A stretch of DNA of 64,000 bases from Desulfurococcus mucosus DSM 2162 (lineage in GTDB: Archaea > Thermoproteota > Thermoprotei_A > Sulfolobales > Desulfurococcaceae), in NCBI RefSeq assembly GCF_000186365.1, contig NC_014961.1:186001-250000 (forward strand). The letters are read 5' to 3'. Below are positions 1 to 64,000 of the stretch, in pieces. A model generated the notes under the pieces. That model made no database searches, was not told the origin of the DNA, and saw only the letters and a program-made list of their open reading frames with translations. A program made the translations under genes and the position numbers. Position 1 is the stretch's first letter. Every line of letters begins with the position of its first letter.

Positions 1-1805
1 CCCACGATCACCTTGATGTAGTCGCCATATATGTCGTCGCTGAAGAACCTAGCCCCTACGGCGAGTCTCAGAGGGATGGATAGGAAGTTCTTGGAGCCAT
101 ATATCATGAAGGCTCCCCTGGGCAGGTACTCTCCGGATGGAGGGGTCTTAGAAACCTGGCTCCCCGGGACCCAGAATACCTCTATGAAGCTAAAGCCAGC
201 TCTCCACGCCCTCGAGTAGCATGCCGCTAGATATGATGCGTCAACCACGTCTTCCACGCTGTGAAGACCCCTACTCTTCAAGACTACTGCGGAGCCGCCA
301 TGTATATCGGCGTGGATGAATACATCGTTGTCACCAAGGTATTTTCGCACCACCATCTCGTTCTGAGACTGGTCTCTACCCCCTATTGCTAGGAAACCAT
401 TCCTCGTGAAAAGCCAGTGGAATCTCTCATACCAGAGGGTTGGAGACAGTCTTCTAACGGTTTTATCCTCGATGCTCATGGTGCTTGAAGCCTCGTTCAG
501 CTGACGGCGCATTTCCTCGAGCACCTTCACAGCTGACTCTATCTTTCCTACCAGCTCTCCCCGCTTCTTCTCGAGTTCCACGACCTGCTTGTCGAGGCCT
601 TTCCGTATGGAGAGCTCGAGGACCTCCCCGTTGACTCTGAGGACTACTATGCCTTTATCCTTATAGACGCCTACAACACCGGGGCAATCCTTGGCGATGT
701 GCTCCCAGCCCTTTACAGCCCTCGTTGATCGAGCACACTCCAATGCTTCGTTGACCGAGGCGTAGTTACCGTATATTAGTTGAAGGATCCTCCCTATTTT
801 TTCAACCTCTTCACGGTAACCCCTTATCACCTCCTCCTGCCTCTTGATCCTTGCCTCAATCTCCTTCACCGCTGCAGCCAGTTCATCAAGTCTCCTCTGC
901 CGCTCTAGCTCGGCCTCGTACTCCGTGAAGTAGGCATCTATCGCGGTGTTTATGTCCTCTACTTGTTTAACACTATTATTGTATACATCACGGAATAGAA
1001 GCGGGTTGTATGATGTATAGATGTCCAAGGTGTTTTCACCACTATACACCAGGTATCCCATCCCTGTGGACGCCTCTCTAACTATTGAGCCGTACTCCTC
1101 GATGAGCCTCTCAACATCGGGTGAAGGTATTTCTGAAACCCTCTTGTTCTTCGCCTCGAGGAGTCCTGCACGGTAGAGGATCTCCTCGGCTATGTGGCCT
1201 GGGAGACCCCATGCTGTAACCAGTGCCCTGACTAAGTCTCTTCCCTCCTTGAGTCTATCTCTAAGCGTTGCACTATCCCAGGGGTCTGATCCCTTGAACG
1301 GCGGGGGCTTATAGGTCTCCGAGGGCTTTATCACTCGATCCCTGTACTCAGTGAACCGTGTCGAGTAAATTATTCTATCACTAGGGTCTGCGACCACCCA
1401 TTGTCCCCTCGGGACAACCTCTATGTAGTGTCTCAGGGGCTTCTCACGCGCACCTGTTTCGAGTACAACTATGCGCTCCCACCAAGGCTGTCTAACCGAT
1501 AGTATCCTTGAATCCCTGACCCTGCTTCTGAGGAATCTCGTGAAGCCATCTATGTCTTTCTCCTCCGGTATGCTTTGGGATAAATGTATCCTTACAGCTG
1601 GCTCGATCTTCAAATGGGTCACGCCACTAGGGCACCTTAGTTTAAGAATCCAGTATGACTTGCAATGGTATGCGTTGTCAACGAAGCAGCTTGTTAGAGA
1701 TGCACCGTGCCTACCCACCCAGGCATACACGTCTAGTATATCCATGGCCTTCTTCAGCAAATACACCACCGCTTCAAGGCACCATGTTTCAGAGGCGTGC
1801 TCCAT
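1..1805 (-). CDS. rqcH: RqcH/Rqc2-type NFACT-family protein (C-terminus outside window)
   Basis: Read on the minus strand, an open frame begins at ATG 1805-1803 and runs off the left edge (about 600 residues visible). The N-terminal part carries the NFACT-N pattern (FVDNAYH, then ILKL), followed by a helix-hairpin-helix stretch (GLPGHIAEEIL), a long coiled-coil region, and near the edge the NFACT-R (DUF814) motif HADIHGGSAVV. The family binds the large ribosomal subunit with a peptidyl-tRNA and acts in rescue of stalled ribosomes. A TATA-like stretch lies only about 15 bp before the ATG, so the exact start is slightly uncertain. Plus-strand ORFs across 31-1837 are shadows of this gene. Confidence 0.9.
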   Translation of the reverse strand, partial: MEHASETWCLEAVVYLLKKAMDILDVYAWVGRHGASLTSCFVDNAYHCKSYWILKLRCPSGVTHLKIEPAVRIHLSQSIPEEKDIDGFTRFLRSRVRDSRILSVRQPWWERIVVLETGAREKPLRHYIEVVPRGQWVVADPSDRIIYSTRFTEYRDRVIKPSETYKPPPFKGSDPWDSATLRDRLKEGRDLVRALVTAWGLPGHIAEEILYRAGLLEAKNKRVSEIPSPDVERLIEEYGSIVREASTGMGYLVYSGENTLDIYTSYNPLLFRDVYNNSVKQVEDINTAIDAYFTEYEAELERQRRLDELAAAVKEIEARIKRQEEVIRGYREEVEKIGRILQLIYGNYASVNEALECARSTRAVKGWEHIAKDCPGVVGVYKDKGIVVLRVNGEVLELSIRKGLDKQVVELEKKRGELVGKIESAVKVLEEMRRQLNEASSTMSIEDKTVRRLSPTLWYERFHWLFTRNGFLAIGGRDQSQNEMVVRKYLGDNDVFIHADIHGGSAVVLKSRGLHSVEDVVDASYLAACYSRAWRAGFSFIEVFWVPGSQVSKTPPSGEYLPRGAFMIYGSKNFLSIPLRLAVGARFFSDDIYGDYIKVIV

Positions 1806-1931
1806 GCTGCTTGAAGACTTATAAGTCGCCCGCTTAATCCTAGTATTCTGTACAGTATGTTTTAAACCCGTTAAATCAAGGCACTCTGCGAAACCCTATC
1901 CGACCCCGGTAGCCATGACGCGGTGTGGTTT

Positions 1932-2207
1932 ATGGACATCGAGGATAAGATATGGTTGTCCAGGCTTGTTACAGGGATAGTGTACGGCGTTGTAACATAC
2001 ATTCTAGTGTTGCTGATGGGGCCTGTTGAGGCAAGCGCGATAACATGGGGTCTCTCCCCCATGGTGTACTATGCCACCGTAATGTATGTGGCTGTAAAAT
2101 ACAGGCCGGTGAAGAGGATGCATCTCTACTTAAGGGGGCTCCTATCATTCTACACAGCATGGCTCTCCACAGTGTTCATACTATACGATCTAACACATCC
2201 CTCATAG
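1932..2207 (+). CDS. small membrane protein, function unknown
   Basis: About 91 residues with an acidic N-terminus (MDIEDK) and roughly three hydrophobic segments (near residues 9-30, 34-52 and 65-84), so an integral membrane protein is expected. A Lys/Arg-rich loop (KYRPVKRM) separates the second and third segments. I do not recognise the family. A GTG at 1923 would add three residues (MWF); I prefer ATG 1932 because the acidic start looks like a natural N-terminus. It is divergent from the NFACT gene and shares a 126 bp intergenic region with it. Confidence 0.6.
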   Translation: MDIEDKIWLSRLVTGIVYGVVTYILVLLMGPVEASAITWGLSPMVYYATVMYVAVKYRPVKRMHLYLRGLLSFYTAWLSTVFILYDLTHPS

Positions 2208-2348
2208 AGGATAACCGCCGGAGCCCTGGGCTCGCCATGGGTTGAGGCATGTTTATAAGCCTCACAGCAACCTCTAACCTGTTGAAGACCCTGGTAGTCG
2301 GGCATGTGCTTCAAGCAAAGCTAAGCAACGTGGCGAGGGTTCCTTAAA

Positions 2349-2981
2349 ATGGAGGGAGCCGGGTGCGGGAAGCCGGTTGTAGTCGTAGAGCACCTTGAGG
2401 AAGGCTTAAGCCCGTGGATACTCCTCGAGTACAGGCATCTCTCAAGCATCTACGGCTCCCAATGCGTGGTCTTCACAAATATGCCTCTCAGATACCACAG
2501 GATTATGGCTAGGTATGGGAAGCCTGTAGCGGAAAGCATAGTTGACATGGTTGACAGGGGATTGGTTAGACGAGAGGACGTCATAGTATTGGATCCAGCT
2601 AGTCCAAGAGAGTTGACCTACCGGGATCTCTCAACAGCCAGGTACGTGGTGGTCGGAGGCATCCTCGGTGATCACCCGCCCAGGAGGCGTACATGGGAGC
2701 TCCTGACAAGCAGGCTCACAGGGGCGAGGGCCTTCAACATAGGGAGCGGGCAGTACAGCATAGATGGAGCAGTCTACTATATTCACTACATGTATTTGAA
2801 TAAAGGAGTAGATGGATACAGGTATGTGGACGGGGTATCCATTGAGACGCCTGAAGGAGTAGTCCGGTTACCCTTCCGGTACCCGCTGGTAGACGGTAAA
2901 CCCCTTATATCAGGCGACCTAGTATACTACATAGTCAACAAGAGGCTGCCGGACCACGTGTGGAGCGAGGTGAAGGGCTGA
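2349..2981 (+). CDS. SFM1-like SPOUT methyltransferase (DUF431)
   Basis: 210 residues. The N-terminal motif VVEHLEEGLSPWILLEY and the central motif GGILGDHPPRRRT, followed by NIGSGQYSIDGA and LPFRY, match the DUF431 family. The characterised member is yeast Sfm1, a SPOUT-fold enzyme that methylates an arginine of ribosomal protein S3. SPOUT enzymes bind S-adenosylmethionine in a C-terminal knot, and GGILGDHPP would be part of it. The archaeal substrate is not known to me; a ribosomal protein is a reasonable guess. A TATA-like box (TTTATAAG, 2251-2258) lies upstream. The metallopeptidase gene starts 6 bp after the stop, suggesting an operon through nucS and the next methyltransferase. Confidence 0.85.
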   Translation: MEGAGCGKPVVVVEHLEEGLSPWILLEYRHLSSIYGSQCVVFTNMPLRYHRIMARYGKPVAESIVDMVDRGLVRREDVIVLDPASPRELTYRDLSTARYVVVGGILGDHPPRRRTWELLTSRLTGARAFNIGSGQYSIDGAVYYIHYMYLNKGVDGYRYVDGVSIETPEGVVRLPFRYPLVDGKPLISGDLVYYIVNKRLPDHVWSEVKG

Positions 2982-2987
2982 GTACCC

Positions 2988-3434
2988 ATGGGGTTACCGA
3001 GGTACGAGCCGGCGCCGGATGTATGCAGAGCTATTGAAGCAATAAGGGATGCACTTGGCGATGAGCTGGGCTACATTGACGTCGAAAGAGTGAGGTGCTA
3101 TAGGAGTATTGGTGCTAGGACTAGGGCGCTCGCCAGGATCCATGGTGTTGAAAGACTGCTTCTAGTGGCACTCGGCATTAAGCCTATCTATGTAATAGAA
3201 GTGGTCTCCGAGAAGTTCTACAGGCTCGGACTCGAGGACCGGGTTAAGGTGCTGATTCACGAGCTCCTCCATATACCGAGGAGCTTCTCAGGCGGTCTCC
3301 GGCCTCATGGAAGATACGTGAATAACAGGAGGGTTGCATCCCTTTACAGGAGGCTTGTGGAAAAAGGGGGTGTTAAGATTATCTGTGAACGGGTGAATGA
3401 TGCATCCTGGTGTACGGGTGGCACCGGTGAATGA
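2988..3434 (+). CDS. putative zinc metallopeptidase (small archaeal family)
   Basis: 148 residues with a clear gluzincin-type motif HELLH at residues 91-95, so H91 and H95 would bind zinc and E92 would be the catalytic base. H107, in GLRPHGR, is a likely third ligand. This layout (short protein, HELLHIP then RPH) matches the small archaeal and phage 'predicted metallopeptidase' family; the substrate is unknown. No signal peptide is visible, so it is probably cytosolic. The gene follows the SFM1-like gene by 6 bp, and its last 38 bp overlap the annotated start of nucS in another frame. Confidence 0.75.
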   Translation: MGLPRYEPAPDVCRAIEAIRDALGDELGYIDVERVRCYRSIGARTRALARIHGVERLLLVALGIKPIYVIEVVSEKFYRLGLEDRVKVLIHELLHIPRSFSGGLRPHGRYVNNRRVASLYRRLVEKGGVKIICERVNDASWCTGGTGE

Positions 3435-4251
3435 ACCCCTGATCCTTGAGAAACCCGACCCAGCGGCACTACCGGATCTCATTAGGAGAGCCATCGGCGA
3501 GAGGAACACGGTCATCGTGATCGGCGAGTGCAGTGTTGAATACGAGGGCCGGAGCACATCGAGGCTAGGTAAGGGTGACAGGGTGCTCATGATAAAGCAG
3601 GACGGCTCAGTCCTCGTCCACCGCCCCACCGGCTATTCCCCTGTAAACTGGCAGCCAGACACCAGTGTGATAGAGGCATGGATTAACGAGAGAGGCGAGC
3701 TCTCAATACTGGCCGTCAGGAGTAAGCCGAGGGAAGTGTTGAATATCTCTTTCTCCAGGGTTGACTCGGTGATTATTGCCAGGCTAAGGGATGACGCTGA
3801 GTTCACAATGTACCTCGATGAAGCCGAGATGAAGAGGGTGCTCGTGGGAAACCCGGAGCTAATAGAGCCCGGGTTCAGAGTGGTCGAGGATGAAAAAAGA
3901 CTTGGATCCGGGCAAGCAGACATATACGGGGTCGACAAGGAGGGTAGGCCGGTCATAGTTGAATTAAAGAGGATCACAGCATCCAGGGATGCCGTCCTCC
4001 AGTTATACGGCTATGTGAAAGCATATGAGGCGACATACGGTAAAAGACCCAGAGGTATACTCATAGCCCCGTCCTTCTCGCCTTCAGCGATTGAGACGCT
4101 GCTGAGGCTTCAGCTCGAGTACAGGCAGGTGGATCTCCGCGAGCTCTACCGCTTAGCAGTTGAGAAAGGCTTAAGGAGAAGCCTCCTAGAATACGGGCGG
4201 AGACCCGGAGAACGGGAGCGTGGAACCGGGGAGAAGACCCGTCATGAGTAA
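3397..4251 (+). CDS. nucS: endonuclease NucS (EndoMS)
   Basis: 284 residues with the two-part NucS layout: an N-terminal DNA-binding domain (residues about 10-125) and a C-terminal RecB-like nuclease domain. The motif GQADIYGVD followed by VIVELKR gives the D, E and K of the active site. NucS cuts branched or mismatch-containing DNA and usually works with PCNA. The longest frame begins at ATG 3397, inside the metallopeptidase gene; GTG codons at 3418 and 3427 would shorten the overlap and are credible starts. The stop overlaps the ATG of the next methyltransferase (ATGAGTAA), pointing to translational coupling. Confidence 0.88.
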   Translation: MMHPGVRVAPVNEPLILEKPDPAALPDLIRRAIGERNTVIVIGECSVEYEGRSTSRLGKGDRVLMIKQDGSVLVHRPTGYSPVNWQPDTSVIEAWINERGELSILAVRSKPREVLNISFSRVDSVIIARLRDDAEFTMYLDEAEMKRVLVGNPELIEPGFRVVEDEKRLGSGQADIYGVDKEGRPVIVELKRITASRDAVLQLYGYVKAYEATYGKRPRGILIAPSFSPSAIETLLRLQLEYRQVDLRELYRLAVEKGLRRSLLEYGRRPGERERGTGEKTRHE

Positions 4252-4822
4252 TCCAGCCTTGGATCAAACAGGTGGTGATGACGCCTGGAGATATGATGCA
4301 ACAGCTTCATCGTACGATGAACTCTACCGGGTTGAACAATACAGCAAGTACGGTGTACTAGTAGCACTGTTAACCAGGTACATGGATTCAGCCACACTGC
4401 TTGACGCTGGATGCGGGACGGGTCTACTGGTAGAATACCTGGCTGAAAGAGGGCTCGACAGGTATGCGAGGTACATATGCCTGGATCCAAGTGTTGGAAT
4501 GATAAGCAGGTTGTCGGAGAAACCAGTCGACTACCGTGTGATACCCGTGGTAGGCTACGCAGAGGAGATCCCGTTGAGGGATTCAAGCATCGATATAGTG
4601 GTCTCAGTGACGGCGTGGAGCAATATAGGTGGAAAGAGGGAGGCTACCCGGGAATTCAAAAGGGTGACTGGTAGGGGTGGCTTGATAATTGTGTCAAGCC
4701 ATGTGAAACACCATTCCACTCCCCCGGCATTGTTCGATGCGTGCTTTAAGAAGATCGCCGAGCACATAGATGAATTCTATGTCTGCGTGAAGAACTCGGC
4801 TACACAGCCGGAAACCTTTTAA
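4244..4822 (+). CDS. class I SAM-dependent methyltransferase
   Basis: 192 residues from ATG 4244. Motif I is visible as LLDAGCGTG, followed by an acidic motif II (ICLDPS), then EIPLRDSSIDIVVS (motifs around the active site) and a late strand GLIIVSS. This is the Methyltransf_11 type pattern; the substrate cannot be read from sequence. The start overlaps the end of nucS by 8 bp, so the two are probably co-transcribed. A GTG at 4220 would give eight more residues, but the ATG overlap is the more usual arrangement. Confidence 0.8.
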   Translation: MSNPALDQTGGDDAWRYDATASSYDELYRVEQYSKYGVLVALLTRYMDSATLLDAGCGTGLLVEYLAERGLDRYARYICLDPSVGMISRLSEKPVDYRVIPVVGYAEEIPLRDSSIDIVVSVTAWSNIGGKREATREFKRVTGRGGLIIVSSHVKHHSTPPALFDACFKKIAEHIDEFYVCVKNSATQPETF

Positions 4823-4878
4823 AGACCTACGTGTAATTTATTAGACCAACGATACCTAAAGACACGTGGTGCACAGCC

Positions 4879-5160
4879 ATGAGCAATGTATCCAGGGGTT
4901 ACAGGCCGCCTTCACCCATGAAAGTCTTGAAGAGTGCAGAGGGGCAGATAATACTGGTCAGGATAAAGGGCGGCTACGAGTACATTGGAACACTGGACTT
5001 GATTGATGGCACAATGAACATAGTGTTAAGCGACTGCACAGAGTACAGTAGTGAAGGAAAGCCCACATCTAGGTATGGGAGAATAATAATCAGGGGAAGC
5101 CACGTCGAATTCATCAGCACCAACTATGGCCAGGTTGCACCCGACAAGGTTGCCTTCTGA
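4879..5160 (+). CDS. Sm-like (Lsm) archaeal protein
   Basis: 93 residues. The Sm1 motif (VRIKGGYEYIGTLDLIDGTMNIVL, given here as positions about 27-50) and Sm2 motif (GRIIIRGSHVEFIS, about 68-81) are both clear. Archaeal Sm proteins form hexameric or heptameric rings that bind U-rich RNA, including tRNA precursors and small RNAs. The first 15 residues form a short basic tail before the domain. The gene has its own TATA-like box overlapping the end of the preceding gene (CTTTTAAAG near 4815). Confidence 0.9.
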   Translation: MSNVSRGYRPPSPMKVLKSAEGQIILVRIKGGYEYIGTLDLIDGTMNIVLSDCTEYSSEGKPTSRYGRIIIRGSHVEFISTNYGQVAPDKVAF

Positions 5161-5465
5161 CATTCTTTCCGCTTTAAAAAGAACCATCACACTCCAGGGG
5201 ATGCCGGAACCTAAGACCTTGTCCTATTGTTCCTTTCAGGCACAGCATTGATACTCGGCGTCTACCACTAACCTAGAGTCAGCTCAAAACCTGCTGAGGC
5301 AGAGGATGAATCGGGATCCTGCACCATGCTGAACGAGCATCATGCATGAATTAGCCTGGTTCCCGCTTCAAAGAAAGCACGGGTTGAAACTAGTGGTTAC
5401 TGATTTATAAGATGCACTAGGTATCAGCTGGATCCAGGAGGGCTCCTGGGAGAGGTTGGTTCGAT
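5161..5465. other. 305 bp intergenic region without a recognisable gene
   Basis: Nothing convincing is coded here. A TATA-like TTTAAAAAG lies at 5173-5181 and another (ATTTATAAG) at 5403-5411, the latter probably serving the gene at 5466. A short open stretch near 5218-5270 would encode a hydrophobic 18-residue tail (LVLLFLSGTALILGVYH) closed by a stop but without a start, so it may be a gene relic. GC content looks lower than in neighbouring genes. It does not resemble SRP RNA or RNase P RNA. Confidence 0.5.
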
Positions 5466-6341
5466 TTGGATACAGCTATACCCAGGAGGGTTGAGGTATT
5501 TGTCCTTGCTGACGACTATGCTGGGATGACACGGGGACTCCTCGCACAGCACGGCGTCTCCTACCTTGTGAAGGCAACCATGGAGGAAGGGAGCGAGGTC
5601 ACCGTGTTATTCGACACCGGGTATAATGGTGAAGCAGTACTCCGCAACATGGAGGTGCTTGGGTTAAGCTTCGACGACGTCGACTACATTGTGTTATCCC
5701 ATAACCATTACGACCATGCAAACGGGCTTCCCACATTGCTGAAGACGGCTGGGAGGAAGAGGCTGGTGCCAGTCATAGTTGGAAAAGGCTTCTTCCACAG
5801 GTCGGTGGCTTTGAAGCCGAGGCTACGTGTACTCAACCATGAGTGGACTAGGGAGGAAGCCGAGGCACTGGGCGCTAGATTCATAGAGGTTGATGGTAGA
5901 CTCGACCTGGCACCAGGGGTCTCGATTCCAGGGCTCATAGGGCTCGGGGAAAGGCTGGGATTCGAGAATAATTCAACAAGTTACTACATTGTCGCAAACG
6001 GTTCACTGGTCGAGGACTGGGTTAGCCATGAAGTGAGCCTAGCTGTGAGGAGTAGGAAGGGGATTCTCTTGCTCGTAGGATGCAGTCATCCAGGTGTGGC
6101 TAGTATTGCAAGGAAGGCGTCCAGCGTGCTTGGCGATAGAATACACATGGTTATGGGCGGCTTCCATCTTGTAGATGCTGATGAGCATAGGATCGCGAGG
6201 ACGATCCAGGCACTCCGCGAGCTCGGAGTTGAGAAAGTGGTTGCAGGCCACTGTACAGGCTTGAAGGCTGAAGCAATGCTTCTTCAAGCCTATGGAAGCG
6301 ACTTCACCAGGATCCATACAGGGCTCTCCGTAAGCATATAG
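5466..6341 (+). CDS. metallo-beta-lactamase fold hydrolase, COG1237-like
   Basis: 291 residues from TTG 5466; no ATG or GTG lies in frame before the upstream stop at 5418-5420. The metal-binding motif HNHYDH occupies residues 79-84, with later ligands in GCSHPG, GGFHL and AGHCTG. That set resembles the family containing the methanopterin enzyme that makes ribofuranosylaminobenzene phosphate, plus many unassigned hydrolases. This organism is not a methanogen, so I assign only the fold. A TATA-like box lies about 58 bp upstream. The stop is 3 bp from the convergent radical SAM gene. Confidence 0.82.
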   Translation: MDTAIPRRVEVFVLADDYAGMTRGLLAQHGVSYLVKATMEEGSEVTVLFDTGYNGEAVLRNMEVLGLSFDDVDYIVLSHNHYDHANGLPTLLKTAGRKRLVPVIVGKGFFHRSVALKPRLRVLNHEWTREEAEALGARFIEVDGRLDLAPGVSIPGLIGLGERLGFENNSTSYYIVANGSLVEDWVSHEVSLAVRSRKGILLLVGCSHPGVASIARKASSVLGDRIHMVMGGFHLVDADEHRIARTIQALRELGVEKVVAGHCTGLKAEAMLLQAYGSDFTRIHTGLSVSI

Positions 6342-6344
6342 TTG

Positions 6345-7187
6345 TCAACGCCTACCAATAGATGTCTTGAAGCCCTGTAGTAGATTCTCTGGGAGCGAGC
6401 AGCATGCATCATATATCTCCGAGGAGTCGTCGAGCAGTGGGTGATACGGGTTTGCAATCCTATCCACAAGCCCTTCGTCAACGGCCGCCGTATCTAGTTC
6501 TCTCTTAATGTAGTGGGGCCTCATGCATCCCAGATATATTCTACCATTGAATAGTCTCCTGGCCTCACGCAGGTTCTCTAACACCGTGCCGGCTTGAGGC
6601 GTGGTTGCCTCACCGGGTTCCGGTATGTACGCGAGTAGTGTGACCTCATTTAATCCGAGATCTTCAACTGCCTTGACCTCTCTTCGAAACACCTCTTTGG
6701 AGAACCCGGGGTGCCAGAGGTAGAGGTGGGGTACCACGTGTAAGCCTGCATCGCTCATGAGCTTCAGTGATTCCAGGTAGGCTTCTACATTCACTGGGAG
6801 TCCTCTCACATATTTTGCAATATAGTTGCTTAACGTGAACTCGTAGTCCACTACATCTATTATTCCCCTTAATGCTTCAAGCGTGCTTCTATCCCTCTGT
6901 AAACCTAGGTGCGCGTTGTATATGAAACCATACTTCCTCCTCGCATCCCTCAACACGTCGATGAAGCCTTCAATGGGCAGGTAGCCTTCCCTGGTGAAAC
7001 CGCCGCTGACCAGTATTCCCCTCACACCCGACTCGTAGAGCCCCCTAAGGATCTCACCAGCTCTATCCCTGCTTAGATGGGTCATGTGTCTAAGGTACTT
7101 GCCTCTGCAGAACCTGCAGTTCAACCAGCAGGCTGAGCCGGTGATGGATACCGAGGTGAATTTCTCGATGTGCAGGAAGTACTTCAA
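6345..7187 (-). CDS. radical SAM protein, LipS1/LipS2-type lipoyl synthase subunit (COG1856-like)
   Basis: 280 residues. The radical SAM cluster motif is CWLNCRFC (C20, C24, C27), preceded by SVSITG. This pattern, with the later LVSGG strand, matches the 'biotin synthase homolog' group (COG1856), which supplies one half of the two-protein lipoyl synthase LipS1/LipS2 known in archaea and some bacteria. Together the pair inserts two sulfurs into octanoyl groups. The start is TTG 7187, which overlaps the TGA of the upstream radical SAM gene (TTGA), so the two are translationally coupled. Which of the two is LipS1 and which LipS2 I leave open. The adjacent ligase genes support the role. Confidence 0.75.
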   Translation of the reverse strand: MKYFLHIEKFTSVSITGSACWLNCRFCRGKYLRHMTHLSRDRAGEILRGLYESGVRGILVSGGFTREGYLPIEGFIDVLRDARRKYGFIYNAHLGLQRDRSTLEALRGIIDVVDYEFTLSNYIAKYVRGLPVNVEAYLESLKLMSDAGLHVVPHLYLWHPGFSKEVFRREVKAVEDLGLNEVTLLAYIPEPGEATTPQAGTVLENLREARRLFNGRIYLGCMRPHYIKRELDTAAVDEGLVDRIANPYHPLLDDSSEIYDACCSLPENLLQGFKTSIGRR

Positions 7188-8107
7188 ACCATGACACCTA
7201 TACTCCTTAACTCCTCGATCACAATCTGCCTGTGTTTCTCAAGTGTTCTCCGCGATGGATAATTGTATATGGAGCTGGGTAGGTCAGTGTAAAAGGGCCT
7301 ATTGCACCCGGGGCACCCCCTGGTGTATAATGCCTTGAAAACATCCACCGGTGGCTGCCTTTTGAAAACTCCGGCGTCGACATCTATGTAGTCCAGTGGG
7401 TTCTCCCCGTTCTCGAGGAGCTCTACGGCTAGTTGGACGACCCTGTAATACTTTTTATCTATACTCTTCATTGAACCGGTGTCGAAGTAGTTGAATAACG
7501 CGGCTCTCGCACCGGCCGAGTATATTTTGATCAAGGTGTCAACGGCCTCCCTAAGCCTCTCCCCTAAGCCCACTATTAAGTGAACATATACACGCCCCCT
7601 CCCAAACACCTCGACAGCGTTTTCTATGAAGCTCCAGTATATCTCCCACGTGTACGGCTTCCCCCACTTAGCAAACAACTCACGTGTCGCAGTATCAAGG
7701 CCCACCCCTAGCTCGCTGACACCGAGCTCCTTGAACTCCTCCAGAACCCCCTTGGGAACAGGCGTTATTGCCAGCGATATGGGTAGCCTGCTGACTCCCG
7801 AGATACCTTGTATAAAGGACTTTGCCTCCGTGATGAAACCCTTCTTGAGAACCGTCTGGAAGCATATCCGCTTAAACACGTCTCTCCACGATCTCAGAAT
7901 AAGCGATGACTCCACTAGAGGCCACACTATTTTCCCAAGCCAATCCTGCCTGCCTACAGTCATCCTTGACTGATTGCAGAACCCGCATTTCCCGAGGCAT
8001 CCATTATCAGAGTATTGTAGGAAGTACGCTGTAGTAGGTTCATCACTCATTCTCACGCTGGATAACCCTAGCTTAGCGAGGGTCCCGATGGATGCTCTAA
8101 CGAGCAT
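7184..8107 (-). CDS. radical SAM protein, LipS1/LipS2-type lipoyl synthase subunit (COG2516-like)
   Basis: About 307 residues from ATG 8107; TTG 8116 would add three. The cluster motif is CLGKCGFC (C37, C41, C44), preceded by AYFLQYSDNG, a pattern of the biotin-synthase-related group COG2516. A C-terminal CPGCNRPFY motif may hold an extra iron-sulfur cluster, as expected for a sulfur-donating enzyme. Two different radical SAM proteins coupled in one operon, divergent from lipoate-protein ligase genes, is the arrangement of the LipS1/LipS2 lipoyl synthase. Substrate would be an octanoylated carrier protein such as GcvH or an E2 component, neither of which is in this window. Confidence 0.75.
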   Translation of the reverse strand: MLVRASIGTLAKLGLSSVRMSDEPTTAYFLQYSDNGCLGKCGFCNQSRMTVGRQDWLGKIVWPLVESSLILRSWRDVFKRICFQTVLKKGFITEAKSFIQGISGVSRLPISLAITPVPKGVLEEFKELGVSELGVGLDTATRELFAKWGKPYTWEIYWSFIENAVEVFGRGRVYVHLIVGLGERLREAVDTLIKIYSAGARAALFNYFDTGSMKSIDKKYYRVVQLAVELLENGENPLDYIDVDAGVFKRQPPVDVFKALYTRGCPGCNRPFYTDLPSSIYNYPSRRTLEKHRQIVIEELRSIGVMV

Positions 8108-8142
8108 TCTAATCAACCGTTAGCTTCTTGATCCCTACAACA

Positions 8143-8152
8143 GATTTATAGC
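8143..8152 (+). promoter_or_regulatory. TATA-like box for the lipoate ligase operon
   Basis: GATTTATAGC lies in the 66 bp between the divergent lipS-type and lplA genes. Its centre is about 26 bp before ATG 8174, which would suit leaderless transcription from that codon; the family-preferred ATG 8222 would then have a 50 nt leader. Confidence 0.5.
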
Positions 8153-8221
8153 TTCCACAACCATCCATGATCCATGGTGTTGCATCAGGAGGCAGCCGAA
8201 GTCCTTCATGGTGAGGGAGGG

Positions 8222-8980
8222 ATGCGGCTCCGGGTCGTGATGGATCTAGAGGGGGCCCCGGTTTCATGGAGCATGGGTATGGATGAAGCCATGCTCGAGC
8301 TCAGGTTGCAGGACAGGATTCCCGATACGCTGAGACTCTACGTTATTAAGCCGTCCGCCGTCACTATTGGGTACTTTCAGAAGGTAGAGGAATCCGTGGA
8401 TCTAGGATATGCCTCGTCAAGGGGCATAGATGTAACCAGGAGGATTAGTGGAGGCGGCTCCGTATACCATGATGCAAGCGGTGAAGTTACATACGGTATC
8501 GTGCTGCCTGCAAGAGGAGTCTTCAGCGATGTCCGCGAGAGCTACGAGGCCATTTGCAGGGGGCTTGTGGAGTCCCTGCGCATACTAGGGGTTGACGCAG
8601 CCTTCGCACCAGTCAACGACATAGTTGTCAATGGAAGGAAGATCTCGGGCAGTGCCCAGGCACGTAGAAAAGGCTTCCTCCTACAGCACGGTACAATGAT
8701 GTATGCCACGGATCTCGATGAGGCATCCAGAGTGCTGCGGGCTCCACAAGCCAAGTTGCAGGCGAAAGGCGTGAGGAGCATAAGGGAGAGAGTGGTGACT
8801 CTCCGGGAAGCGTTACAGAGGGACATAGATAAAAGGGATGTTGCAGAGGCCATGGTAAAGGGCTTCGCTAAAGCGTTGGGTGCTGAAGTATTCCTAGATG
8901 AATACAGGGAGGACGAGTTGAAGCTCGCCGAGGAGCTGTCATTGAAGTACAGGAGCAGTGAGTGGGTGTTCAAGAGGTGA
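8222..8980 (+). CDS. lplA: lipoate-protein ligase, catalytic (N-terminal) subunit
   Basis: About 252 residues. Visible motifs are MDEAML, IGYFQK, RRISGGGSVYHD, the lysine-containing NGRKISGSAQ, and QHGT, all typical of the LplA/LipB fold that activates lipoate or octanoate and passes it to a carrier lysine. I prefer ATG 8222 because homologous proteins begin close to this point and a GGTGAGGGAGG stretch sits just upstream. ATG 8174 is 26 bp from a TATA-like box and could be a leaderless start giving 268 residues. The C-terminal domain is encoded by the next gene, as in other archaea with a bipartite enzyme. Confidence 0.85.
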   Translation: MRLRVVMDLEGAPVSWSMGMDEAMLELRLQDRIPDTLRLYVIKPSAVTIGYFQKVEESVDLGYASSRGIDVTRRISGGGSVYHDASGEVTYGIVLPARGVFSDVRESYEAICRGLVESLRILGVDAAFAPVNDIVVNGRKISGSAQARRKGFLLQHGTMMYATDLDEASRVLRAPQAKLQAKGVRSIRERVVTLREALQRDIDKRDVAEAMVKGFAKALGAEVFLDEYREDELKLAEELSLKYRSSEWVFKR

Positions 8981-8985
8981 GATCC

Positions 8986-9276
8986 ATGAGGTTTGTGAAG
9001 ACTGTGAGAGGAGAGAAAACTGTTGAAATAGAGGTGGAGGTTAGCGACTGCAGGATTAAAAGAGTGGTTTTCTCAGGGGACTTCTTCGCCTACCCGGACG
9101 ACGTGGTTGAGAAACTAGAGGAGGCATTGAAGGATTGTGGAAGCGATGAATGCGTGGGCGAAGCGTTCAAAGAGGCTAGGAAAGCACTCCTAATAGGTGT
9201 TGAATGGGATGTCCTCGAGAACGAGGTTAGGAACGCGTTGAAGACACTTTGTAGCAGTAGCCCAGCGGAGGATTAG
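8986..9276 (+). CDS. lplB: lipoate-protein ligase accessory (C-terminal) subunit LplB
   Basis: 96 residues from ATG 8986, 5 bp after the lplA stop. It resembles the lipoate-protein ligase C-terminal domain: a beta-rich start (KTVEIEVEVSDCRIKRVVFSGDFF) then YPDDVVEKLEEAL and a helical end. In archaea this domain is a separate protein needed for the adenylation step. The gene ends in a 4 bp tail-to-tail overlap with the ZIP transporter. Confidence 0.82.
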   Translation: MRFVKTVRGEKTVEIEVEVSDCRIKRVVFSGDFFAYPDDVVEKLEEALKDCGSDECVGEAFKEARKALLIGVEWDVLENEVRNALKTLCSSSPAED

Positions 9277-10013
9277 AGCAGTAGCTCCAACACTGTTGCA
9301 GCCATTACACCTAGAAGGAAGCCGGCGGTTGACTCCGAGGAGTGTTCTCTATGAGTCTCCGGGATTATCTCGTGTGACACTATGAATACCATTGCACCAC
9401 TACTGAAGCACGTTAACGGCGCCAATGCCCCGGCTTCAACTATTCCAAGGAACCCTGCTCCAAGCGATGCCAATGCCTCAGCTAATGCAGCAATAAGTGA
9501 GAGGAGGAAGGCCCTCCCCCTGTCCCCAGTGATCACGTACGGTAGTCCAGCCATGAAGCCCTCGACAACATCCTGCACCCCTATAGCGACGGCCACTGAG
9601 AAGCCTAGAACCGGGTTCCTGACCGTTGAGGACCCGACTGCCAAGCCCTCCGGTACATTGTGCAGGATCATCGAGAAAGCTATCAGCCAAGCGATCTTCA
9701 ACCTAGCCTTCATAACCCGTGGCCCTTCGTATCCTTTAACAAGGTGTTCATGGGGAATCAATGCTTCAAGCAGCCACATCACAGCGAACCCGGCTGTGAA
9801 GAACACTAGTTTATATGCACTTAGCTCGCCCTCGTAAAGCATGCTGAAGGAGACGGCTATCATGACGCCACCGGAGAACCCGAGGGATGCATCGATCCAT
9901 CTCACTGGGGGCTTGAAGCCTGCTAGCACGGGTAGTATGCCCACTATCGATGAAACCAGGATAAACCCTGTGTTCGAGAGTAGCTCACCGAACAACAATG
10001 TCTCCCTCTCCAT
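9273..10013 (-). CDS. ZIP-family divalent metal transporter
   Basis: 246 residues with about eight hydrophobic segments. The ZIP signature HNVPEG is at residues 118-123 in the fourth segment; the matching site in the fifth reads QDVVEG, keeping the Glu but not the usual His. A histidine pair (HEH, residues 88-90) lies in the cytoplasmic-loop region, with further His near the C-terminus (SHEIIPETHREH). ZIP proteins bring zinc, iron or manganese into the cytoplasm. The first 29 bp overlap the end of the upstream gene of unknown function, suggesting one transcript. Iron as substrate is only hinted at by the nearby feo genes. Confidence 0.85.
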   Translation of the reverse strand: MERETLLFGELLSNTGFILVSSIVGILPVLAGFKPPVRWIDASLGFSGGVMIAVSFSMLYEGELSAYKLVFFTAGFAVMWLLEALIPHEHLVKGYEGPRVMKARLKIAWLIAFSMILHNVPEGLAVGSSTVRNPVLGFSVAVAIGVQDVVEGFMAGLPYVITGDRGRAFLLSLIAALAEALASLGAGFLGIVEAGALAPLTCFSSGAMVFIVSHEIIPETHREHSSESTAGFLLGVMAATVLELLL

Positions 10014-10815
10014 GGAGGCTTTGAACCATGCTGCCTAGCGCTGTAAGCTTCCCGCTTACTTCGCTGAGTAGTCTACTGCATGATGTGTGGGGCATTAACG
10101 TGACGCAGTTCTTGTACAGGTGTGTGAAAGCGGTGTTTAAATCACTGTAGAGGGCTTCAACTCCTTCACCAGGGTTCTTGATGAGATCGTCTAACACGTC
10201 CTCTAGCAGGCTGATTAAGGCATGGAGATATCTTTGCTCAAGCAGGTAGCCGGGGTTTTTCACGACGCTGGCCTCCCTTATAGTCCTCACCTTAACCGGT
10301 ATCCACGTGCTCCCCCTAGCCCTCCTTATTGCTTCCATGAACATGGCTGACTCCAAGGGTGGAATACCCTCGAAGGGGCCGTCAATGATTTCCTCCACCA
10401 GCTCCACTAGGCGTCTACCTGGGTTTTCAACAGTGATTGCTTTCCCCAGTATTTTCTCGAGCACATCGTGGACTTGATGCGTCAGCTTTGTCTCGCTTAA
10501 CGCGTCCAGTAGGGATATACTGCAATCCACTCCTTGATCCCCGTTAACCAGCCCGGATAAAGCCACGTGTTCTAGGCTGCTGAGCAGCCTCGCTGAGCCA
10601 ATCCTGGATGCGATCTCCTCGATAAGCTGGATGTAGACGTCTCTCTCAACCACTTGTTTAAGCGAGCACAGTGCTGCCAAAGCACTGGCGGGTAGCATGG
10701 AGCCGTCTTCGTTTAACACGGTCTCCAAAAGGGCGTTGGCAGCATCCCTTATACTGCACGCCCCTGTTTTAAGGCATGATGCAATATTCGAGGCGGCCTT
10801 CTCCACATGCTTCAC
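9985..10815 (-). CDS. conserved-looking helical protein of unknown function
   Basis: 276 residues from GTG 10815, mostly alpha-helical, with five Cys residues (two in the first 20: CLKTGAC) but no CxxC motif. I do not recognise a family. A TATA-like CTATAAATAC lies around 10829-10838 on this strand, close enough for a nearly leaderless message. The gene overlaps the start of the ZIP transporter by 29 bp, which argues for co-expression with metal uptake, but nothing in the sequence proves a metal role. Confidence 0.65.
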   Translation of the reverse strand: MKHVEKAASNIASCLKTGACSIRDAANALLETVLNEDGSMLPASALAALCSLKQVVERDVYIQLIEEIASRIGSARLLSSLEHVALSGLVNGDQGVDCSISLLDALSETKLTHQVHDVLEKILGKAITVENPGRRLVELVEEIIDGPFEGIPPLESAMFMEAIRRARGSTWIPVKVRTIREASVVKNPGYLLEQRYLHALISLLEDVLDDLIKNPGEGVEALYSDLNTAFTHLYKNCVTLMPHTSCSRLLSEVSGKLTALGSMVQSLHGEGDIVVR

Positions 10816-10880
10816 CAGGGTGGCTTGTATTTATAGCACTGTGATAGCTTCTTAAATAGAGTGGTTCCAGGGTGTCGGCA

Positions 10881-11249
10881 ATGATAGTCTGCATCCCGGC
10901 TATGACTAGTGGTGGAAGAAACTATGTATCCCTGCACTTCGGTAAAGCCCCCTACTTCGCATTCTACGAGGTCTCAGACACAGGCTTCAAGCAGCTGTCC
11001 CTGGAGAGGAATCCGTTCGCAACCATGGGTAGTGGTAGCAGTAAGGGCCAGGCGATAGCCAGGTACCTGGTGAGCAAGGGTGTGGAGGCTGTAATAGCCT
11101 ACGAGGTTGGTCCCGGCGCCTTCCAGCATCTAAGAGACCACGGGATACGTGTCTTCGTCGTGGAGAAGACTCTTCCAATCGAGGAGGCACTTAAACTATT
11201 CATTGAGGGAGCCCTCACTGAGGCTAAGGAGCCGGTTGAACGCGACTGA
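10881..11249 (+). CDS. NifX/NifB-type dinitrogenase cofactor-domain protein
   Basis: 122 residues from ATG 10881 (GTG 10872 is an alternative). The fold pattern MIVCIPAMTSGG..VSLHFGKAPYFAFYEV, then AIARYLVSKGVEAVIAYEVGPGAF, fits the NifX/NifB C-terminal domain family (PF02579). Stand-alone members in non-nitrogen-fixing archaea are thought to bind iron-sulfur or metal clusters. Its place directly before feoAB suggests a link to iron handling. A TTAAATAGA box about 25 bp upstream fits leaderless transcription. Confidence 0.8.
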   Translation: MIVCIPAMTSGGRNYVSLHFGKAPYFAFYEVSDTGFKQLSLERNPFATMGSGSSKGQAIARYLVSKGVEAVIAYEVGPGAFQHLRDHGIRVFVVEKTLPIEEALKLFIEGALTEAKEPVERD

Positions 11250-11303
11250 ACCTAGATGATGCAGCCCATGGTACAGGTACACGGCTTCTGTTTCTCGTTT
11301 ATT

Positions 11304-11339
11304 ACCCTCTTCAACAATACAACTCTATTGAAGGAGGGT
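11304..11339 (+). repeat. imperfect inverted repeat before feoA
   Basis: Arms ACCCTCTTCAA (11304-11314) and TTGAAGGAGGGT (11328-11339) pair with one bulged base around a 13 nt loop. It lies just after a TATA-like GTTTATTA (11298-11304 region) and immediately before the 18-bp palindrome. It could be a second operator or a leader hairpin. Confidence 0.5.
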
Positions 11340-11356
11340 GTTAGGTATACCTAACA
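11339..11356. promoter_or_regulatory. perfect 18-bp palindrome, probable DtxR/IdeR-type metal repressor site
   Basis: TGTTAGGTATACCTAACA is exactly self-complementary. The half-site TTAGG...CCTAA matches the core known for DtxR/IdeR/MntR-type iron or manganese repressors. It ends 11 bp before the feoA ATG, between the probable transcription start and the ribosome-binding GGTGA. Repression of feoAB when iron is plentiful is the natural reading; no DtxR-family gene is present in the window. Confidence 0.7.
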
Positions 11357-11367
11357 GGTGACTGCCC

Positions 11368-11610
11368 ATGGAGACAACACTGGACTCCGCTCCACCCGGC
11401 TCACGTGTAAGAATATCCAGCATACTGCATCACGGTGGATGGGTTCACAGACTCTACCAGTTGGGGGTTTTCCCCGGCGTGATAGTGGAGGTTGTTCATA
11501 ATGAAGGGCGGGGTCCAGTGGTCATCAGGGTCAACGGCTCAGAAGTGGTCCTTGGCAAAGGACTCGCGAGGAGAATAGTCGTTGAACAGCTGCGTGAGGA
11601 GACGGGTTGA
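11368..11610 (+). CDS. feoA: ferrous iron transport protein A
   Basis: 80 residues with the SH3-like FeoA pattern: a start with PPGSRVRISSI, then RLYQLGVFPGVIVEVV, VVIRVNGSEVVLGKGLARRIVV. FeoA is a small cytosolic partner of FeoB. A GGTGA ribosome-binding site lies about 8 bp before the ATG. The feoB gene starts 3 bp after the stop. The palindrome upstream probably controls both. Confidence 0.9.
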   Translation: METTLDSAPPGSRVRISSILHHGGWVHRLYQLGVFPGVIVEVVHNEGRGPVVIRVNGSEVVLGKGLARRIVVEQLREETG

Positions 11611-11613
11611 TCC

Positions 11614-13716
11614 ATGGGGGTGGATGCCGTGGAGGGTAAAGTGATAAAGGTCCTCTTCATAGGTCAGCCGAACGTCGGGAAGTCATCGATATTCAACATG
11701 GTGACCAAGTCTCATGTGGAGGTCGGTAACTGGCCGGGTAAAACAGTCGCCGTGAACAAAGGGGAGGTATCGTTCAAAGGATACAAGCTCATACTCTACG
11801 ATCTCCCAGGGATATACGGGTTTACGACTCTGACCCAGGAGGAGCTTGTGGCAAGGGAGGCTATACTGCTCGAGAAGCCTGATGTCGTCGTGGTCGTAGT
11901 CGACTCAACGATACCTGAGAGAACTATGAATCTAGCAATCCAGGTGCTGGAGCTGACTGGAAGAGTAGTATTAGTCTTCTCTAAAACCGACCTAGCCCAT
12001 GGGAGAGGCATACATATAAACTATGAAGGGGTAGCCAGGGAGCTTAACGTGCCAGTGGTACCCGTGTCAATAGTTTCAGGCTTCGAAGTGGAGAGGCTGC
12101 TGGATGAGATAATCAATGTGGCTGAAGGGAGGAAGGGGCGGAGGGAACCCCTGAGGATAGATTACAACGGGTTGAACGAGTACGTTGACTCACTGGAGGA
12201 GATGCTTTCGAGAAGCGGGAGGCTTAAGGAGTACCCGGCTAGATGGGTTGCGGTCAGGCTCCTGGAAGGGGACAGTGTGCTTGAAGAAGTAGTGAAGTCA
12301 ACTCTTTCAAGCGATGAGTTCAAACGGGTTGAGGAGTTGCTGGGGGAGGCACGTAGACTCATAGGGGTTCCCGCCGAGAGGATCACTGAGGCCCGTTTCA
12401 AGCTGATAAACGCGATTGCCTCGAAGCACATTGTGAAGGTTAAGGTGAAGCCGAGGGGGCCTTCGCCTTCAATATTCTACAAGCCGGTTGTAAGCATCCT
12501 CATAGCTCTAGGCATATATCTCTCAATATTCATGCTGGTCTTCACGCTTAACACAGGCTTCCCCTTGAACACTATTCTCTCGGCGATGGGCTTCGAGAAC
12601 GCTGCATCAATAGTGGAGGAGTACTCGCTCAGCGGCCTCGTTGAGAAATCGTTCACGGCTTTAACCAGCATGCTGGAGCCTATGTCCCATGTGAACCCGG
12701 CTCTATACAGCTTCATAGTGGATGGGGTTATAGGTGGTGTTGCATCAATACTGGTTTTCCTTCCATTGATAATAGTGATGGTCATCGTCCAGGTGATAGT
12801 GGAGGACAGCGGCCTAGCCCCAAGGCTCGCAGTCGCCTCTCACAGCTTCTTCTCCAAGATGGGGCTAAGCGGGCACGCCTTCTTCCCCTTCATGCTTGGA
12901 TTCGGCTGCAATGTCCCCGCAGTGCTGGCGACCAGGACTAATCCCAACAGTGTGGAGAGGCTTCGACTACTCTTAACGCTGTCCTTCATACCATGCCAGG
13001 CCAGGCTCGTGGTGCTACTGGCCTTTACATCAGCTGTCTCAAGGCTTTTCTCAGGGCTAATACTGTTGTCATCGTATCTACTTGCCGTAGCAGTATTCCT
13101 GGTTGTGAACTACGTGCTCTACAAGCTCAGCAGGAGTGACGCTAAGGAGCCCCAGCTACTCATGGAGGTGCCGGCTTTCCACAGGCCTCTTGCCAGGGTC
13201 GTCTACTGGAAGACCCTTGCCACGGTGAAGCACTTCGCTAAGAGAGCTGGCTTGGTGATATTCGCTGGCAGCATGTTCGTCTGGTTCATAACATCGTTCA
13301 CCACCTCGCTCACATACACTGGTAACATGGATGAGAGCATCGCATCCATCGCGTCAAGGGGGCTCCAGTTCATTACTGCACCACTGGGGATCACTGGGGG
13401 CAACGCGTGGATTATAGCTCTCTCAATTATAACAGGCTTCATTGCGAAAGAGCTCGTCGTGTCAACGCTTCTCGTGGCAACGGGAAGCGACACTGTAAGG
13501 GGGGCTATGAGTGTTCTCGGGCTCAGCGATCTCCAGTTGTTCTCGCTGGCCGTTTTCACAACCCTCTACATGCCGTGCCTTGCCACGGTTGCAACAATAT
13601 ATTCTGAGAGCAGGAGTGTGAAGACGACTCTTACAGCCGTGGCTATCTCACTGGTCGCAGCATACATTGTTACTGCGGCAGCTGGTTCAATCGCCTCACT
13701 GCTCACCGGTGGTTAA
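11614..13716 (+). CDS. feoB: ferrous iron transport protein B
   Basis: 700 residues. The N-terminal G domain has the P-loop GQPNVGKS (residues 17-24), G3 DLPG (63-66) and G4 as SKTD, where the usual Asn is Ser. A helical linker is followed from about residue 285 by a large membrane domain with repeated gate motifs, including GFGCNVPAVLATR and later GFIAKELVVSTL. FeoB moves Fe(II) across the cytoplasmic membrane. The last 21 bp overlap the end of the convergent phosphate regulator gene. Confidence 0.95.
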   Translation: MGVDAVEGKVIKVLFIGQPNVGKSSIFNMVTKSHVEVGNWPGKTVAVNKGEVSFKGYKLILYDLPGIYGFTTLTQEELVAREAILLEKPDVVVVVVDSTIPERTMNLAIQVLELTGRVVLVFSKTDLAHGRGIHINYEGVARELNVPVVPVSIVSGFEVERLLDEIINVAEGRKGRREPLRIDYNGLNEYVDSLEEMLSRSGRLKEYPARWVAVRLLEGDSVLEEVVKSTLSSDEFKRVEELLGEARRLIGVPAERITEARFKLINAIASKHIVKVKVKPRGPSPSIFYKPVVSILIALGIYLSIFMLVFTLNTGFPLNTILSAMGFENAASIVEEYSLSGLVEKSFTALTSMLEPMSHVNPALYSFIVDGVIGGVASILVFLPLIIVMVIVQVIVEDSGLAPRLAVASHSFFSKMGLSGHAFFPFMLGFGCNVPAVLATRTNPNSVERLRLLLTLSFIPCQARLVVLLAFTSAVSRLFSGLILLSSYLLAVAVFLVVNYVLYKLSRSDAKEPQLLMEVPAFHRPLARVVYWKTLATVKHFAKRAGLVIFAGSMFVWFITSFTTSLTYTGNMDESIASIASRGLQFITAPLGITGGNAWIIALSIITGFIAKELVVSTLLVATGSDTVRGAMSVLGLSDLQLFSLAVFTTLYMPCLATVATIYSESRSVKTTLTAVAISLVAAYIVTAAAGSIASLLTGG

Positions 13717-14709
13717 TCCCTCGCTGCAGGTTGACTCCTGCATCTCCCTGCTTACAACTATATCGGTGACGACCTCGGCTACATCCCTGAGGTAAGCTAT
13801 TATCCTTGTAAGGCTTATCACGAGGCTCGGGTCTAGGCCAGGCTTCCTCACCTTGTCCTCAAGTATCCTTAACTCCATTATCGTGTCCTCGAGACTGGGC
13901 ATTTCCTCAGGGTTCTCGAGGGCTGCAAGATACTCGCCGAGGATCTTCTCGGCGGCTGCTCTCACCTCACCCAGTAGTAGGCCAGCTTCACGCCTGCTGT
14001 CCATGCTATGAGGCCTACTCCTAGACCAACGGTATAGTTGAGCGGCATGGTCACCCATCCTCTCCAGTATCTTAAGCAGGTTGGCTATTGAGATGGCTTC
14101 CCCCATGGATTTCAACCCTGTTTTCTCGAGGAGCAGCCTACCCTGCATCACCATGTTGAGCTGCCTGACGGAGTAAAGGTATAGCTTGTCAATCAAGCTG
14201 TCCCGTTCCTCGATATCTAGCTCAGTACCCGACGTGATCGAGGACTCGACATCCCTCATCATGGCCGGCACCAGTCTACCCATCTTCCTCAGAACCTCTG
14301 AGAGGGGTAGCGAGAGAATGTCCACTAGGCAGGCCACTGTAATGTATCCCTCCCCCTCCTCTATGATCTCCAACCCTATTATGTTTCTCTCAAGCAGCCT
14401 GTAGATCTTCTCCTTGAAGGAGTTACAGGTGGAGCCACAGAGAACCTTAATGGAGTCAACGCCGTTTATGTAGAGGGATACAAGCCTCATTATCGATGCG
14501 TTCGGGGAAGAGTCATCGTACTTGAATACTTGGCAACTATAGCCTGCACGGCTCTTCACGAAGGAAGGCCTTATCAGCAACGTGTAGTCTGGCAGCACCT
14601 CGATGTCGACTTCGTCACCCTGCTTCAACCTGTAGTGGCGTAGCCACTTCTTCGGTAGGGAGACACCTAGGGAGGCGGCCCCCATTTTTTGCAGTCTACG
14701 CTTATACAT
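13696..14709 (-). CDS. AbrB-PhoU phosphate uptake regulator
   Basis: 337 residues. The first 45 residues form an AbrB/SpoVT-type DNA-binding hairpin (LGVSLPKKWLRHYRLKQGDEVDIEV), and the rest contains PhoU-like helical repeats (residues about 120-330, with LKILERMGDHAAQL and IIAYLRDVAEVVTDIVV). Archaeal proteins of this build are annotated as phosphate uptake regulators. The gene is divergent from pstSCAB, with three direct repeats between them that could be its operator. It ends in a 21 bp overlap with feoB. Confidence 0.85.
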   Translation of the reverse strand: MYKRRLQKMGAASLGVSLPKKWLRHYRLKQGDEVDIEVLPDYTLLIRPSFVKSRAGYSCQVFKYDDSSPNASIMRLVSLYINGVDSIKVLCGSTCNSFKEKIYRLLERNIIGLEIIEEGEGYITVACLVDILSLPLSEVLRKMGRLVPAMMRDVESSITSGTELDIEERDSLIDKLYLYSVRQLNMVMQGRLLLEKTGLKSMGEAISIANLLKILERMGDHAAQLYRWSRSRPHSMDSRREAGLLLGEVRAAAEKILGEYLAALENPEEMPSLEDTIMELRILEDKVRKPGLDPSLVISLTRIIAYLRDVAEVVTDIVVSREMQESTCSEGLTTGEQ

Positions 14710-14738
14710 CTAGGTGGCACCCTCGCTAAGTATCTACC

Positions 14739-14768
14739 TGTAAATACCGTAAATATAGCTTGTAAACA
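14739..14768. promoter_or_regulatory. three TGTAAATA-like direct repeats in the pst divergent promoter
   Basis: TGTAAATA (14739-14746), CGTAAATA (14748-14755) and TGTAAACA (14761-14768) lie in the 130 bp between the AbrB-PhoU regulator and pstS. A partial inverted copy (CTTACAGTAGG, 14771-14781) pairs with CTACCTGTAA at 14735-14744. The cluster overlaps the probable TATA box of the regulator gene, so it is a good candidate for autoregulation and control of pst. Confidence 0.5.
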
Positions 14769-14839
14769 CTCTTACAGTAGGCGATGTAATAACATGCCTG
14801 ATTTAACCATGGCGCGGTATAACACCACCCGGTGGAAGA

Positions 14840-15961
14840 ATGAGGGAGCCACTGCTACAGTCCGTTGCATTGATCACTGCAACCCTCGCCTTCTCCATAG
14901 CACTATACTTCATTATCACACCGCCGGCTGCACACCCCTACGCGCATCAAGGCTCAATAAGCAGAGTACTCAATGGAGCCGGTTCAACCCTTGCAGCACC
15001 ACAGGTGATCGAGTGGGCTAGGAGCTTCAAGGAGGCGACTGGAATAGTGGTTGAATACTCACCGGTGGGCAGCGGGGCCGGGCGAGCCATGTTCTTCAAT
15101 GGTACAGCAGTGTTCGCTGTCAGCGACCCTCCACTGGATAAGGAGACATACCTGGAGTACAAGGGCCGGGTACTCCAGTTCCCAGTGTTAGCTGGCGCGG
15201 TTGTCGTAACATACAACCTGCCCGAGATACCCAGCGGCACCCGGTTGAACCTCACGGGCGAGGTGCTTGCATTGATATATAAGGGAGAGGTATCCAGGTG
15301 GTGTGACGAGAGGATAAAGAGCATTAATCCAGCTGTAGCCGGGTTACTGCCGGACAAGGAGATAATAGTCGTCCACAGGTCGGACTCCAGCGGGACCACA
15401 CGCGTCTTCACCGGCTACCTCCACAAGGTAGCCCCCGATATATGGGGCTCGAAGCTAGTGGGCTTCACGGTGGAATGGCCTGTGGATGCAACGGGCAGGG
15501 GGCTGGGAGGCAAGGGGAATGAAGGCGTGGCCAGCATCATCAAGGCCAACCCATACTCCATAGGCTACGTGGAGGCTAGTTACGCATTATACACCGGTAT
15601 GCCTATCGCTCGGTTGATGAATAAAGCCGGCTTCTACACGGAACCCTCGAAGGAGGCCGTTCTCTCAGCCATAAACAGCGTTGTAGACCAGTTGCCTGAC
15701 ACACCGCTAGGGGACTTCAGCAGCGTACTCGACGCACTCCTCGATGCACCGGGCTCCGGCTCATATCCTATTGTAACCTTCTCATACATGTTTGTTTACA
15801 GGGACTACGGCGACCCCTACACGGCTCGGGCACTCGGGGAGTTCATAAGGTATATTCTCACACAGGGGCAGGGGATGCTCCTACCAGGCTACTACCCGCT
15901 CCCAGGGAGGGTGGTTGAGATAGGCCTCAAGGCGGTTGACGCCCTGGGGAGAGGCGGTTAG
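14840..15961 (+). CDS. pstS: phosphate ABC transporter, substrate-binding protein PstS
   Basis: 373 residues. An N-terminal hydrophobic segment (residues about 8-28) is a signal peptide or anchor. The mature part has GAGSTLAAPQVIEWARSF, YSPVGSGAGRAMF, the phosphate-binding HRSDSSGTTRVFT and GSYPIV, all typical of PstS. It captures phosphate outside the membrane and delivers it to PstCA. A GGTGG ribosome-binding site lies 5 bp before the ATG. The pstC gene starts 1 bp after the stop. Confidence 0.93.
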   Translation: MREPLLQSVALITATLAFSIALYFIITPPAAHPYAHQGSISRVLNGAGSTLAAPQVIEWARSFKEATGIVVEYSPVGSGAGRAMFFNGTAVFAVSDPPLDKETYLEYKGRVLQFPVLAGAVVVTYNLPEIPSGTRLNLTGEVLALIYKGEVSRWCDERIKSINPAVAGLLPDKEIIVVHRSDSSGTTRVFTGYLHKVAPDIWGSKLVGFTVEWPVDATGRGLGGKGNEGVASIIKANPYSIGYVEASYALYTGMPIARLMNKAGFYTEPSKEAVLSAINSVVDQLPDTPLGDFSSVLDALLDAPGSGSYPIVTFSYMFVYRDYGDPYTARALGEFIRYILTQGQGMLLPGYYPLPGRVVEIGLKAVDALGRGG

Positions 15962-15962
15962 G

Positions 15963-16871
15963 ATGCGGGGCGTTGACCGCGCCTTTCACATTCTCCTCCT
16001 CCCCTCACTCGTCTCCCTCGTGATCCTCACGCTTCTCACGGTTCACGTGATCGTCTCCTCGCTGCCCGCTCTCATAACACAGGGTCCATGGCTCCTCGTT
16101 GAGTCGAGGTGGGACCCCGTTGAACACGTGTATGGTTTACTCCCAGCTCTAACGGGGACGCTGCTGACCGGGTTAATATCGGTTCTCATAGCAACACCCA
16201 TCTCACTCTCCCTGATGTTCCTCATAGGCGACATGTTGCCATCCCCGGCCTCCAGGATCCTCCACCGCCTCCTCGAGGCAATGGGTTCCCTCCCCACAGT
16301 TATCTATGGTTTATGGGGAGGCTTCGCGCTCTCCCAGATCCTGCGTGACTCAATTTACCTCCCAATCCACGCATACCTCGGTTTCATCCCCTTGTTCTCC
16401 TGTAGGCCTCTCAGCGGGCAAAGCATCATGACAGCTGGCATAGTGCTCGGCTTATCGATGACTCCCTACGCGTCCTCACTCCTTGTAAACGGCTATAGAT
16501 CCCTTCCAGGTAAATACGTTGAGGCAGCGTACGCTCTCGGATTCTACCGGTTTGAAACATACAGGCTGATAGCTGGAGTCATGAAGCCGCTTGTAGTTGC
16601 TGCAGCAATGCTCTCCCTCAGCCGGGCGCTCGGAGAGACAACGATAGTGGCTTTGTCAATAGGTAACGCCTACCTTGCATCCCCCTGCGTCTTTAACCCG
16701 GGCACCACTGTTTCAGCATGGATTGTGAACCAGTTTGAGAGCTCATTCATATATCCCGGGGCCTCCTCAGCCCTCTACACTGGTGTACTAGTGGTTATGG
16801 CTTTATCACTGGTGTTAAGCTACATCGGTGTCTCATTGATCAACAGGTGGCAGGGTGTGATCCATGGCTAG
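15963..16871 (+). CDS. pstC: phosphate ABC transporter permease PstC
   Basis: 302 residues from ATG 15963 with about six membrane segments. The cytoplasmic coupling loop reads ALGFYRFETYRLIAGVMKPL, the permease 'EAA' motif, and SLSRALGETTIV is typical of Pst permeases. Its last 8 bp overlap the ATG of pstA. A longer frame from 15936 would begin inside pstS and lacks support. Confidence 0.92.
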   Translation: MRGVDRAFHILLLPSLVSLVILTLLTVHVIVSSLPALITQGPWLLVESRWDPVEHVYGLLPALTGTLLTGLISVLIATPISLSLMFLIGDMLPSPASRILHRLLEAMGSLPTVIYGLWGGFALSQILRDSIYLPIHAYLGFIPLFSCRPLSGQSIMTAGIVLGLSMTPYASSLLVNGYRSLPGKYVEAAYALGFYRFETYRLIAGVMKPLVVAAAMLSLSRALGETTIVALSIGNAYLASPCVFNPGTTVSAWIVNQFESSFIYPGASSALYTGVLVVMALSLVLSYIGVSLINRWQGVIHG

Positions 16872-17712
16872 GGATGCAAGGCATACGGCTAATATAGCAG
16901 GGCTTGCAGCGGTGGCTGTGGTAGGGGGAATAGGTGTTGCATCCCTCCTATCACTACTATACAGCGTGGTGGCGAATGGGCTTCCCCCGCTTCTCATGGA
17001 GGGGGCGTCATTCATAACTGGTTTACCTGCGACACCAATGGGTAGCAGTATAGGTGGCATCGCACCGGCGTTGATAGGTACAATTGCCTCCTCAGCAATA
17101 GCCACGGTGCTCGCACTACTCCTCTCCCTCTTCACATCCCTCTTCACGCGTGAATACCCCTACTCTCGGACAGCTGGCTTCATTGAAGCCGTTGTCAGGG
17201 CGTTCAACGGGGTTCCAACAATAGTGGCATCGATGTTCACCTATACAATCATAGTGGTTAGAATGGGGCGGCCGAGCGTGCTAGCAGCCTCCATAGCTTT
17301 ATTCATAGCCGTACTCCCAACAGCACACTACTATCTATCATCGGCTCTGAGAAGCGTTGAGGAAAGATATAGGGAGGCAGCGTTCTCCCTCGGCTTCAGA
17401 AGGATCCATGTGTTAAGATACATCTACCTAGGGATCGCCAGGAGACAGGTGGCTTCAGGGGTTCTAATGACCTTTATAAGGGCTACTGGTGAGACAGCAC
17501 CACTGTTATTCACCATGGGGTTCCTGACGAACACTGTTTTCCAAGGGCTAGACCAGCCTGGGAACGCTGTCTCACTGCTGATATTCAACTATGCTCTATC
17601 CCCCTACAGCAACTACCATGAAGCCGCATGGGCGGCATCCCTCCTCCTACTCCTCGCCGTGCTTACACCGGCCTTAGCCATAGAGTTCCTGATGAGGGAG
17701 GTGAGGAAGTAA
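16864..17712 (+). CDS. pstA: phosphate ABC transporter permease PstA
   Basis: 282 residues with six predicted membrane segments; the coupling loop is FSLGFRRIHVLRYIYLGIARRQ, and IRATGETAPLLF is the PstA counterpart of the PstC motif. It forms the membrane channel with PstC. The stop overlaps the pstB start as TAATG. Confidence 0.92.
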   Translation: MARDARHTANIAGLAAVAVVGGIGVASLLSLLYSVVANGLPPLLMEGASFITGLPATPMGSSIGGIAPALIGTIASSAIATVLALLLSLFTSLFTREYPYSRTAGFIEAVVRAFNGVPTIVASMFTYTIIVVRMGRPSVLAASIALFIAVLPTAHYYLSSALRSVEERYREAAFSLGFRRIHVLRYIYLGIARRQVASGVLMTFIRATGETAPLLFTMGFLTNTVFQGLDQPGNAVSLLIFNYALSPYSNYHEAAWAASLLLLLAVLTPALAIEFLMREVRK

Positions 17713-18464
17713 TGCCCCACATAGTTGAAGCCAGGGGTTTAACGGTTAGGCTCGGCGGCAGGGTGGTTTTAAGCAACCTGGATATAGGTGTTAAGAGTAA
17801 CACTATATCCGTTATCATGGGGCCCAGCGGCTCAGGGAAGTCGACGCTGCTAAGGGTCTTCAACAGGCTGATAGACTTAAACCCTGAGGCCGAGGTATCC
17901 GGGGTAGTCAGGATAATGAATAGGGATCTCTACGAGTGGAACCCTTACGAGTTGAGGAGGCATGTGGTACTGGTTCAGCAGGAGCCCACGCCGTTCCCGA
18001 ATCTAAGCATATTCGACAACGTGGCATTACCTGCCAGGTTGAACAAGGTCGCCGGGAGCAGGGGTGAACTGGAGAGGCTGGTTAAGTGGGCTCTTGAAAG
18101 CGTAATGCTCTGGGACGAGGTCAAGGATAGATTGGAGAAGCCGCCGACAATCCTGAGCGGGGGGCAGAAGCAGAGGCTATGCATGGCGAGGGCTCTGGCA
18201 TTGAGGCCCGAGATCCTTCTCCTCGATGAGCCCACTGCGAATATAGATCCAGCCAACACGGTTAAAATCGAGGAGAGTTTAAAGGCTTTGAAGAACGATG
18301 TAACCATTATACTAGTGACGCACATGCCTCATCAAGCGGCCAGGGTGGGAGACTACGTCTACATATTGTACGGTGGGAGAGTAGTCGAGGAGGGCCCTGT
18401 GAACGATGTGTTTATACACCCTAGACACGAGGTAACCATCAAGTTGCTTGAGAAAGGTGGGTAG
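17712..18464 (+). CDS. pstB: phosphate ABC transporter ATP-binding protein PstB
   Basis: 250 residues from ATG 17712. It has Walker A GPSGSGKS, Q-loop VLVQQEPTPF, signature LSGGQKQR, Walker B ILLLDEPT and switch His in LVTHMP. PstB drives phosphate import through PstCA. The longer frame from 17628 reads back into pstA and is rejected. The phoU gene follows after 1 bp. Confidence 0.94.
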   Translation: MPHIVEARGLTVRLGGRVVLSNLDIGVKSNTISVIMGPSGSGKSTLLRVFNRLIDLNPEAEVSGVVRIMNRDLYEWNPYELRRHVVLVQQEPTPFPNLSIFDNVALPARLNKVAGSRGELERLVKWALESVMLWDEVKDRLEKPPTILSGGQKQRLCMARALALRPEILLLDEPTANIDPANTVKIEESLKALKNDVTIILVTHMPHQAARVGDYVYILYGGRVVEEGPVNDVFIHPRHEVTIKLLEKGG

Positions 18465-18465
18465 G

Positions 18466-19071
18466 ATGAACCCTGAGCTAGCCAGGCTGAGGAGCCAGGC
18501 GTCAAGGCTCTACCTTGAAGCAGTGGGTCTAGTCAGGGATTTAAGCAGGCTGCTTGAGCCAGGCGACTCCGTGAGGGGCATGATGGATGAGGAAATCCAT
18601 GAGAAAACAGAGATACTCTTCATCTCCTGCAACGAGCTATTCAACAGCGTACTCGTCTTCATAGCCAGGAACCAGCCCCTGGGGCCGGAACTAGTTGAAG
18701 CAAGCAACCTACTATACCTTGTCTACGATATCTACAGGTACGCGAGGTACGCGAGGGAAATATTCCTAGCGGATAAGAAGGGCGTCAGGCTCTCAACACC
18801 GGGGCTACGTGAAATCGTTGCTCCCGCACTGGGGATAGCGGTTGAAGCCATGGAGAAAGCCTACAAGGCGTATTTCGAGGACTGCACTGAGTGTGTAGAG
18901 GAGTTGAAGCGTCTCGGCGAGGAGTCGGATAGACTATACATGGCTCAACTAGAGAAGACATCAGCTAACACCATGCTACGCAACACTGACGCCATAGCGC
19001 TACTCGTCCTTAGACACATAGAGAGGATAGTGGATCACGCTGAGAGAATCTCAACCCTCCCGAAGAAGTAG
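18466..19071 (+). CDS. phoU: PhoU-like phosphate signalling protein
   Basis: 201 residues, almost entirely helical, with paired PhoU-type helical bundles (first about residues 1-95, second 100-195). The closing motif LLVLRHIERIVDHAERI is the conserved PhoU metal-site helix. It probably senses or gates PstSCAB activity. It is the last gene of the pst operon, 1 bp after pstB. Confidence 0.85.
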   Translation: MNPELARLRSQASRLYLEAVGLVRDLSRLLEPGDSVRGMMDEEIHEKTEILFISCNELFNSVLVFIARNQPLGPELVEASNLLYLVYDIYRYARYAREIFLADKKGVRLSTPGLREIVAPALGIAVEAMEKAYKAYFEDCTECVEELKRLGEESDRLYMAQLEKTSANTMLRNTDAIALLVLRHIERIVDHAERISTLPKK

Positions 19072-19135
19072 AGTACACGCCAATAACTGGATTAGGTTTA
19101 AAACTCCGGTAAGCGATCACGGAAACCATTGAGGA

Positions 19136-19225
19136 AGCCGGGTCGTCTAGCGGCCAAGGATGCGGGGCTTTGGTCCCCACGCGGGAGGAAACCCCGTGAC
19201 CGGGGTTCGAATCCCCGCCCGGCTA
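19136..19225 (+). tRNA. tRNA-Gln(TTG) with a 17-nt intron
   Basis: Acceptor arms AGCCGGG and CCCGGCT pair fully, with discriminator A at 19225 and no encoded CCA. The T arm is CGGGG/CCCCG around TTCGAAT. The anticodon TTG is at 19170-19172. Without an intron the anticodon stem has a mismatch and the region before the T arm is too long; removing 19174-19190 gives a normal stem CGGGG/CCCCG and loop CTTTGGA. A bulge-helix-bulge forms (CTTT pairs with GAGG). The intron sits at the canonical 37/38 site. Confidence 0.9.
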
Positions 19226-19349
19226 CCTCCACTCACATCATACCGGGGGCATCCGGACTCCTAGTTCCAGCCCCCTGCCCGGGGAACGGGTTTTCCATTG
19301 TGAAAACGTATAAGCTGGTTGAGGAATCAATGAGACACGGTAAACCCGG

Positions 19350-20081
19350 TTGAAGGTGGAGGGATTGACCGAGCTCGTATATCAATACGACTCGTATATA
19401 AAGGAGTGCGATGCAGTGGTCGAAGCCGTGCAGGGCAACAAGGTGTTCCTGGATCGAACGGTGTTTCACCCACGTAGCGGGGGTGTTGAAAACGACACGG
19501 GCTTCATCATAGCTGGCGATGTCCGTGTAAGGGTTTTAAACGTGTACTATGACAAGGAGACAGGAGACGTAGCACACGAGGTTGACGATGCATCATCGAT
19601 AACCATTGGATCCCGCGTCAAACTACTCCTTGACTGGGATAGGAGATACAGGTTGATGAGGCTCCACACCGCTGCACACGTGTTGTCAGCAGTAATGTAC
19701 ATGGACCACGGGGCACTAATAACTGGTGGAAACATAACCCCCGAATACGGTTACGACGATTACAGTCTGCAAACCTTCAGTAGCGGAGTATTCGAGGAGG
19801 CTGTTAGAAAGGCGAACGAGATAGTTGCAAGGAACATAGAGGTTAAAGTATACTGGTTGCCCCGTGAGGAAGCAATGCGGATACCAGGAGTAGTCAAGCT
19901 AGCTGGCAGGATGCCTCCCAATGTCGAAAAGCTTAGAATAGTGGAAATACCCGGGGTAGATATACAGGCAGATGGAGGACCCCATGTAAGGCATACCAGT
20001 GAAATAGGCGTGATAAAGCTCCTTAGAACAGAGAACAAGGGTAAGAATAAGAAGAGACTATACTTTAGCGTGGAGCCATAG
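19350..20081 (+). CDS. alaX: alanyl-tRNA editing protein AlaX
   Basis: 243 residues from TTG 19350 (GTG 19356 is possible). The metal-binding motif HTAAHVL (residues about 109-115) and the second site DGGPHVRHTSEIG fit the AlaX/AlaRS editing domain. The enzyme hydrolyses Ser-tRNA(Ala) or Gly-tRNA(Ala), protecting against mistranslation. The length and a N-terminal beta domain (RTVFHPRSGGVENDTG) suggest the AlaX-M class. It lies between the tRNA-Gln and tRNA-Ser genes, all on one strand. Confidence 0.9.
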   Translation: MKVEGLTELVYQYDSYIKECDAVVEAVQGNKVFLDRTVFHPRSGGVENDTGFIIAGDVRVRVLNVYYDKETGDVAHEVDDASSITIGSRVKLLLDWDRRYRLMRLHTAAHVLSAVMYMDHGALITGGNITPEYGYDDYSLQTFSSGVFEEAVRKANEIVARNIEVKVYWLPREEAMRIPGVVKLAGRMPPNVEKLRIVEIPGVDIQADGGPHVRHTSEIGVIKLLRTENKGKNKKRLYFSVEP

Positions 20082-20126
20082 GATAAGGGATTTTAATCTC
20101 TTCAAGAATCCCATACACAGGGACAC

Positions 20127-20234
20127 GCCGGGGTGCCCGAGCGGACCAAGGGGGTGGGCTCGAGACCTTCCGGCTAACGTGGGAGACCCACTGCCCCCTC
20201 CAGGGGCACGCGGGTTCGAATCCCGCCCCCGGCG
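20127..20234 (+). tRNA. tRNA-Ser(CGA) with a 21-nt intron
   Basis: Acceptor arms GCCGGGG/CCCCGGC, discriminator G, T arm GCGGG TTCGAAT CCCGC. Anticodon CGA is at 20161-20163. Removing 20165-20185 gives anticodon stem GTGGG/CCCAC with loop CTCGAGA. The long variable arm (TGCCCCCTCCAGGGGCAC) is typical of class II serine tRNA. The bulge-helix-bulge pairs CTCG with TGGG. The repeated GAGACC at both intron ends makes the precise cut less certain. CCA is not encoded. Confidence 0.9.
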
Positions 20235-20316
20235 TCTCCTATGTTATCGTAAAAACGGTTCCCCTGGGATGCCTTGCAATGGAAGCCGTGTTGGGAAGGT
20301 AGTCGCGGCCCCGGGT

Positions 20317-21927
<1,611 letters not shown>

Positions 21928-21969
21928 CTATAATTATGTGGCCTATATATACTTTGAAGGGGGAGATGC

Positions 21970-22512
21970 TTGCAGACAAAGGTGAGAACCAGGTACGTGG
22001 CGTGGCGGGTCCTCCACGGGTTGCTTAGAGACCTTGCAACCCGGATTAACTCAGGGTATAGGCCGGATATAATCATAGCGGTGGCTAAAGGCGGCCTGAT
22101 ACCTGCAAGGATACTCGTAGACCTCCTAGGCGTGGAGGAGATGGGCCTCATAGAGGTCAAGTTCTACAAGGGTGTAGGCGAGGCCAGGGAGAAGCCTTAC
22201 GTGACGTTCACAGCGTTACCGCCGATAGATGGTAAAAAGCTCCTGGTGGTTGACGACATAGCTGACTCTGGCAGAACCCTCCAGGTAGTAGCGGATGTTC
22301 TAAGCAGGTTTAAATACATGGATCTAAGGTTCGCCACGCTCTATGTTAAGCCGTGGAGCACCATTATGCCGGACTACTACGGTGAGATAGTTGAGGAGTG
22401 GATAGTGTTCCCATGGGAGATATGTGAGGCCACAGGGGAGGGAGTCAGGTTAGAAGGCATCGACGTCGAAGACGTGCTCAACTACTGTGTTGAGAAGACT
22501 GGGACGCATTGA
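21970..22512 (+). CDS. purine phosphoribosyltransferase-type protein (COG2236-like)
   Basis: 180 residues. The PRPP-binding motif is LLVVDDIADSGRTL, and an earlier loop IIAVAKGGLIPAR is typical of phosphoribosyltransferases. The group is usually annotated as hypoxanthine or xanthine phosphoribosyltransferase; the exact base is not certain. The start is TTG 21970 with a GGGGGAG ribosome-binding site 3-9 bp upstream; an ATG at 21966 is out of frame. The divergent partner is pyrG, linking both to nucleotide supply. Confidence 0.82.
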   Translation: MQTKVRTRYVAWRVLHGLLRDLATRINSGYRPDIIIAVAKGGLIPARILVDLLGVEEMGLIEVKFYKGVGEAREKPYVTFTALPPIDGKKLLVVDDIADSGRTLQVVADVLSRFKYMDLRFATLYVKPWSTIMPDYYGEIVEEWIVFPWEICEATGEGVRLEGIDVEDVLNYCVEKTGTH

Positions 22513-22665
22513 TTCCTTCAACCCGTATATACATTGATGGTGTAACACCCGTCTACACTGGGCGTCAACATAAAACCCTTTCCAGGAGACCACGGAATAA
22601 CAGGGCGTAGACACGGGTTCTTGAAACAGTTTTAAACCATACCATGGAATAGAATGAAGTAGCGT

Positions 22666-22750
22666 GCGGGGGTGCCCGAGCTTGGTCAAAGGGGTCGGGC
22701 TTAGGACCCGATGGCGTAGGCCTGCGTGGGTTCAAATCCCACCCCCCGCA
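22666..22750 (+). tRNA. tRNA-Leu(TAG)
   Basis: Acceptor arms GCGGGGG/CCCCCGC with discriminator A, T arm GTGGG TTCAAAT CCCAC, anticodon stem TCGGG/CCCGA, and anticodon TAG at 22702-22704. A long variable arm follows, as expected for leucine. No intron and no encoded CCA. A TTTTAAACC box lies about 30 bp upstream. Confidence 0.95.
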
Positions 22751-22880
22751 CTCATTCACAGGCACCGGGCCCAAGGAACCTGAATACTTAGGAGTGGCCA
22801 GGGATGGCTGCCGGGGATCCGGATTACTCAACCAGTCCAACTATGCAATACATCAAACCATGTAGCACGGTGGTAGATGC

Positions 22881-23687
22881 ATGTTGTTCACCAGCAAATT
22901 CGTCATAGGCGTGATCCACCTGCCAAGGCTCCCCTCAACCCTCTATAGAGCCGAGGGCTTAGAGCAGGTGGTTGAGAGAGCTGTGTCCGAGGCAATGACC
23001 CTCGAGGAGCTGGGCTTCAGCGGTGTCCTCGTCGAGAACTATGGGGACTACCCTTATGAGAAAAGAGTACTAGATCCTCTGACTATTTCAGCGATGAGCA
23101 TCGTTGTGAGGGAGGTCGTTAAATCAGTATCGATACCCGTTGGCTTAAACCTCCTCAGGAACTCTGGCAGGGAAGCCTACGCGATCGCCATCGCAACAGG
23201 TGCCAGGTTCATAAGGGTTAACGCGTTGACGGAGACCCTGGTGACGGACTCCGGGATACTGGAGCCCGAGGCGCCTTTACTCAGGGTTCTCAGAGCCAAC
23301 TATCCCGGCATCAGCGTGTTCGGGGATGTGATGTGCAAGCACGGCGTCAGCCTGAACACTGTTCTCTACGCTGGAACACGTGAGGACGCTGTGAGGGTCG
23401 CCGTGGAGGATCTCGTGGAGAGAGGCGGGGCAGACTATGTTGTTGTCACAGGTGCTAGAACCGGTGAGGCACCTGGATTAGACATGGTTTCACTGGTTAA
23501 GAGGTATTCAAGCAGGCCTGTCGTAATTGGAAGCGGGAGCAACCCGGGTAACCTGGGTGCACTGCTATCAGTGGCGGATGGGGTCATAGTTGGCTCCTAC
23601 ATCAGGGTTGGTGGGAGAGCCGGCAACCCCCTTGATCCTGCGAGGGCTAGGGCGTATATATCGGCTTTCAAGTCGGCTACGGGCTGA
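22881..23687 (+). CDS. BtpA/SgcQ-family TIM-barrel protein
   Basis: 268 residues. The beginning FVIGVIHLPRLP, then GFSGVLVENYGDYPY, VFGDVMCKHG and DGVIVGSYIR fit the BtpA family. The family name comes from a cyanobacterial protein needed for photosystem I, but archaeal members have no known function. A TIM-barrel enzyme is expected. No clear promoter is seen; it lies 130 bp after tRNA-Leu. Confidence 0.8.
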   Translation: MLFTSKFVIGVIHLPRLPSTLYRAEGLEQVVERAVSEAMTLEELGFSGVLVENYGDYPYEKRVLDPLTISAMSIVVREVVKSVSIPVGLNLLRNSGREAYAIAIATGARFIRVNALTETLVTDSGILEPEAPLLRVLRANYPGISVFGDVMCKHGVSLNTVLYAGTREDAVRVAVEDLVERGGADYVVVTGARTGEAPGLDMVSLVKRYSSRPVVIGSGSNPGNLGALLSVADGVIVGSYIRVGGRAGNPLDPARARAYISAFKSATG

Positions 23688-23817
23688 GTACGCTGTGTTT
23701 CTGGAGGGCTTCCTTTATAAACTGGTTCAATGGGTGGGTTTTTAACTATAACGCAAGGTTTATAAGCCGATATATACAAAGAATAGTTAGTCACACCCTC
23801 AGCCAGGTGTTTTAGCC

Positions 23818-24765
23818 GTGTTTACAGATACACCCACTCAGTCTCCTGAAGCCCAGTCAAGTGGGGAGGAGAGTAAGAAGCCCAAGTGTCCTCAGGACAA
23901 GATAGTGTATGATGCTGCCCACGGCGAATACGTGTGCCAGGACACTGGTGAAGTAATAGAGGAGAAGGTTATAGATGAGAGGCCTGAATGGAGGGCCTTC
24001 ACTCCTGAGGAAAGAGGTAGGAGGGCTAGGACCGGCGGGCCTGTCACAGCGGCAGTCCACGACATGGGGTTCGCGACGTCAATAGATTACACTGACCGCG
24101 ATGCAGCTGGCAGAAGGCTCACTGAGAAGAAGCATGAGTTGGTGAAGCTGAGGAAGTGGCAGGCGAGAACAAGGATACTTACAAGTGTAGAGAGAAATCT
24201 GGCGCAGGCCATGAACGAGCTGGACAGGCTTGCAGACGTCTTGAACCTGCCTTCCTATGTTAAAGAGGAGGCAGCTAGGATTTACCGCGAGGCGGTTGAC
24301 AGGGGGCTCGTCAGGGGTAGAAGCATAGAGAGCGTTATAGCGGCGGCCATATATCTAGCATGCCGAGAAATGAAGGTACCCCGATCCCTCGACGAGATAA
24401 CGAGGCATACAAGGATTGGGAGGAAGGAGATAGCAAGGTGCTACCGGTTACTGTTAAGGGAGCTCAGGATAAAGGTGTCAACAACGGATCCAGCAGACTA
24501 CGTCCCCAGGATAGTGCACGGGCTTGGATTACCGGGTCAAGCAGTTAAGTTAGCCATTGAGATAATAAACACTGCTAAGGAGCACGGTGTAACAGGAGGT
24601 AAGGATCCAGCCGGGCTCGCGGCTGCAGCCGTATACATGGCGGCTGAGAGACTAGGCGAGAAGAAGACTCAGAAAGAGATAGCCCATATAGCAGGTGTCA
24701 CGGAGGTAACCGTTAGGAACAGGTATAAGGAGCTCGCCAAAGTGCTTGGCGTGGAATACGAGTAG
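23818..24765 (+). CDS. tfb: transcription initiation factor B (TFB)
   Basis: 315 residues from GTG 23818. The N-terminal ribbon reads CPQDKIVYD...YVCQDTG, so the second cysteine of each CxxC knuckle is missing, a form I recall from Sulfolobus TFB as well. Next come the B-reader/linker ([21 protein letters not shown]) and two cyclin repeats (about residues 115-205 and 210-310). TFB recruits RNA polymerase to TATA-bound TBP. A TATA box (TTTATAAG, 23759-23766) lies upstream. The stop codon is intact although a tnpB element begins about 30 bp beyond it. Confidence 0.95.
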
Positions 24766-26047
24766 CCGTATACGTGGAGTCGTTTAACCAAGCTGTTAGG
24801 GAGGCATCCCCAAGGTCTGACCTCCTCCCCGCCCTAAAGGGGTTTCCTTTAGGGCGGTTCACGGGTTCCCCGCATCTGTTCGGGGCTACATCTGTCATCT
24901 GCGGGGCAGTCGGGGTGGTCAGAGATCCCCCCATCTGGAGGAGGGCTTTTCTACGTATGTTTAATACGGCCACAGTGTCCCTGTCAGCTTCGAACCCGCA
25001 GTTGGGGCACTTCATCCTCCTGTACCCGTTTTCAATGAGCCTTGAGCCGCATAGGGGGCAGGTGGAGGACGTGTTCCTCGGGTCTACGGCTATGTGGGGG
25101 ACTCCGTGTTTCTCGCACTGCCAGTCCAGCCAGTAGCCGAGCCTGCGGTAGCCTAGCAGAATCAGCTTCGTTTTATGCTGTCTCGGCAGCCTTCTTAAAG
25201 ACTCTACCAAGTACGTCAAGTCCTCTCTCGCAACAGCGTAGCCGTCGCGCCTGGCCGTCAAGGCTATTTCGCGGGAAACCTTCCTAGCCCAGTCCTCGAT
25301 TATGCTCCTAGCCTTCTCGTGGAAACGCCTTACCCTGTCCCGTATGCCCCTCCGCCTAAGCCACGCTCGATAGCTCCCATTAGAGTACTTCCTCTGCAAC
25401 CTTTCAGCGAGCTCCCTGTACCTCACCGCCTTCTCGACAGCGGTCTCGAACCTGTATTCGACCCTGTGGTTGCCCGCCACAATATACTTCTCGTTGACGT
25501 CCACCGCCAAGACGTCGACGGGGCTGATGGGCTGAGGCTTTGGAACCCTCTTCGCAACCCTAAGCAGGAACTTTCCGCTCCTATACGTCAAGACAGCCTG
25601 GCGGCTCGGGTACTGGTCGTATCGCCTATCCCAGCCGATGATCTTCAACCTTAACCCGCCTATGATCTCGACGTAGCCGTCTCTAACCCTGTATCCTTGT
25701 TTCTCCGTCAGCCACATCCTCGGCCTCCTAGCCCTCGGCAGCCCGCCATTTCCGCCGTTGCCCAGCCAGCTTTTAAGGATGGATTTAGCCTCCCTGTAAC
25801 AATCCACCGCGATTCTAGAGGGCAGGCCGAACCTCGACTTCAGCTCTTCGTAGAGCAACCCGTGTACCGCGCCGTCGCCGGGCGTTTTCTTCAAACCGTT
25901 CTCCTCCATATATCCGTGAATCCTCTTGATCGAGTAGTTCAGCGCATCACGGTACCTCCTAAGTAGGCTTAAGAGAAGGGGCTCCCCCACGGGCTCAGGG
26001 CTAACCCTGAAGACAACGCACAGGGTTAGGAAACCCTCACCGCCCAT
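24713..26047 (-). CDS. tnpB: TnpB (IS200/IS605-group) RNA-guided nuclease
   Basis: About 444 residues from ATG 26047. RuvC-I is [11 protein letters not shown], RuvC-II VAREDL, a zinc finger is CPLC...CPNC, and Ruv[15 protein letters not shown]. All catalytic positions look intact. TnpB proteins use an RNA made from the element's right end to cut DNA. The last 18 or so codons run past the element into the antisense of tfb, because the insertion point comes before the stop codon of the frame. A GAGGTGGGG stretch precedes the ATG; the longer frame from 26116 is less likely. No tnpA is nearby. Confidence 0.9.
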
Positions 26048-26110
26048 AGAGGAAACCCCACCTCTATTACAACGGTAAAAGGAAAAGGCTTTAACCCGGG
26101 CAAGCTCTCG
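24795..26110 (-). mobile_element. tnpB-only (IS1341-type) insertion element, ends not resolved
   Basis: The tnpB gene with its flanks, inserted between the tfb stop (24765) and aIF1 (26127). The right end, near 24795-24860, contains an 11-bp-stem hairpin. IS605-group elements have no inverted terminal repeats or target duplications, so exact borders cannot be read without an empty-site comparison. Confidence 0.6.
24829..24857 (-). repeat. right-end hairpin of the tnpB element, candidate omega-RNA part
   Basis: Arms CCGCCCTAAAG (24829-24839) and CTTTAGGGCGG (24847-24857) are perfectly complementary with a 7 nt loop. In known TnpB systems the guide RNA comes from this end, overlapping the tail of the coding frame, as seen here. 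Sequence related to this end recurs near 48690 and 48890. Confidence 0.6.
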
Positions 26111-26126
26111 GTTCACAGCGTCCTGC

Positions 26127-26444
26127 TCAGTCTATCACAAGTATGTTCTCAGGGGGGATCCCGAAGTCCTCAATCAATATCTGTTTAACCCTGTGCCTGT
26201 GGTCTCCTTGAAGCTCTATCCTTCCCTCCTTGAATGTGCCGCCTGTGGCTAGCTTGGTTTTCAACGCCTTAGCAACTTGCTTAAGGAACTCCTTGTCGTT
26301 GGGCAACCCGTCCACAATGGTCACGGCTTTACCGAACTTCCTTGTGTCAAGCCTTATCTTGACGAGGGATTGCTCGAGGCTTGCCTGCTCACATAGCTCA
26401 GGGGGTAGACCTCCACAGGGTGTCTCATCCATGTTCTTCTCCAT
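26127..26444 (-). CDS. translation initiation factor aIF1 (SUI1)
   Basis: 105 residues from ATG 26444; ATG 26432 and TTG 26450 are alternatives. The SUI1 core runs from about residue 28 (VKIRLDTRKFGKAVTIVDGL) to LQGDHRHRVKQIL and GIPPENILVID. The factor helps start-codon selection on the small ribosomal subunit. An N-terminal stretch with CGGLPPELC may bind a metal together. It shares a palindromic promoter region with rpoP. Confidence 0.92.
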   Translation of the reverse strand: MEKNMDETPCGGLPPELCEQASLEQSLVKIRLDTRKFGKAVTIVDGLPNDKEFLKQVAKALKTKLATGGTFKEGRIELQGDHRHRVKQILIEDFGIPPENILVID

Positions 26445-26484
26445 CACCAACCCGTATAGGTTTCAGGTATTGATAATGCATAGG

Positions 26485-26499
26485 AGGTTTTTAAAACCT
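26485..26499. promoter_or_regulatory. nearly palindromic TATA region, probable bidirectional promoter
   Basis: AGGTTTTTAAAACCT reads almost the same on both strands and lies between aIF1 (minus) and rpoP (plus), about 40-50 bp from each start. One element may set TATA-binding for both genes. Confidence 0.5.
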
Positions 26500-26532
26500 T
26501 GAGCCGCATAGTCTTCTGGATGGGCGAGAGAC

Positions 26533-26682
26533 ATGGTTAAGTATAAGTGCGGCAGGTGCGGATACGTCTTCGACGACGAGGAGATGAAGAGGATCTTTGG
26601 GAGACAGGTGAAATGCCCTAATTGCACTTACGAAATAGTCTACAAGATCGCGAGGCCTTACAGGATCGTTAAGGCTATCTAG
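26533..26682 (+). CDS. rpoP: DNA-directed RNA polymerase subunit P (Rpo12)
   Basis: 49 residues, a small gene easily missed. The protein begins MVKYKCGRCGYVF and has a second knuckle KCPNC, giving a zinc ribbon, then a conserved basic end YKIARPYRIVKAI. This is the archaeal counterpart of eukaryotic Rpb12, a structural subunit of RNA polymerase. Its last 8 bp overlap the convergent agmatinase-family gene. Confidence 0.92.
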   Translation: MVKYKCGRCGYVFDDEEMKRIFGRQVKCPNCTYEIVYKIARPYRIVKAI

Positions 26683-27532
26683 TCCTTGCACTGCCAGCGA
26701 GTGCCGCTAGCTCGAAAACCAGTTTACCAGCCATGATACTTGTCACATCGTTGACGTCTACAAGCGGGTTAACCTCAACTATGTCGAAGCCGATGACACG
26801 GCTCGACGCCTCTACGATTCTTTTAAGCAACTCCAGTAAGTGTAGTGGGGTAAGCCCGAAGGGCTCCGGGTTACCTACGCCGGGTGCGTAGGAGGGCTCG
26901 AGTACATCCATGTCTATACTGATGTATGTTTTACCCAGGTCGCCTAGTGCCAGGGGTCCCTTTAACGCTTCCAGGATAGAGTACACGGTGACGTCTCTAG
27001 TCTTCTTCAAGAACTCTAACTCGTCACCACTGTATGCTCGGGAGCCAATGTGTATTACTCTGACCCCGTCCTCTACAAGCCTCCTCAGGAAGGAGGCATG
27101 GTTAACCCTGGATCCAAGGTACTCGCCCCTCATATCTAGATGGGCGTCGAACACTACTAGCGTGTCAACGGAGCTCTTCAACGCCTTTACTATTGGATAG
27201 GTTATAAGGTGCTCGCCTCCGAGGAATCCCAGGAGCATGCCGGGATACTCGTCTACAACGCCTTTCACCACGTCACCTATGATTCTTAAAGAGCCCTCTA
27301 CGTCGCCGGGCGGTAGCACGATGTTTCCTAGGTCTATAAGGCCCTCGTTCTCCATGAGCCTCCCGGTGGCCAGGCTGTAGAACTCGATGTTGCATGCAGC
27401 GTTTCTCACGGAGTCAGGTGCAAACCTTGAGCCCGGCTTATAGGTGGATGTATAGTCCATTGGCACGCCGACCAATACGCCGACGCTGACACCTGGCTCC
27501 ATGCAGGCGAACCTAGTGGATGGCTGGAGCAT
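26675..27532 (-). CDS. speB: agmatinase/arginase-family ureohydrolase
   Basis: 285 residues from ATG 27532, preceded by GGAGG; TTG 27547 would add five. Manganese-site motifs are GGEHLIT, DAHLDMR and SIDMDVLEPSYAPG, so the binuclear centre appears complete (the first motif has E instead of the usual D). Agmatinase, which makes putrescine from agmatine, is the common role in archaea; arginase-like or other guanidino substrates cannot be excluded. Divergent from glycyl-tRNA synthetase with a TTAAATAA box between them. Confidence 0.85.
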   Translation of the reverse strand: MLQPSTRFACMEPGVSVGVLVGVPMDYTSTYKPGSRFAPDSVRNAACNIEFYSLATGRLMENEGLIDLGNIVLPPGDVEGSLRIIGDVVKGVVDEYPGMLLGFLGGEHLITYPIVKALKSSVDTLVVFDAHLDMRGEYLGSRVNHASFLRRLVEDGVRVIHIGSRAYSGDELEFLKKTRDVTVYSILEALKGPLALGDLGKTYISIDMDVLEPSYAPGVGNPEPFGLTPLHLLELLKRIVEASSRVIGFDIVEVNPLVDVNDVTSIMAGKLVFELAALAGSARTR

Positions 27533-27623
27533 TAGCCTCCAGTTCAATGCCGCACCACCCGTAACGAGTTATTTAAGGCGGGCGCTAGATTTTAAAAACC
27601 ATGCCACCACGGGGGGATACGGC

Positions 27624-29372
27624 TTGAGTGGAGGCAACGAGCAAGACGTATACAGCAACATATTGGAGTTAGCGAAGAAACGCGGGATCTTCTGGGGGAG
27701 CTTCGAAATCTACGGGGGGCTCGCTGGCTTCTACGATTTCGGGCCCGTCGGAGTCCTACTTAAGCGGGGCCTTATCGATGCATGGCTGAGGACATTCGTC
27801 TACTCCAACGATCTAGTCGTGGAGGTTGAAACACCCATGATAAACCCCAGGATAGTGTTCAAGGCAAGCGGCCATGAGGAGAGCTTCATGGATCCTGTCG
27901 TGGAGTGCCTTAAGTGTGGAAGGATCTACAGGGCAGACCACTTGATCAAAGAGGCGGCCGGCGTAGAGGTTGAGGGATGGAGCCCTGAGGAAATGCGGAA
28001 GGTAATAGTTGAGCACGGTATAAAGTGCCCTGAGTGCGGCGGCGACCTCGGGAAACCCTTCTACACGCTTCTGCTGTTTAAAACAGAGATAGGGCCATAC
28101 AAGGGTGAAGTAGGCTATCTAAGGCCTGAAAACGCTCAGGGAATGTTCATAAACTTCGCGAACGTGCTCAGGATGATGAGGAATAAGCTCCCCCTCGGAA
28201 TAGCCCAGGTGGGGAGAGTAGCTAGAAACGAGATCTCGCCACGCCAGGGGTTGCTGAGGCTCAGGGAGTTCACGATCATGGAGTTCGAGTTCTTCTTCGA
28301 CCCCGAGGAGGCGTCAAAGGAGTCTGCAGAGTACATCAGGGAGGTTGAGGATAGAAAGGTGAGGGTACTCACCAGTGAGGCCAGGTTGAAGGGCGTTGAG
28401 GAGCCAGCCGAGTACACTGTAAGGGAGCTCGTGGAGAAAGGCATAGTTAAGACGCCGTGGCTGGCCTACTGGATGGGGGTTGGGGAAGCCTTCGTGGAGA
28501 GCCTGGGTGTGCCACGGGAAAAGGTGAGGTTTATCGAGAAGCACCCCCATGAAAGAGCACACTACTCTCTCCAAACCTTCGACCAGGAGGTGTATACTGA
28601 GAAATACGGGTGGATTGAGGTGGCTGGCTACGCTTACAGGACAACCTACGATCTAAGCAGGCACATGCAGTATAGTAAGGCTGACTTAACCTTCTTTAAA
28701 CGGTATGAGAAGCCGGTTGAGAGAACAGTGTCGAAGGCGTACCCGGATCCAGCAAGGATAGGGGTGCTCTACGGGGAGGGAAGGGCAAGGATCATGGAGA
28801 AACTGGCTAGTAGAACCCCCGAGGACCTCTACAGGGAGTTGAGTGGAAAAGGCTACGTTGAGGTTGAGGGGGTGAGGATACCTCCCGACGCATTCATAGT
28901 GAAGCAGGAGGTTGAAAGAGTTCACGGCGAGAAGATAATACCACATGTCGTTGAACCATCATTCGGAGTCGAAAGATTGCTCTACGTCGTCCTGGAACAC
29001 GCGTACACCGTGAGGGATGGCAAGGTCGTGCTGAGGCTGCCGAGACATCTTGCACCATACCATGTAGCAGTGTTCCCGCTGGTCGCTGGTAGAAGACCCG
29101 AGCACGCCAGAATAGTTGAAGTAGCCAGGGACATATACAGGAGGCTCGTGAAGAAAGGCTTCAGAGCCATATATGATGACGATGGAAGCATAGGTAGGAG
29201 GTACGCTAGAGCCGACGAGGTTGGAGTACCGTTCGCTGTGACAGTGGATTACCAAACACTGGAAGACGGGACTGTAACAGTGAGGGATAGGGACACGGCT
29301 CTCCAGGAGAGGGTGAGCGTTGACAGGCTGGAGGAGTATTTTCTTGAAAAGTACGGGCGTCAACCCTTGTGA
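27624..29372 (+). CDS. glyS: glycyl-tRNA synthetase (class II, alpha2 type)
   Basis: 582 residues from TTG 27624, chosen because a GGGGGGAT ribosome-binding stretch lies just upstream and the protein then begins SGGNEQDVYSNILELAKKRG, as usual. A longer frame from 27501 would run through the promoter. A zinc-ribbon insert has CLKCG and CPECG. Catalytic motifs include FDFGP-like FYDFGPVG, motif 2 (GRVARNEISPRQGLLRLREF) and motif 3 (PSFGVERLL), followed by an anticodon-binding domain. Confidence 0.95.
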   Translation: MSGGNEQDVYSNILELAKKRGIFWGSFEIYGGLAGFYDFGPVGVLLKRGLIDAWLRTFVYSNDLVVEVETPMINPRIVFKASGHEESFMDPVVECLKCGRIYRADHLIKEAAGVEVEGWSPEEMRKVIVEHGIKCPECGGDLGKPFYTLLLFKTEIGPYKGEVGYLRPENAQGMFINFANVLRMMRNKLPLGIAQVGRVARNEISPRQGLLRLREFTIMEFEFFFDPEEASKESAEYIREVEDRKVRVLTSEARLKGVEEPAEYTVRELVEKGIVKTPWLAYWMGVGEAFVESLGVPREKVRFIEKHPHERAHYSLQTFDQEVYTEKYGWIEVAGYAYRTTYDLSRHMQYSKADLTFFKRYEKPVERTVSKAYPDPARIGVLYGEGRARIMEKLASRTPEDLYRELSGKGYVEVEGVRIPPDAFIVKQEVERVHGEKIIPHVVEPSFGVERLLYVVLEHAYTVRDGKVVLRLPRHLAPYHVAVFPLVAGRRPEHARIVEVARDIYRRLVKKGFRAIYDDDGSIGRRYARADEVGVPFAVTVDYQTLEDGTVTVRDRDTALQERVSVDRLEEYFLEKYGRQPL

Positions 29373-29447
29373 ACAATTCTAACGGTGCATGGCTCAGCGT
29401 TTTAAATAGGTGGGGGACGCTATTACTATAAATCGTGGTGTAGCCGC

Positions 29448-29840
29448 ATGAGTCAGCCCCAGAGTGAGGGAGGTAAGGAGACGCCTGAGCAACAAAAGGT
29501 CGATGTATCGAAACTCGCCTCAATAATCCCGCCTGCATCAGAGCTGAGGAAGAAGGAGAAGAAGCTATCTGAGAAAAGGATAAGGATAAGGTTTGACCAA
29601 TCACTCAACGAACCGGTGGCCCGGATACCCTCAGCACTCGCATCCATGCTGGATATAAAGAGCGATGACACGGTTGAAATAGTTGTAGCCGGCAGGAAGA
29701 AATTCCTCTTCAAGGCAGTTGTCTTCGAGTCAACTGATGAGAACACGGTCTACATATACCCTAAGGAAGTTGAGAAAAACGGTGTAGCCGATAACAGTAT
29801 CGCAACCCTGAGGAAGAGCCAGGCTAAAAGTGGTCGTTGA
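29448..29840 (+). CDS. unknown protein with a possible AbrB-like hairpin
   Basis: 130 residues. The first 45 are charged and probably flexible; the middle (residues 55-95: EPVARIPSALASMLDIKSDDTVEIVVAGRKKF as a shortened guide) resembles a swapped-hairpin AbrB domain. The rest is basic. I do not recognise the family. A TTTTAAATAG box lies about 50 bp upstream. The stop overlaps the next gene's ATG (TGATG), so the two are probably one operon. Confidence 0.6.
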   Translation: MSQPQSEGGKETPEQQKVDVSKLASIIPPASELRKKEKKLSEKRIRIRFDQSLNEPVARIPSALASMLDIKSDDTVEIVVAGRKKFLFKAVVFESTDENTVYIYPKEVEKNGVADNSIATLRKSQAKSGR

Positions 29841-30214
29841 TGACCCATCTAAACGAGCTGGTCGCATACATGAGGAGCCTCGTCGACGACTATGAGAGGC
29901 TAATAGATCAAGCCAAGATAATCAGGGCCGACCATGATGGTGAGAGAGTAAGGCTTTTCATCGCTCACGCAGACAGGGTACTCGACTCCTCGAGACGTAT
30001 ACTGCCAGAGGCGAAGACGGTAATGGCAAGTGGCAGCAGCGATGTACTCGTGAAACACATATCGGTCTACTACAGGATGATAAAGTACGTGAGCATCAGG
30101 TACATGGTGGACCTCTTGGAGGAAGCCCTACCTTCACTCACAGGGAACCCGGGGACCCTGGCCGAAATGCAGAGGCTGCTCGCCGGATTCAGAGAGCTCA
30201 GGGACACTCTTTGA
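29840..30214 (+). CDS. small helical protein, function unknown
   Basis: 124 residues from ATG 29840 within TGATG of the preceding gene. It is almost fully helical and charged, similar in style to PhoU-like or HEPN-like bundles, but no RxxxxH or other signature is visible. Its partner may be the AbrB-like protein before it. The 3' end overlaps the convergent radical SAM gene by 17 bp. Confidence 0.6.
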   Translation: MTHLNELVAYMRSLVDDYERLIDQAKIIRADHDGERVRLFIAHADRVLDSSRRILPEAKTVMASGSSDVLVKHISVYYRMIKYVSIRYMVDLLEEALPSLTGNPGTLAEMQRLLAGFRELRDTL

Positions 30215-31784
30215 CACGCAGTATCCTTCCCTTCACATACCTGTCTCCTACCCCAGTCACCTCGACGAGGGTTAGGCAACCGTTTAAACCCTTTCTCGGA
30301 GCCGAACCCAGGAATATCACGGGTCCATGCCTAGCAGGGTATCCGTAGAGTTTCCCGGAGTTCTCGACGACGTATGCTTCCAGGGTTGAGCCGAGGAGCA
30401 TCATCTTCTGCCGGGTATTATGCCTCGTAACAGCGGTCTTCAACTCGGCGATGTACTTCTCGACGCCCTTCGACTCCGGAGGCAGCTTCTCGAATGCCGT
30501 GTTAGGGAGAGGCGTGTACTTGTAGAGGGTTATCTTCTCGACGCCGATCCTACCTAACTCGTTTACGACCCTTATGGTATCCTCATACACGGTTTTCGAG
30601 GCTAAGGGGAGGCTGTGCATTAGGTAGACGTATGGCCGGAGGCCGTGTCCCTTAAGGAGCCTCACGGCTTCAAGCACGTGGCGAACTCTCACAGGCTTCC
30701 CGAGAACCCTCTCGTTGAACACGTCGTTGCCTGTTTCAAGACCTATGTGTATGGGTGTGCCGCGGAGATACCTCCCAAGCACTCTTGCAACATCCTCGTT
30801 AACGAGACATGCCTTGATGTTCTCAATCATCACTACCACCTTACCCTGCGACACCGGGCCCAGGGAACTAATGCCTGAGAGTAACCCCTCTATAGCGTTG
30901 ATGTTGGCCGGCGGCTCACATGGATGGGTGAGAACTCCTTCAACGAGGAGATCCCTACCGTAATCGAGGAAGTCGGGTGCGCTTAGGACTATCCTGCGTG
31001 CACCATGCTCAACCAGCTCCTCAACCTCTCTTACAATACTCTCAATACTCCTGGATCTCGCAGGCCCAAACATTGAGGGAACGCTGCAGAACCCGCATCC
31101 AGGAGGTATACCGGCTGGGCAGGTTAGGCGTTTCACACCGACATCGCTCCTACAGTTACCGCAGAAGACGCAGTTAAGGCCCCCGTGGCCTTTCACCATG
31201 GGTCTCGAGTAATTACTACAGCCCCTTACAACCTCCACGTATATCCTGTAGACCTGTGGATGCACGAGTGTTTCATCCACGCGGGTCCACGGCTTAATAG
31301 ATGAGAGAACATCTCTCGGAGTATGGATATGGCTGCTCGTCAACCTAACGGAGTCGTTGACCCTGAATCCAAGTGCTGGCACAGTGCTTGGGTCACACTT
31401 CTCCTCTACGATGCAGTCAAGGAACCTTGGTAGAGGTATCTCCGCCTCCCCTACGATAACGTAGTCGACACCGTGCTCCATGAGGAGGCTTGCATACTGG
31501 AAGCTGGCTGGTCCCCCCGCGACAACCTTCAACGAGGGATTAACCCTCCTAGCGTACGTGACAAGCCTGTCGAGGGCGCCTAGGTCACTGCTCATAATCG
31601 ATATGAACAAGTAGCTTGCCTCGGCTAGGACGCCTTTATCGCCGACCACCCGCTCATAGGGCAGTAGCATGGCCTCAGTTCTCTCCGAGAGAATGCCGGC
31701 CACGAGCCTGGGGCCTGCTCCAACAACATCATGTGTAGAATACCTTCTACCCGTTGACCTAGCCAGTGCATCTACAACGAGCAT
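30198..31784 (-). CDS. B12-binding-domain radical SAM protein with CX7CX2C cluster
   Basis: 528 residues from ATG 31784. The N-terminal 150 residues look like a cobalamin-binding Rossmann domain (VAGGPASF, VIVGEAE). The radical SAM motif is unusual: CPAGIPPGCGFC, a CX7CX2C spacing rather than CX3CX2C. Just before it are more cysteines (CSNY, then NCVFCGNC), so a second cluster is likely. The C-terminal 60 residues (VEVTGVGDRYVKGRILR) resemble a TRAM RNA-binding domain. This suggests RNA modification, but the substrate is unknown. Confidence 0.8.
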   Translation of the reverse strand: MLVVDALARSTGRRYSTHDVVGAGPRLVAGILSERTEAMLLPYERVVGDKGVLAEASYLFISIMSSDLGALDRLVTYARRVNPSLKVVAGGPASFQYASLLMEHGVDYVIVGEAEIPLPRFLDCIVEEKCDPSTVPALGFRVNDSVRLTSSHIHTPRDVLSSIKPWTRVDETLVHPQVYRIYVEVVRGCSNYSRPMVKGHGGLNCVFCGNCRSDVGVKRLTCPAGIPPGCGFCSVPSMFGPARSRSIESIVREVEELVEHGARRIVLSAPDFLDYGRDLLVEGVLTHPCEPPANINAIEGLLSGISSLGPVSQGKVVVMIENIKACLVNEDVARVLGRYLRGTPIHIGLETGNDVFNERVLGKPVRVRHVLEAVRLLKGHGLRPYVYLMHSLPLASKTVYEDTIRVVNELGRIGVEKITLYKYTPLPNTAFEKLPPESKGVEKYIAELKTAVTRHNTRQKMMLLGSTLEAYVVENSGKLYGYPARHGPVIFLGSAPRKGLNGCLTLVEVTGVGDRYVKGRILRVKECP

Positions 31785-31859
31785 CACTGCCTACACAGCC
31801 TCCTGGATCCAAGGGTTCAATGCTGCTTGCTGCCCACGGCAACCCTGGTTTAGGTTCAC

Positions 31860-32389
31860 CTAGGGTCTCCACCACTCGAGAAGGTGGTATGCCACCGCCC
31901 CCTCATTATAGATCGCTATAACGAGTTTCTTACGCACTGAGTGCAGTAGCCTACCCATTCGCACAAGCTCAACTGGATCCACGATCTCGTTCACCCTGAA
32001 TACTTGGACGCCGAAGGGCGCGTGATCTATGCCCGGCCCATGCCTGTAGACAAGGTAATCGCACCCGAACTTAAGCCCTCTCCTAGGTATAAGCCCCCTT
32101 CTCCTTAGATCCCTGTACACGGCGTAGAGTTCCTCGAATCTCGGGATCTTCCCAAGGGCTATGTCGCGGAGCTCCCCTTGTGCGAGCTGCCTATCCCCTT
32201 GGAGAACGGCCACCCTGTTCATCTCTACCAGGTATAATGCTTCAATGAGTGATAGCTCTAAGGGGGCGTTGACACTTCTATCCCTCGGCTTGGCCACACC
32301 TAGGAAGGAGCCGTAGTAGCCATCCCAATATATTCTCCCAGCGCAAAGGGGATCTGGGACTACGACACGGTTGTGGAGGAGGTATCCAT
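31860..32389 (-). CDS. endA: tRNA-splicing endonuclease EndA, start codon out of frame
   Basis: The catalytic C-terminus has the Tyr, His and Lys triad (FGCDYLVYRHGPGIDHAPFG, then VRKKLVIA). Family-like N-terminal residues (NRVVVPDPL, WDGYYGSFLG, LELSLIEALYL) are encoded in frame from about 32387 down, yet that frame has no ATG, GTG or TTG before its upstream stop near 32446. GTG 32297 would remove about 30 conserved residues. An ATG at 32389-32387 lies exactly where the family start should be but one base out of frame. The span given assumes that ATG plus one missing base, giving about 176 residues. It follows a DUF47 gene by 15 bp. Confidence 0.75.
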
Positions 32390-32404
32390 GGCACCCGGGC
32401 GAGG

Positions 32405-33073
32405 CTACTTCGCCACGGTCTTCACCAGTGCTAGGTAGCGTATTTCCTCACCCAGGTATTTGAGTAGATCGCTGAGCTCCTCCACGTACTCTATCAAGTC
32501 TTTCAGAACCATTAACCCGGTTACGGAGCCAGCGTATGTCTCATACACCTTGAATATCAGTTCCCTGAACACCCGGTCTACATCGTCCTCCAGCTTCAAT
32601 ACTTCATCCACATGGTCTATGGATCTCCTTGGATGGGTTGAAAGCTTTGCAAGCGCGTCACGTATAAGGTCTACCTGCTGCCTGATCCTCTGGAGCATTG
32701 AGTCGAGCGTGCTCTTCAAGTCCCCCCTTATCCCTATGTTGTTCTTGGAGGCTATGACCAGCCTGTAGGCGACGCTGTCAGCGTGCTGGATGAATCTATC
32801 AATCGTCCTAACCATCTCTATGTAGCTGCTCGAATACATCATTACCTCACTGTTCTTGACTAAGTACTCCATTAACATGATCTTCGTCTCCTCGCCGCGC
32901 TGCTTGATGAGCCTCATCTTCTCATAGGTCTTCTCGATGTCGGTGCCGGTGGAATACTGGTTCATCAGTGCGGTGAGCAGGGATACCTCATCGCTCAATA
33001 TCGACATCATGTTGTTCAAGTACTCTATCGCTGTTAACTCGGCCAGCGAGCCTGGTTCAGGCGTCTCACTCAT
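32405..33073 (-). CDS. DUF47/PhoU-related helical protein
   Basis: 222 residues, fully helical, with the paired arrangement of DUF47 (PhoU-related) proteins: TIDRFIQHADSVAYRLV in the middle and LKDLIEYVEELSDLLKYLGEEI at the end. Such proteins accompany phosphate transporters of the Pit type, but none lies next door. It probably shares a transcript with endA, which begins 15 bp later. Confidence 0.75.
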   Translation of the reverse strand: MSETPEPGSLAELTAIEYLNNMMSILSDEVSLLTALMNQYSTGTDIEKTYEKMRLIKQRGEETKIMLMEYLVKNSEVMMYSSSYIEMVRTIDRFIQHADSVAYRLVIASKNNIGIRGDLKSTLDSMLQRIRQQVDLIRDALAKLSTHPRRSIDHVDEVLKLEDDVDRVFRELIFKVYETYAGSVTGLMVLKDLIEYVEELSDLLKYLGEEIRYLALVKTVAK

Positions 33074-33255
33074 GCCTCATCCCTTCACCCAGTCATGATC
33101 CAGTATAATCTTGTCGAAGGGTATTTAACTAACTCTCCCTGGGTTCGATGGAGACCTCATTGATCGATCTCTGTGAACCTTAAAAACGTCCTTTAACATA
33201 GTTTCACTACAGCCTGCAAAGCATGTAGCACGGTATCCGGGAGAGGTGCGCCCTG

Positions 33256-33693
33256 TTGAGCTACTCCAGTGGAGGCCAGTGGAGGGATAGGCATCAACGT
33301 GACGACAGGCGGCCCAGGTACGACAGGGGTTGGCATCACGGTAGAACCGGTCAAGGCAACCTGCAACACCTGGAGGAGAAGAGGCTGGAGCCCCAACCTA
33401 TAGGTGAGCGATGCAACCCGTTATGCCCGTTCTTTACTTGCAGCAGGAACGCGTTAATGGTGACCTCTAAGCCTGTGAGAGGTAAGATGATCCGGGTTGC
33501 GCAGTGCAGGCTGACAGGGGGAGACTGTATAAGCGGTGAATGCCAGTATGCCTCATGCAAGTTGAACGCGTTGCTGCCCGATGGAAGATGCGCTAAAGCA
33601 CTCGAGAAGAAGGCTAAGCATACGAGTGATGAGGAGATGTTCAAGCAGATCAAGCAGATGGAGGACTACGACTTGTACGATTTGATCAAGTAG
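33256..33693 (+). CDS. cysteine-rich protein with an Arg/His-rich N-terminus, unknown
   Basis: 145 residues from TTG 33256, with GGGAGAGGTG just upstream as ribosome-binding site. Residues 8-40 are rich in Arg, His and Asp and likely disordered or RNA-binding. The core has CNPLCPFFTC, then QCRLTGGDC and CQYASCKL, eight or more Cys that could hold zinc or an iron-sulfur cluster. I know of no named family. It ends in an 8 bp overlap with ubiX. Confidence 0.7.
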   Translation: MSYSSGGQWRDRHQRDDRRPRYDRGWHHGRTGQGNLQHLEEKRLEPQPIGERCNPLCPFFTCSRNALMVTSKPVRGKMIRVAQCRLTGGDCISGECQYASCKLNALLPDGRCAKALEKKAKHTSDEEMFKQIKQMEDYDLYDLIK

Positions 33694-34270
33694 CCCACCT
33701 CTTATACAGGTTGTGCTCTACGCCGAGCACGTCAAGCACCTTGCCTACAATGAAGTCCACTAGGTCTTCAACGCTCCCAGGCCTAATGTAGAAGCCGGGT
33801 GACGCTGGGACCACGATGGCGCCGCTCAACGCCAGCCTGTAAAGGTTAAACAAGTCGATGGCGGAGAGAGGTGTCTCCCTGAACACCACTATAAGCCTGT
33901 TTCTCAAGCGGAGGATGGAGTCAGCTACCCTGGTTACAAGGTTATCCTGGATCCCGTTGGCTATCTTGGCAACAGTGTTCATGGATGCTGGAACTATAAC
34001 CATGTCCGTTGAAACCAGGTTACTGCTGCTAGCAAGCCTGGATGTTAAATCATCATCCCTGTACACCGCGTCAACACCCGTGGCCTTACTGAGGAACCCA
34101 GGGAGATCCAGGTTCTCCTCGTGTAAAGCAACCTTCACAGCGTTGGAAGTGTAGATGACATGTATCTCCCGGTATTTACTCTTGAGGAGGCTGCTCCTCT
34201 CCAGAAGCCTTAAAGCATATATGATGCCGCTTGCACCAGTCATAGCAATGATCAGGGAAGGGTTACCCAT
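33686..34270 (-). CDS. ubiX: flavin prenyltransferase UbiX
   Basis: 194 residues from ATG 34270. The flavin-binding start IIAMTGASGIIYALRLLE, the middle VIVPASMNTVAKIANGI and late VFRETPLSAI are the UbiX pattern. The enzyme makes the prenylated flavin cofactor for UbiD-type decarboxylases. No ubiD gene is in the window, so its partner must lie elsewhere. Confidence 0.93.
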   Translation of the reverse strand: MGNPSLIIAMTGASGIIYALRLLERSSLLKSKYREIHVIYTSNAVKVALHEENLDLPGFLSKATGVDAVYRDDDLTSRLASSSNLVSTDMVIVPASMNTVAKIANGIQDNLVTRVADSILRLRNRLIVVFRETPLSAIDLFNLYRLALSGAIVVPASPGFYIRPGSVEDLVDFIVGKVLDVLGVEHNLYKRWAT

Positions 34271-34366
34271 ATTGATCAATCCTGCGCGGGGTCATCACGT
34301 GGTCAGACCTTTCGAGCCCTATCATCGGGTATAGTTTAATAGTCTCGCAGGGTATTAAAGCAGGGG

Positions 34367-34681
34367 GTGAGCGTGGCAGTGTACTTTATCAGGGGGATAC
34401 CTGTAAGAGTATTAAACGCCATGGTTAACGAGCTGAGGAGGAATGGGCTGTGGGCTGAGAGACACTCCTATAGTATAAGGATAATGTACAACGGTGTTTT
34501 CATCGCATCGCTACACTTGTACCCGGGTTTCAATGAAGCCGTCCTCAGACTGATAAGCGGGGACCCCGACGCGGTTTCAACAGCTAGGAATACAGTGGTA
34601 GGAGTGTTAAAGAAGTATTTACCGGAATACGTTGTCAAGGAGGTGGAGCTAGGGAGGGCTGGAGGCACGTATAATCATTGA
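34367..34681 (+). CDS. small protein of unknown function
   Basis: 104 residues from GTG 34367; GTG 34373 or 34379 would suit the GGGGGTGAG ribosome-binding site as well. An alpha/beta protein without visible motifs. The last 33 bp overlap the end of the convergent sua5 gene, the longest such overlap here, so one of the two ends may be shorter in practice. Confidence 0.55.
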   Translation: MSVAVYFIRGIPVRVLNAMVNELRRNGLWAERHSYSIRIMYNGVFIASLHLYPGFNEAVLRLISGDPDAVSTARNTVVGVLKKYLPEYVVKEVELGRAGGTYNH

Positions 34682-35722
34682 GGAGGCCTTCCTAAGCCTG
34701 TTCATCACGGCTAGCCCGATCCCGGTTTCCGGGAAGCTCTCCGAGAACACCACTCTGCAACCGGCTTCATCAACCAGCCTCAACACCTTGAAGAGGTTTC
34801 TCGCAACCTCGTAAAGGTTCACCCTGGAGCCCAGGGTGAACACGGCTTTCACATTGCTCAGCGACCTGTAGTAGTGCATGGTCTCAGACGATGAGATAAC
34901 GCATAGCTCGCCAACACCTCCCAGGGATCTCGCGGCCTCTATCACCCTGCCAGCTATATACTCGTAGCTGCCTTCAGCCTCCACGAGTATCAACTTGGCC
35001 TCAGGTGAGTAGTGCCTGTACTTCATCCCTGGTGCGAGAGCTATCTCGGAGTACGCTAACCCCCTGGCGAACTCGGGGATAACTATCTTCTTGCCCAGCG
35101 CCTTCTCCACTTCTTCAACGGGGTACGCGCCAGGCCTCAGGAGAACCGGTGGGTCTTCAAGTATGTTCACCACTGTTGACTCAACGCCGAAGAACGTCTC
35201 CCCGGCGTCGATTATCGCGTCAACCCTACCCATGAGATCCCTTATGACATGCTCACCCGTCGTCGGGCTCGGCCTACCCGAAATGTTAGCACTTGGAGCA
35301 GCCACAGGGCGGCCGGTGGCATCTATCAATTTAAGGGCAACCGGGTGCCCTGGCATCCTGACGGCAACAGTGTCCAGTCCCCCGGTGACCACTCTAGGTA
35401 TCGAGGGGTGTCTAGGTAGGATGAGTGTGAGGGGACCCGGCCAGAACTTTTCAATCAACCGGTAAGCGTCGTCAGGGATGCCTGTTGCAACCTCGTTAAG
35501 CATGTCCAGGGAGGACACATGTATTATCAACGGGTTGTCCGGGGGCCGCATCTTCGCCTTGAACACCTTGAGGACGGCGTCCTCATAATAGGCAACAGCG
35601 CCGAGACCGTAAACGGTCTCCGTGGGGAAGGCTACTAAACCCCTGTTCAAGAGTATCTCTGCAGCCTTATCTATGACCTCCTTATCCGGGTTAACCGCAT
35701 CGGTTCTCAAAACTATCGTCAC
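34649..35722 (-). CDS. sua5: threonylcarbamoyl-AMP synthase Sua5
   Basis: 357 residues from GTG 35722, with GGTGAT about 5 bp before it (GTG 35731 is possible). The YrdC domain shows FPTETVYGLGA, KMRPPDNPLIIH, GPLTLILP, PSANISGRPSPT and ESTVVNIL; a C-terminal Sua5 domain follows a linker (APGMKYRHYSPEA). The enzyme makes threonylcarbamoyl-AMP, the first step towards t6A at tRNA position 37. Confidence 0.93.
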   Translation of the reverse strand: MTIVLRTDAVNPDKEVIDKAAEILLNRGLVAFPTETVYGLGAVAYYEDAVLKVFKAKMRPPDNPLIIHVSSLDMLNEVATGIPDDAYRLIEKFWPGPLTLILPRHPSIPRVVTGGLDTVAVRMPGHPVALKLIDATGRPVAAPSANISGRPSPTTGEHVIRDLMGRVDAIIDAGETFFGVESTVVNILEDPPVLLRPGAYPVEEVEKALGKKIVIPEFARGLAYSEIALAPGMKYRHYSPEAKLILVEAEGSYEYIAGRVIEAARSLGGVGELCVISSSETMHYYRSLSNVKAVFTLGSRVNLYEVARNLFKVLRLVDEAGCRVVFSESFPETGIGLAVMNRLRKASSMIIRASSPP

Positions 35723-35817
35723 ATGGATCACCTAGCCGGGCTCTCCGTCAGCCCATAATCGTTATAACCCTGTTTTAACTTAGGGAGTAAATAGTTAACT
35801 CGTGGGCCGGTGGTTTA

Positions 35818-36612
35818 TTGAACACAGAGAGAATACCTTCAGGAGTACCAGGGCTGGATGAACTGATAGATGGCGGCATACCCAGAGGCTTCATGGTGGC
35901 TGTCGTAGGGGAGCCTGGCACAGGTAAGACTGCTATGTCTATTCAATTCATTGCGAAAGGGCTTGAAACAGGCGATAAAGCCGTGTATGTTACAACGGAG
36001 GAGTCAAGGGAAAGCATACTCAGGCAGGCCGAAAGGTTCAACATAGGTTTAAAACCATATATCGAGGAGGGCAGGCTAGTAGTGGTGGATGCATTAATGG
36101 GCGAGTACGGCGATGTATGGAGCCTGAAAGAGCTGGATGTGGAGGAACTAGTGTCCACGGTGATCGAGGCGAAGAAATACCTCGGCCCCGGGCATGCGAG
36201 ACTAGTAGTGGACTCCATGAGTGCCTTCTGGCTCGACAAACCAGCCATGGCCAGGAAGTACAGCTACCATGTGAAACGCGTCCTGAGTAAATGGGGGTTC
36301 ACAATGCTGGTTACAAGCCAGTACGCCGTGACAACACAGCTCGGATTCGGCTTCGGCATAGAGCACGTGGCCGACGGGGTTATAAGGCTCCGCAAGAGCG
36401 TTGTTAAAGGATTCCTCAAGAGATTCCTGGTTATTGAGAAGATGAGGTTGACGAACCATGATCAACGCGTCTTTGAAATAGAGGTCGTGGACGGCGTCGG
36501 CGTACGCGTGAACGGCCCGGTGAAAGCATCCAGGTGGGATCTAGCCCTCCCACCAGATGTTGTTGCAAGACTCATAGAGAGCGGGTTCGACAGGCTGGAG
36601 TATGAGGGCTAG
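35818..36612 (+). CDS. KaiC-like RecA-superfamily ATPase
   Basis: 264 residues from TTG 35818 with a GGTGG ribosome-binding site. It begins IPSGVPGLDELIDGGIPRG, has Walker A GEPGTGKT and Walker B region ARLVVDSMSAF, typical of single-domain KaiC-like proteins in archaea. Their role is not settled; signalling and complex assembly have been suggested. A similar gene lies at 41443. It overlaps the convergent tmcA stop by 4 bp. Confidence 0.85.
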   Translation: MNTERIPSGVPGLDELIDGGIPRGFMVAVVGEPGTGKTAMSIQFIAKGLETGDKAVYVTTEESRESILRQAERFNIGLKPYIEEGRLVVVDALMGEYGDVWSLKELDVEELVSTVIEAKKYLGPGHARLVVDSMSAFWLDKPAMARKYSYHVKRVLSKWGFTMLVTSQYAVTTQLGFGFGIEHVADGVIRLRKSVVKGFLKRFLVIEKMRLTNHDQRVFEIEVVDGVGVRVNGPVKASRWDLALPPDVVARLIESGFDRLEYEG

Positions 36613-39053
36613 AAGCTGAGCTCGCTGAAACCATATGAGTAATCCCTGACGCCAGGGGTGTACTCGTCCGGATTCAACCCGGTGAGATACTTGAAGTAAG
36701 TGCAGGCTATCTCATGCCCCTCCTTCTGAAGCTCCTTTACGGGGACCCGTGTAACACCGTGTAGCTCATCCCAGGTTAATCCCTGGAGAGCCTTCGCCAG
36801 CAAGACAACCTCCTGCAGCCGCGTCAGCTTCGGCCTGGACTCCGGGCTTATCAACCAGTGGATCCTGGCTAGCTTGAACATTATGTCAGCGGCGGCTTCA
36901 AAGGTCATTGGTCCCTGGCAGTATGTCCATAGACGGTCCAGGGTCACCGGGGTGAACAAGTGCAACGGCTTCTCACGGTAAACATAGGGTTCACTGTCCA
37001 GGAACATTAAGGCTATCTCGGGCTCCATCTCCCTGTAGTTGACTGGTATGCTGTTAAGCATCTTAAGCTTGAACTCTCCTCTAGCTTTTTCAACAAGCTT
37101 CAAGGCTACTTCACTTATGGGCTGGATGACTAGTACCGTGTACTCGCCGCTCACAGGGTTCCTATCCGGGCTTATATGCACCGGTACATAGCCGTTCTTA
37201 ACCCAGAACCTTAGTAGTTGCTCGTTGACGCCGAAGCCTGAGCCCACCCAGTCTAACCCTAGCTCCGCCGCCTCCTCCTTTATCTTGCCGAGAACCCAGC
37301 TTCCAATCCCCTTTCCCTGGACGGCTGGATGAGTAGCTATCCTGACTATACGCCACCCAGTGGTCTTAGCGAAATCCATGTACCTAAGGTGCTTGAGGAA
37401 TCTATCCGGTATAATGTTTCCAGGGATCTTCGAGCCCTTGAGGAGTTCCAGGGCTGTCTCATCATCTATTGGGCCCTCGCGGGCTATCTGGACAGCGCAC
37501 ACTATTCTACCACTGCTCGTCTTCACGGCTCTCACAGTGTGGTGGGGTGCATCAGCTATCATTCCAAGGTCGTCTGGCTCATTCCGGTAGTGTGCGAGAA
37601 CATATATTCCGAAGAGCTGTCTAAGCTCGTCCTCCCTGCTGAACAACTCCTCCGGCTCATACTTCACATAGGTGAGGTTGCCTGCCTCAATATCCCTGAG
37701 ATCCTCCTCGCTTAGATCAGCTGGCTCAGCGTCGAGGAGCAGGGTCTTAAACTGCCATTCCTCAATTGGGTCACCGTAGTTGTACCTTATGGGCTCCGTC
37801 ATCTCGTACTCGTATAGGATCGTGTTCTCATCGCTCTTTATCTTCTTGAGGAACCTCACGGAGAACCCTCTCCCAGCCCCCTCATAGCCGTGTATCGTCG
37901 AGGAGAACACAATGCGTCTATGCGACTCCCAGATCTTGTAGAGTAGGGGTACATGTATACCAGCCGCCTCATCCACTATGACAACGTCGCCGTTAATCCT
38001 CGGTATGGCGAGGGGCTCCCAGTACTCTATGCTGAACTTATCGCTCCTCAACTCTATGACGTAGCCCTCCCTCTTGATCACCTCGTACCTGTAGCCTAGT
38101 TTATCGAGAACCCTCATCGCCAGCGCCATCAATGATTGAATATTGCCTGGTTCAGGCGCGGTTACGAGGATCCTTGGCTTAGGCTTTATCTTCCTGAGCA
38201 AGTGTATGAGTCCAACGGCCCCTATACCGATGGCGCAGCTCTTCCCTCTCCCTCTGTCAGCTATTAGCACGAAGACCTTCTTCTTGCCTGGCTTAGGCTT
38301 CTCATAGAACTCCTCCATTATCTTTAAGACTCGCACCTGATCCATGGTTAATGCGTGCTCATATATCTCGCTGGGGAACAGTGAGTCCTCGGGTATGGTG
38401 ATCTTCCTCTCGTAGGGCTTGAACTCGCTCTTCAACTCCAGCTTCTTCAGCACCCGGTTGCCGTCGGCATCATATATGCCGATGCCATCGAACTCTAAGA
38501 GGTGCTTCTTCACCCATTTAATGAATATGTGCCTTGGCTCAGGGTATTGTGGAACCGTCAGGTTCATCTTGAATATGGTTTTCGCCTCATCCCACTTGTC
38601 CCAGGGCGGGGTCAGCAGGATGATTATGCCTCCTCCCTCGACTATGCCTATAAGCCTCCCAAGGTCATTGGGCTTCAAGTCGTGTGTTAGATCCATGACG
38701 AGCACGGAGACGGTTGCACCAAGATACTTATCGCTCTTCTCGTAAATCGTGAACTGCATGTCCAGGTTCTTCACACCCCTGACCAATTTCTCGAATTCTT
38801 CACGCATGACGAGGGCGTCGTCGAACTCGTCATGGTACACGTAGAGACCAGTGAACCCGGGTCTCCCCTTATCTAGTCTCCGCCACTTCTTCAGGTAAAA
38901 CGAGATCAGCCTGGCGGATAGGGATGCCAGCTTCTCAGGGCTGGATCCCGAGATCACGATCATTCCTCTAACCCGGTGCTTCACAAGTTTACCGGCTGCC
39001 TTCCCACACTGTGTCAGAAACTTTAGAAACGATGCAGGCACAGCCTTACCCAA
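36609..39053 (-). CDS. tmcA: tRNA(Met) / RNA cytidine acetyltransferase TmcA
   Basis: 814 residues. Domain order fits the TmcA/Kre33/NAT10 family: an N-terminal DUF1726 domain, an ATPase/helicase domain with Walker A DRGRGKS and Walker B VIVDEAAG, a GNAT domain around residues 440-620 (ATHPAVQGKGIGSWVL) and a C-terminal tRNA-binding domain. In hyperthermophilic archaea the enzyme puts N4-acetylcytidine into tRNA and rRNA, helping heat stability. Confidence 0.93.
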   Translation of the reverse strand: MGKAVPASFLKFLTQCGKAAGKLVKHRVRGMIVISGSSPEKLASLSARLISFYLKKWRRLDKGRPGFTGLYVYHDEFDDALVMREEFEKLVRGVKNLDMQFTIYEKSDKYLGATVSVLVMDLTHDLKPNDLGRLIGIVEGGGIIILLTPPWDKWDEAKTIFKMNLTVPQYPEPRHIFIKWVKKHLLEFDGIGIYDADGNRVLKKLELKSEFKPYERKITIPEDSLFPSEIYEHALTMDQVRVLKIMEEFYEKPKPGKKKVFVLIADRGRGKSCAIGIGAVGLIHLLRKIKPKPRILVTAPEPGNIQSLMALAMRVLDKLGYRYEVIKREGYVIELRSDKFSIEYWEPLAIPRINGDVVIVDEAAGIHVPLLYKIWESHRRIVFSSTIHGYEGAGRGFSVRFLKKIKSDENTILYEYEMTEPIRYNYGDPIEEWQFKTLLLDAEPADLSEEDLRDIEAGNLTYVKYEPEELFSREDELRQLFGIYVLAHYRNEPDDLGMIADAPHHTVRAVKTSSGRIVCAVQIAREGPIDDETALELLKGSKIPGNIIPDRFLKHLRYMDFAKTTGWRIVRIATHPAVQGKGIGSWVLGKIKEEAAELGLDWVGSGFGVNEQLLRFWVKNGYVPVHISPDRNPVSGEYTVLVIQPISEVALKLVEKARGEFKLKMLNSIPVNYREMEPEIALMFLDSEPYVYREKPLHLFTPVTLDRLWTYCQGPMTFEAAADIMFKLARIHWLISPESRPKLTRLQEVVLLAKALQGLTWDELHGVTRVPVKELQKEGHEIACTYFKYLTGLNPDEYTPGVRDYSYGFSELSF

Positions 39054-39114
39054 CTAGCCCACCGCTTGGAGTAAATTATTTCAACGAGATAAAAACACGG
39101 CTGTACGCCGGGGC

Positions 39115-41355
39115 TCAACCATAGGTCAGCGAGAGCCTCTTAAAGGATCCACTGCCGCTAACCCTCTTCAGCTCCCTTGCAAGCCGCTCATACATCTCTA
39201 TGTCGCTCCTGCTGAGGGATGGAGGTATTTTCTCAAGTGCCTTCATGAAGTGGCTCATCCCGATCTTGGTGACGTCGAGCCTGCCGGTGGCCGCGTAATT
39301 TTCCCTGAGAGCTATCATTGATGCCTCCCTGCAGACAGCGGCTATGTCGGCGCCAGTGTATCCCTCGGTTTTTCTAGCAAGCTCCTCCAGGTTAACGTCC
39401 TCGCCTAGAGGCATCTTCCTCGTGTGAACCTTGAATATCTGCAGCCTCGCATTGTAGTCTGGTGGCGGCACATATATGAGGCGGTCGAACCTACCCGGCC
39501 TCAGGAGGGCTGGGTCAAGTAGATCCGGCCTGTTAGTGGCTGCTATAACGACGACCTTCCTCAGCGGCTGTATGCCGTCGAGCTCCGTCAGCATCTGGTT
39601 CACTATCCTGTCGGTTACCCCGCTTGGATCGCTTCCACGGACGCCTGCTATACTATCTATCTCGTCGAAGAAGACGACGGCTGGCGCAACCATCCTAGCC
39701 CTCCTGAATATTTGGCGGATGGCTTTCTCGGATTCCCCAACCCACTTGCTCAACACCTCGGGTCCCCTTATAGCTATGAAGTTGGCGCCGCTCTCGGTTG
39801 CAACAGCTTTCGCTAGGAGGGTTTTACCTGTGCCTGGCGGACCGAATAGCAGTATGCCTTTCGGCGGCTCTATACCCATCTTCTCGAAGACCCCTGGATA
39901 CTTCATAGGCCACTCGATGGCCTCACGTAGCTCCTGCTTGACATCGTCGAGTCCACCTATGTCGTCCCAGCGTACATTGGGTACTTCAACGAATACTTCT
40001 CTTATCAGCGATGGCTGCACGCTCTTCATTGCTACCAGGAAGTCCTCCATTGTGACCTTTAACTTCTCGAGTTTCTCGGCGGGTATAGGCTGCCCCTTCT
40101 CTATCTCAATGCCTTCCTCCTTCATGAACCTCCGCAGGGCATTCATCGCGGCTTCTTTCGCGAGTGCAGCTATATCGGCACCAGTGTAGCCGTGCGTCAT
40201 ATCGGCTATTTTATCGAGGTCGACGTCCTCGGTGAGAGGCATGTTCCTTGTGTGAACAGCGAGGATCTCCTTCCTAGCCCTCTTATCTGGTGGAGGTATC
40301 TCTATCTCCCTGTCGAATCTGCCAGGCCTCCTCAACGCTGGATCAATGGCGTCAGGCCTGTTGGTTGCCCCTATGACTATTACCTTCCCCCTCTCCTTTA
40401 ATCCATCCATCAGGGTCAGCAATTGTGCTACAACTCTTTTCTCGACTTCACCGGTTACCTCTTCGCGTTTAGGTGCTATGCTGTCTATTTCATCAATGAA
40501 TATTACTGCCGGTGCATTGGCCTGGGCCTCCTCAAAGATCTTTCTAAGCCTCTCCTCTGATTCACCGTAGAACTTGCTCATTATCTCCGGCCCATTGATA
40601 GTTATGAAGTAAGCACCTATCTCGTTGGCGAGGGCTTTCGCTAGGAGGGTTTTACCTGTGCCTGGCGGACCATAGAGCAGTATGCCTTTCGGAGGCTCTA
40701 TGCCGAGGTGTTCGAATAGCTCCGGGTACTTCATTGGGAGCTCCACTATTTCCCTGATTTTCTGCTTAGCCTCCTCGAGGTCGCCTATGTCCTCCCATGT
40801 CACCCTTGACACGCCTTCCCCTAGAGCCTCAGGTCTAACGGGCTCAGTCTTCACTTCCACATGAGTGTTCTCCGTGATGTACACCACGGAGGGCGGCTGC
40901 GTACTCGTGACTGCAAACCTTAAGAGCATGCCGAAGATGGGTGCCTCAACGATATCACCCCTCTTAACCGGGTTCCCTAGGAGCTGCTTCTTAAGGTATG
41001 GTGCTAGGTCGCCGTAAACCGGTAGATCCCCTACTGGTGCTAGCACAACCCTGGTGGCCGGCTCCACGTATACTGGTTTAACCGTTACATAGTCTCCCGG
41101 AGACACACCTATCTTCCTCCTAACGAATCCATCTATCCTTATCAATCCGCTGCCCTCATCCTCCGGGTAAGCCTGCCACACCTTGACGATCTCACTGCCC
41201 TTGGGCCCCGTCACCTCTATGAAGTCGCCTAGTGACACCCCTAGCTTCGCCATGGTCTCCCTATCTATCCTCGCTATCTTCCTACCTATGTCTCTCTGCC
41301 TCGCCTCAGCAACCCGTAGCTTGATTGATTTCTCCCCCTTTCTCTGGGTACTCAT
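39115..41355 (-). CDS. Cdc48/VAT AAA ATPase
   Basis: 746 residues with an N-terminal double-psi barrel domain (residues 10-185) and two AAA modules. Each has Walker A GPPGTGKT and Walker B (FIDEIDS, FFDEIDS), with ATNRPD and arginine fingers ([16 protein letters not shown]). The hexamer unfolds proteins and feeds the proteasome. The C-terminus (LSLTYG) lacks a clear HbYX, though the final Y-G is close. Confidence 0.96.
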
Positions 41356-41442
41356 TTAGAATCCCCTGGTGACATAATGTCGAACACCGTATAAAAACAA
41401 TATTAGGAGGAGCGCGATATAATACTTACGTGGTGAATTCAC

Positions 41443-42192
41443 ATGGTTGAAAGAGTTAAAACAGGTGTCCCCGGGCTCGACGAGATACTCAACGGCGGCA
41501 TACCGAGGAGGAATGTCGTATTGTTGAGCGGGGGGCCTGGCACAGGTAAAACCATTCTAGCCCTCCAGTTTCTCTGGAGCGGGCTCCAGCTCGGTGAGCC
41601 AGGCATATATGTTGCGCTTGAAGAGCACCCTGTCCAGGTACGTGTGAATATGCGGGGATTCGGCTGGGATACCCGGCAGTTCGAGCAGGAAGGTAAGTTC
41701 GCCGTGATAGACGCGTTCACAGGGGGGATAGGTGAGGCGGCTAAACGCGAGAAGTATGTTGTGAAGGAGACGGACAGCGTGGAGGAGCTTATAGATGTAT
41801 TGAGGACTGCGATCAGGGAGGTGAACGCTCAGAGAGTCGTGGTCGACAGCGTGTCAACGCTATACCTGCTTAAACCCTCGATAGCGAGGAACGTGGTGCT
41901 CCAGTTGAAGAAGGTATTGTCAGGCATGGGGACCACGAGCCTACTGGTCTCCCAGGTGTCCGTGACGGAAAGGGGCTTCGGCGGCCCAGGCGTGGAGCAC
42001 GCGGCTGACGGAATAATTAGGCTCGACCTCGATGAGGTGGACGGCGAACTAGTTAGGAGCATAATCATCTGGAAGATGAGGGGGACTAGTCACAGCATGA
42101 AGAGGCATGTAATGGAGATAACGGATAAGGGTATAGTAGTGCACCCTGATAAGGTTCTGAAGACCCGTAGATACGTGTTGATGCAGGAGTAG
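41443..42192 (+). CDS. KaiC-like RecA-superfamily ATPase
   Basis: 249 residues. The start [20 protein letters not shown], Walker A GGPGTGKT (residues 30-37) and [13 protein letters not shown] (Walker B) are the KaiC-like pattern. It is related to the protein at 35818 but not a recent copy. A GGTGA site precedes ATG 41443. The gene is divergent from cdc48 and followed by small regulatory-looking genes. Confidence 0.87.
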
Positions 42193-42204
42193 CCGCCGGC
42201 AGCG

Positions 42205-42522
42205 TCAAGGAGACATTTCAGCGAGGCTGCCTGATACACCGTGCGAGCGGACGCCTCCGGGGCCCTTGCCGCGTAGTAGCTCCGATATCTCGACATGGGC
42301 TCTAAGTATCTTCACTATTTCAACAATGTTCGGGGGCTTCGTGATGACAATGGGGCTTAAACCATTGATCTTTATAGTGGGGTATACTACTTCATTATCA
42401 CGCATGATCTCGAGTCTTATCTTTGCACCCGAGGAGAGCTCTATTGTTTTCACAGCGTGAGACACGGATTCCACGACTATCTCGGAGAGCTCGTTGTCGC
42501 CTACTATGAGTAGTAGCCTCAT
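42205..42522 (-). CDS. small protein, possibly thioredoxin-like
   Basis: 105 residues from ATG 42522. The order strand-helix-strand (RLLLIVG, ESVSHAVKTI, KIRLEIM) then YPTIKINGLSPIVI and a helix resembles a thioredoxin fold without CxxC, but the similarity is weak. A TTTATTAAG box lies about 40 bp upstream on this strand. A longer frame from 42576 passes through that promoter. Confidence 0.55.
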   Translation of the reverse strand: MRLLLIVGDNELSEIVVESVSHAVKTIELSSGAKIRLEIMRDNEVVYPTIKINGLSPIVITKPPNIVEIVKILRAHVEISELLRGKGPGGVRSHGVSGSLAEMSP

Positions 42523-42620
42523 GGCGACCCCGCTGAGTAATGGGGGCCCCACCCTTAATAAACCCTTGGACACCACTTATTTAAAGGGGTTCATTATACA
42601 ATAAGTTAAACGGTGGGATG

Positions 42621-43337
42621 ATGAGTGGGGAAACCACTCCTGGAGAGAAGACACAGGTGGGCGGGGCCCAGGGCAGTAGTGGGGAGGTTATCGACTTAAC
42701 GAATGTACCGTTGAAGCCGCTGGGTAAACGCGAGATAAGCCAGCTGGAGATGGCTTTAATAATAGGCACACTCTACAGACCCGAGATCCTCGAGTTGATC
42801 CGGGACCCGGTTGAGAGATCCACGTGGGTCGACAGCCTTGCAGTAGCGGCAGGCGCCTACGCTAGGATGAAGGCAGGCCTGCCAGTCAGTCAGATAGCGG
42901 AGGAGCTCGGTAGAAGCGAGACCACTATAAGAAGCCATTTAAACATGAAGACCAAGGCTGGAAAACTGGTTCATGAGACGTATGAGAAGCTCAAGAAGGG
43001 TGAGTTAAAGCTAGTTGTTCCATTTATCAGGACACCCGTGGCCGGCTGTGAGGAACAGGTGAAGGCCCTGGAGGGTGAACTCGAGAAGCAGAGGAACAGG
43101 TTGAAGGAGCTCGAGGCAAAGATAAGTGAACTCACGGAGGCTGTCAAGCAGAGGGAGGAAGAGATACAGGGCCTTAGAAGCGGGGCAGAGGCCTTGAAAC
43201 GGGAGCTAGAGGAGAGGGTGAAGGAACTGGAGTCCTGCAGGAGCAACGTGGACTCCATGAGGAAGACGCTGGAGGACGCGGCGAGACTCCTCCAGGAGGC
43301 TCTCAGCATGCTTCAACACGTAGCGAACCATGGTTAG
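42621..43337 (+). CDS. predicted transcriptional regulator, HTH plus coiled coil (COG1318-like)
   Basis: 238 residues from ATG 42621 (ATG 42618 also possible). Residues 75-105 form a helix-turn-helix (LPVSQIAEELGRSETTIRSHL); residues 145-230 form a long coiled coil with heptads of Glu, Leu and Lys. Crenarchaea have a conserved regulator of this build. It is followed 51 bp later by a small unknown protein. Confidence 0.72.
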   Translation: MSGETTPGEKTQVGGAQGSSGEVIDLTNVPLKPLGKREISQLEMALIIGTLYRPEILELIRDPVERSTWVDSLAVAAGAYARMKAGLPVSQIAEELGRSETTIRSHLNMKTKAGKLVHETYEKLKKGELKLVVPFIRTPVAGCEEQVKALEGELEKQRNRLKELEAKISELTEAVKQREEEIQGLRSGAEALKRELEERVKELESCRSNVDSMRKTLEDAARLLQEALSMLQHVANHG

Positions 43338-43388
43338 CGTCACCGGCTTTTTAAAACTATCCATGTGGATGAGTAGCAAGGGGTTTGA

Positions 43389-43661
43389 ATGGGTGTTATA
43401 CTGGTAAAAATGGATGAGAATGGAAGAGTACTGGACTATACGACGGATGCTTTAAAGATGGATGGGAAGAAGTTCAACACTATACTCGGGAGAGCAGTCG
43501 ATCTAGCGAGGATAGAGCTCCTCGCCTTCAGGAGCCTCGGTATGAGCGACGTTAAAAGCATCAGCATCACCACCACCGACTTCACGGTCACCATAGGTCG
43601 TGGAGCCGGAGGCAACCTGGTCATAGTTACCCTGAAGGATGAGGCGACTGCTTCAACCTAG
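43389..43661 (+). CDS. small protein, possibly roadblock/LC7-like
   Basis: 90 residues. Its order (VKMDENGRVLDYT, helix, SLGMSDVKSISITTTDFTVTIG, GNLVIVTL) is like a short roadblock/LC7 domain, a fold that often regulates small GTPases in archaea. This is a fold impression only. It overlaps the convergent TatD gene by 4 bp. Confidence 0.6.
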   Translation: MGVILVKMDENGRVLDYTTDALKMDGKKFNTILGRAVDLARIELLAFRSLGMSDVKSISITTTDFTVTIGRGAGGNLVIVTLKDEATAST

Positions 43662-44377
43662 GCGCCCAGGATTTTTACGTAATTGCCCCATATAGTGGAT
43701 TCAACCTCCTCAACACTTACACCGTGTATTGATGCCAGGAGCTCCAACGACCCCGTGATCATTTCTGGAGTCATCTTCAAGCCCCGGTACTCGTAGGGGG
43801 CATCGCTTTCAGTCAGCACGTTTCTCAAGGGTACCGATGCTATTACCTCCCTGTGCTTCGCCTGCAGCCGCCACGCCGGGTTCAACCCCACGTAGTAGCC
43901 TGCTTCAACTATGTTGTTCAACAGGTCTAGGGGGCCTGTGTACCAGTGGAAGTAGACTTTATCCAGGTCTCTTCCATACACTTCCTCGAATACTTCCCTC
44001 CATGCTCCTGCAGCATGTATGTTCAAGGCGAAGCCGTATTCCCTAGCGTATCCCGCTATCTCTCTGAAGAACTCTAGTTGCCTACTGAAGGACTCAGGTG
44101 TGAAACGCTTGTCAAGCCCTACCTCGCCGAGGCATTTGACGCCTCTTTCAACAGCCTCCTTCAGCAGGCTTCTTAAATCGCTTAAACCATGGTTCTTAAC
44201 GTTCCAGGGGTGGATGCCTATACACGGGGTCACGCCCTTATACTCTTCTGCAAGCTCCAATGTAGCCCTGCTTGAGGCAGGATCATCGGAGACGCATACA
44301 AGGATGTATCTCCCCGCATACCTGGATAACTCATCCCTCCCGAGCTCGTGGCAGTGGATGTGTGCATCAATAATCAT
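43658..44377 (-). CDS. TatD-family metal-dependent hydrolase
   Basis: 239 residues from ATG 44377. The metal motif DAHIHCH is at the start, followed by CIGIHPWN, CLGEVGLD, LNIHAAGAW, VYFHWYTG and TESDAPYEY. This is the TatD amidohydrolase pattern; a DNase or other phosphoesterase role is possible. Its ATG lies inside the end of the upstream gene (11 bp overlap). Confidence 0.85.
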   Translation of the reverse strand: MIIDAHIHCHELGRDELSRYAGRYILVCVSDDPASSRATLELAEEYKGVTPCIGIHPWNVKNHGLSDLRSLLKEAVERGVKCLGEVGLDKRFTPESFSRQLEFFREIAGYAREYGFALNIHAAGAWREVFEEVYGRDLDKVYFHWYTGPLDLLNNIVEAGYYVGLNPAWRLQAKHREVIASVPLRNVLTESDAPYEYRGLKMTPEMITGSLELLASIHGVSVEEVESTIWGNYVKILGA

Positions 44378-44912
44378 GTTGCAGACACCGCTCGTGGATG
44401 ATTCGCTCACCCAGGATATTGATGCATTCACGGAGCTTTAATGCAGCCTCCTCTCCCAGGAGGCGGCGTGCCTTCGCCTCGTTGAGGGATTCATTGCTTC
44501 CATGCACGGCGTTCACGAGTTGCGATGCGATGTCATCGTCGAAGACCACTATAGGCGTGTATCCAGCGAGCCTCAAGGCTAGTGCTAGGAGTCTCCCAGC
44601 GTTGCCGAGCCTCCAGCTGGATGGCTGTTCCCCAACGGTGAATACATAGTATTCACCATGATCCTCCATGACTCCACCGGGAACCGTCACGCATCTACCC
44701 CTGGGCCTCATCCTCCATAAAGTATACCTTTCACCAGCCCACTGGAGCACCTGCATGGATGAGCCCTCGCATAGGAGTCTAAGCGAGGAGTCATGCTTGA
44801 ACAACACGTAGGGGCTATCAGTTTCCACGTACACGGTGTTGCCCCGCATAGAGTACTCTACTCTACTGCACTCGCCGCCCGGTCCCGGGACACATGCCTC
44901 CAGGGTAACCAT
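44367..44912 (-). CDS. protein of unknown function upstream of TatD
   Basis: 181 residues from ATG 44912, chosen because GAAGGGGG precedes it and a TATA-like TTTTAATAC lies about 50 bp before. The N-terminal half is beta-rich (VEYSMRGNTVYVETDSPYVLF), the C-terminal half helical. No family is recognised. It overlaps the TatD start, so the two are probably translated from one message. Confidence 0.6.
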   Translation of the reverse strand: MVTLEACVPGPGGECSRVEYSMRGNTVYVETDSPYVLFKHDSSLRLLCEGSSMQVLQWAGERYTLWRMRPRGRCVTVPGGVMEDHGEYYVFTVGEQPSSWRLGNAGRLLALALRLAGYTPIVVFDDDIASQLVNAVHGSNESLNEAKARRLLGEEAALKLRECINILGERIIHERCLQHDY

Positions 44913-45085
44913 AAAAACCCCCTTCGGGATCAACCCTGCATAGATGATGAATTTGCCGAATACCGTATTAAAAGATGAGGTGTCTCCCGATAACTGATCA
45001 GCCGTAGCCATAGCTGAGCCCGGTGCAAGACTCTTTTAACGGGCTCGGCGCTAATACATTGCGTCAAGAGGCATGGTGCGCGATA

Positions 45086-45760
45086 ATGCGTATAAGGCTC
45101 GTTGTAATGGACTACGATCTCTCAATGGTGTACAATCTCTCAGACTTCTACGAGGCTTACTCCGGGGCGTTGAAGAGCTATGGAGGCGGCTTCATATCGT
45201 TCGACGAGTTCCTCAACCTTCTAAACGAGGACAGGCTCTCAGAGCGTATCCCGGGAGGCGTCAGGGAGGAGGAATTCTGGTTGTTGTTCAGGAGGATATA
45301 CGTGTCAAGGCACCCTATACCAATGGATGGAGTAGTAGACCTGTTAAGGCTGCTTAAGAGTCTCCCGGTGAAGATAGCCGTGGTCTCAGGGCGTGAAACC
45401 AGTGGCGAGTACATCTGGAGGGATCTAAGGATGCTTGGGCTGGACGAATACGTTGACGAAGTGTACACTGTGAGCGACCTCCAGAGGTTGAACGGTTTAG
45501 AGGAGTACTTGTTCGACAAGTCATGGATTATATCGTACATCCTGAGGAAGCACGGGGTCGCCCCCTGCAACGCGCTCTGCATAGGGGACTTCACAACAGA
45601 CCTGCTGAGCTGCAGGAAGCTGGGGATCCCGTTCATAGGTGTTAACAAGGATGAGTACAGGGGCATGTTGCTGAAGAAGAGGGGAGCTGCCATCGTTGTT
45701 AAAAACCTGTTTGAAGTGGTTCAGTGGATACCTGAGCTGGAGAAGGACTCTACGTGCTAA
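45086..45760 (+). CDS. HAD-superfamily hydrolase
   Basis: 224 residues from ATG 45086. Motif I is VVMDYDLS (nucleophile and acid Asp), motif II VVSGRE, and motif III/IV region CIGDFTTDLLSCRKLGIP. A phosphatase acting on a small molecule is expected; the substrate is open. The last 11 bp overlap the convergent small gene. Confidence 0.82.
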   Translation: MRIRLVVMDYDLSMVYNLSDFYEAYSGALKSYGGGFISFDEFLNLLNEDRLSERIPGGVREEEFWLLFRRIYVSRHPIPMDGVVDLLRLLKSLPVKIAVVSGRETSGEYIWRDLRMLGLDEYVDEVYTVSDLQRLNGLEEYLFDKSWIISYILRKHGVAPCNALCIGDFTTDLLSCRKLGIPFIGVNKDEYRGMLLKKRGAAIVVKNLFEVVQWIPELEKDSTC

Positions 45761-46031
45761 TATACCTGCCGTCACTCGTAATATAGGCTTCACCGCGATC
45801 CAGCAGCGAGTTCAACGCCCTCCTGATCTTATCCTCACTGGCAATCCCCGAGAGCACGGTGTGTATCTCGCGGAGGTTCATTGGCTTGTATCCAAGTAGC
45901 TCCTTAATTATCTCCTCTAACTGCTCCTCGTTCGGGGCAGTCATCAACACTACTTCCTCATCCTCATGCAGGATCTTCAGCCTCACCCTTCTAGCCAGCT
46001 CCTCGATCTCTTCCTCACTTAGATTAGCCAT
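45750..46031 (-). CDS. small winged-helix-like protein
   Basis: 93 residues. A charged helical N-terminus is followed by a possible winged helix (residues 50-92: MNLREIHTVLSG, KIRRALNSLLDRGEAYITSDGRYI). A DNA-binding role would fit but is not shown. It is divergent from a radical SAM gene with 120 bp between them. Confidence 0.6.
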   Translation of the reverse strand: MANLSEEEIEELARRVRLKILHEDEEVVLMTAPNEEQLEEIIKELLGYKPMNLREIHTVLSGIASEDKIRRALNSLLDRGEAYITSDGRYIST

Positions 46032-46151
46032 GACTATCCCCTTTAACAGTGATCCACGTGTTAAACGCTCGCCGCTAGGGAAGTATAATTGATTTTAAAC
46101 CACTTAAATATATCTCTGCAGGAGCCGGCCCCGGCGTCAGGAGTGTCAGGG

Positions 46152-47459
46152 ATGACGGCTACACGGCTCATCCTGTATTACGATAAGAAGACACGCTACA
46201 GTGTGAACGCGTTGATCGCTGCAGCAGACAGGGTTCCAGGCGTCAGGGTGGAGGTAGCTGACACCCCTGGGAGGCTCATGGAGGAGGTGGAGGAGGCATC
46301 CAGGAATAGGGAGAAATGCGTGGTGGGTTACAGCCTCCTTACAACGATGCTTGTAGATGAATCATTCCTCAACACGCTGAAAACAATCCTCCACCACGCT
46401 GAGAGCCATGGCTGCCTAACAATAGCAGGCGGACCCCACGCCTCCGGCGACCCCGTCGGGGTGCTTCGAAGCCTAGGGTTCAAGGTGGTCTTCATAGGTG
46501 AAGCAGAGGAGACTATAAGGGAGTTCCTCGGCGAGCTCGTGAATGATGGAGACCCCTTGAGGGTTAAAGGGCTGGCATTCTACGAGGACGACCGCCTGGT
46601 CTTCACGGGTAGGAGGAAGCCGGTAGACCTGGACAACTATGATCCATTCCCCTACTGGAGGGGCCTCATCAACCCGGTCGAGGTTACAAGAGGGTGTCCC
46701 TACGGGTGCTCCTATTGCCAGGTTAGCTACATGCATGGCGCGTTCTACAGGCATAGAAGCATTGGGAGAATCGTCTACTATGTCAGGGAGCTGGCTAGGC
46801 TCGGTGTGAGAGACTACAGGTTCATAACACCCGACAGCCTGTCATACGGGTTGAGCACTGTGAGAAGGGAGCCTGATGTAGGGTTGATAGATGAGCTTCT
46901 CTCCTCACTGCATGAAGTGGCTAGGGATGTAGGGGGAAGGATATTCTACGGCTCATTCCCCAGCGAGGTGAGGCCCGAGCATGTTACGGGAGAGGCTGTT
47001 AGAGTGCTGAGGAGGTATGTGAGCAACCGGGAGATAATAGTGGGCGCGCAGTCAGGCAGCGACAGGGTTCTCAGCATGGTGAGAAGGGGTCACAGCGTTG
47101 ACGACGTGTTGAACGCTGTAAGAGTGATCTCAGAGAACGGGTTTACACCCAGCGTCGACGTAATACTCGGGATACCTGGTGAGACAAGGGAAGACCAGGA
47201 GGAAACACTGAGGCTTATTGAAAGGATACTTGGAATGGGCGGCAGGATACACGTCCACTACTACCTACCCCTACCCGGGACACCCCTCGGGTTGAAGACC
47301 CCGGCCCCGGTTCCAGCCGATGTAGAGGCGAGGATAAGCAGGCTCATAGGCTCTGGTAAAGCATACGGCTCCTGGTTCAACCAGAAGGAGCTTTCAAGGA
47401 GGATCCTGGAGCTCCACCGGAGAGGGCTTATAGCGCCTAGTCAACGAGCCAACGCCTAG
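46152..47459 (+). CDS. B12-binding-domain radical SAM protein (MJ_1487/MJ_0865-like)
   Basis: 435 residues from ATG 46152. A cobalamin-binding-like domain occupies residues 1-140 (IAGGPHASGDP, VVFIGEAEET), then CPYGCSYC is a classical CX3CX2C radical SAM motif. The late segment VDVILGIPGETREDQEETL is typical of these proteins. It resembles archaeal proteins grouped with MJ_1487 and MJ_0865, whose chemistry is unknown. Confidence 0.82.
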   Translation: MTATRLILYYDKKTRYSVNALIAAADRVPGVRVEVADTPGRLMEEVEEASRNREKCVVGYSLLTTMLVDESFLNTLKTILHHAESHGCLTIAGGPHASGDPVGVLRSLGFKVVFIGEAEETIREFLGELVNDGDPLRVKGLAFYEDDRLVFTGRRKPVDLDNYDPFPYWRGLINPVEVTRGCPYGCSYCQVSYMHGAFYRHRSIGRIVYYVRELARLGVRDYRFITPDSLSYGLSTVRREPDVGLIDELLSSLHEVARDVGGRIFYGSFPSEVRPEHVTGEAVRVLRRYVSNREIIVGAQSGSDRVLSMVRRGHSVDDVLNAVRVISENGFTPSVDVILGIPGETREDQEETLRLIERILGMGGRIHVHYYLPLPGTPLGLKTPAPVPADVEARISRLIGSGKAYGSWFNQKELSRRILELHRRGLIAPSQRANA

Positions 47460-47485
47460 GGCTAGAACCCTATTGCAAACCCTGT

Positions 47486-47932
47486 TCAACTACTGCCGGC
47501 TGCAAGTGTTCTAGGTGCTGCGGCCTTTGTCTTCAGGTATTCCGTGAGCCACTGGCATGTTGCAGGGTCATAGTATCCGCCCTCATAGCACTTATATATA
47601 TAGGGGCATTTAACACACGGTATGTCGGCCACAGTGTCGAAGGCTTCTCTCAGCGTATAGGGATCTATGCCGGAGTCCTCCATAGCCTTCACTAGTTTAT
47701 CCCTCACCGGTTTAACGAGGAAAGTCTTCCTCCCCTCGTATGTGACAGGGGTTCTCTCAACGACCCCGGCTTTCTCAAGCTTTATCAGTATCCGTGAGAC
47801 AACCTTGGGGTCCACTCCCAGCTCCTTGCTCAGCTGGCTCTGATATATCTCTTGACCCGAGTGCTTCAACAGGTATTTAAGCAACGCGGTCTCCTTCTCG
47901 GAGGCGGTCTTATCGCTCACAGGGATCACCAT
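47486..47932 (-). CDS. transcription factor TFE-beta (RPC34/hRPC39-like)
   Basis: 148 residues. The first 75 form a winged helix (QSQLSKELGVDPKVVSRILIKLEKAGVVER). The C-terminal half has CVKCPYIYKC then PATCQW, four Cys spaced as in the iron-sulfur cluster of archaeal TFE-beta, the relative of human RPC39. With TFE-alpha it helps open promoter DNA. TFB and Rpo12 are also encoded in this window. Confidence 0.85.
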   Translation of the reverse strand: MVIPVSDKTASEKETALLKYLLKHSGQEIYQSQLSKELGVDPKVVSRILIKLEKAGVVERTPVTYEGRKTFLVKPVRDKLVKAMEDSGIDPYTLREAFDTVADIPCVKCPYIYKCYEGGYYDPATCQWLTEYLKTKAAAPRTLAAGSS

Positions 47933-48017
47933 GCGGCTTAAGCAGTTATCGGAGCCTTACCTCAGGGTATAATGTGTCTTGGCAATCTAATATACCTGAC
48001 ACGCATCGTGAGCGGTG

Positions 48018-48668
48018 TCAGCGGTGCTCAACCCCCTCACCGGTCTCCCGGCCCGCCAGGCTGGTGCCGGCATACGCGTTCCTAGTGGCAAGGATCAATA
48101 TCCTAGTGTCCTCGACTAGTCTAGAGGCAACATCCACCTTATGCCTCAACCCCGGGGTCAGTGCATCAGGGTAGTCGAGCCTCCTCAGATTGATGTACAC
48201 CTCCTCCATCACATTGAAGTATTTGCGGGCCTCATCGATCAACCCTTTATCCAGTAGCTCAACCACGTATCTCCTCAGCTCCCCTACCAGGTCCCCGAGT
48301 CCCTGGAGGTATGGTACATAGGGGATCTCGAGCTCCCTCCATGAGGGTGCCCTGCCCTCCACGGTTATCCCGTAGAATAACTCGGCCTCAGCGTACTCGC
48401 TGAGCCCGTTGTAAACCATGCCAGTATAGTAGATGTCGGGGTGCTCACGCAGCAGCTCATTCAGCCTTCGCACCAGGTTCCTGGCAGCCTCCAGCCTAGA
48501 CCCAGCCTCCCTCCCCATACCCCTGTGGACGAGGACGATGATGTCACCGCTACTACGCGTAAGCTCCCTCACCAGCCTATAGGCTTCCTCTCTGACGGCA
48601 TCCTTCCGGCTTAGAATGGAGTCAATGGCCTCCAGGTCACCCTTGATAACCCCTACTATGCTCTCCAA
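48018..48668 (-). CDS. translin-family RNA-binding protein
   Basis: 216 residues from TTG 48668, almost fully helical. The pattern of an early helix with REEAYRLVRELTRSSGDIIVLVHRG, central AEAELFYGITVEG and late FNVMEEVYINLRRLDYPDALTPGLRHKVD (shown as a guide, residues about 158-187) fits the archaeal translin group. Such proteins form rings on single-stranded RNA or DNA; nuclease activity belongs to the TRAX side and is unproven here. Confidence 0.82.
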   Translation of the reverse strand: MESIVGVIKGDLEAIDSILSRKDAVREEAYRLVRELTRSSGDIIVLVHRGMGREAGSRLEAARNLVRRLNELLREHPDIYYTGMVYNGLSEYAEAELFYGITVEGRAPSWRELEIPYVPYLQGLGDLVGELRRYVVELLDKGLIDEARKYFNVMEEVYINLRRLDYPDALTPGLRHKVDVASRLVEDTRILILATRNAYAGTSLAGRETGEGVEHR

Positions 48669-48693
48669 GGGAGCACACCCTTAACGGATTCCT

Positions 48694-48711
48694 CCCGCCC
48701 TTCAGGGCGGG
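48694..48711. repeat. hairpin upstream of tRNA-Tyr, similar to tnpB element end
   Basis: CCCGCCC (48694-48700), loop TTCA, GGGCGGG (48705-48711). The minus-strand reading CCGCCCTGAAGGGCGGGAGGA is close to the right-end hairpin of the tnpB element at 24829-24857. It may be a relic of such an element or a terminator for another gene. Confidence 0.5.
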
Positions 48712-48769
48712 CCTCTAGCTGTAAAACTATATAAGACCCTGGCTAAAATAAGAGAGTAACCGGCTGGAT

Positions 48770-48855
48770 CCCGCCGTAGCTCAGCGGCAGAGCGCCCGGC
48801 TGTAGTGAGGGGCGTAGACACCGGGTGGCCGGGGGTTCAAGTCCCCCCGGCGGGA
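48770..48855 (+). tRNA. tRNA-Tyr(GTA) with a 14-nt intron
   Basis: Acceptor arms CCCGCCG/CGGCGGG with discriminator A, T arm GGGGG TTCAAGT CCCCC, anticodon GTA at 48802-48804. Removing 48806-48819 gives anticodon stem CCCGG/CCGGG and loop CTGTAGA. The bulge-helix-bulge pairs CTGT with GTAG. The site is the canonical 37/38. No CCA is encoded. A TATATAAG box is about 40 bp upstream. Confidence 0.92.
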
Positions 48856-48884
48856 TCCTTATTCAACGCCACTGGATCCCTGCT

Positions 48885-48938
48885 GGCCTCCTCCCCGCCT
48901 TAAAGGGTGAGGGTTCCCGATACCACGTAAAGGAGGCC
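48885..48938. repeat. inverted repeat and tnpB-end-like sequence downstream of tRNA-Tyr
   Basis: GGCCTCCT (48885-48892) and AGGAGGCC (48931-48938) are perfect 8-bp inverted repeats. The inner part CCTCCTCCCCGCCTTAAAGG resembles the right end of the tnpB element at 24821-24840. With the hairpin at 48694-48711 it brackets the tRNA gene. Confidence 0.5.
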
Positions 48939-48994
48939 GGAGGATCACGGTAATAAGGGTGTACACCACTTAATACATAGGTAGGTTTCAAGCC

Positions 48995-49702
48995 ATGAAC
49001 CCGGGTGGAGGCAAGAGAGAGGTAAGGATACTGGTGGATGAAGAGCTCTACATGGAGCTCGAGAAGAAGGCGCTTGAACGCGGATTCCGAGACGTCTCCA
49101 GTTACATTACTGAACTGCTTTCCGAGAAAACGCTTCAGCAGCCTGGAAGGGAGGGGGATCTCGAGAAGATTAGGGCACGCTTAGAGAGGTTTGTGCAGGA
49201 CGAGATCAACAAGGGGCTTGCACCGCTTGAGACGGTGAGACGCCAGGTGTCCGAGCTTGTTCAGAGGGTTGAGGAATTAGAGGAGAAGGTTAAGGCACTG
49301 GAGCAGCAGGGGGAGCGTAGGCCAGCGGAGACGTATGGGGAGGCGAGAACAGGGAAACCCTACAAGTCCGGGATAGAGAGGCTCAGGGATGACAAGGTGG
49401 TCTTCGAGAGCACGCTCCCAGCCAGGGTTCAGCGTGACAGGCTCTTCTCGTACTTTGAGAGAATGGGTGCGGTAGTACTACGCCTTGGAAGGGAAAGGGT
49501 TGCCGTCGACAGCGGGTTCTGGAGGGAGTTCAAGGAGAAGCTGTTCGGAGAAGTGAAGAGTAATAGTGAGGAGGAGTTGAAGAGAGTGCTCGGTGAGAAA
49601 GGCTACTTGCTTTGGAAAGCCCTCTACGAGGACAACATGGTGATCTACGACCCTAAGACACGTAGCTGGAAGCCTGCTTCAGATGAGCTTGCAGGCAAGT
49701 AG
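48995..49702 (+). CDS. ribbon-helix-helix-like protein with coiled coil, unknown
   Basis: 235 residues. Residues 8-45 (REVRILVDEELYMELEKKALERGF and later VSSYITELL) look like a CopG/RHH DNA-binding unit. Residues 55-105 form a coiled coil. A C-terminal alpha/beta domain (RDKVVFESTLPARVQRDRLFSYFERMGAVV as a guide, residues about 130-160) has no known family. It may be a crenarchaeal regulator. It follows tRNA-Tyr and its repeat flanks. Confidence 0.68.
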   Translation: MNPGGGKREVRILVDEELYMELEKKALERGFRDVSSYITELLSEKTLQQPGREGDLEKIRARLERFVQDEINKGLAPLETVRRQVSELVQRVEELEEKVKALEQQGERRPAETYGEARTGKPYKSGIERLRDDKVVFESTLPARVQRDRLFSYFERMGAVVLRLGRERVAVDSGFWREFKEKLFGEVKSNSEEELKRVLGEKGYLLWKALYEDNMVIYDPKTRSWKPASDELAGK

Positions 49703-49811
49703 CATTGTGGAACCAGCGGCGTGCAACTGCAACGGCTTCAGGTTTACGAGCCCGGGGTGTTTAGAGGGCATTTTAAGTAGTGTTTAAGGAGACATTTTAT
49801 TGGTGACGGGC

Positions 49812-50195
49812 ATGGGTAAACCAAAAGATTTAATAGTTAAATGGCTGGATGAAGCGGAGGCAGAGATGAATAAAAGACCCGTTGATCTAGGAGGCGGTGA
49901 AACCGAGTATATGATACTCCTAGAGGTGGGGCGGAGGCATGGCGTTGAACCATTGGACGACGTATGTGATCTGCCGGAGGATGTGAAAGAAAAAATCGCG
50001 GACGTCTTCGATGTAGACCCCGATACGCTAAACGATGAAGAAGGATGCAGGGAATTCATGGACCTGGTAATACGGTGGGATCCCGACGCGAACCGCGGGT
50101 GGCTCGGCCTCTGGAGGCTGGGGGACACCATAGTAGTGGTGGCAGCCGAGTATAATGATGAGAAAGTAGAGCTAGAGTACGGTGTGCTTACATAA
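49812..50195 (+). CDS. acidic protein of unknown function
   Basis: 127 residues from ATG 49812, with GGTGA 5 bp before it (TTG 49800 and GTG 49803 are alternatives). The protein is rich in Asp and Glu, with a helical front (KWLDEAEAEMN) and a beta-rich end (IVVVAAEYNDEKVELEYG). No family is recognised. Together with the preceding gene it makes a small lineage-type pair near the tRNA. Confidence 0.6.
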   Translation: MGKPKDLIVKWLDEAEAEMNKRPVDLGGGETEYMILLEVGRRHGVEPLDDVCDLPEDVKEKIADVFDVDPDTLNDEEGCREFMDLVIRWDPDANRGWLGLWRLGDTIVVVAAEYNDEKVELEYGVLT

Positions 50196-50300
50196 AGGTT
50201 TTAACTATAGATAGATGGGGATGGATATCCAGGATAAACGGCAGATATATGGTAACGGTGCAGTATATGGAGGCATGGTTAGAGAGTGGTGTAGTGATAC

Positions 50301-51380
50301 ATGCTTACAGCCGGTGATTACAGGAGGCTACTGGAGCTGGTGTACATCAGTGAGGGCGGTGCGGTTGTCCTCGGGAGAAATATATCGGCCGACGGCCACG
50401 CCGATAAGCCTGTACGGGTCGTCACGCATGCCCACATCGACCACCTTAAGGGCTTAGAGGAGAGCATAAGGTTCTCTAAGACCATAGTGGGCACAGCTGT
50501 AACCCTCGACCTCGTGGAGGCATTAAACTACGTGGGGCGCGACCTACTACCCTACTACAGGTTGAAGAGGAAGCCAATCGGGCTCAACGAGTGCATGAGC
50601 ATCGAGGGAGATAGGATGTGTCTCCTGCCTGCATCACACATCCCGGGGTCGGCTCAGGTGTACGTGGAGCACGAGGGCTTCAAGCTAGGCTACACAGGTG
50701 ACTTCAAGCTCGGCGAAGGCACTGTAGTGATGAAGGGGCTTGACGCCCTCGTCATAGAGGCAACATACGGTAACCCTAAGCATAGGAGGCCCTTCAAAGA
50801 CGTTGTACCCGAGATGCTGGCCTACCTTGTTGAAGAAGGATTAGCCCGCTTCAGAAGGGTCTACATCTACGGGTATCATGGGAAGCTGCAGGAGGCGATG
50901 CTGATCCTCCGGGAGAGAGGGGTTGAAGCCCCCTTCGTGCTGCCAAGGAAGATATTTAACGCGACGAGGCTCCTGGAGAAACACGGCTTCAAGATAGGTA
51001 ACTATGTGAGCGAGGAGACAGGGAGCAGCATGGGTGAAGGAGTCGTTGTCTTCAAACACATGAATACAGCCGAGTACAGGAGGCTTGACGGCGGATCCCT
51101 CCACATAGTTCTAAGCGGCTGGGAGTTCAATGAGCCCTTCAGGAGGGTGGACGACTACACGTACCTCATAGCCTTAAGCGATCACGCCGACTTCGACGAC
51201 CTGGTTAAATACGTGGAGGCAGGGGACCCCGGGCTCGTCGTCGTGGATGCCTCGAGGGATGGCGATGCATGGAGCCTCAGGGACGCGCTCGTCGATAAGG
51301 GGTACTGCGCGATCGTCATGCCTAGTGGTAGAGTAGCCGAGCAACTCGGGGAATGCATGGGAGGCTTGATGAAGCCTTGA
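50301..51380 (+). CDS. metallo-beta-lactamase exonuclease-like protein (COG1236-like)
   Basis: 359 residues from ATG 50301, the first start after an in-frame stop. Metal motif HAHIDH, then ASHIPGSAQV, TGDFK, EATYGNP and LSDHADFDD fit the nuclease branch of the family (Ysh1/SNM1-like), though a clear beta-CASP domain is shortened. A role in DNA or RNA 3'-end processing is inferred. The stop overlaps the next gene's TTG as TTGA. Confidence 0.8.
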   Translation: MLTAGDYRRLLELVYISEGGAVVLGRNISADGHADKPVRVVTHAHIDHLKGLEESIRFSKTIVGTAVTLDLVEALNYVGRDLLPYYRLKRKPIGLNECMSIEGDRMCLLPASHIPGSAQVYVEHEGFKLGYTGDFKLGEGTVVMKGLDALVIEATYGNPKHRRPFKDVVPEMLAYLVEEGLARFRRVYIYGYHGKLQEAMLILRERGVEAPFVLPRKIFNATRLLEKHGFKIGNYVSEETGSSMGEGVVVFKHMNTAEYRRLDGGSLHIVLSGWEFNEPFRRVDDYTYLIALSDHADFDDLVKYVEAGDPGLVVVDASRDGDAWSLRDALVDKGYCAIVMPSGRVAEQLGECMGGLMKP

Positions 51381-52489
51381 GGTACATCCTTGTGAGACAC
51401 CACATGTTCAACACGTACTTCATGGGTCCAGGCGGCTCCGAGTATGTTACACTTGAGACAGCCCTAGCGTTCGCCAGGAGAGGGTTCACAGTATACATTG
51501 ATTCAGTAACGCTTCACACGCCCAGCCGGTTGAAGGAGCTCATCCACCACTATGGCTTGAAGCCGGGTGAAGTGAGACGCGTAGGCCTCGGCGACCCAGG
51601 CGGAGACCCCTTACTAATAGTGAATACAAGTGGAGACATCCTTTCAGGGCGAAGCGATGTCCTCTACCTGCACTATCCTTCATTCCTCTCCCATGAATTC
51701 TACTATCCAGGCCTCAACGGCGTGTTCGAGCTGGCTGGGAAAACATACTCCCTATTAAACTCCATAGTCTTCCCATTCGTGATGAGGAAGGTTAAAGCAT
51801 ACATTGCGAACTCGAGTTTCACAGCATCCTTCTTCAGAAGGTACTATGGTATCGAGCCACATGTGATCACGCCGCCTGTGAACACGGATGACATACTGGA
51901 GGCCCCGCCCCCGGCGAGAACCGAGAGGGAGGCCATGGTTCTCAGCGTTGCACGTATAAGCCCGGAGAAGCACGTGGAGAGAGTCATCTATGTAGCCAGG
52001 GAGCTGAGCACAAGGGGGGTTAAGCCAAGGTTCGTGGTAGCTGGATCCCTCTCCAAGTACAACAAGGACTACTACGAGGGCCTCCGGGAGCTAGCCGTCA
52101 GGGAGGGGGTCGACGACATAGTCGAGTTCAAGGTTAACGTGGCTAGGAACGAGCTCGTGGAGCTCTACAGGAGGTCGATGATCTACCTGCATCCAACGCC
52201 AAGGGAGCACTTCGGGATAAGCATTGTTGAGGCAATGGCTGCTGGAACCCCTGCTGTGATACCGTTGGACTCAGGTAGCTGGAGGGACATAGCGATGTGC
52301 GACAAGGGCCTGGCGCTACCATACAGGAGTATAGGTGAAGCCTCATCGGCTGTAAGGATGCTGCTGGAGGACAGCAGCCTGTGGATGCATCTAAGCCGGG
52401 CCGGTGCAACTAGGGCGAGGGAGCTGGACCGCCACATGTTCCATGAGAAGCTATATTACACCCTTAAACCCTTCATCAGGGCTGGATGA
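51377..52489 (+). CDS. family 4 glycosyltransferase
   Basis: 370 residues from TTG 51377, overlapping the upstream stop as TTGA; ATG 51353 would begin inside that gene. It has MGPGGSE near the start and the GT4 core: VARISPEKHVERVI, VAGSLSKYN, HPTPREHFGISIVEAMAAGTPAV. The donor is a nucleotide sugar and the acceptor probably a lipid or glycan (Alg11-like), which cannot be fixed. Cytoplasmic face of the membrane. Confidence 0.85.
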   Translation: MRYILVRHHMFNTYFMGPGGSEYVTLETALAFARRGFTVYIDSVTLHTPSRLKELIHHYGLKPGEVRRVGLGDPGGDPLLIVNTSGDILSGRSDVLYLHYPSFLSHEFYYPGLNGVFELAGKTYSLLNSIVFPFVMRKVKAYIANSSFTASFFRRYYGIEPHVITPPVNTDDILEAPPPARTEREAMVLSVARISPEKHVERVIYVARELSTRGVKPRFVVAGSLSKYNKDYYEGLRELAVREGVDDIVEFKVNVARNELVELYRRSMIYLHPTPREHFGISIVEAMAAGTPAVIPLDSGSWRDIAMCDKGLALPYRSIGEASSAVRMLLEDSSLWMHLSRAGATRARELDRHMFHEKLYYTLKPFIRAG

Positions 52490-52562
52490 GGGGAAACCGC
52501 GATCCTGAGGAGTGATGAGGAAGAGCCGATCCCGACACCACCATGGTTCTCCGGGTCCCATA

Positions 52563-53255
52563 CTAGTAGACTGCGAGGACTACTAGGGCCACTATGGTGG
52601 CGAAGAAGAGGACGTCGACTGAGTCAATCTCTACACGCCTTCCTCCCCCGGTGTTCCTCAAGCCCCTTACCTCTGCACTTACACCTCCCCACACGGCACG
52701 GGTGTAGTTTATGGAGAGCAGTGGGGTCAGCACTGAGGACACGCCTCTAGGCGTCAACGGTATTCTCCCATACCCTCTCTGCTTACGCATGAACATTATC
52801 TCGTCGAGATCCCTCTTGATCAACGGGATGGATCTAAGCGCGTAGGATACAGCTAACGCTACATGGTAGGGGAGGCCGATCTCCCTCACCAGCCCCCTGG
52901 CGATCTCGCTACTACTATGGGTTAATGCGAAGACCCCGCCGGCTCCAGCTATTAGCAGGAGCCTCAGCGAGACAACAGTGAACTCCTCCACAGCATGCTT
53001 CCTCACCACTATGAAGCCTGATTCGAGAACCACGTTACCCGTGTTAGCGAACACCAGGGCGTTTAGGAAGACGCCGGCCAGCCCTATGGAGGCTAGTGCT
53101 AGGAGGTAGAGCATTCTCCTACCGCCGTAGGCGAAGCCGATGGAGATGCTCACAGCTGAGGCTGCGGCAAGCCATAGCGGCTTCTTCACGAGGAACGCGG
53201 CGAGCGTCATCACCACTGCATACATGAATGTCGAGTATACATGCGGCCTCCTCAT
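52563..53255 (-). CDS. ECF transporter transmembrane component EcfT
   Basis: 230 residues with about five hydrophobic segments and two cytoplasmic Arg-Gly motifs (KQRGYGR and EVRGLR), the EcfT signature that couples to the ATPases. Its ATG overlaps the stop of the ATPase gene (ATGA). There is no S component next to it, so substrate is unknown; it may use S proteins encoded elsewhere. Confidence 0.82.
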   Translation of the reverse strand: MRRPHVYSTFMYAVVMTLAAFLVKKPLWLAAASAVSISIGFAYGGRRMLYLLALASIGLAGVFLNALVFANTGNVVLESGFIVVRKHAVEEFTVVSLRLLLIAGAGGVFALTHSSSEIARGLVREIGLPYHVALAVSYALRSIPLIKRDLDEIMFMRKQRGYGRIPLTPRGVSSVLTPLLSINYTRAVWGGVSAEVRGLRNTGGGRRVEIDSVDVLFFATIVALVVLAVY

Positions 53256-54643
53256 AACGGGACACCTGTAGCCCTATACATTGACTCAACTGCCTTACAC
53301 TTATCCTTCTCCCGTACTCTTCCATCCTCGACAACATATACTCTGTCAGCTACATCGGCTACTAGCCGCGGGTCATGGGTGCTTAAGAGTATTGAGCGCC
53401 CTCTCCCCCTGAGCTCGTTGACGAGTTTAACGAGTCCACTGTAGAGCGCGTGGTCGAGCCCGGTGGTCGGCTCATCAAGCAACATGAGATCCCTTCCATA
53501 GGCGTAGGCTACGAGGATCGACAGCCACCTCCTCTGCCCATGGCTCAAGCGGAGGGGGTGCAGGCCCTTCACGCGCTCATACCAGGGGTACATTGATGCT
53601 AGCTCCTCGAATGCCACCCTGGTTCTACGCGAGGCATCTTCAAGCTCTCTCCTAACACTTCCATGGATGAAAACAGTGTCCGGGTTCTGGGGTGCGTAGA
53701 AGAGGCCCCTGGCTGCATTAATCACCTCGCCTCCAAGCGGCTTGAGGAAGCCTGCAAGGGTCTTGAGTATCGTTGACTTACCGGAGCCGTTGGGTCCCAC
53801 GAGTGCGACTACTTCCCCCCTCCTAATGTGGATGTCGGCGTTCTCAACCAGTGGCTCCCTGTAGCCGGCGCTCAGCCCACGGGTCTCAAGGAGTACACCG
53901 CCACTGGAACCCAGTGTCTCCCTGCATTCAGGCATCTTCTCGTAGTCAGCTATCTCCTCCCCTGCGAGCTCGACTACTCTTCGCTTCCTCACAGCGTATG
54001 CTTTATCCACTAGGTCGGCGAAGTATCCCCCCTTGTGCTCCGTGAGCAGGATTACACGGCCCCTGGACTTCTCCCTTGAAACAAGCCTCCTAATGAAACC
54101 TATCCCAGCTGGGTCGAGGCTGGCGGAGGGCTCGTCGAGGATGATGATGTCGGGGTCATGTATTATTGAGAGCGTTATGGCTAGACGCTTCCTCTCCCCG
54201 CCGGACAAGTTTTCAACGTGCTCGCCGGCCTTGCCCCTTAAGCCGAGTGCATCCAGTACCTGTATAGCCTTCCTCTCGGCTTCCTCATAGCTGTACCCCC
54301 TTGCCTCCAATACGGCTATAGCCTCGTCGAGCGGTGTCGGATAAATGATCTGCCTCTCCGGGTCCTGCATGACGAACCCGAGGAAGCCTGGCAGCCTAGC
54401 ATACTCGTCACGGTGCAACGGGTTCAAGCCTTTAAGCCTCACCTCTCCCTCAACGACCCCGTTAAGGAGGTGTTTAAGGATGCCTGTAATACTTAGAAGG
54501 AACACTGTTTTACCCGACCCCGATGGCCCGGTCAACATGCATGCCTCTCCACTCCATGCCTCAAGCCTGCTGTCAACCAGGATCGGGCTGCCGGCTTCAT
54601 AGCCCGCCATCTTCACCTCGGCGTAGACGTCGCCGTGCACCAT
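53252..54643 (-). CDS. fused ECF-type ABC ATPase (two ATP-binding domains)
   Basis: 463 residues holding two ABC modules. First: Walker A GPSGSGKT, signature LSGGERKR, Walker B IIILDEPSA. Second: Walker A GPNGSGKS, motif RLSHGQRRW, Walker B LMLLDEPTT and STHDPR. This is the fused EcfA1-EcfA2 form. Domain 2 uses LSHGQ instead of LSGGQ. It forms a set with the EcfT gene. Confidence 0.9.
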   Translation of the reverse strand: MVHGDVYAEVKMAGYEAGSPILVDSRLEAWSGEACMLTGPSGSGKTVFLLSITGILKHLLNGVVEGEVRLKGLNPLHRDEYARLPGFLGFVMQDPERQIIYPTPLDEAIAVLEARGYSYEEAERKAIQVLDALGLRGKAGEHVENLSGGERKRLAITLSIIHDPDIIILDEPSASLDPAGIGFIRRLVSREKSRGRVILLTEHKGGYFADLVDKAYAVRKRRVVELAGEEIADYEKMPECRETLGSSGGVLLETRGLSAGYREPLVENADIHIRRGEVVALVGPNGSGKSTILKTLAGFLKPLGGEVINAARGLFYAPQNPDTVFIHGSVRRELEDASRRTRVAFEELASMYPWYERVKGLHPLRLSHGQRRWLSILVAYAYGRDLMLLDEPTTGLDHALYSGLVKLVNELRGRGRSILLSTHDPRLVADVADRVYVVEDGRVREKDKCKAVESMYRATGVPL

Positions 54644-54781
54644 GCCTCTACCACCCTATTATCGATTCATAGATAACGAGTTTATTATCGGCGTCGACCC
54701 GCATCTACACGGGTAATGTTTTTATATCATTTAAGCACATAGGATTTATGAATTACGGAGATGTTTCGGGGCCGGGTCTCC

Positions 54782-56404
54782 ATGAGTGAGGAATCCCCTT
54801 TAACGGTTTTCAGGGCTTACCTGCTTAAAAGGGAGTTCACATGGTTCGACGTGTTTCTATGGGTTGTAGCCAACCCGGTTGCCTCCGGGCTCTTCTACTA
54901 CTCTGTGTCGGCTACGGGTGAATACGGCTACTATGGTGGCGTGGTCCCCGCAGCCTTCATTGCTGCTGGAATAGTGTTCGCCCCGGTGGCGTTGCTATTC
55001 ATGATAGTGGCTTCATCACTGCCGCGTAGTGCCTCACCCTACGTGTTGGCGAGCAGGGGCCTCGGTGCTCTTCCAGGCTTCATCGCTGCATCACTATACC
55101 TCTTCATGAGCGGCGGGCTACTATCCCTCGGGTTCCTAGCGTACTCATCGATCGAGGTGCTTGGAGACGGGCTCACGGTGAGCGGGCATATAGCGGGGAG
55201 CAGTATCCTTGTAGGTTTAGGTAGTGCTGTGAGAGCACAGCCCTACATGCTGCTCGCCGCCTTCACCCTGGTTACAGTGTTGTTCCTGGCGGCCGGCATG
55301 GGGAGGAAGAGTGTTAAGGCATTGCTACACGCGTCGACCGCGCTCCCGCTGGTACTGTACGCGGCTGTAATGCTATCGCTCTTCCCGTTCTCGAGAAGCG
55401 TGTTCACAGGTAACTGGGACAGGTTGTTCAACAACTCCTACAGCAGGATAGTTGACCTAGCTTTGAACGGTGGGGTAGTCAACGGCGTCAGTGTTCAACC
55501 GCTCAGGGCTGTCTCCGAGTGGAGCGGTACGTTCACCGTTTTCACGATGGCTGTGTGGGCCTACCTCGGCGTGGAGAACGCTAGCTTCATAGCTGGTGAG
55601 GTCAGGGAGCCAGGGTCATCCTATCTTAAAGGATACATCGCGGGATACATGGTTCTCGTAGCGATGTATACTGTTACCCCTGTAGCCGTAACGCTTGTAG
55701 CCGGATACGACTTCCTCTCAGCCTACAGCTACCTCTACCATCACTACCCAGACGTGTTGAAGACCCTTATGGGCGTCAACGCGCCGCCGGCGCCCTGCCT
55801 CGCCACAATCGTCTCAGTATACACGGGTAACATGGTTACCTCACTCCTCTTCACTCTCGCCGCGTTCCTCTTCTACTTCAACACGATGCTGACGTCATGG
55901 GTTAGCGCGACGCGAATACTCTTCGCACTGGGCGAAGACCGCTTAATGCCCAGGCTCACGGCAAGGGTTTCACGGAGAACCCATGTACCCGGCTACGCGA
56001 ACCTCTTCATATACATCCTTTCGATCGCAGTGGTCTCGGCGAGCCCATTCATCAGGTCGCATCCCTCCATAGAGGCGTCGTTCATCAGGTTGATGACCCT
56101 GGGTTACGCATTCTTCTTGACTATAACAGGGCTAGCATTGATATCCACCTTGGTGTTCGCTGAGGAGCTCTATGAGAGATTCACCTTCAAGGATAAACGC
56201 GTGCTCTATCCGATCGGCTTCACAACCTCTGTAGTCGGGTTCGCACTAGCTCTCTCGAGCTTCGCAGGGATCTCGCTCACAGACATCCTGGTTGCGTCAA
56301 CCGGGTTCTCATTAATCCTCCTGTTATTCATCGCTGTAACATTCTACATGAAGCGTAGAGGGGTAAGGTATAGCGAGGTGTTCTCAAGAATACCCCCCAT
56401 GTAG
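54782..56404 (+). CDS. APC-family amino acid/polyamine permease
   Basis: 540 residues from ATG 54782 (ATG 54761 would add seven). About twelve membrane segments, with an early ANPVASGLFYYS and a middle AYLGVENASFIAGEVREPG, the usual APC helix 6 region. Substrate is not evident. A TTTTTATATC box lies about 35-60 bp before the start. It is divergent from the ECF genes. Confidence 0.85.
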   Translation: MSEESPLTVFRAYLLKREFTWFDVFLWVVANPVASGLFYYSVSATGEYGYYGGVVPAAFIAAGIVFAPVALLFMIVASSLPRSASPYVLASRGLGALPGFIAASLYLFMSGGLLSLGFLAYSSIEVLGDGLTVSGHIAGSSILVGLGSAVRAQPYMLLAAFTLVTVLFLAAGMGRKSVKALLHASTALPLVLYAAVMLSLFPFSRSVFTGNWDRLFNNSYSRIVDLALNGGVVNGVSVQPLRAVSEWSGTFTVFTMAVWAYLGVENASFIAGEVREPGSSYLKGYIAGYMVLVAMYTVTPVAVTLVAGYDFLSAYSYLYHHYPDVLKTLMGVNAPPAPCLATIVSVYTGNMVTSLLFTLAAFLFYFNTMLTSWVSATRILFALGEDRLMPRLTARVSRRTHVPGYANLFIYILSIAVVSASPFIRSHPSIEASFIRLMTLGYAFFLTITGLALISTLVFAEELYERFTFKDKRVLYPIGFTTSVVGFALALSSFAGISLTDILVASTGFSLILLLFIAVTFYMKRRGVRYSEVFSRIPPM

Positions 56405-56439
56405 CTTAACGGGTTGCTGCATGGGCGTGGCGGCAGCGT

Positions 56440-58101
56440 TTAAGCCGAGCCAGGCTCCTCCACAATGTTCAACACTGGTGCGTCTGCGCCCTGCAGGGTT
56501 TCCAGGGTGACACGTGCCCTCCTATCCCCTGTCGAGAGCTCTAGTGGGAGTATGGAGCCAGCTGTGTAGACCTGGTTGGCGAGCACTATGCTGGCGTAGA
56601 GCTTGGAGTATAGGCCGTCAGCGTTCAGCGGCCTATTCCTGTGGCCAATATATATGCAGGTGGCCCTCTCCTTGCAGACGTTCAGGGTTATCCAGGCGTT
56701 ATACGCCTTCTTATCCGCTGTAACGAGCACCACCCTGTCCTCGCTGAGGCTCTGCTCGACGACGGCTATGGAGGCCTCGCAGGGCTGGCTCACGGCGGGC
56801 AGGTGGATCCCCCTATAGTACTGTTTGATCTCGTCAACAGCCCTGTTGGCTAGTAAAGCCATGACGTACGAGTACCTTGAGATCCCCGTGGTCTCACTGG
56901 ATACGCCTGCAACCTTACCGTTTATCTCGGCTTCGGCGCAGACCGGGATGTACACCCTGATCCCCTCGACGGGGCTCCACGGCCTCCCATTCCTTATACT
57001 GGCCTTCAACAACGTCATATGTAACCCCTGGTAGAACATGTTGGTGTCGGGGAGTAGGGCTACTGGTTTTCCCAGCCTCCTATGCATGTCGAGGAGGAGG
57101 CTGTGCAGCTTCCACCCCTCGTAGTCCCTGGAGCCATGTCCCTCGATCTCCCTTGCTATTAAGTCGACTGCACCAGTATACCTCTGGATCTGCATGAGTA
57201 TCCTCTCGATCGACGACCTGTCTGCATCCGGGTGGCTTCCACACACGATGTCGGCGAGCACCCTCCAGTTACCCATCATCATGTTAACGGAGTCCTCGTC
57301 AGGCCCCTCAACGGGTTTAAGCGAGACAAGCCTCTTTCTCTCACCGTTCACCGGGTTCAACGCGTTGACAGTGAGCACCGGTGAATCCTCGGAGACATCC
57401 CTCCTAGCCTCGCTTGTGAGCCTCTCAGCAATCCTGACGTCTGCAAGCCTGTTGAAAACCTGCGAGACATCCTCGAAAACCCCTTTAGTCCCCCTCCACG
57501 CTATCTTTTTCTCGAGGAGGCCTTGTTCACGCACCCCTCTCCCAGCGCCTCCTTCACCGGGCTCGGCTACACCTCCATCCTCATATACGTAGACCCTGTG
57601 GATCCATCTAGGGCTACCCGGGTACTGGGGCAGCCCGGGTAACGGTATTGCGTCAACATATGTGTAGGTTATGGAGCTGGGCCCCATCTTGCTCAACGTG
57701 CCTTGAAGCGTTATGGCAAATGGGCCTGTTGTAAGCGAGAGGTCCACGTATATCTTCTTAACCATCCCGCTAATGCTCTTCACAAGGTGCTCTAGTACAA
57801 TGGAGTTCTCGAACACGCTGTCGCGCAGTATGCTTCTCGCCACAGCGTGATCCACGTACACGTTGATGCCGCGGGCTGCACCCGGCTCCTGGGAGAGTGA
57901 TTGATACACGTCGTCAACCAGCTCCCTCCTCGTTAAAACTATGAAGTCACGGATCCCCAGCTCCTCGCTAAGCCTGTTGACGACCGTGGCAGTGTTCCAG
58001 GGGTGTGTTGAAACCGGAATGACTGAGACCTCTCCACTGGTGAAGCCCTTGGACTCGAGGAAATCTATCAACTGGTAAACGAAGCCGTCTCCACCACTCA
58101 T
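56440..58101 (-). CDS. possible CARF-like sensor fused to PIN ribonuclease
   Basis: About 553 residues from ATG 58101; an ATG further up at 58230 exists but would overlap the divergent gene. Residues 1-170 form a Rossmann-like domain: VIPVSTHPWNTATVV, DFIVLT, and VDLSLTTGPFAITLQGTLS, similar to the DLTGGTKPM segment of CARF domains. After a linker, the C-terminal part has a PIN-domain set: LLPDTNMFY, AEAEING and VTADKKAY supply the acidic residues. A ligand-activated ribonuclease would fit. No CRISPR array or cas gene is in the window. PIN call is firmer than CARF. Confidence 0.65.
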   Translation of the reverse strand: MSGGDGFVYQLIDFLESKGFTSGEVSVIPVSTHPWNTATVVNRLSEELGIRDFIVLTRRELVDDVYQSLSQEPGAARGINVYVDHAVARSILRDSVFENSIVLEHLVKSISGMVKKIYVDLSLTTGPFAITLQGTLSKMGPSSITYTYVDAIPLPGLPQYPGSPRWIHRVYVYEDGGVAEPGEGGAGRGVREQGLLEKKIAWRGTKGVFEDVSQVFNRLADVRIAERLTSEARRDVSEDSPVLTVNALNPVNGERKRLVSLKPVEGPDEDSVNMMMGNWRVLADIVCGSHPDADRSSIERILMQIQRYTGAVDLIAREIEGHGSRDYEGWKLHSLLLDMHRRLGKPVALLPDTNMFYQGLHMTLLKASIRNGRPWSPVEGIRVYIPVCAEAEINGKVAGVSSETTGISRYSYVMALLANRAVDEIKQYYRGIHLPAVSQPCEASIAVVEQSLSEDRVVLVTADKKAYNAWITLNVCKERATCIYIGHRNRPLNADGLYSKLYASIVLANQVYTAGSILPLELSTGDRRARVTLETLQGADAPVLNIVEEPGSA

Positions 58102-58171
58102 GGAAACCTCTCCCTGCGTCCACCACTCATAGCTATTGGATCCATGGGTTAAATACTTGGAACAGTAATCT

Positions 58172-58882
58172 ATGGAGAGGGAGCCGGGCGTGATAGCCGT
58201 GGAGGAGTGTGAAAGAGTTAAAGCATACATTGAGAACGTTGAGCAGGCCCTTCAACAAGTAGGCTCCCAGGGGCTTCAACCAGTGCAAGAATACATAGTG
58301 GAGCTCGCCAGAGAGTACACTAGTGACGCAAAGTACTATCTCGAGAAAAACGACTGCTTCACCAGCCTCGCATGCATAGCCTATGCTGAAGGACTCCTGG
58401 ACTCCCTGAGGCATCAGGGTGCTGTATCATTCAACTGGAGGCCTCTCACAGAGCTACTTGGGAGGCCACGTGTACTGGTTGCAGGCAGCTTCGAGCTCCT
58501 GCACCCTGGACACATACACCTGCTTAGAAGGGCATGGGAGCTTGGGAGAGTATACGTGGTGGTTTCCAGGGACAGTAATTTCGAGAGATTCAAGGGGAGG
58601 AGACCCGTGGTGGGTGAGAAAGACAGGTTGACAGTAGTGGAGAACGTGAGGTACGTGTCGAAGGCGGTTCTCGGCGATGAAGAAGACTTCCTGAAGCCCC
58701 TGGAAGAGTTGAAGCCCGACATAGTGTTGCTCGGCCCAGATCAATGGATCTCCCCGGGCGAGTTGAAGAAGCTCCTAGAGGAGAGGGGTTTAAGCAGAGT
58801 AAGGGTTGAGAAACTCGAGTCCAGGATAGGTGAGTGGAGCTCCAGCGGGATCATTGAGAAGGTGAAGAGAGAGTATTGTTAA
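58172..58882 (+). CDS. DUF357 plus cytidylyltransferase-fold protein
   Basis: 236 residues. Residues 1-85 match the helical DUF357 (RVKAYIENVEQAL, YYLEKNDCFTSLACIAYAEGLLDSL as a guide to positions 12-80). The rest is a nucleotidyltransferase with VAGSFELLHPGHIHLLRRA, GEKDRL and LLGPDQW. The fold fits archaeal FAD synthases and pantetheine-phosphate enzymes. ATG 58172 lies near a TATA-like box; GTG 58190 has GGAGAGGGAG before it and is an alternative. Confidence 0.8.
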   Translation: MEREPGVIAVEECERVKAYIENVEQALQQVGSQGLQPVQEYIVELAREYTSDAKYYLEKNDCFTSLACIAYAEGLLDSLRHQGAVSFNWRPLTELLGRPRVLVAGSFELLHPGHIHLLRRAWELGRVYVVVSRDSNFERFKGRRPVVGEKDRLTVVENVRYVSKAVLGDEEDFLKPLEELKPDIVLLGPDQWISPGELKKLLEERGLSRVRVEKLESRIGEWSSSGIIEKVKREYC

Positions 58883-58991
58883 CCCAGGCTGCCCCGGGGC
58901 AGAAGCCTTTACTGTGGCTGCTTGGGATACGTGTCGAAGGGTTCAGGGAGGCTTGCCGACGTACAGGAGGTTTGTATTCAGAGAGAAACTG

Positions 58992-59711
58992 CTAGTCTTT
59001 AGAGAGATCCTCAAGCATCCCGATCCTCCTCTCCCTTTCAGCTACCTCAGTAGCCGTGTACCTGCGTGCTAGTTCAGCCAGCTCCTTGACGTCGACCAGT
59101 GGATTATACCCTATGTGCTCATAGCTCATTAGAGCCCTCGCGGTTTTAGCCGCGATGTATCCCACGTTATAGGAGTCTCGGAGAGCCTGCTCATCCCTGG
59201 TTATGTCCTCGAGGTGGCTGTAAGCCATGCTCCACGGGATGACGTGCGCACCCATGCTGCTCATCACTATCGCCAGGTAGGATATAGCCATCATGACCCC
59301 GCTGTCTAGACCCGTAGCTATGAACCCTGCCACCTTACCCTCCAAGAGGCTTCTCCCCTTGTGGAATATCATGTGCTCCATGCTCGTCAACCTATCTATG
59401 AAGTTCTTTAGAACACCGCTGGGGGCGTACCAGTAGACTGGCGTGGATATTATGACGCCATGCGACTCCAGGAGTTTCCCTGCAAGCGTGTTGAAGTCAT
59501 CGTCCTTGATGACGCATGGGAACCTACAGTACTTGTTGCCGTCTGAGACGCATCCCATGCAGGGCTTTATCCTGTAGTCGTAGAGGCTCACGATCTCAGG
59601 GATCCCCCCGGCGTCGACTACTCCCTTAGCCGCTACGATGGATAGCTGCATGGATGAACCATACTTGCGTGGCGAGCCATTAATGACCAGTATCCGTGGC
59701 TTCCCATCCAT
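58992..59711 (-). CDS. flavodoxin-fold NADPH-dependent FMN reductase/iron-sulfur flavoprotein
   Basis: 239 residues. Flavin-binding loop INGSPRKYGSS is at the start and STPVYWYAPSGVLKNFIDR in the middle. CMGCVSDGNKYCRFPC provides four Cys that could hold a 4Fe-4S cluster, as in the iron-sulfur flavoprotein group. An electron-transfer or quinone/peroxide reducing role is expected. Confidence 0.83.
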   Translation of the reverse strand: MDGKPRILVINGSPRKYGSSMQLSIVAAKGVVDAGGIPEIVSLYDYRIKPCMGCVSDGNKYCRFPCVIKDDDFNTLAGKLLESHGVIISTPVYWYAPSGVLKNFIDRLTSMEHMIFHKGRSLLEGKVAGFIATGLDSGVMMAISYLAIVMSSMGAHVIPWSMAYSHLEDITRDEQALRDSYNVGYIAAKTARALMSYEHIGYNPLVDVKELAELARRYTATEVAERERRIGMLEDLSKD

Positions 59712-59789
59712 GCGTCATCACCGTGAGCACTGTCTCTCAGGGAATAATGTTTAATACTTAAAAACATTCATTAGCCAGTGTGGGATCCA

Positions 59790-60317
59790 ATGCCTCAGGC
59801 AGGGTTCCACATGGGTAGAGAGTACCCGTCTTCACCAATAGGCGCCGTTGGAGCCGTCCTGCTTAGAGGCGACAGCATACTCCTGGTTAAAAGGGGGAGT
59901 CCGCCGGCTCTAGGCAGGTGGAGCCTGCCCGGCGGGGTGATCGAGCCCGGTGAGAGGATAGGTGACGCTGCGAGGAGGGAGCTACGGGAGGAAACCGGTA
60001 TCGATGCGGAACCCCTTGGAGTACTCTGGGTGTTGAACAACATAGTGATGGATCGCGGCGGAAGAGTGAAGTACCACTATGTGATAGTCGACGTGCTCTT
60101 CAACCCAGACTCGTTGAAAGGGGAGCCTAAGCCGGGGAGCGACGCCGTGGACTTGAAGTGGTTTCCACTAGGGGAGGCATTGAGGAATCCAAGTGTCTCT
60201 AGAACAGTATCCAAGCTACTCGAGTACATCCTGGAGCATGGGTTGAGCTATATACCTATCGACAGGGTTGATAACATAGCGGTGGAAGTAGGGGACGGCG
60301 TCTACGCGGTGTCCTAG
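59790..60317 (+). CDS. Nudix hydrolase
   Basis: 175 residues from ATG 59790 (ATG 59811 and GTG 59778 are alternatives). The Nudix box is complete: GGVIEPGERIGDAARREL followed by REETGI. ADP-ribose or a similar nucleotide is the usual substrate in archaea. A TTAAAA box lies about 30 bp upstream, which fits leaderless transcription. Confidence 0.88.
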   Translation: MPQAGFHMGREYPSSPIGAVGAVLLRGDSILLVKRGSPPALGRWSLPGGVIEPGERIGDAARRELREETGIDAEPLGVLWVLNNIVMDRGGRVKYHYVIVDVLFNPDSLKGEPKPGSDAVDLKWFPLGEALRNPSVSRTVSKLLEYILEHGLSYIPIDRVDNIAVEVGDGVYAVS

Positions 60318-60385
60318 GGAATCCTAGTGAACGTTCATGAACTCTTAAAAAGGTTCACCGAGATACCGGCTCCACGGTGGCAGCT

Positions 60386-61093
60386 ATGAGGGTTAGACAA
60401 CTAGTTGAGGCAGCAGTATTCACGGTTCTAGTGTACGCGGCGACAGTAGTGCTCCAAGTGTATCAGCCTGTTACAGGAGGATACTTCAACCTAGGTGAAT
60501 CCATGATATATGTTGCAGCTCTTTCATCAGGACCACTGGTAGCGGGGATCGCCGGCGGGGTCGGCGCGGCACTAGCCGATCTCACGACGGGATACCAGGT
60601 TTTCGCACCGGGTACACTTGTGATAAAGCTCGCCGAGGGCGTTGCAGCCGGCTACCTGGCCAGGGCGTTGAGATCCAGGCACTGGAGGATTGCAGGGGGG
60701 CTCATAGGCTCAGCGTATGCAGCAGTGTTCACGGGCTTCGCACTGACACTGTATGCTGGGACAATAGAGGTGGGTCCCTCAGGGCTCGAGGTCTATGTTC
60801 CATGGTACATCTGGCTGCTTGCAGGGCTCGCCCTAGGCTTCATCCTAGTGTACTCACTGCTCTCCGGGCGTAGCAGTGCAGGGGAGGCAATAGCATTGAT
60901 AACCAGCGGCCTCATAATGGTTGCAGGCTACTTCCTCTACGAGTACTTCGTCTCAAACCCGCTTACAGGTAGGCCGCCGATAGACGCTGTCTTCGAGATC
61001 CCGGTGAACATAGGGCAGGTGGTTACAGGCATCGTGGTAGCATTACCTGTGGCAGCATGGCTTAGGAGAGCTGGGTACATTGAGGCTGGCTAA
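60386..61093 (+). CDS. ECF transporter substrate-binding S component
   Basis: 235 residues from ATG 60386 (GTG 60377 is possible). Six membrane segments with YFNLGESMIYVAALSSGP, GGVGAALADLTTGY and APGTLVIKLAEG, patterns of vitamin S components. Substrate is unknown. The next gene, an ECF ATPase, begins 35 bp later, forming a full S-A-T set. Confidence 0.82.
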   Translation: MRVRQLVEAAVFTVLVYAATVVLQVYQPVTGGYFNLGESMIYVAALSSGPLVAGIAGGVGAALADLTTGYQVFAPGTLVIKLAEGVAAGYLARALRSRHWRIAGGLIGSAYAAVFTGFALTLYAGTIEVGPSGLEVYVPWYIWLLAGLALGFILVYSLLSGRSSAGEAIALITSGLIMVAGYFLYEYFVSNPLTGRPPIDAVFEIPVNIGQVVTGIVVALPVAAWLRRAGYIEAG

Positions 61094-61128
61094 CACCTCG
61101 GCGAGAGAAACAGTCAAAGTGAACAGTG

Positions 61129-62412
61129 ATGCTCGAGGCACATGTAAGGGTCGCTGGCTACAGGGACGGCTTCACGATCAGGAACCTGGATTTAAGGGTG
61201 CAGGATGGGGAAGCCCTCATCGTCACAGGGCCCTCGGGTAGCGGTAAGACAACGCTCATAAGGGTTTTAACCGGGGTGCTTGACAGGATCGGAGGGTTCC
61301 TCGACGGGGAGGTAATCATCGATGGCCAACCCGTCTCAGCTATGGAGCCGTGGAGGATATACGAGCTGGTAGCGTATATTCCTCAGGAGCCATGGTATGC
61401 TTTAATAGGGTACACCGTGCACTCAGAGTACTGTTATGCTCTCTCACAGCTAGGGGTGAGATGTGATCACACGTCTCTTGAAAAACTGGGTCTCCGCGGT
61501 AAACTAGACTCCTTAACCGTCAACCTGAGTGCTGGCGAGACACAGAGGCTTATATGGGCTGAGGCGTTTGCGAGAAGGTACCGCGTACTAATACTCGACG
61601 AGCCACTAGTATACCTCGATGATGAAGCCAGGGGGACGGTGGCTAAAGCGGCTTGGGAGGCGCTTGCACACGGTGCCTCACTAGTGGTCGTCGACCACGA
61701 CCCATGGTTTTGGCGGGGTATGCCGGGTAAACTACTCGTCATGGAGAACGGGGCAGCCAAGTACTACGGGGAGTGGAGTGATGAAGCCCTTGCGAGGGTT
61801 GAAGAGCCAGAGGTGTATAGGAGGAGGACTGGGAGCGGGGTAGCGGTCGAGGTGGAAAACCTGTGGTTCAAGTATCCTGGTGAGAAACCATTATTCAAGG
61901 GAGTCAGCTTCACCATTGAGAAGTCCTCGCTCGCCGGGCTAACGGGGAGGAATGGGGCGGGTAAGACAACGCTCCTGAAGCTCATGGCCGGGGTACTGAA
62001 GCCTTTGAAGGGCAGTGTGAGAAGGTTCGGCCGGGCCACATACATACCTGAGAACCCCTTGCTCTACTTCACGAAGCCGACGCCCAGGGAGGAGTTGCTT
62101 TACGCTGCGGGAGGCGGGGTCGACGCGGTTGAGGAGGCTGTGGAATTATTCAATCTAGCCGGGGTCCTCGACAGGCCTCTCGCCAAGCTTAGTTCAGGGG
62201 AGAGGAGGAGGCTTGCCCTGGCCTCAGCCTATCTAGGCGGCTTCGACATATACCTGGTTGACGAGCCGACAGGCGGCCTGGATCAAGCTAACGCTGTGAG
62301 AGTCCTCGACGCTTTAACACGGCTCGTTGAAAACGGCGGGACAGTTGTTGTCGCCACACATGATAAAAGAGTTGTAAGCCTCCTCGACGACGATATAAGG
62401 GTTGGTGACTGA
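61129..62412 (+). CDS. fused ECF-type ABC ATPase (two ATP-binding domains)
   Basis: 427 residues from ATG 61129. First module: Walker A GPSGSGKT, NLSAGETQRL signature, Walker B LILDEPL. Second: Walker A GRNGAGKT, KLSSGERRRL, Walker B YLVDEPTGG. The stop overlaps the next ATG (TGATG). Both signature motifs differ slightly from LSGGQ. Confidence 0.88.
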   Translation: MLEAHVRVAGYRDGFTIRNLDLRVQDGEALIVTGPSGSGKTTLIRVLTGVLDRIGGFLDGEVIIDGQPVSAMEPWRIYELVAYIPQEPWYALIGYTVHSEYCYALSQLGVRCDHTSLEKLGLRGKLDSLTVNLSAGETQRLIWAEAFARRYRVLILDEPLVYLDDEARGTVAKAAWEALAHGASLVVVDHDPWFWRGMPGKLLVMENGAAKYYGEWSDEALARVEEPEVYRRRTGSGVAVEVENLWFKYPGEKPLFKGVSFTIEKSSLAGLTGRNGAGKTTLLKLMAGVLKPLKGSVRRFGRATYIPENPLLYFTKPTPREELLYAAGGGVDAVEEAVELFNLAGVLDRPLAKLSSGERRRLALASAYLGGFDIYLVDEPTGGLDQANAVRVLDALTRLVENGGTVVVATHDKRVVSLLDDDIRVGD

Positions 62413-63116
62413 TGGGGGTCCTCGGCTGGCTGGTCGCAATCGTCTACAAGGCGCTCTTCCTGAAGGGTGATACAGGGTTCAAGCAGGCTCACTGGGTGGT
62501 TAAGGCACTGCACTTGACACTGGTCTCCATGGCTATCCTGAGCGGCAACCCACTCGTGTACACTGGGGCGTTTACACTATTCATCTTGCTCGGCTTACTA
62601 TCACCTGGATACGAGTGGGCTGCGTCAACACTGATACTGTCCTCGCTGATCTCAATATACATGTCTGCCACAGCACTCATCGCCTCCCTCGCCGGGGTCG
62701 CCCCGATCACCTTGACGGATGCAGTGTTAATCGCGTTGAAGACTGCATCGCTCTCAACAATGCTCGCCTTCTCATTCATAATTATCTCACCGCTAGAGAT
62801 ATCATCGCTCCTCATCAAGCTGGGCGCCGGGAGGCTGGCAGCCCTCCCGTTGCTCACATGGAGGCTCATGCCCCTCGGGCTCAAGACGTTTGTTGAAAGC
62901 CTCCAGATAGGCAGGGTTAAGGGTGAGCGTGTCTCAGCAAGGATACCGCCCGCTGTAGCCGGCTTGATGGAGGCAGGCGGCTTCATTGAAGAATACTGTT
63001 TCCACAGGCTGAGCACCGGGGCCAAGCACCCTGTGCTCCCATACTACTCGTCGAAGTATACTCTTATACTGCTCGCAGGGGACTTAGCTATCGCTCTACT
63101 CCTCTACTATGCTTAA
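62412..63116 (+). CDS. EcfT-like transmembrane component
   Basis: 234 residues with five or so hydrophobic segments. The cytoplasmic segments (WRLMPLGLKTFVESLQIGRVKGE and a later EAGGFIEEY) resemble a divergent EcfT coupling region; the Arg-Gly signature is less clear than in the protein at 52563. Position after S and fused A genes supports the call. Confidence 0.75.
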   Translation: MGVLGWLVAIVYKALFLKGDTGFKQAHWVVKALHLTLVSMAILSGNPLVYTGAFTLFILLGLLSPGYEWAASTLILSSLISIYMSATALIASLAGVAPITLTDAVLIALKTASLSTMLAFSFIIISPLEISSLLIKLGAGRLAALPLLTWRLMPLGLKTFVESLQIGRVKGERVSARIPPAVAGLMEAGGFIEEYCFHRLSTGAKHPVLPYYSSKYTLILLAGDLAIALLLYYA

Positions 63117-63258
63117 AGCCACTGCGTCAGCCCCTGAACCCTCGTCACAGCCTCAACGGCTCCCTGTTCGAGACCCTCATCACTGGATCCAAGGGAAGAC
63201 ATGTATCCAGGGCCTTAAACACTTTGCCTCCAATGGTTTCCCCTCGGGTTGAACCCTC

Positions 63259-64000
63259 CTATGCAACCGGCTTCCCGGCACGGGCCTCCAGGGGTGCTGC
63301 CGCGGCTGCAATCCTTGCCTTCCCCAGCTTGCTCAACACGTAGAGGGCCTTCCTACGGGACAACACCTGGTTATTGTTCCCGCAGTATGGGCTGAAGATG
63401 CACCTGGGGCATCCATCGTGGCAGTCGCACCTGCTCATTATCTCCTCAGCAACTTTCTCAGCATCCTCCAGCCTCTCGTAGAGCAGCTTCGCCACCCCGC
63501 TGCCGCCCACCGCTGCATCGTATACAACTATGTCTCCGCTCGGATAGCTCACGCCGCCTAGATCCGTTAACCCGGAGCCGCATACAACCCTTGCAGCCGA
63601 GATCAAGGCGTGTTCTATAGCGTGGAATGCCTCAGCACTCCCCCGGGCTCCAAGCTCGTCTGGAACAGGGTATTTTATGAGGGTGGCTCTCGTAGGATAC
63701 CTGTATGCAACCGGCTCCTCCAGTTCCACGGTGGAAAGCGTCTCCCCACTATACATGTCTTTGACGACTACTCCCTCAACCCTTAGCTCTAACACGACCC
63801 TAGCGTACGCTGCCCTCACCCCGCTTCCAGTCCTCCTCTCAGCAAGGATATCGTAGTCCACGACGTCCACGGTGTAGAGGGGCCTAGTGTAGGATGCGTT
63901 GCCGCTCACCCTTCTAGCGTACGCCCTCTTACTCGATAAATCAATTGATTCAACCATGTATGATTCCCCAGTGTAGAGGTAGATGGCTCCCGGGTAGAGT
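63259..64000 (-). CDS. DEAD/DEAH helicase with DUF1998 C-terminus (N-terminus outside window)
   Basis: The frame enters from the right edge and ends at 63259; about 247 residues are visible. FHAIEHALI, DLGGVSYPSG, YDAAVGGSGVA and the cluster CDCHDGCPRC...YCGN are the DUF1998 four-Cys iron-sulfur pattern of MrfA/Hrq1-type DNA repair helicases. The helicase core lies beyond 64000. An internal ATG at 63957 is not the start. Confidence 0.85.
   Translation of the reverse strand, partial: LYPGAIYLYTGESYMVESIDLSSKRAYARRVSGNASYTRPLYTVDVVDYDILAERRTGSGVRAAYARVVLELRVEGVVVKDMYSGETLSTVELEEPVAYRYPTRATLIKYPVPDELGARGSAEAFHAIEHALISAARVVCGSGLTDLGGVSYPSGDIVVYDAAVGGSGVAKLLYERLEDAEKVAEEIMSRCDCHDGCPRCIFSPYCGNNNQVLSRRKALYVLSKLGKARIAAAAAPLEARAGKPVA

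Follow-up and report, generated by a model that had tools for sequence, protein, structure and literature searches.

Proteins that fuse a CARF sensor domain to a nuclease are normally viewed as receivers of a message from Cas10. Csx1/Csm6, Can1/Can2/Card1, and Cami1 exemplify this design; they are encoded with type III CRISPR systems, are activated by cOA, and carry HEPN, PD-(D/E)xK, and RelE nucleases rather than PIN nucleases (PMC11229360). SiRe_0806 from Sulfolobus islandicus joins a CARF domain, a linker, and a PIN domain, and it has been solved both as the apo protein (9jxw) and with cA4 (9jxx), indicating that a CARF-PIN fold related to the one described below can bind cA4. Sulfolobaceae relatives of SiRe_0806 match the PADLOC profile CARF_m3--CARF_PIN (PDLC01982).

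A basic residue after strand 4, within the signature [DN]X[ST]XXX[RK], is typical of CARF domains, albeit not universal (PMC4012209). For instance, RtcR and RV2818 mostly lack the strand-4 lysine or arginine, an absence that was taken to point to different ligands (PMC4012209). The CARF domain of RtcR binds 5' tRNA halves that end in a 2',3'-cyclic phosphate (PMC7790460).

Here, we describe a CARF-PIN gene from Desulfurococcus mucosus DSM 2162, whose chromosome consists of one contig of 1,314,639 bp. The gene occupies positions 56440 to 58101 of the window, by which we mean the whole 64-kb stretch of DNA that was analyzed; it lies on the reverse strand, as do all of the features of the gene given below. 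Its product is a CARF-nuclease fusion, as are the type III effectors listed above. Like RtcR (PMC4012209), it has a divergent CARF domain without the strand-4 basic residue and is found outside CRISPR loci; unlike RtcR, which fuses CARF to AAA+ and HTH domains and has no nuclease, it ends in a PIN domain. The protein is not of a new kind, since its family was already catalogued and the structure of a relative is available with cA4. What sets it apart, we propose, is the decoupling from Cas10 of a sensor that has been retained but altered.

The CARF-PIN gene and its predicted fold

As judged from its sequence, the open reading frame is real, and it encodes 553 amino acids followed by a stop codon. 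The purine-rich, Shine-Dalgarno-like sequence GGGAGAGGTTTCC lies directly before the ATG at 58101 and is a plausible ribosome-binding site for the gene. These coordinates, already given in a preliminary description of this DNA, fit better than the longest mechanical open reading frame, which runs to 58230 and overlaps the 5' end of the divergent gene. In an alignment of 20 homologues, residues D120, G126, D352, E390, E392, E442, and D463 are invariant, so the motifs that contain them are not chance resemblances.

Residues 4 to 550 match positions 3 to 532 of the 533-position PADLOC profile CARF_m12--CARF_PIN (PDLC01979) with 930 bits (E = 7.8e-281). Since the match spans the full length, the protein belongs to a family whose CARF-PIN architecture had already been catalogued, and in architecture and length we see no family-level difference from it. 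PADLOC lists CARF_m12--CARF_PIN as a candidate defense protein, whereas the window gene has no CRISPR link. The CARF_m3 models, in contrast, reach only 22 to 32 bits against the window protein, and only on the PIN part, which places it outside the SiRe_0806-type m3 profiles at the level of sequence. Likewise, a profile of the window family showed no significant whole-length similarity to Sulfolobaceae CARF-PIN proteins. Pfam and NCBIfam profile searches assigned no family to the protein, and a PDB sequence search with the family profile returned nothing useful.

An AlphaFold2 model built from 16 sequences (pLDDT, 85.6; pTM, 0.88) has SiRe_0806 as its best structural match by far when used as a Foldseek query (E, 4e-8). 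VIA-align superposed the two over 369 residues with a Z score of 17.8 at about 11% identity, as evidence that the model shares the overall CARF-linker-PIN fold of SiRe_0806. The structural matches that follow are CARF domains on residues 21 to 180 and PIN domains on residues 340 to 510; among the matches listed, CARF structures rank first and no SAVED structure appears. The profile match and the predicted structure together support CARF and PIN folds in this protein. The preliminary description, which had claimed an N-terminal CARF domain and a C-terminal PIN domain, was therefore right in its domain call, but it overlooked the prior cataloguing of such proteins (PADLOC m1, m3, and m12) and the relative solved with cA4.

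Sensor pocket and nuclease active site

The Rossmann-like CARF sensor domain comprises residues 22 to 176 or thereabouts (57574 to 58038), as delimited by alignment of the model to CARF structures. A comparison of the predicted fold with such structures, proposed in the preliminary description, indicated a CARF-like fold: this part of the model aligns with Card1, VC1899, Can2, Csm6, Csa3, and Cad1 over 120 to 147 residues with Z scores of about 9 to 11.5. Additionally, hhalign aligned it with the canonical CARF domain of a CARF-PIN protein from genome G053 (locus L081).

The strand-4 motif, VDLSLTTGPFA (residues 119 to 129; 57715 to 57747), departs from the CARF signature. In 20 of 20 aligned m12 proteins, the D-x-S/T element is kept and no lysine or arginine occurs within residues 120 to 134, so the full signature with its basic residue is absent from the window protein. 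SiRe_0806, in contrast, has PGRK after strand 4, and a canonical VDVTGGTK occupies the place of the motif in L081. Because RtcR and RV2818 also mostly lack the basic residue, its absence weakens the claim for the usual ligand and not the assignment to CARF. The parallel with RtcR, a resemblance rather than a test, leads us to propose a nucleotide or RNA-end ligand; RNA fragments with cyclic phosphate ends are one candidate signal. CARF pockets without the strand-4 basic residue may employ other residues.

A linker domain (residues 195 to 344, approximately; 57070 to 57519) is delimited by the secondary structure of the model, and the structural alignment with SiRe_0806 runs through it. The PIN domain follows at about residues 345 to 517 (56551 to 57069), as evidenced by structural matches to 5f4h, 3i8o, 3ix7, and 2hww (Z, 8.8 to 11.7) and by an hhalign match to the CARF_m3 PIN domain (E = 2e-14). 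Of its acidic residues, those of PDTN (residues 351 to 354, with D352; 57040 to 57051), AEAE (residues 389 to 392, with E390 and E392; 56926 to 56937), and TADK (residues 461 to 464, with D463; 56710 to 56721) had been recognized earlier and are indeed invariant, but a fourth acid had been overlooked, namely, the equally invariant E442 in CEAS (C441 and E442; 56776 to 56781). This is the third acidic PIN position, which reads C-D in CARF_m3. In the two CARF_m3 proteins compared, an acid is located four residues after a cysteine; the equivalent of this position, counted from C388 in the window protein, is E392, and so E392 rather than E390 is probably the catalytic acid. The PIN fold and its four acids, D352, E392, E442, and D463, are present, and the domain probably cuts RNA.

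Relationship to CRISPR loci

The window contains no CRISPR-type repeats within its 64 kb, and searches of the host genome for Cas1, Cas7, Cas10, and RAMP gave no match inside it, in agreement with the earlier claim that it holds neither an array nor a cas gene. Elsewhere in the host genome, about 725 kb from the CARF-PIN gene, an array of 45 repeats is accompanied by cas1 and by a cas7 of the DevR type. The D. mucosus genome paper describes three CRISPR repeat regions (PMC3111991); the one array examined here is that by cas1. No gene for Cas10 or RAMP was found in the host genome or its two congeners, and thus, with Cas10 in neither locus nor genome, the protein does not fit, by genomic context, the definition of a type III ancillary effector in this host.

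Homologues were surveyed for CRISPR co-occurrence, as the preliminary description had suggested. Cas10 is missing from 17 of the 23 genomes that carry the gene, and both Cas10 and RAMP are missing from 14. Seven carriers have none of Cas1, Cas7, Cas10, and RAMP; these include the closed genomes G001 and G027, and the set also contains incomplete MAGs. Cas10 occurs in 6 of 23 carriers and in 5 of 14 noncarriers, which is no association (Fisher p = 0.71). For cas1, the corresponding counts are 12 of 23 and 2 of 14 (p = 0.035), a weak excess that is uncorrected for multiple tests or relatedness. The cas1 excess and the six carriers with Cas10 suggest that a CRISPR link may exist in part of the family.

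The CARF-PIN protein of G053 offers a contrast. Its alignment with the m12 profile spans 392 columns and covers both CARF and PIN (E = 6e-7), and, unlike the window gene, its gene (L081:13031-14752, reverse strand) combines the canonical strand-4 motif with a position 24 kb from Cas10 that has a CRISPR array on either side. The arrays have 19 and 14 repeats, and a small PIN-like open reading frame adjoins the gene (14766 to 15206).

Potential messenger-making enzymes were also sought. Neither DAC nor GGDEF domains were matched in the 37 genomes searched, of which 23 belong to the host's family. SMODS models gave weak, uninformative matches in open reading frames of 466 to 499 amino acids in nearly all genomes; these most likely represent the CCA-adding enzyme.

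Genomic neighborhood

In the window, the CARF-PIN gene is flanked by an amino acid permease gene and by a divergent gene (58172 to 58882) for a DUF357 domain fused to a cytidylyltransferase-like domain. The preliminary description had pointed to this pairing, which did not hold up among homologues: the two genes adjoin only in three Desulfurococcus genomes and are 6 to 7 kb apart in three Thermosphaera-like genomes, whereas an FMN-reductase-like gene (58992 to 59711 in the window) stays beside the DUF357-cytidylyltransferase gene in six of six genomes. Because the adjacency is limited to one genus and the stable pair is with the FMN-reductase-like gene, we rejected the DUF357-cytidylyltransferase as a functional partner. 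The nearby gene for the S component of an ECF riboflavin transporter (60377 to 61093) makes a flavin role likelier than messenger synthesis for this protein; these three genes look like a flavin cluster, in which it is possibly an FAD synthase. Two ECF-type transporter sets flank the CARF-PIN gene (52563 to 54643 and 60377 to 63116), with ATPases and a CbiQ-like or putative T component. The 70-bp divergent gap contains a single TATA-like element, TTAAATACTT (58145 to 58158), and since a similar element is present in a congener (L028), the two divergent genes may share a promoter region.

In other genera, genes for a helical protein of about 95 amino acids, a protein of about 100 amino acids, and a membrane protein occur near the CARF-PIN gene. 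The first of these adjoins or neighbors it in 15 genomes, in varying orientation. The three form a cassette of their own, seen here only in this archaeal family (L102:4237-6382, L104:4886-6601, L108:5802-7953, and L034:6186-7686), and the cassette is also found away from CARF-PIN genes (G018, G006, G005, G009, and G004); its two small proteins were thus rejected as obligatory partners. The protein of about 100 amino acids is an alpha/beta protein with a conserved VNG motif, and the cassette has no Pfam family. Among the genomes surveyed, the CARF-PIN gene has no conserved partner gene or defense neighbors; the lack of a conserved partner argues for a one-gene sensor-effector.

Distribution and selection

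Of the 37 genomes from the host's family, 23 have a CARF_m12-PIN gene. When 398 genomes from across the phylum were scanned, full-length matches were confined to that family, with short partial matches elsewhere, mostly to the PIN part. Named records with members include Thermogladius, Staphylothermus, and Desulfurococcales MAGs. The gene is single copy in nearly all carriers, and its distribution within one archaeal family is nonmobile; synteny and identity suggest that it is apparently a resident chromosomal gene with vertical inheritance. The family as a whole does not require it, given its absence from 14 of the 37 genomes, some of which are near complete.

Pairwise dN/dS estimates point to constraint on both domains. 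For the two closed, Cas10-less genomes G027 and G019 (L031/L032), dN/dS is 0.03 to 0.05 for CARF codons, where dS exceeds 1 and the estimate is rough, and 0.01 to 0.02 for PIN codons. The L033/L037 pair has a CARF dN/dS of 0.05 to 0.07, and a Cas10-bearing pair (L034/L035) has values of 0.09 to 0.12 for CARF and 0.04 to 0.06 for PIN. Because CARF dN/dS is lower in the first two pairs than in the Cas10-bearing pair, there is no sign of relaxation, and these codon comparisons indicate that the sensor is maintained by selection without Cas10. The PIN domain is more conserved than the CARF domain (e.g., 92% versus 63% identity between L030 and L032).

Possible function

We give somewhat better than even credence to the view that the gene encodes a single-gene, ligand-gated ribonuclease that would respond to a nucleotide or RNA-end signal not derived from Cas10. 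The stand-alone sensor-ribonuclease put forward in the preliminary description agrees with the domains and with the lack of a nearby CRISPR locus. In this model, the CARF domain at the N terminus, which probably dimerizes, would bind the signal and switch on the C-terminal PIN nuclease, which would cut cellular RNA and bring about growth arrest or stress adaptation. The architecture is common to cOA-binding CARF-PIN proteins, and dependence on type III CRISPR would have been lost in this family. As selection has kept the gene in archaea without Cas10, it probably answers another signal, and most likely that signal is not made by Cas10.

Three other readings deserve consideration. An orphan receptor that still answers cOA, whether this is made by an incoming element or by a type III system present only intermittently in the population, and that is retained between such episodes would account for the cA4 bound to SiRe_0806, for the six carriers with Cas10, and for the G053 protein, where a canonical strand-4 motif and a related PIN domain are encoded between CRISPR arrays 24 kb from Cas10. 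We nevertheless regard this reading as unlikely, because Cas10 is not in excess among carriers, the gene is unlinked to CRISPR loci, the strand-4 basic residue is missing, and purifying selection is strong in a closed, Cas10-less pair whose CARF synonymous divergence exceeds 1.

Alternatively, the PIN domain might act constitutively on a specific RNA in housekeeping RNA processing, with a CARF domain that merely dimerizes or positions the RNA. A nonmobile, mostly single-copy gene of one family, with no defense neighbors and with a PIN domain more conserved than its CARF domain, would suit such a role; yet the gene is absent from 14 of 37 family genomes, some near complete, the CARF domain is likewise under strong purifying selection, and the CARF nucleases characterized so far are ligand activated (PMC11229360), so we consider the idea rather improbable. 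The survey largely refutes a VapBC-like module, which now seems very improbable: the PIN domain could be a toxin, and the helical protein of about 95 amino acids, which 15 genomes encode beside or close to CARF-PIN, or the DUF357-cytidylyltransferase could be its antitoxin, but the latter adjoins it in one genus only, and the former belongs to a cassette that also occurs away from CARF-PIN and varies in its orientation to it.

Beyond the favored ligand-gated ribonuclease, we tentatively suggest, at a little short of an even chance, that an alarm pathway independent of CRISPR operates in Desulfurococcaceae, with a CARF domain that senses a nucleotide or broken-RNA ligand and triggers the PIN ribonuclease, a general stress or antiviral switch that either outlived type III signaling or arose apart from it. 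If true, hyperthermophilic archaea would be expected to have a new messenger or RNA damage signal, and RtcR, which is itself a stand-alone CARF protein and whose ligand is known, would gain a nuclease counterpart. Closed genomes without Cas10, two of them without any searched cas family, provide a clean setting for studying non-CRISPR CARF sensing. A CARF_m3-PIN gene in another closed genome without a Cas10 match (G156, L083:9271-10737, reverse strand) is located amid housekeeping-looking genes and is a candidate for a second CRISPR-independent CARF nuclease.
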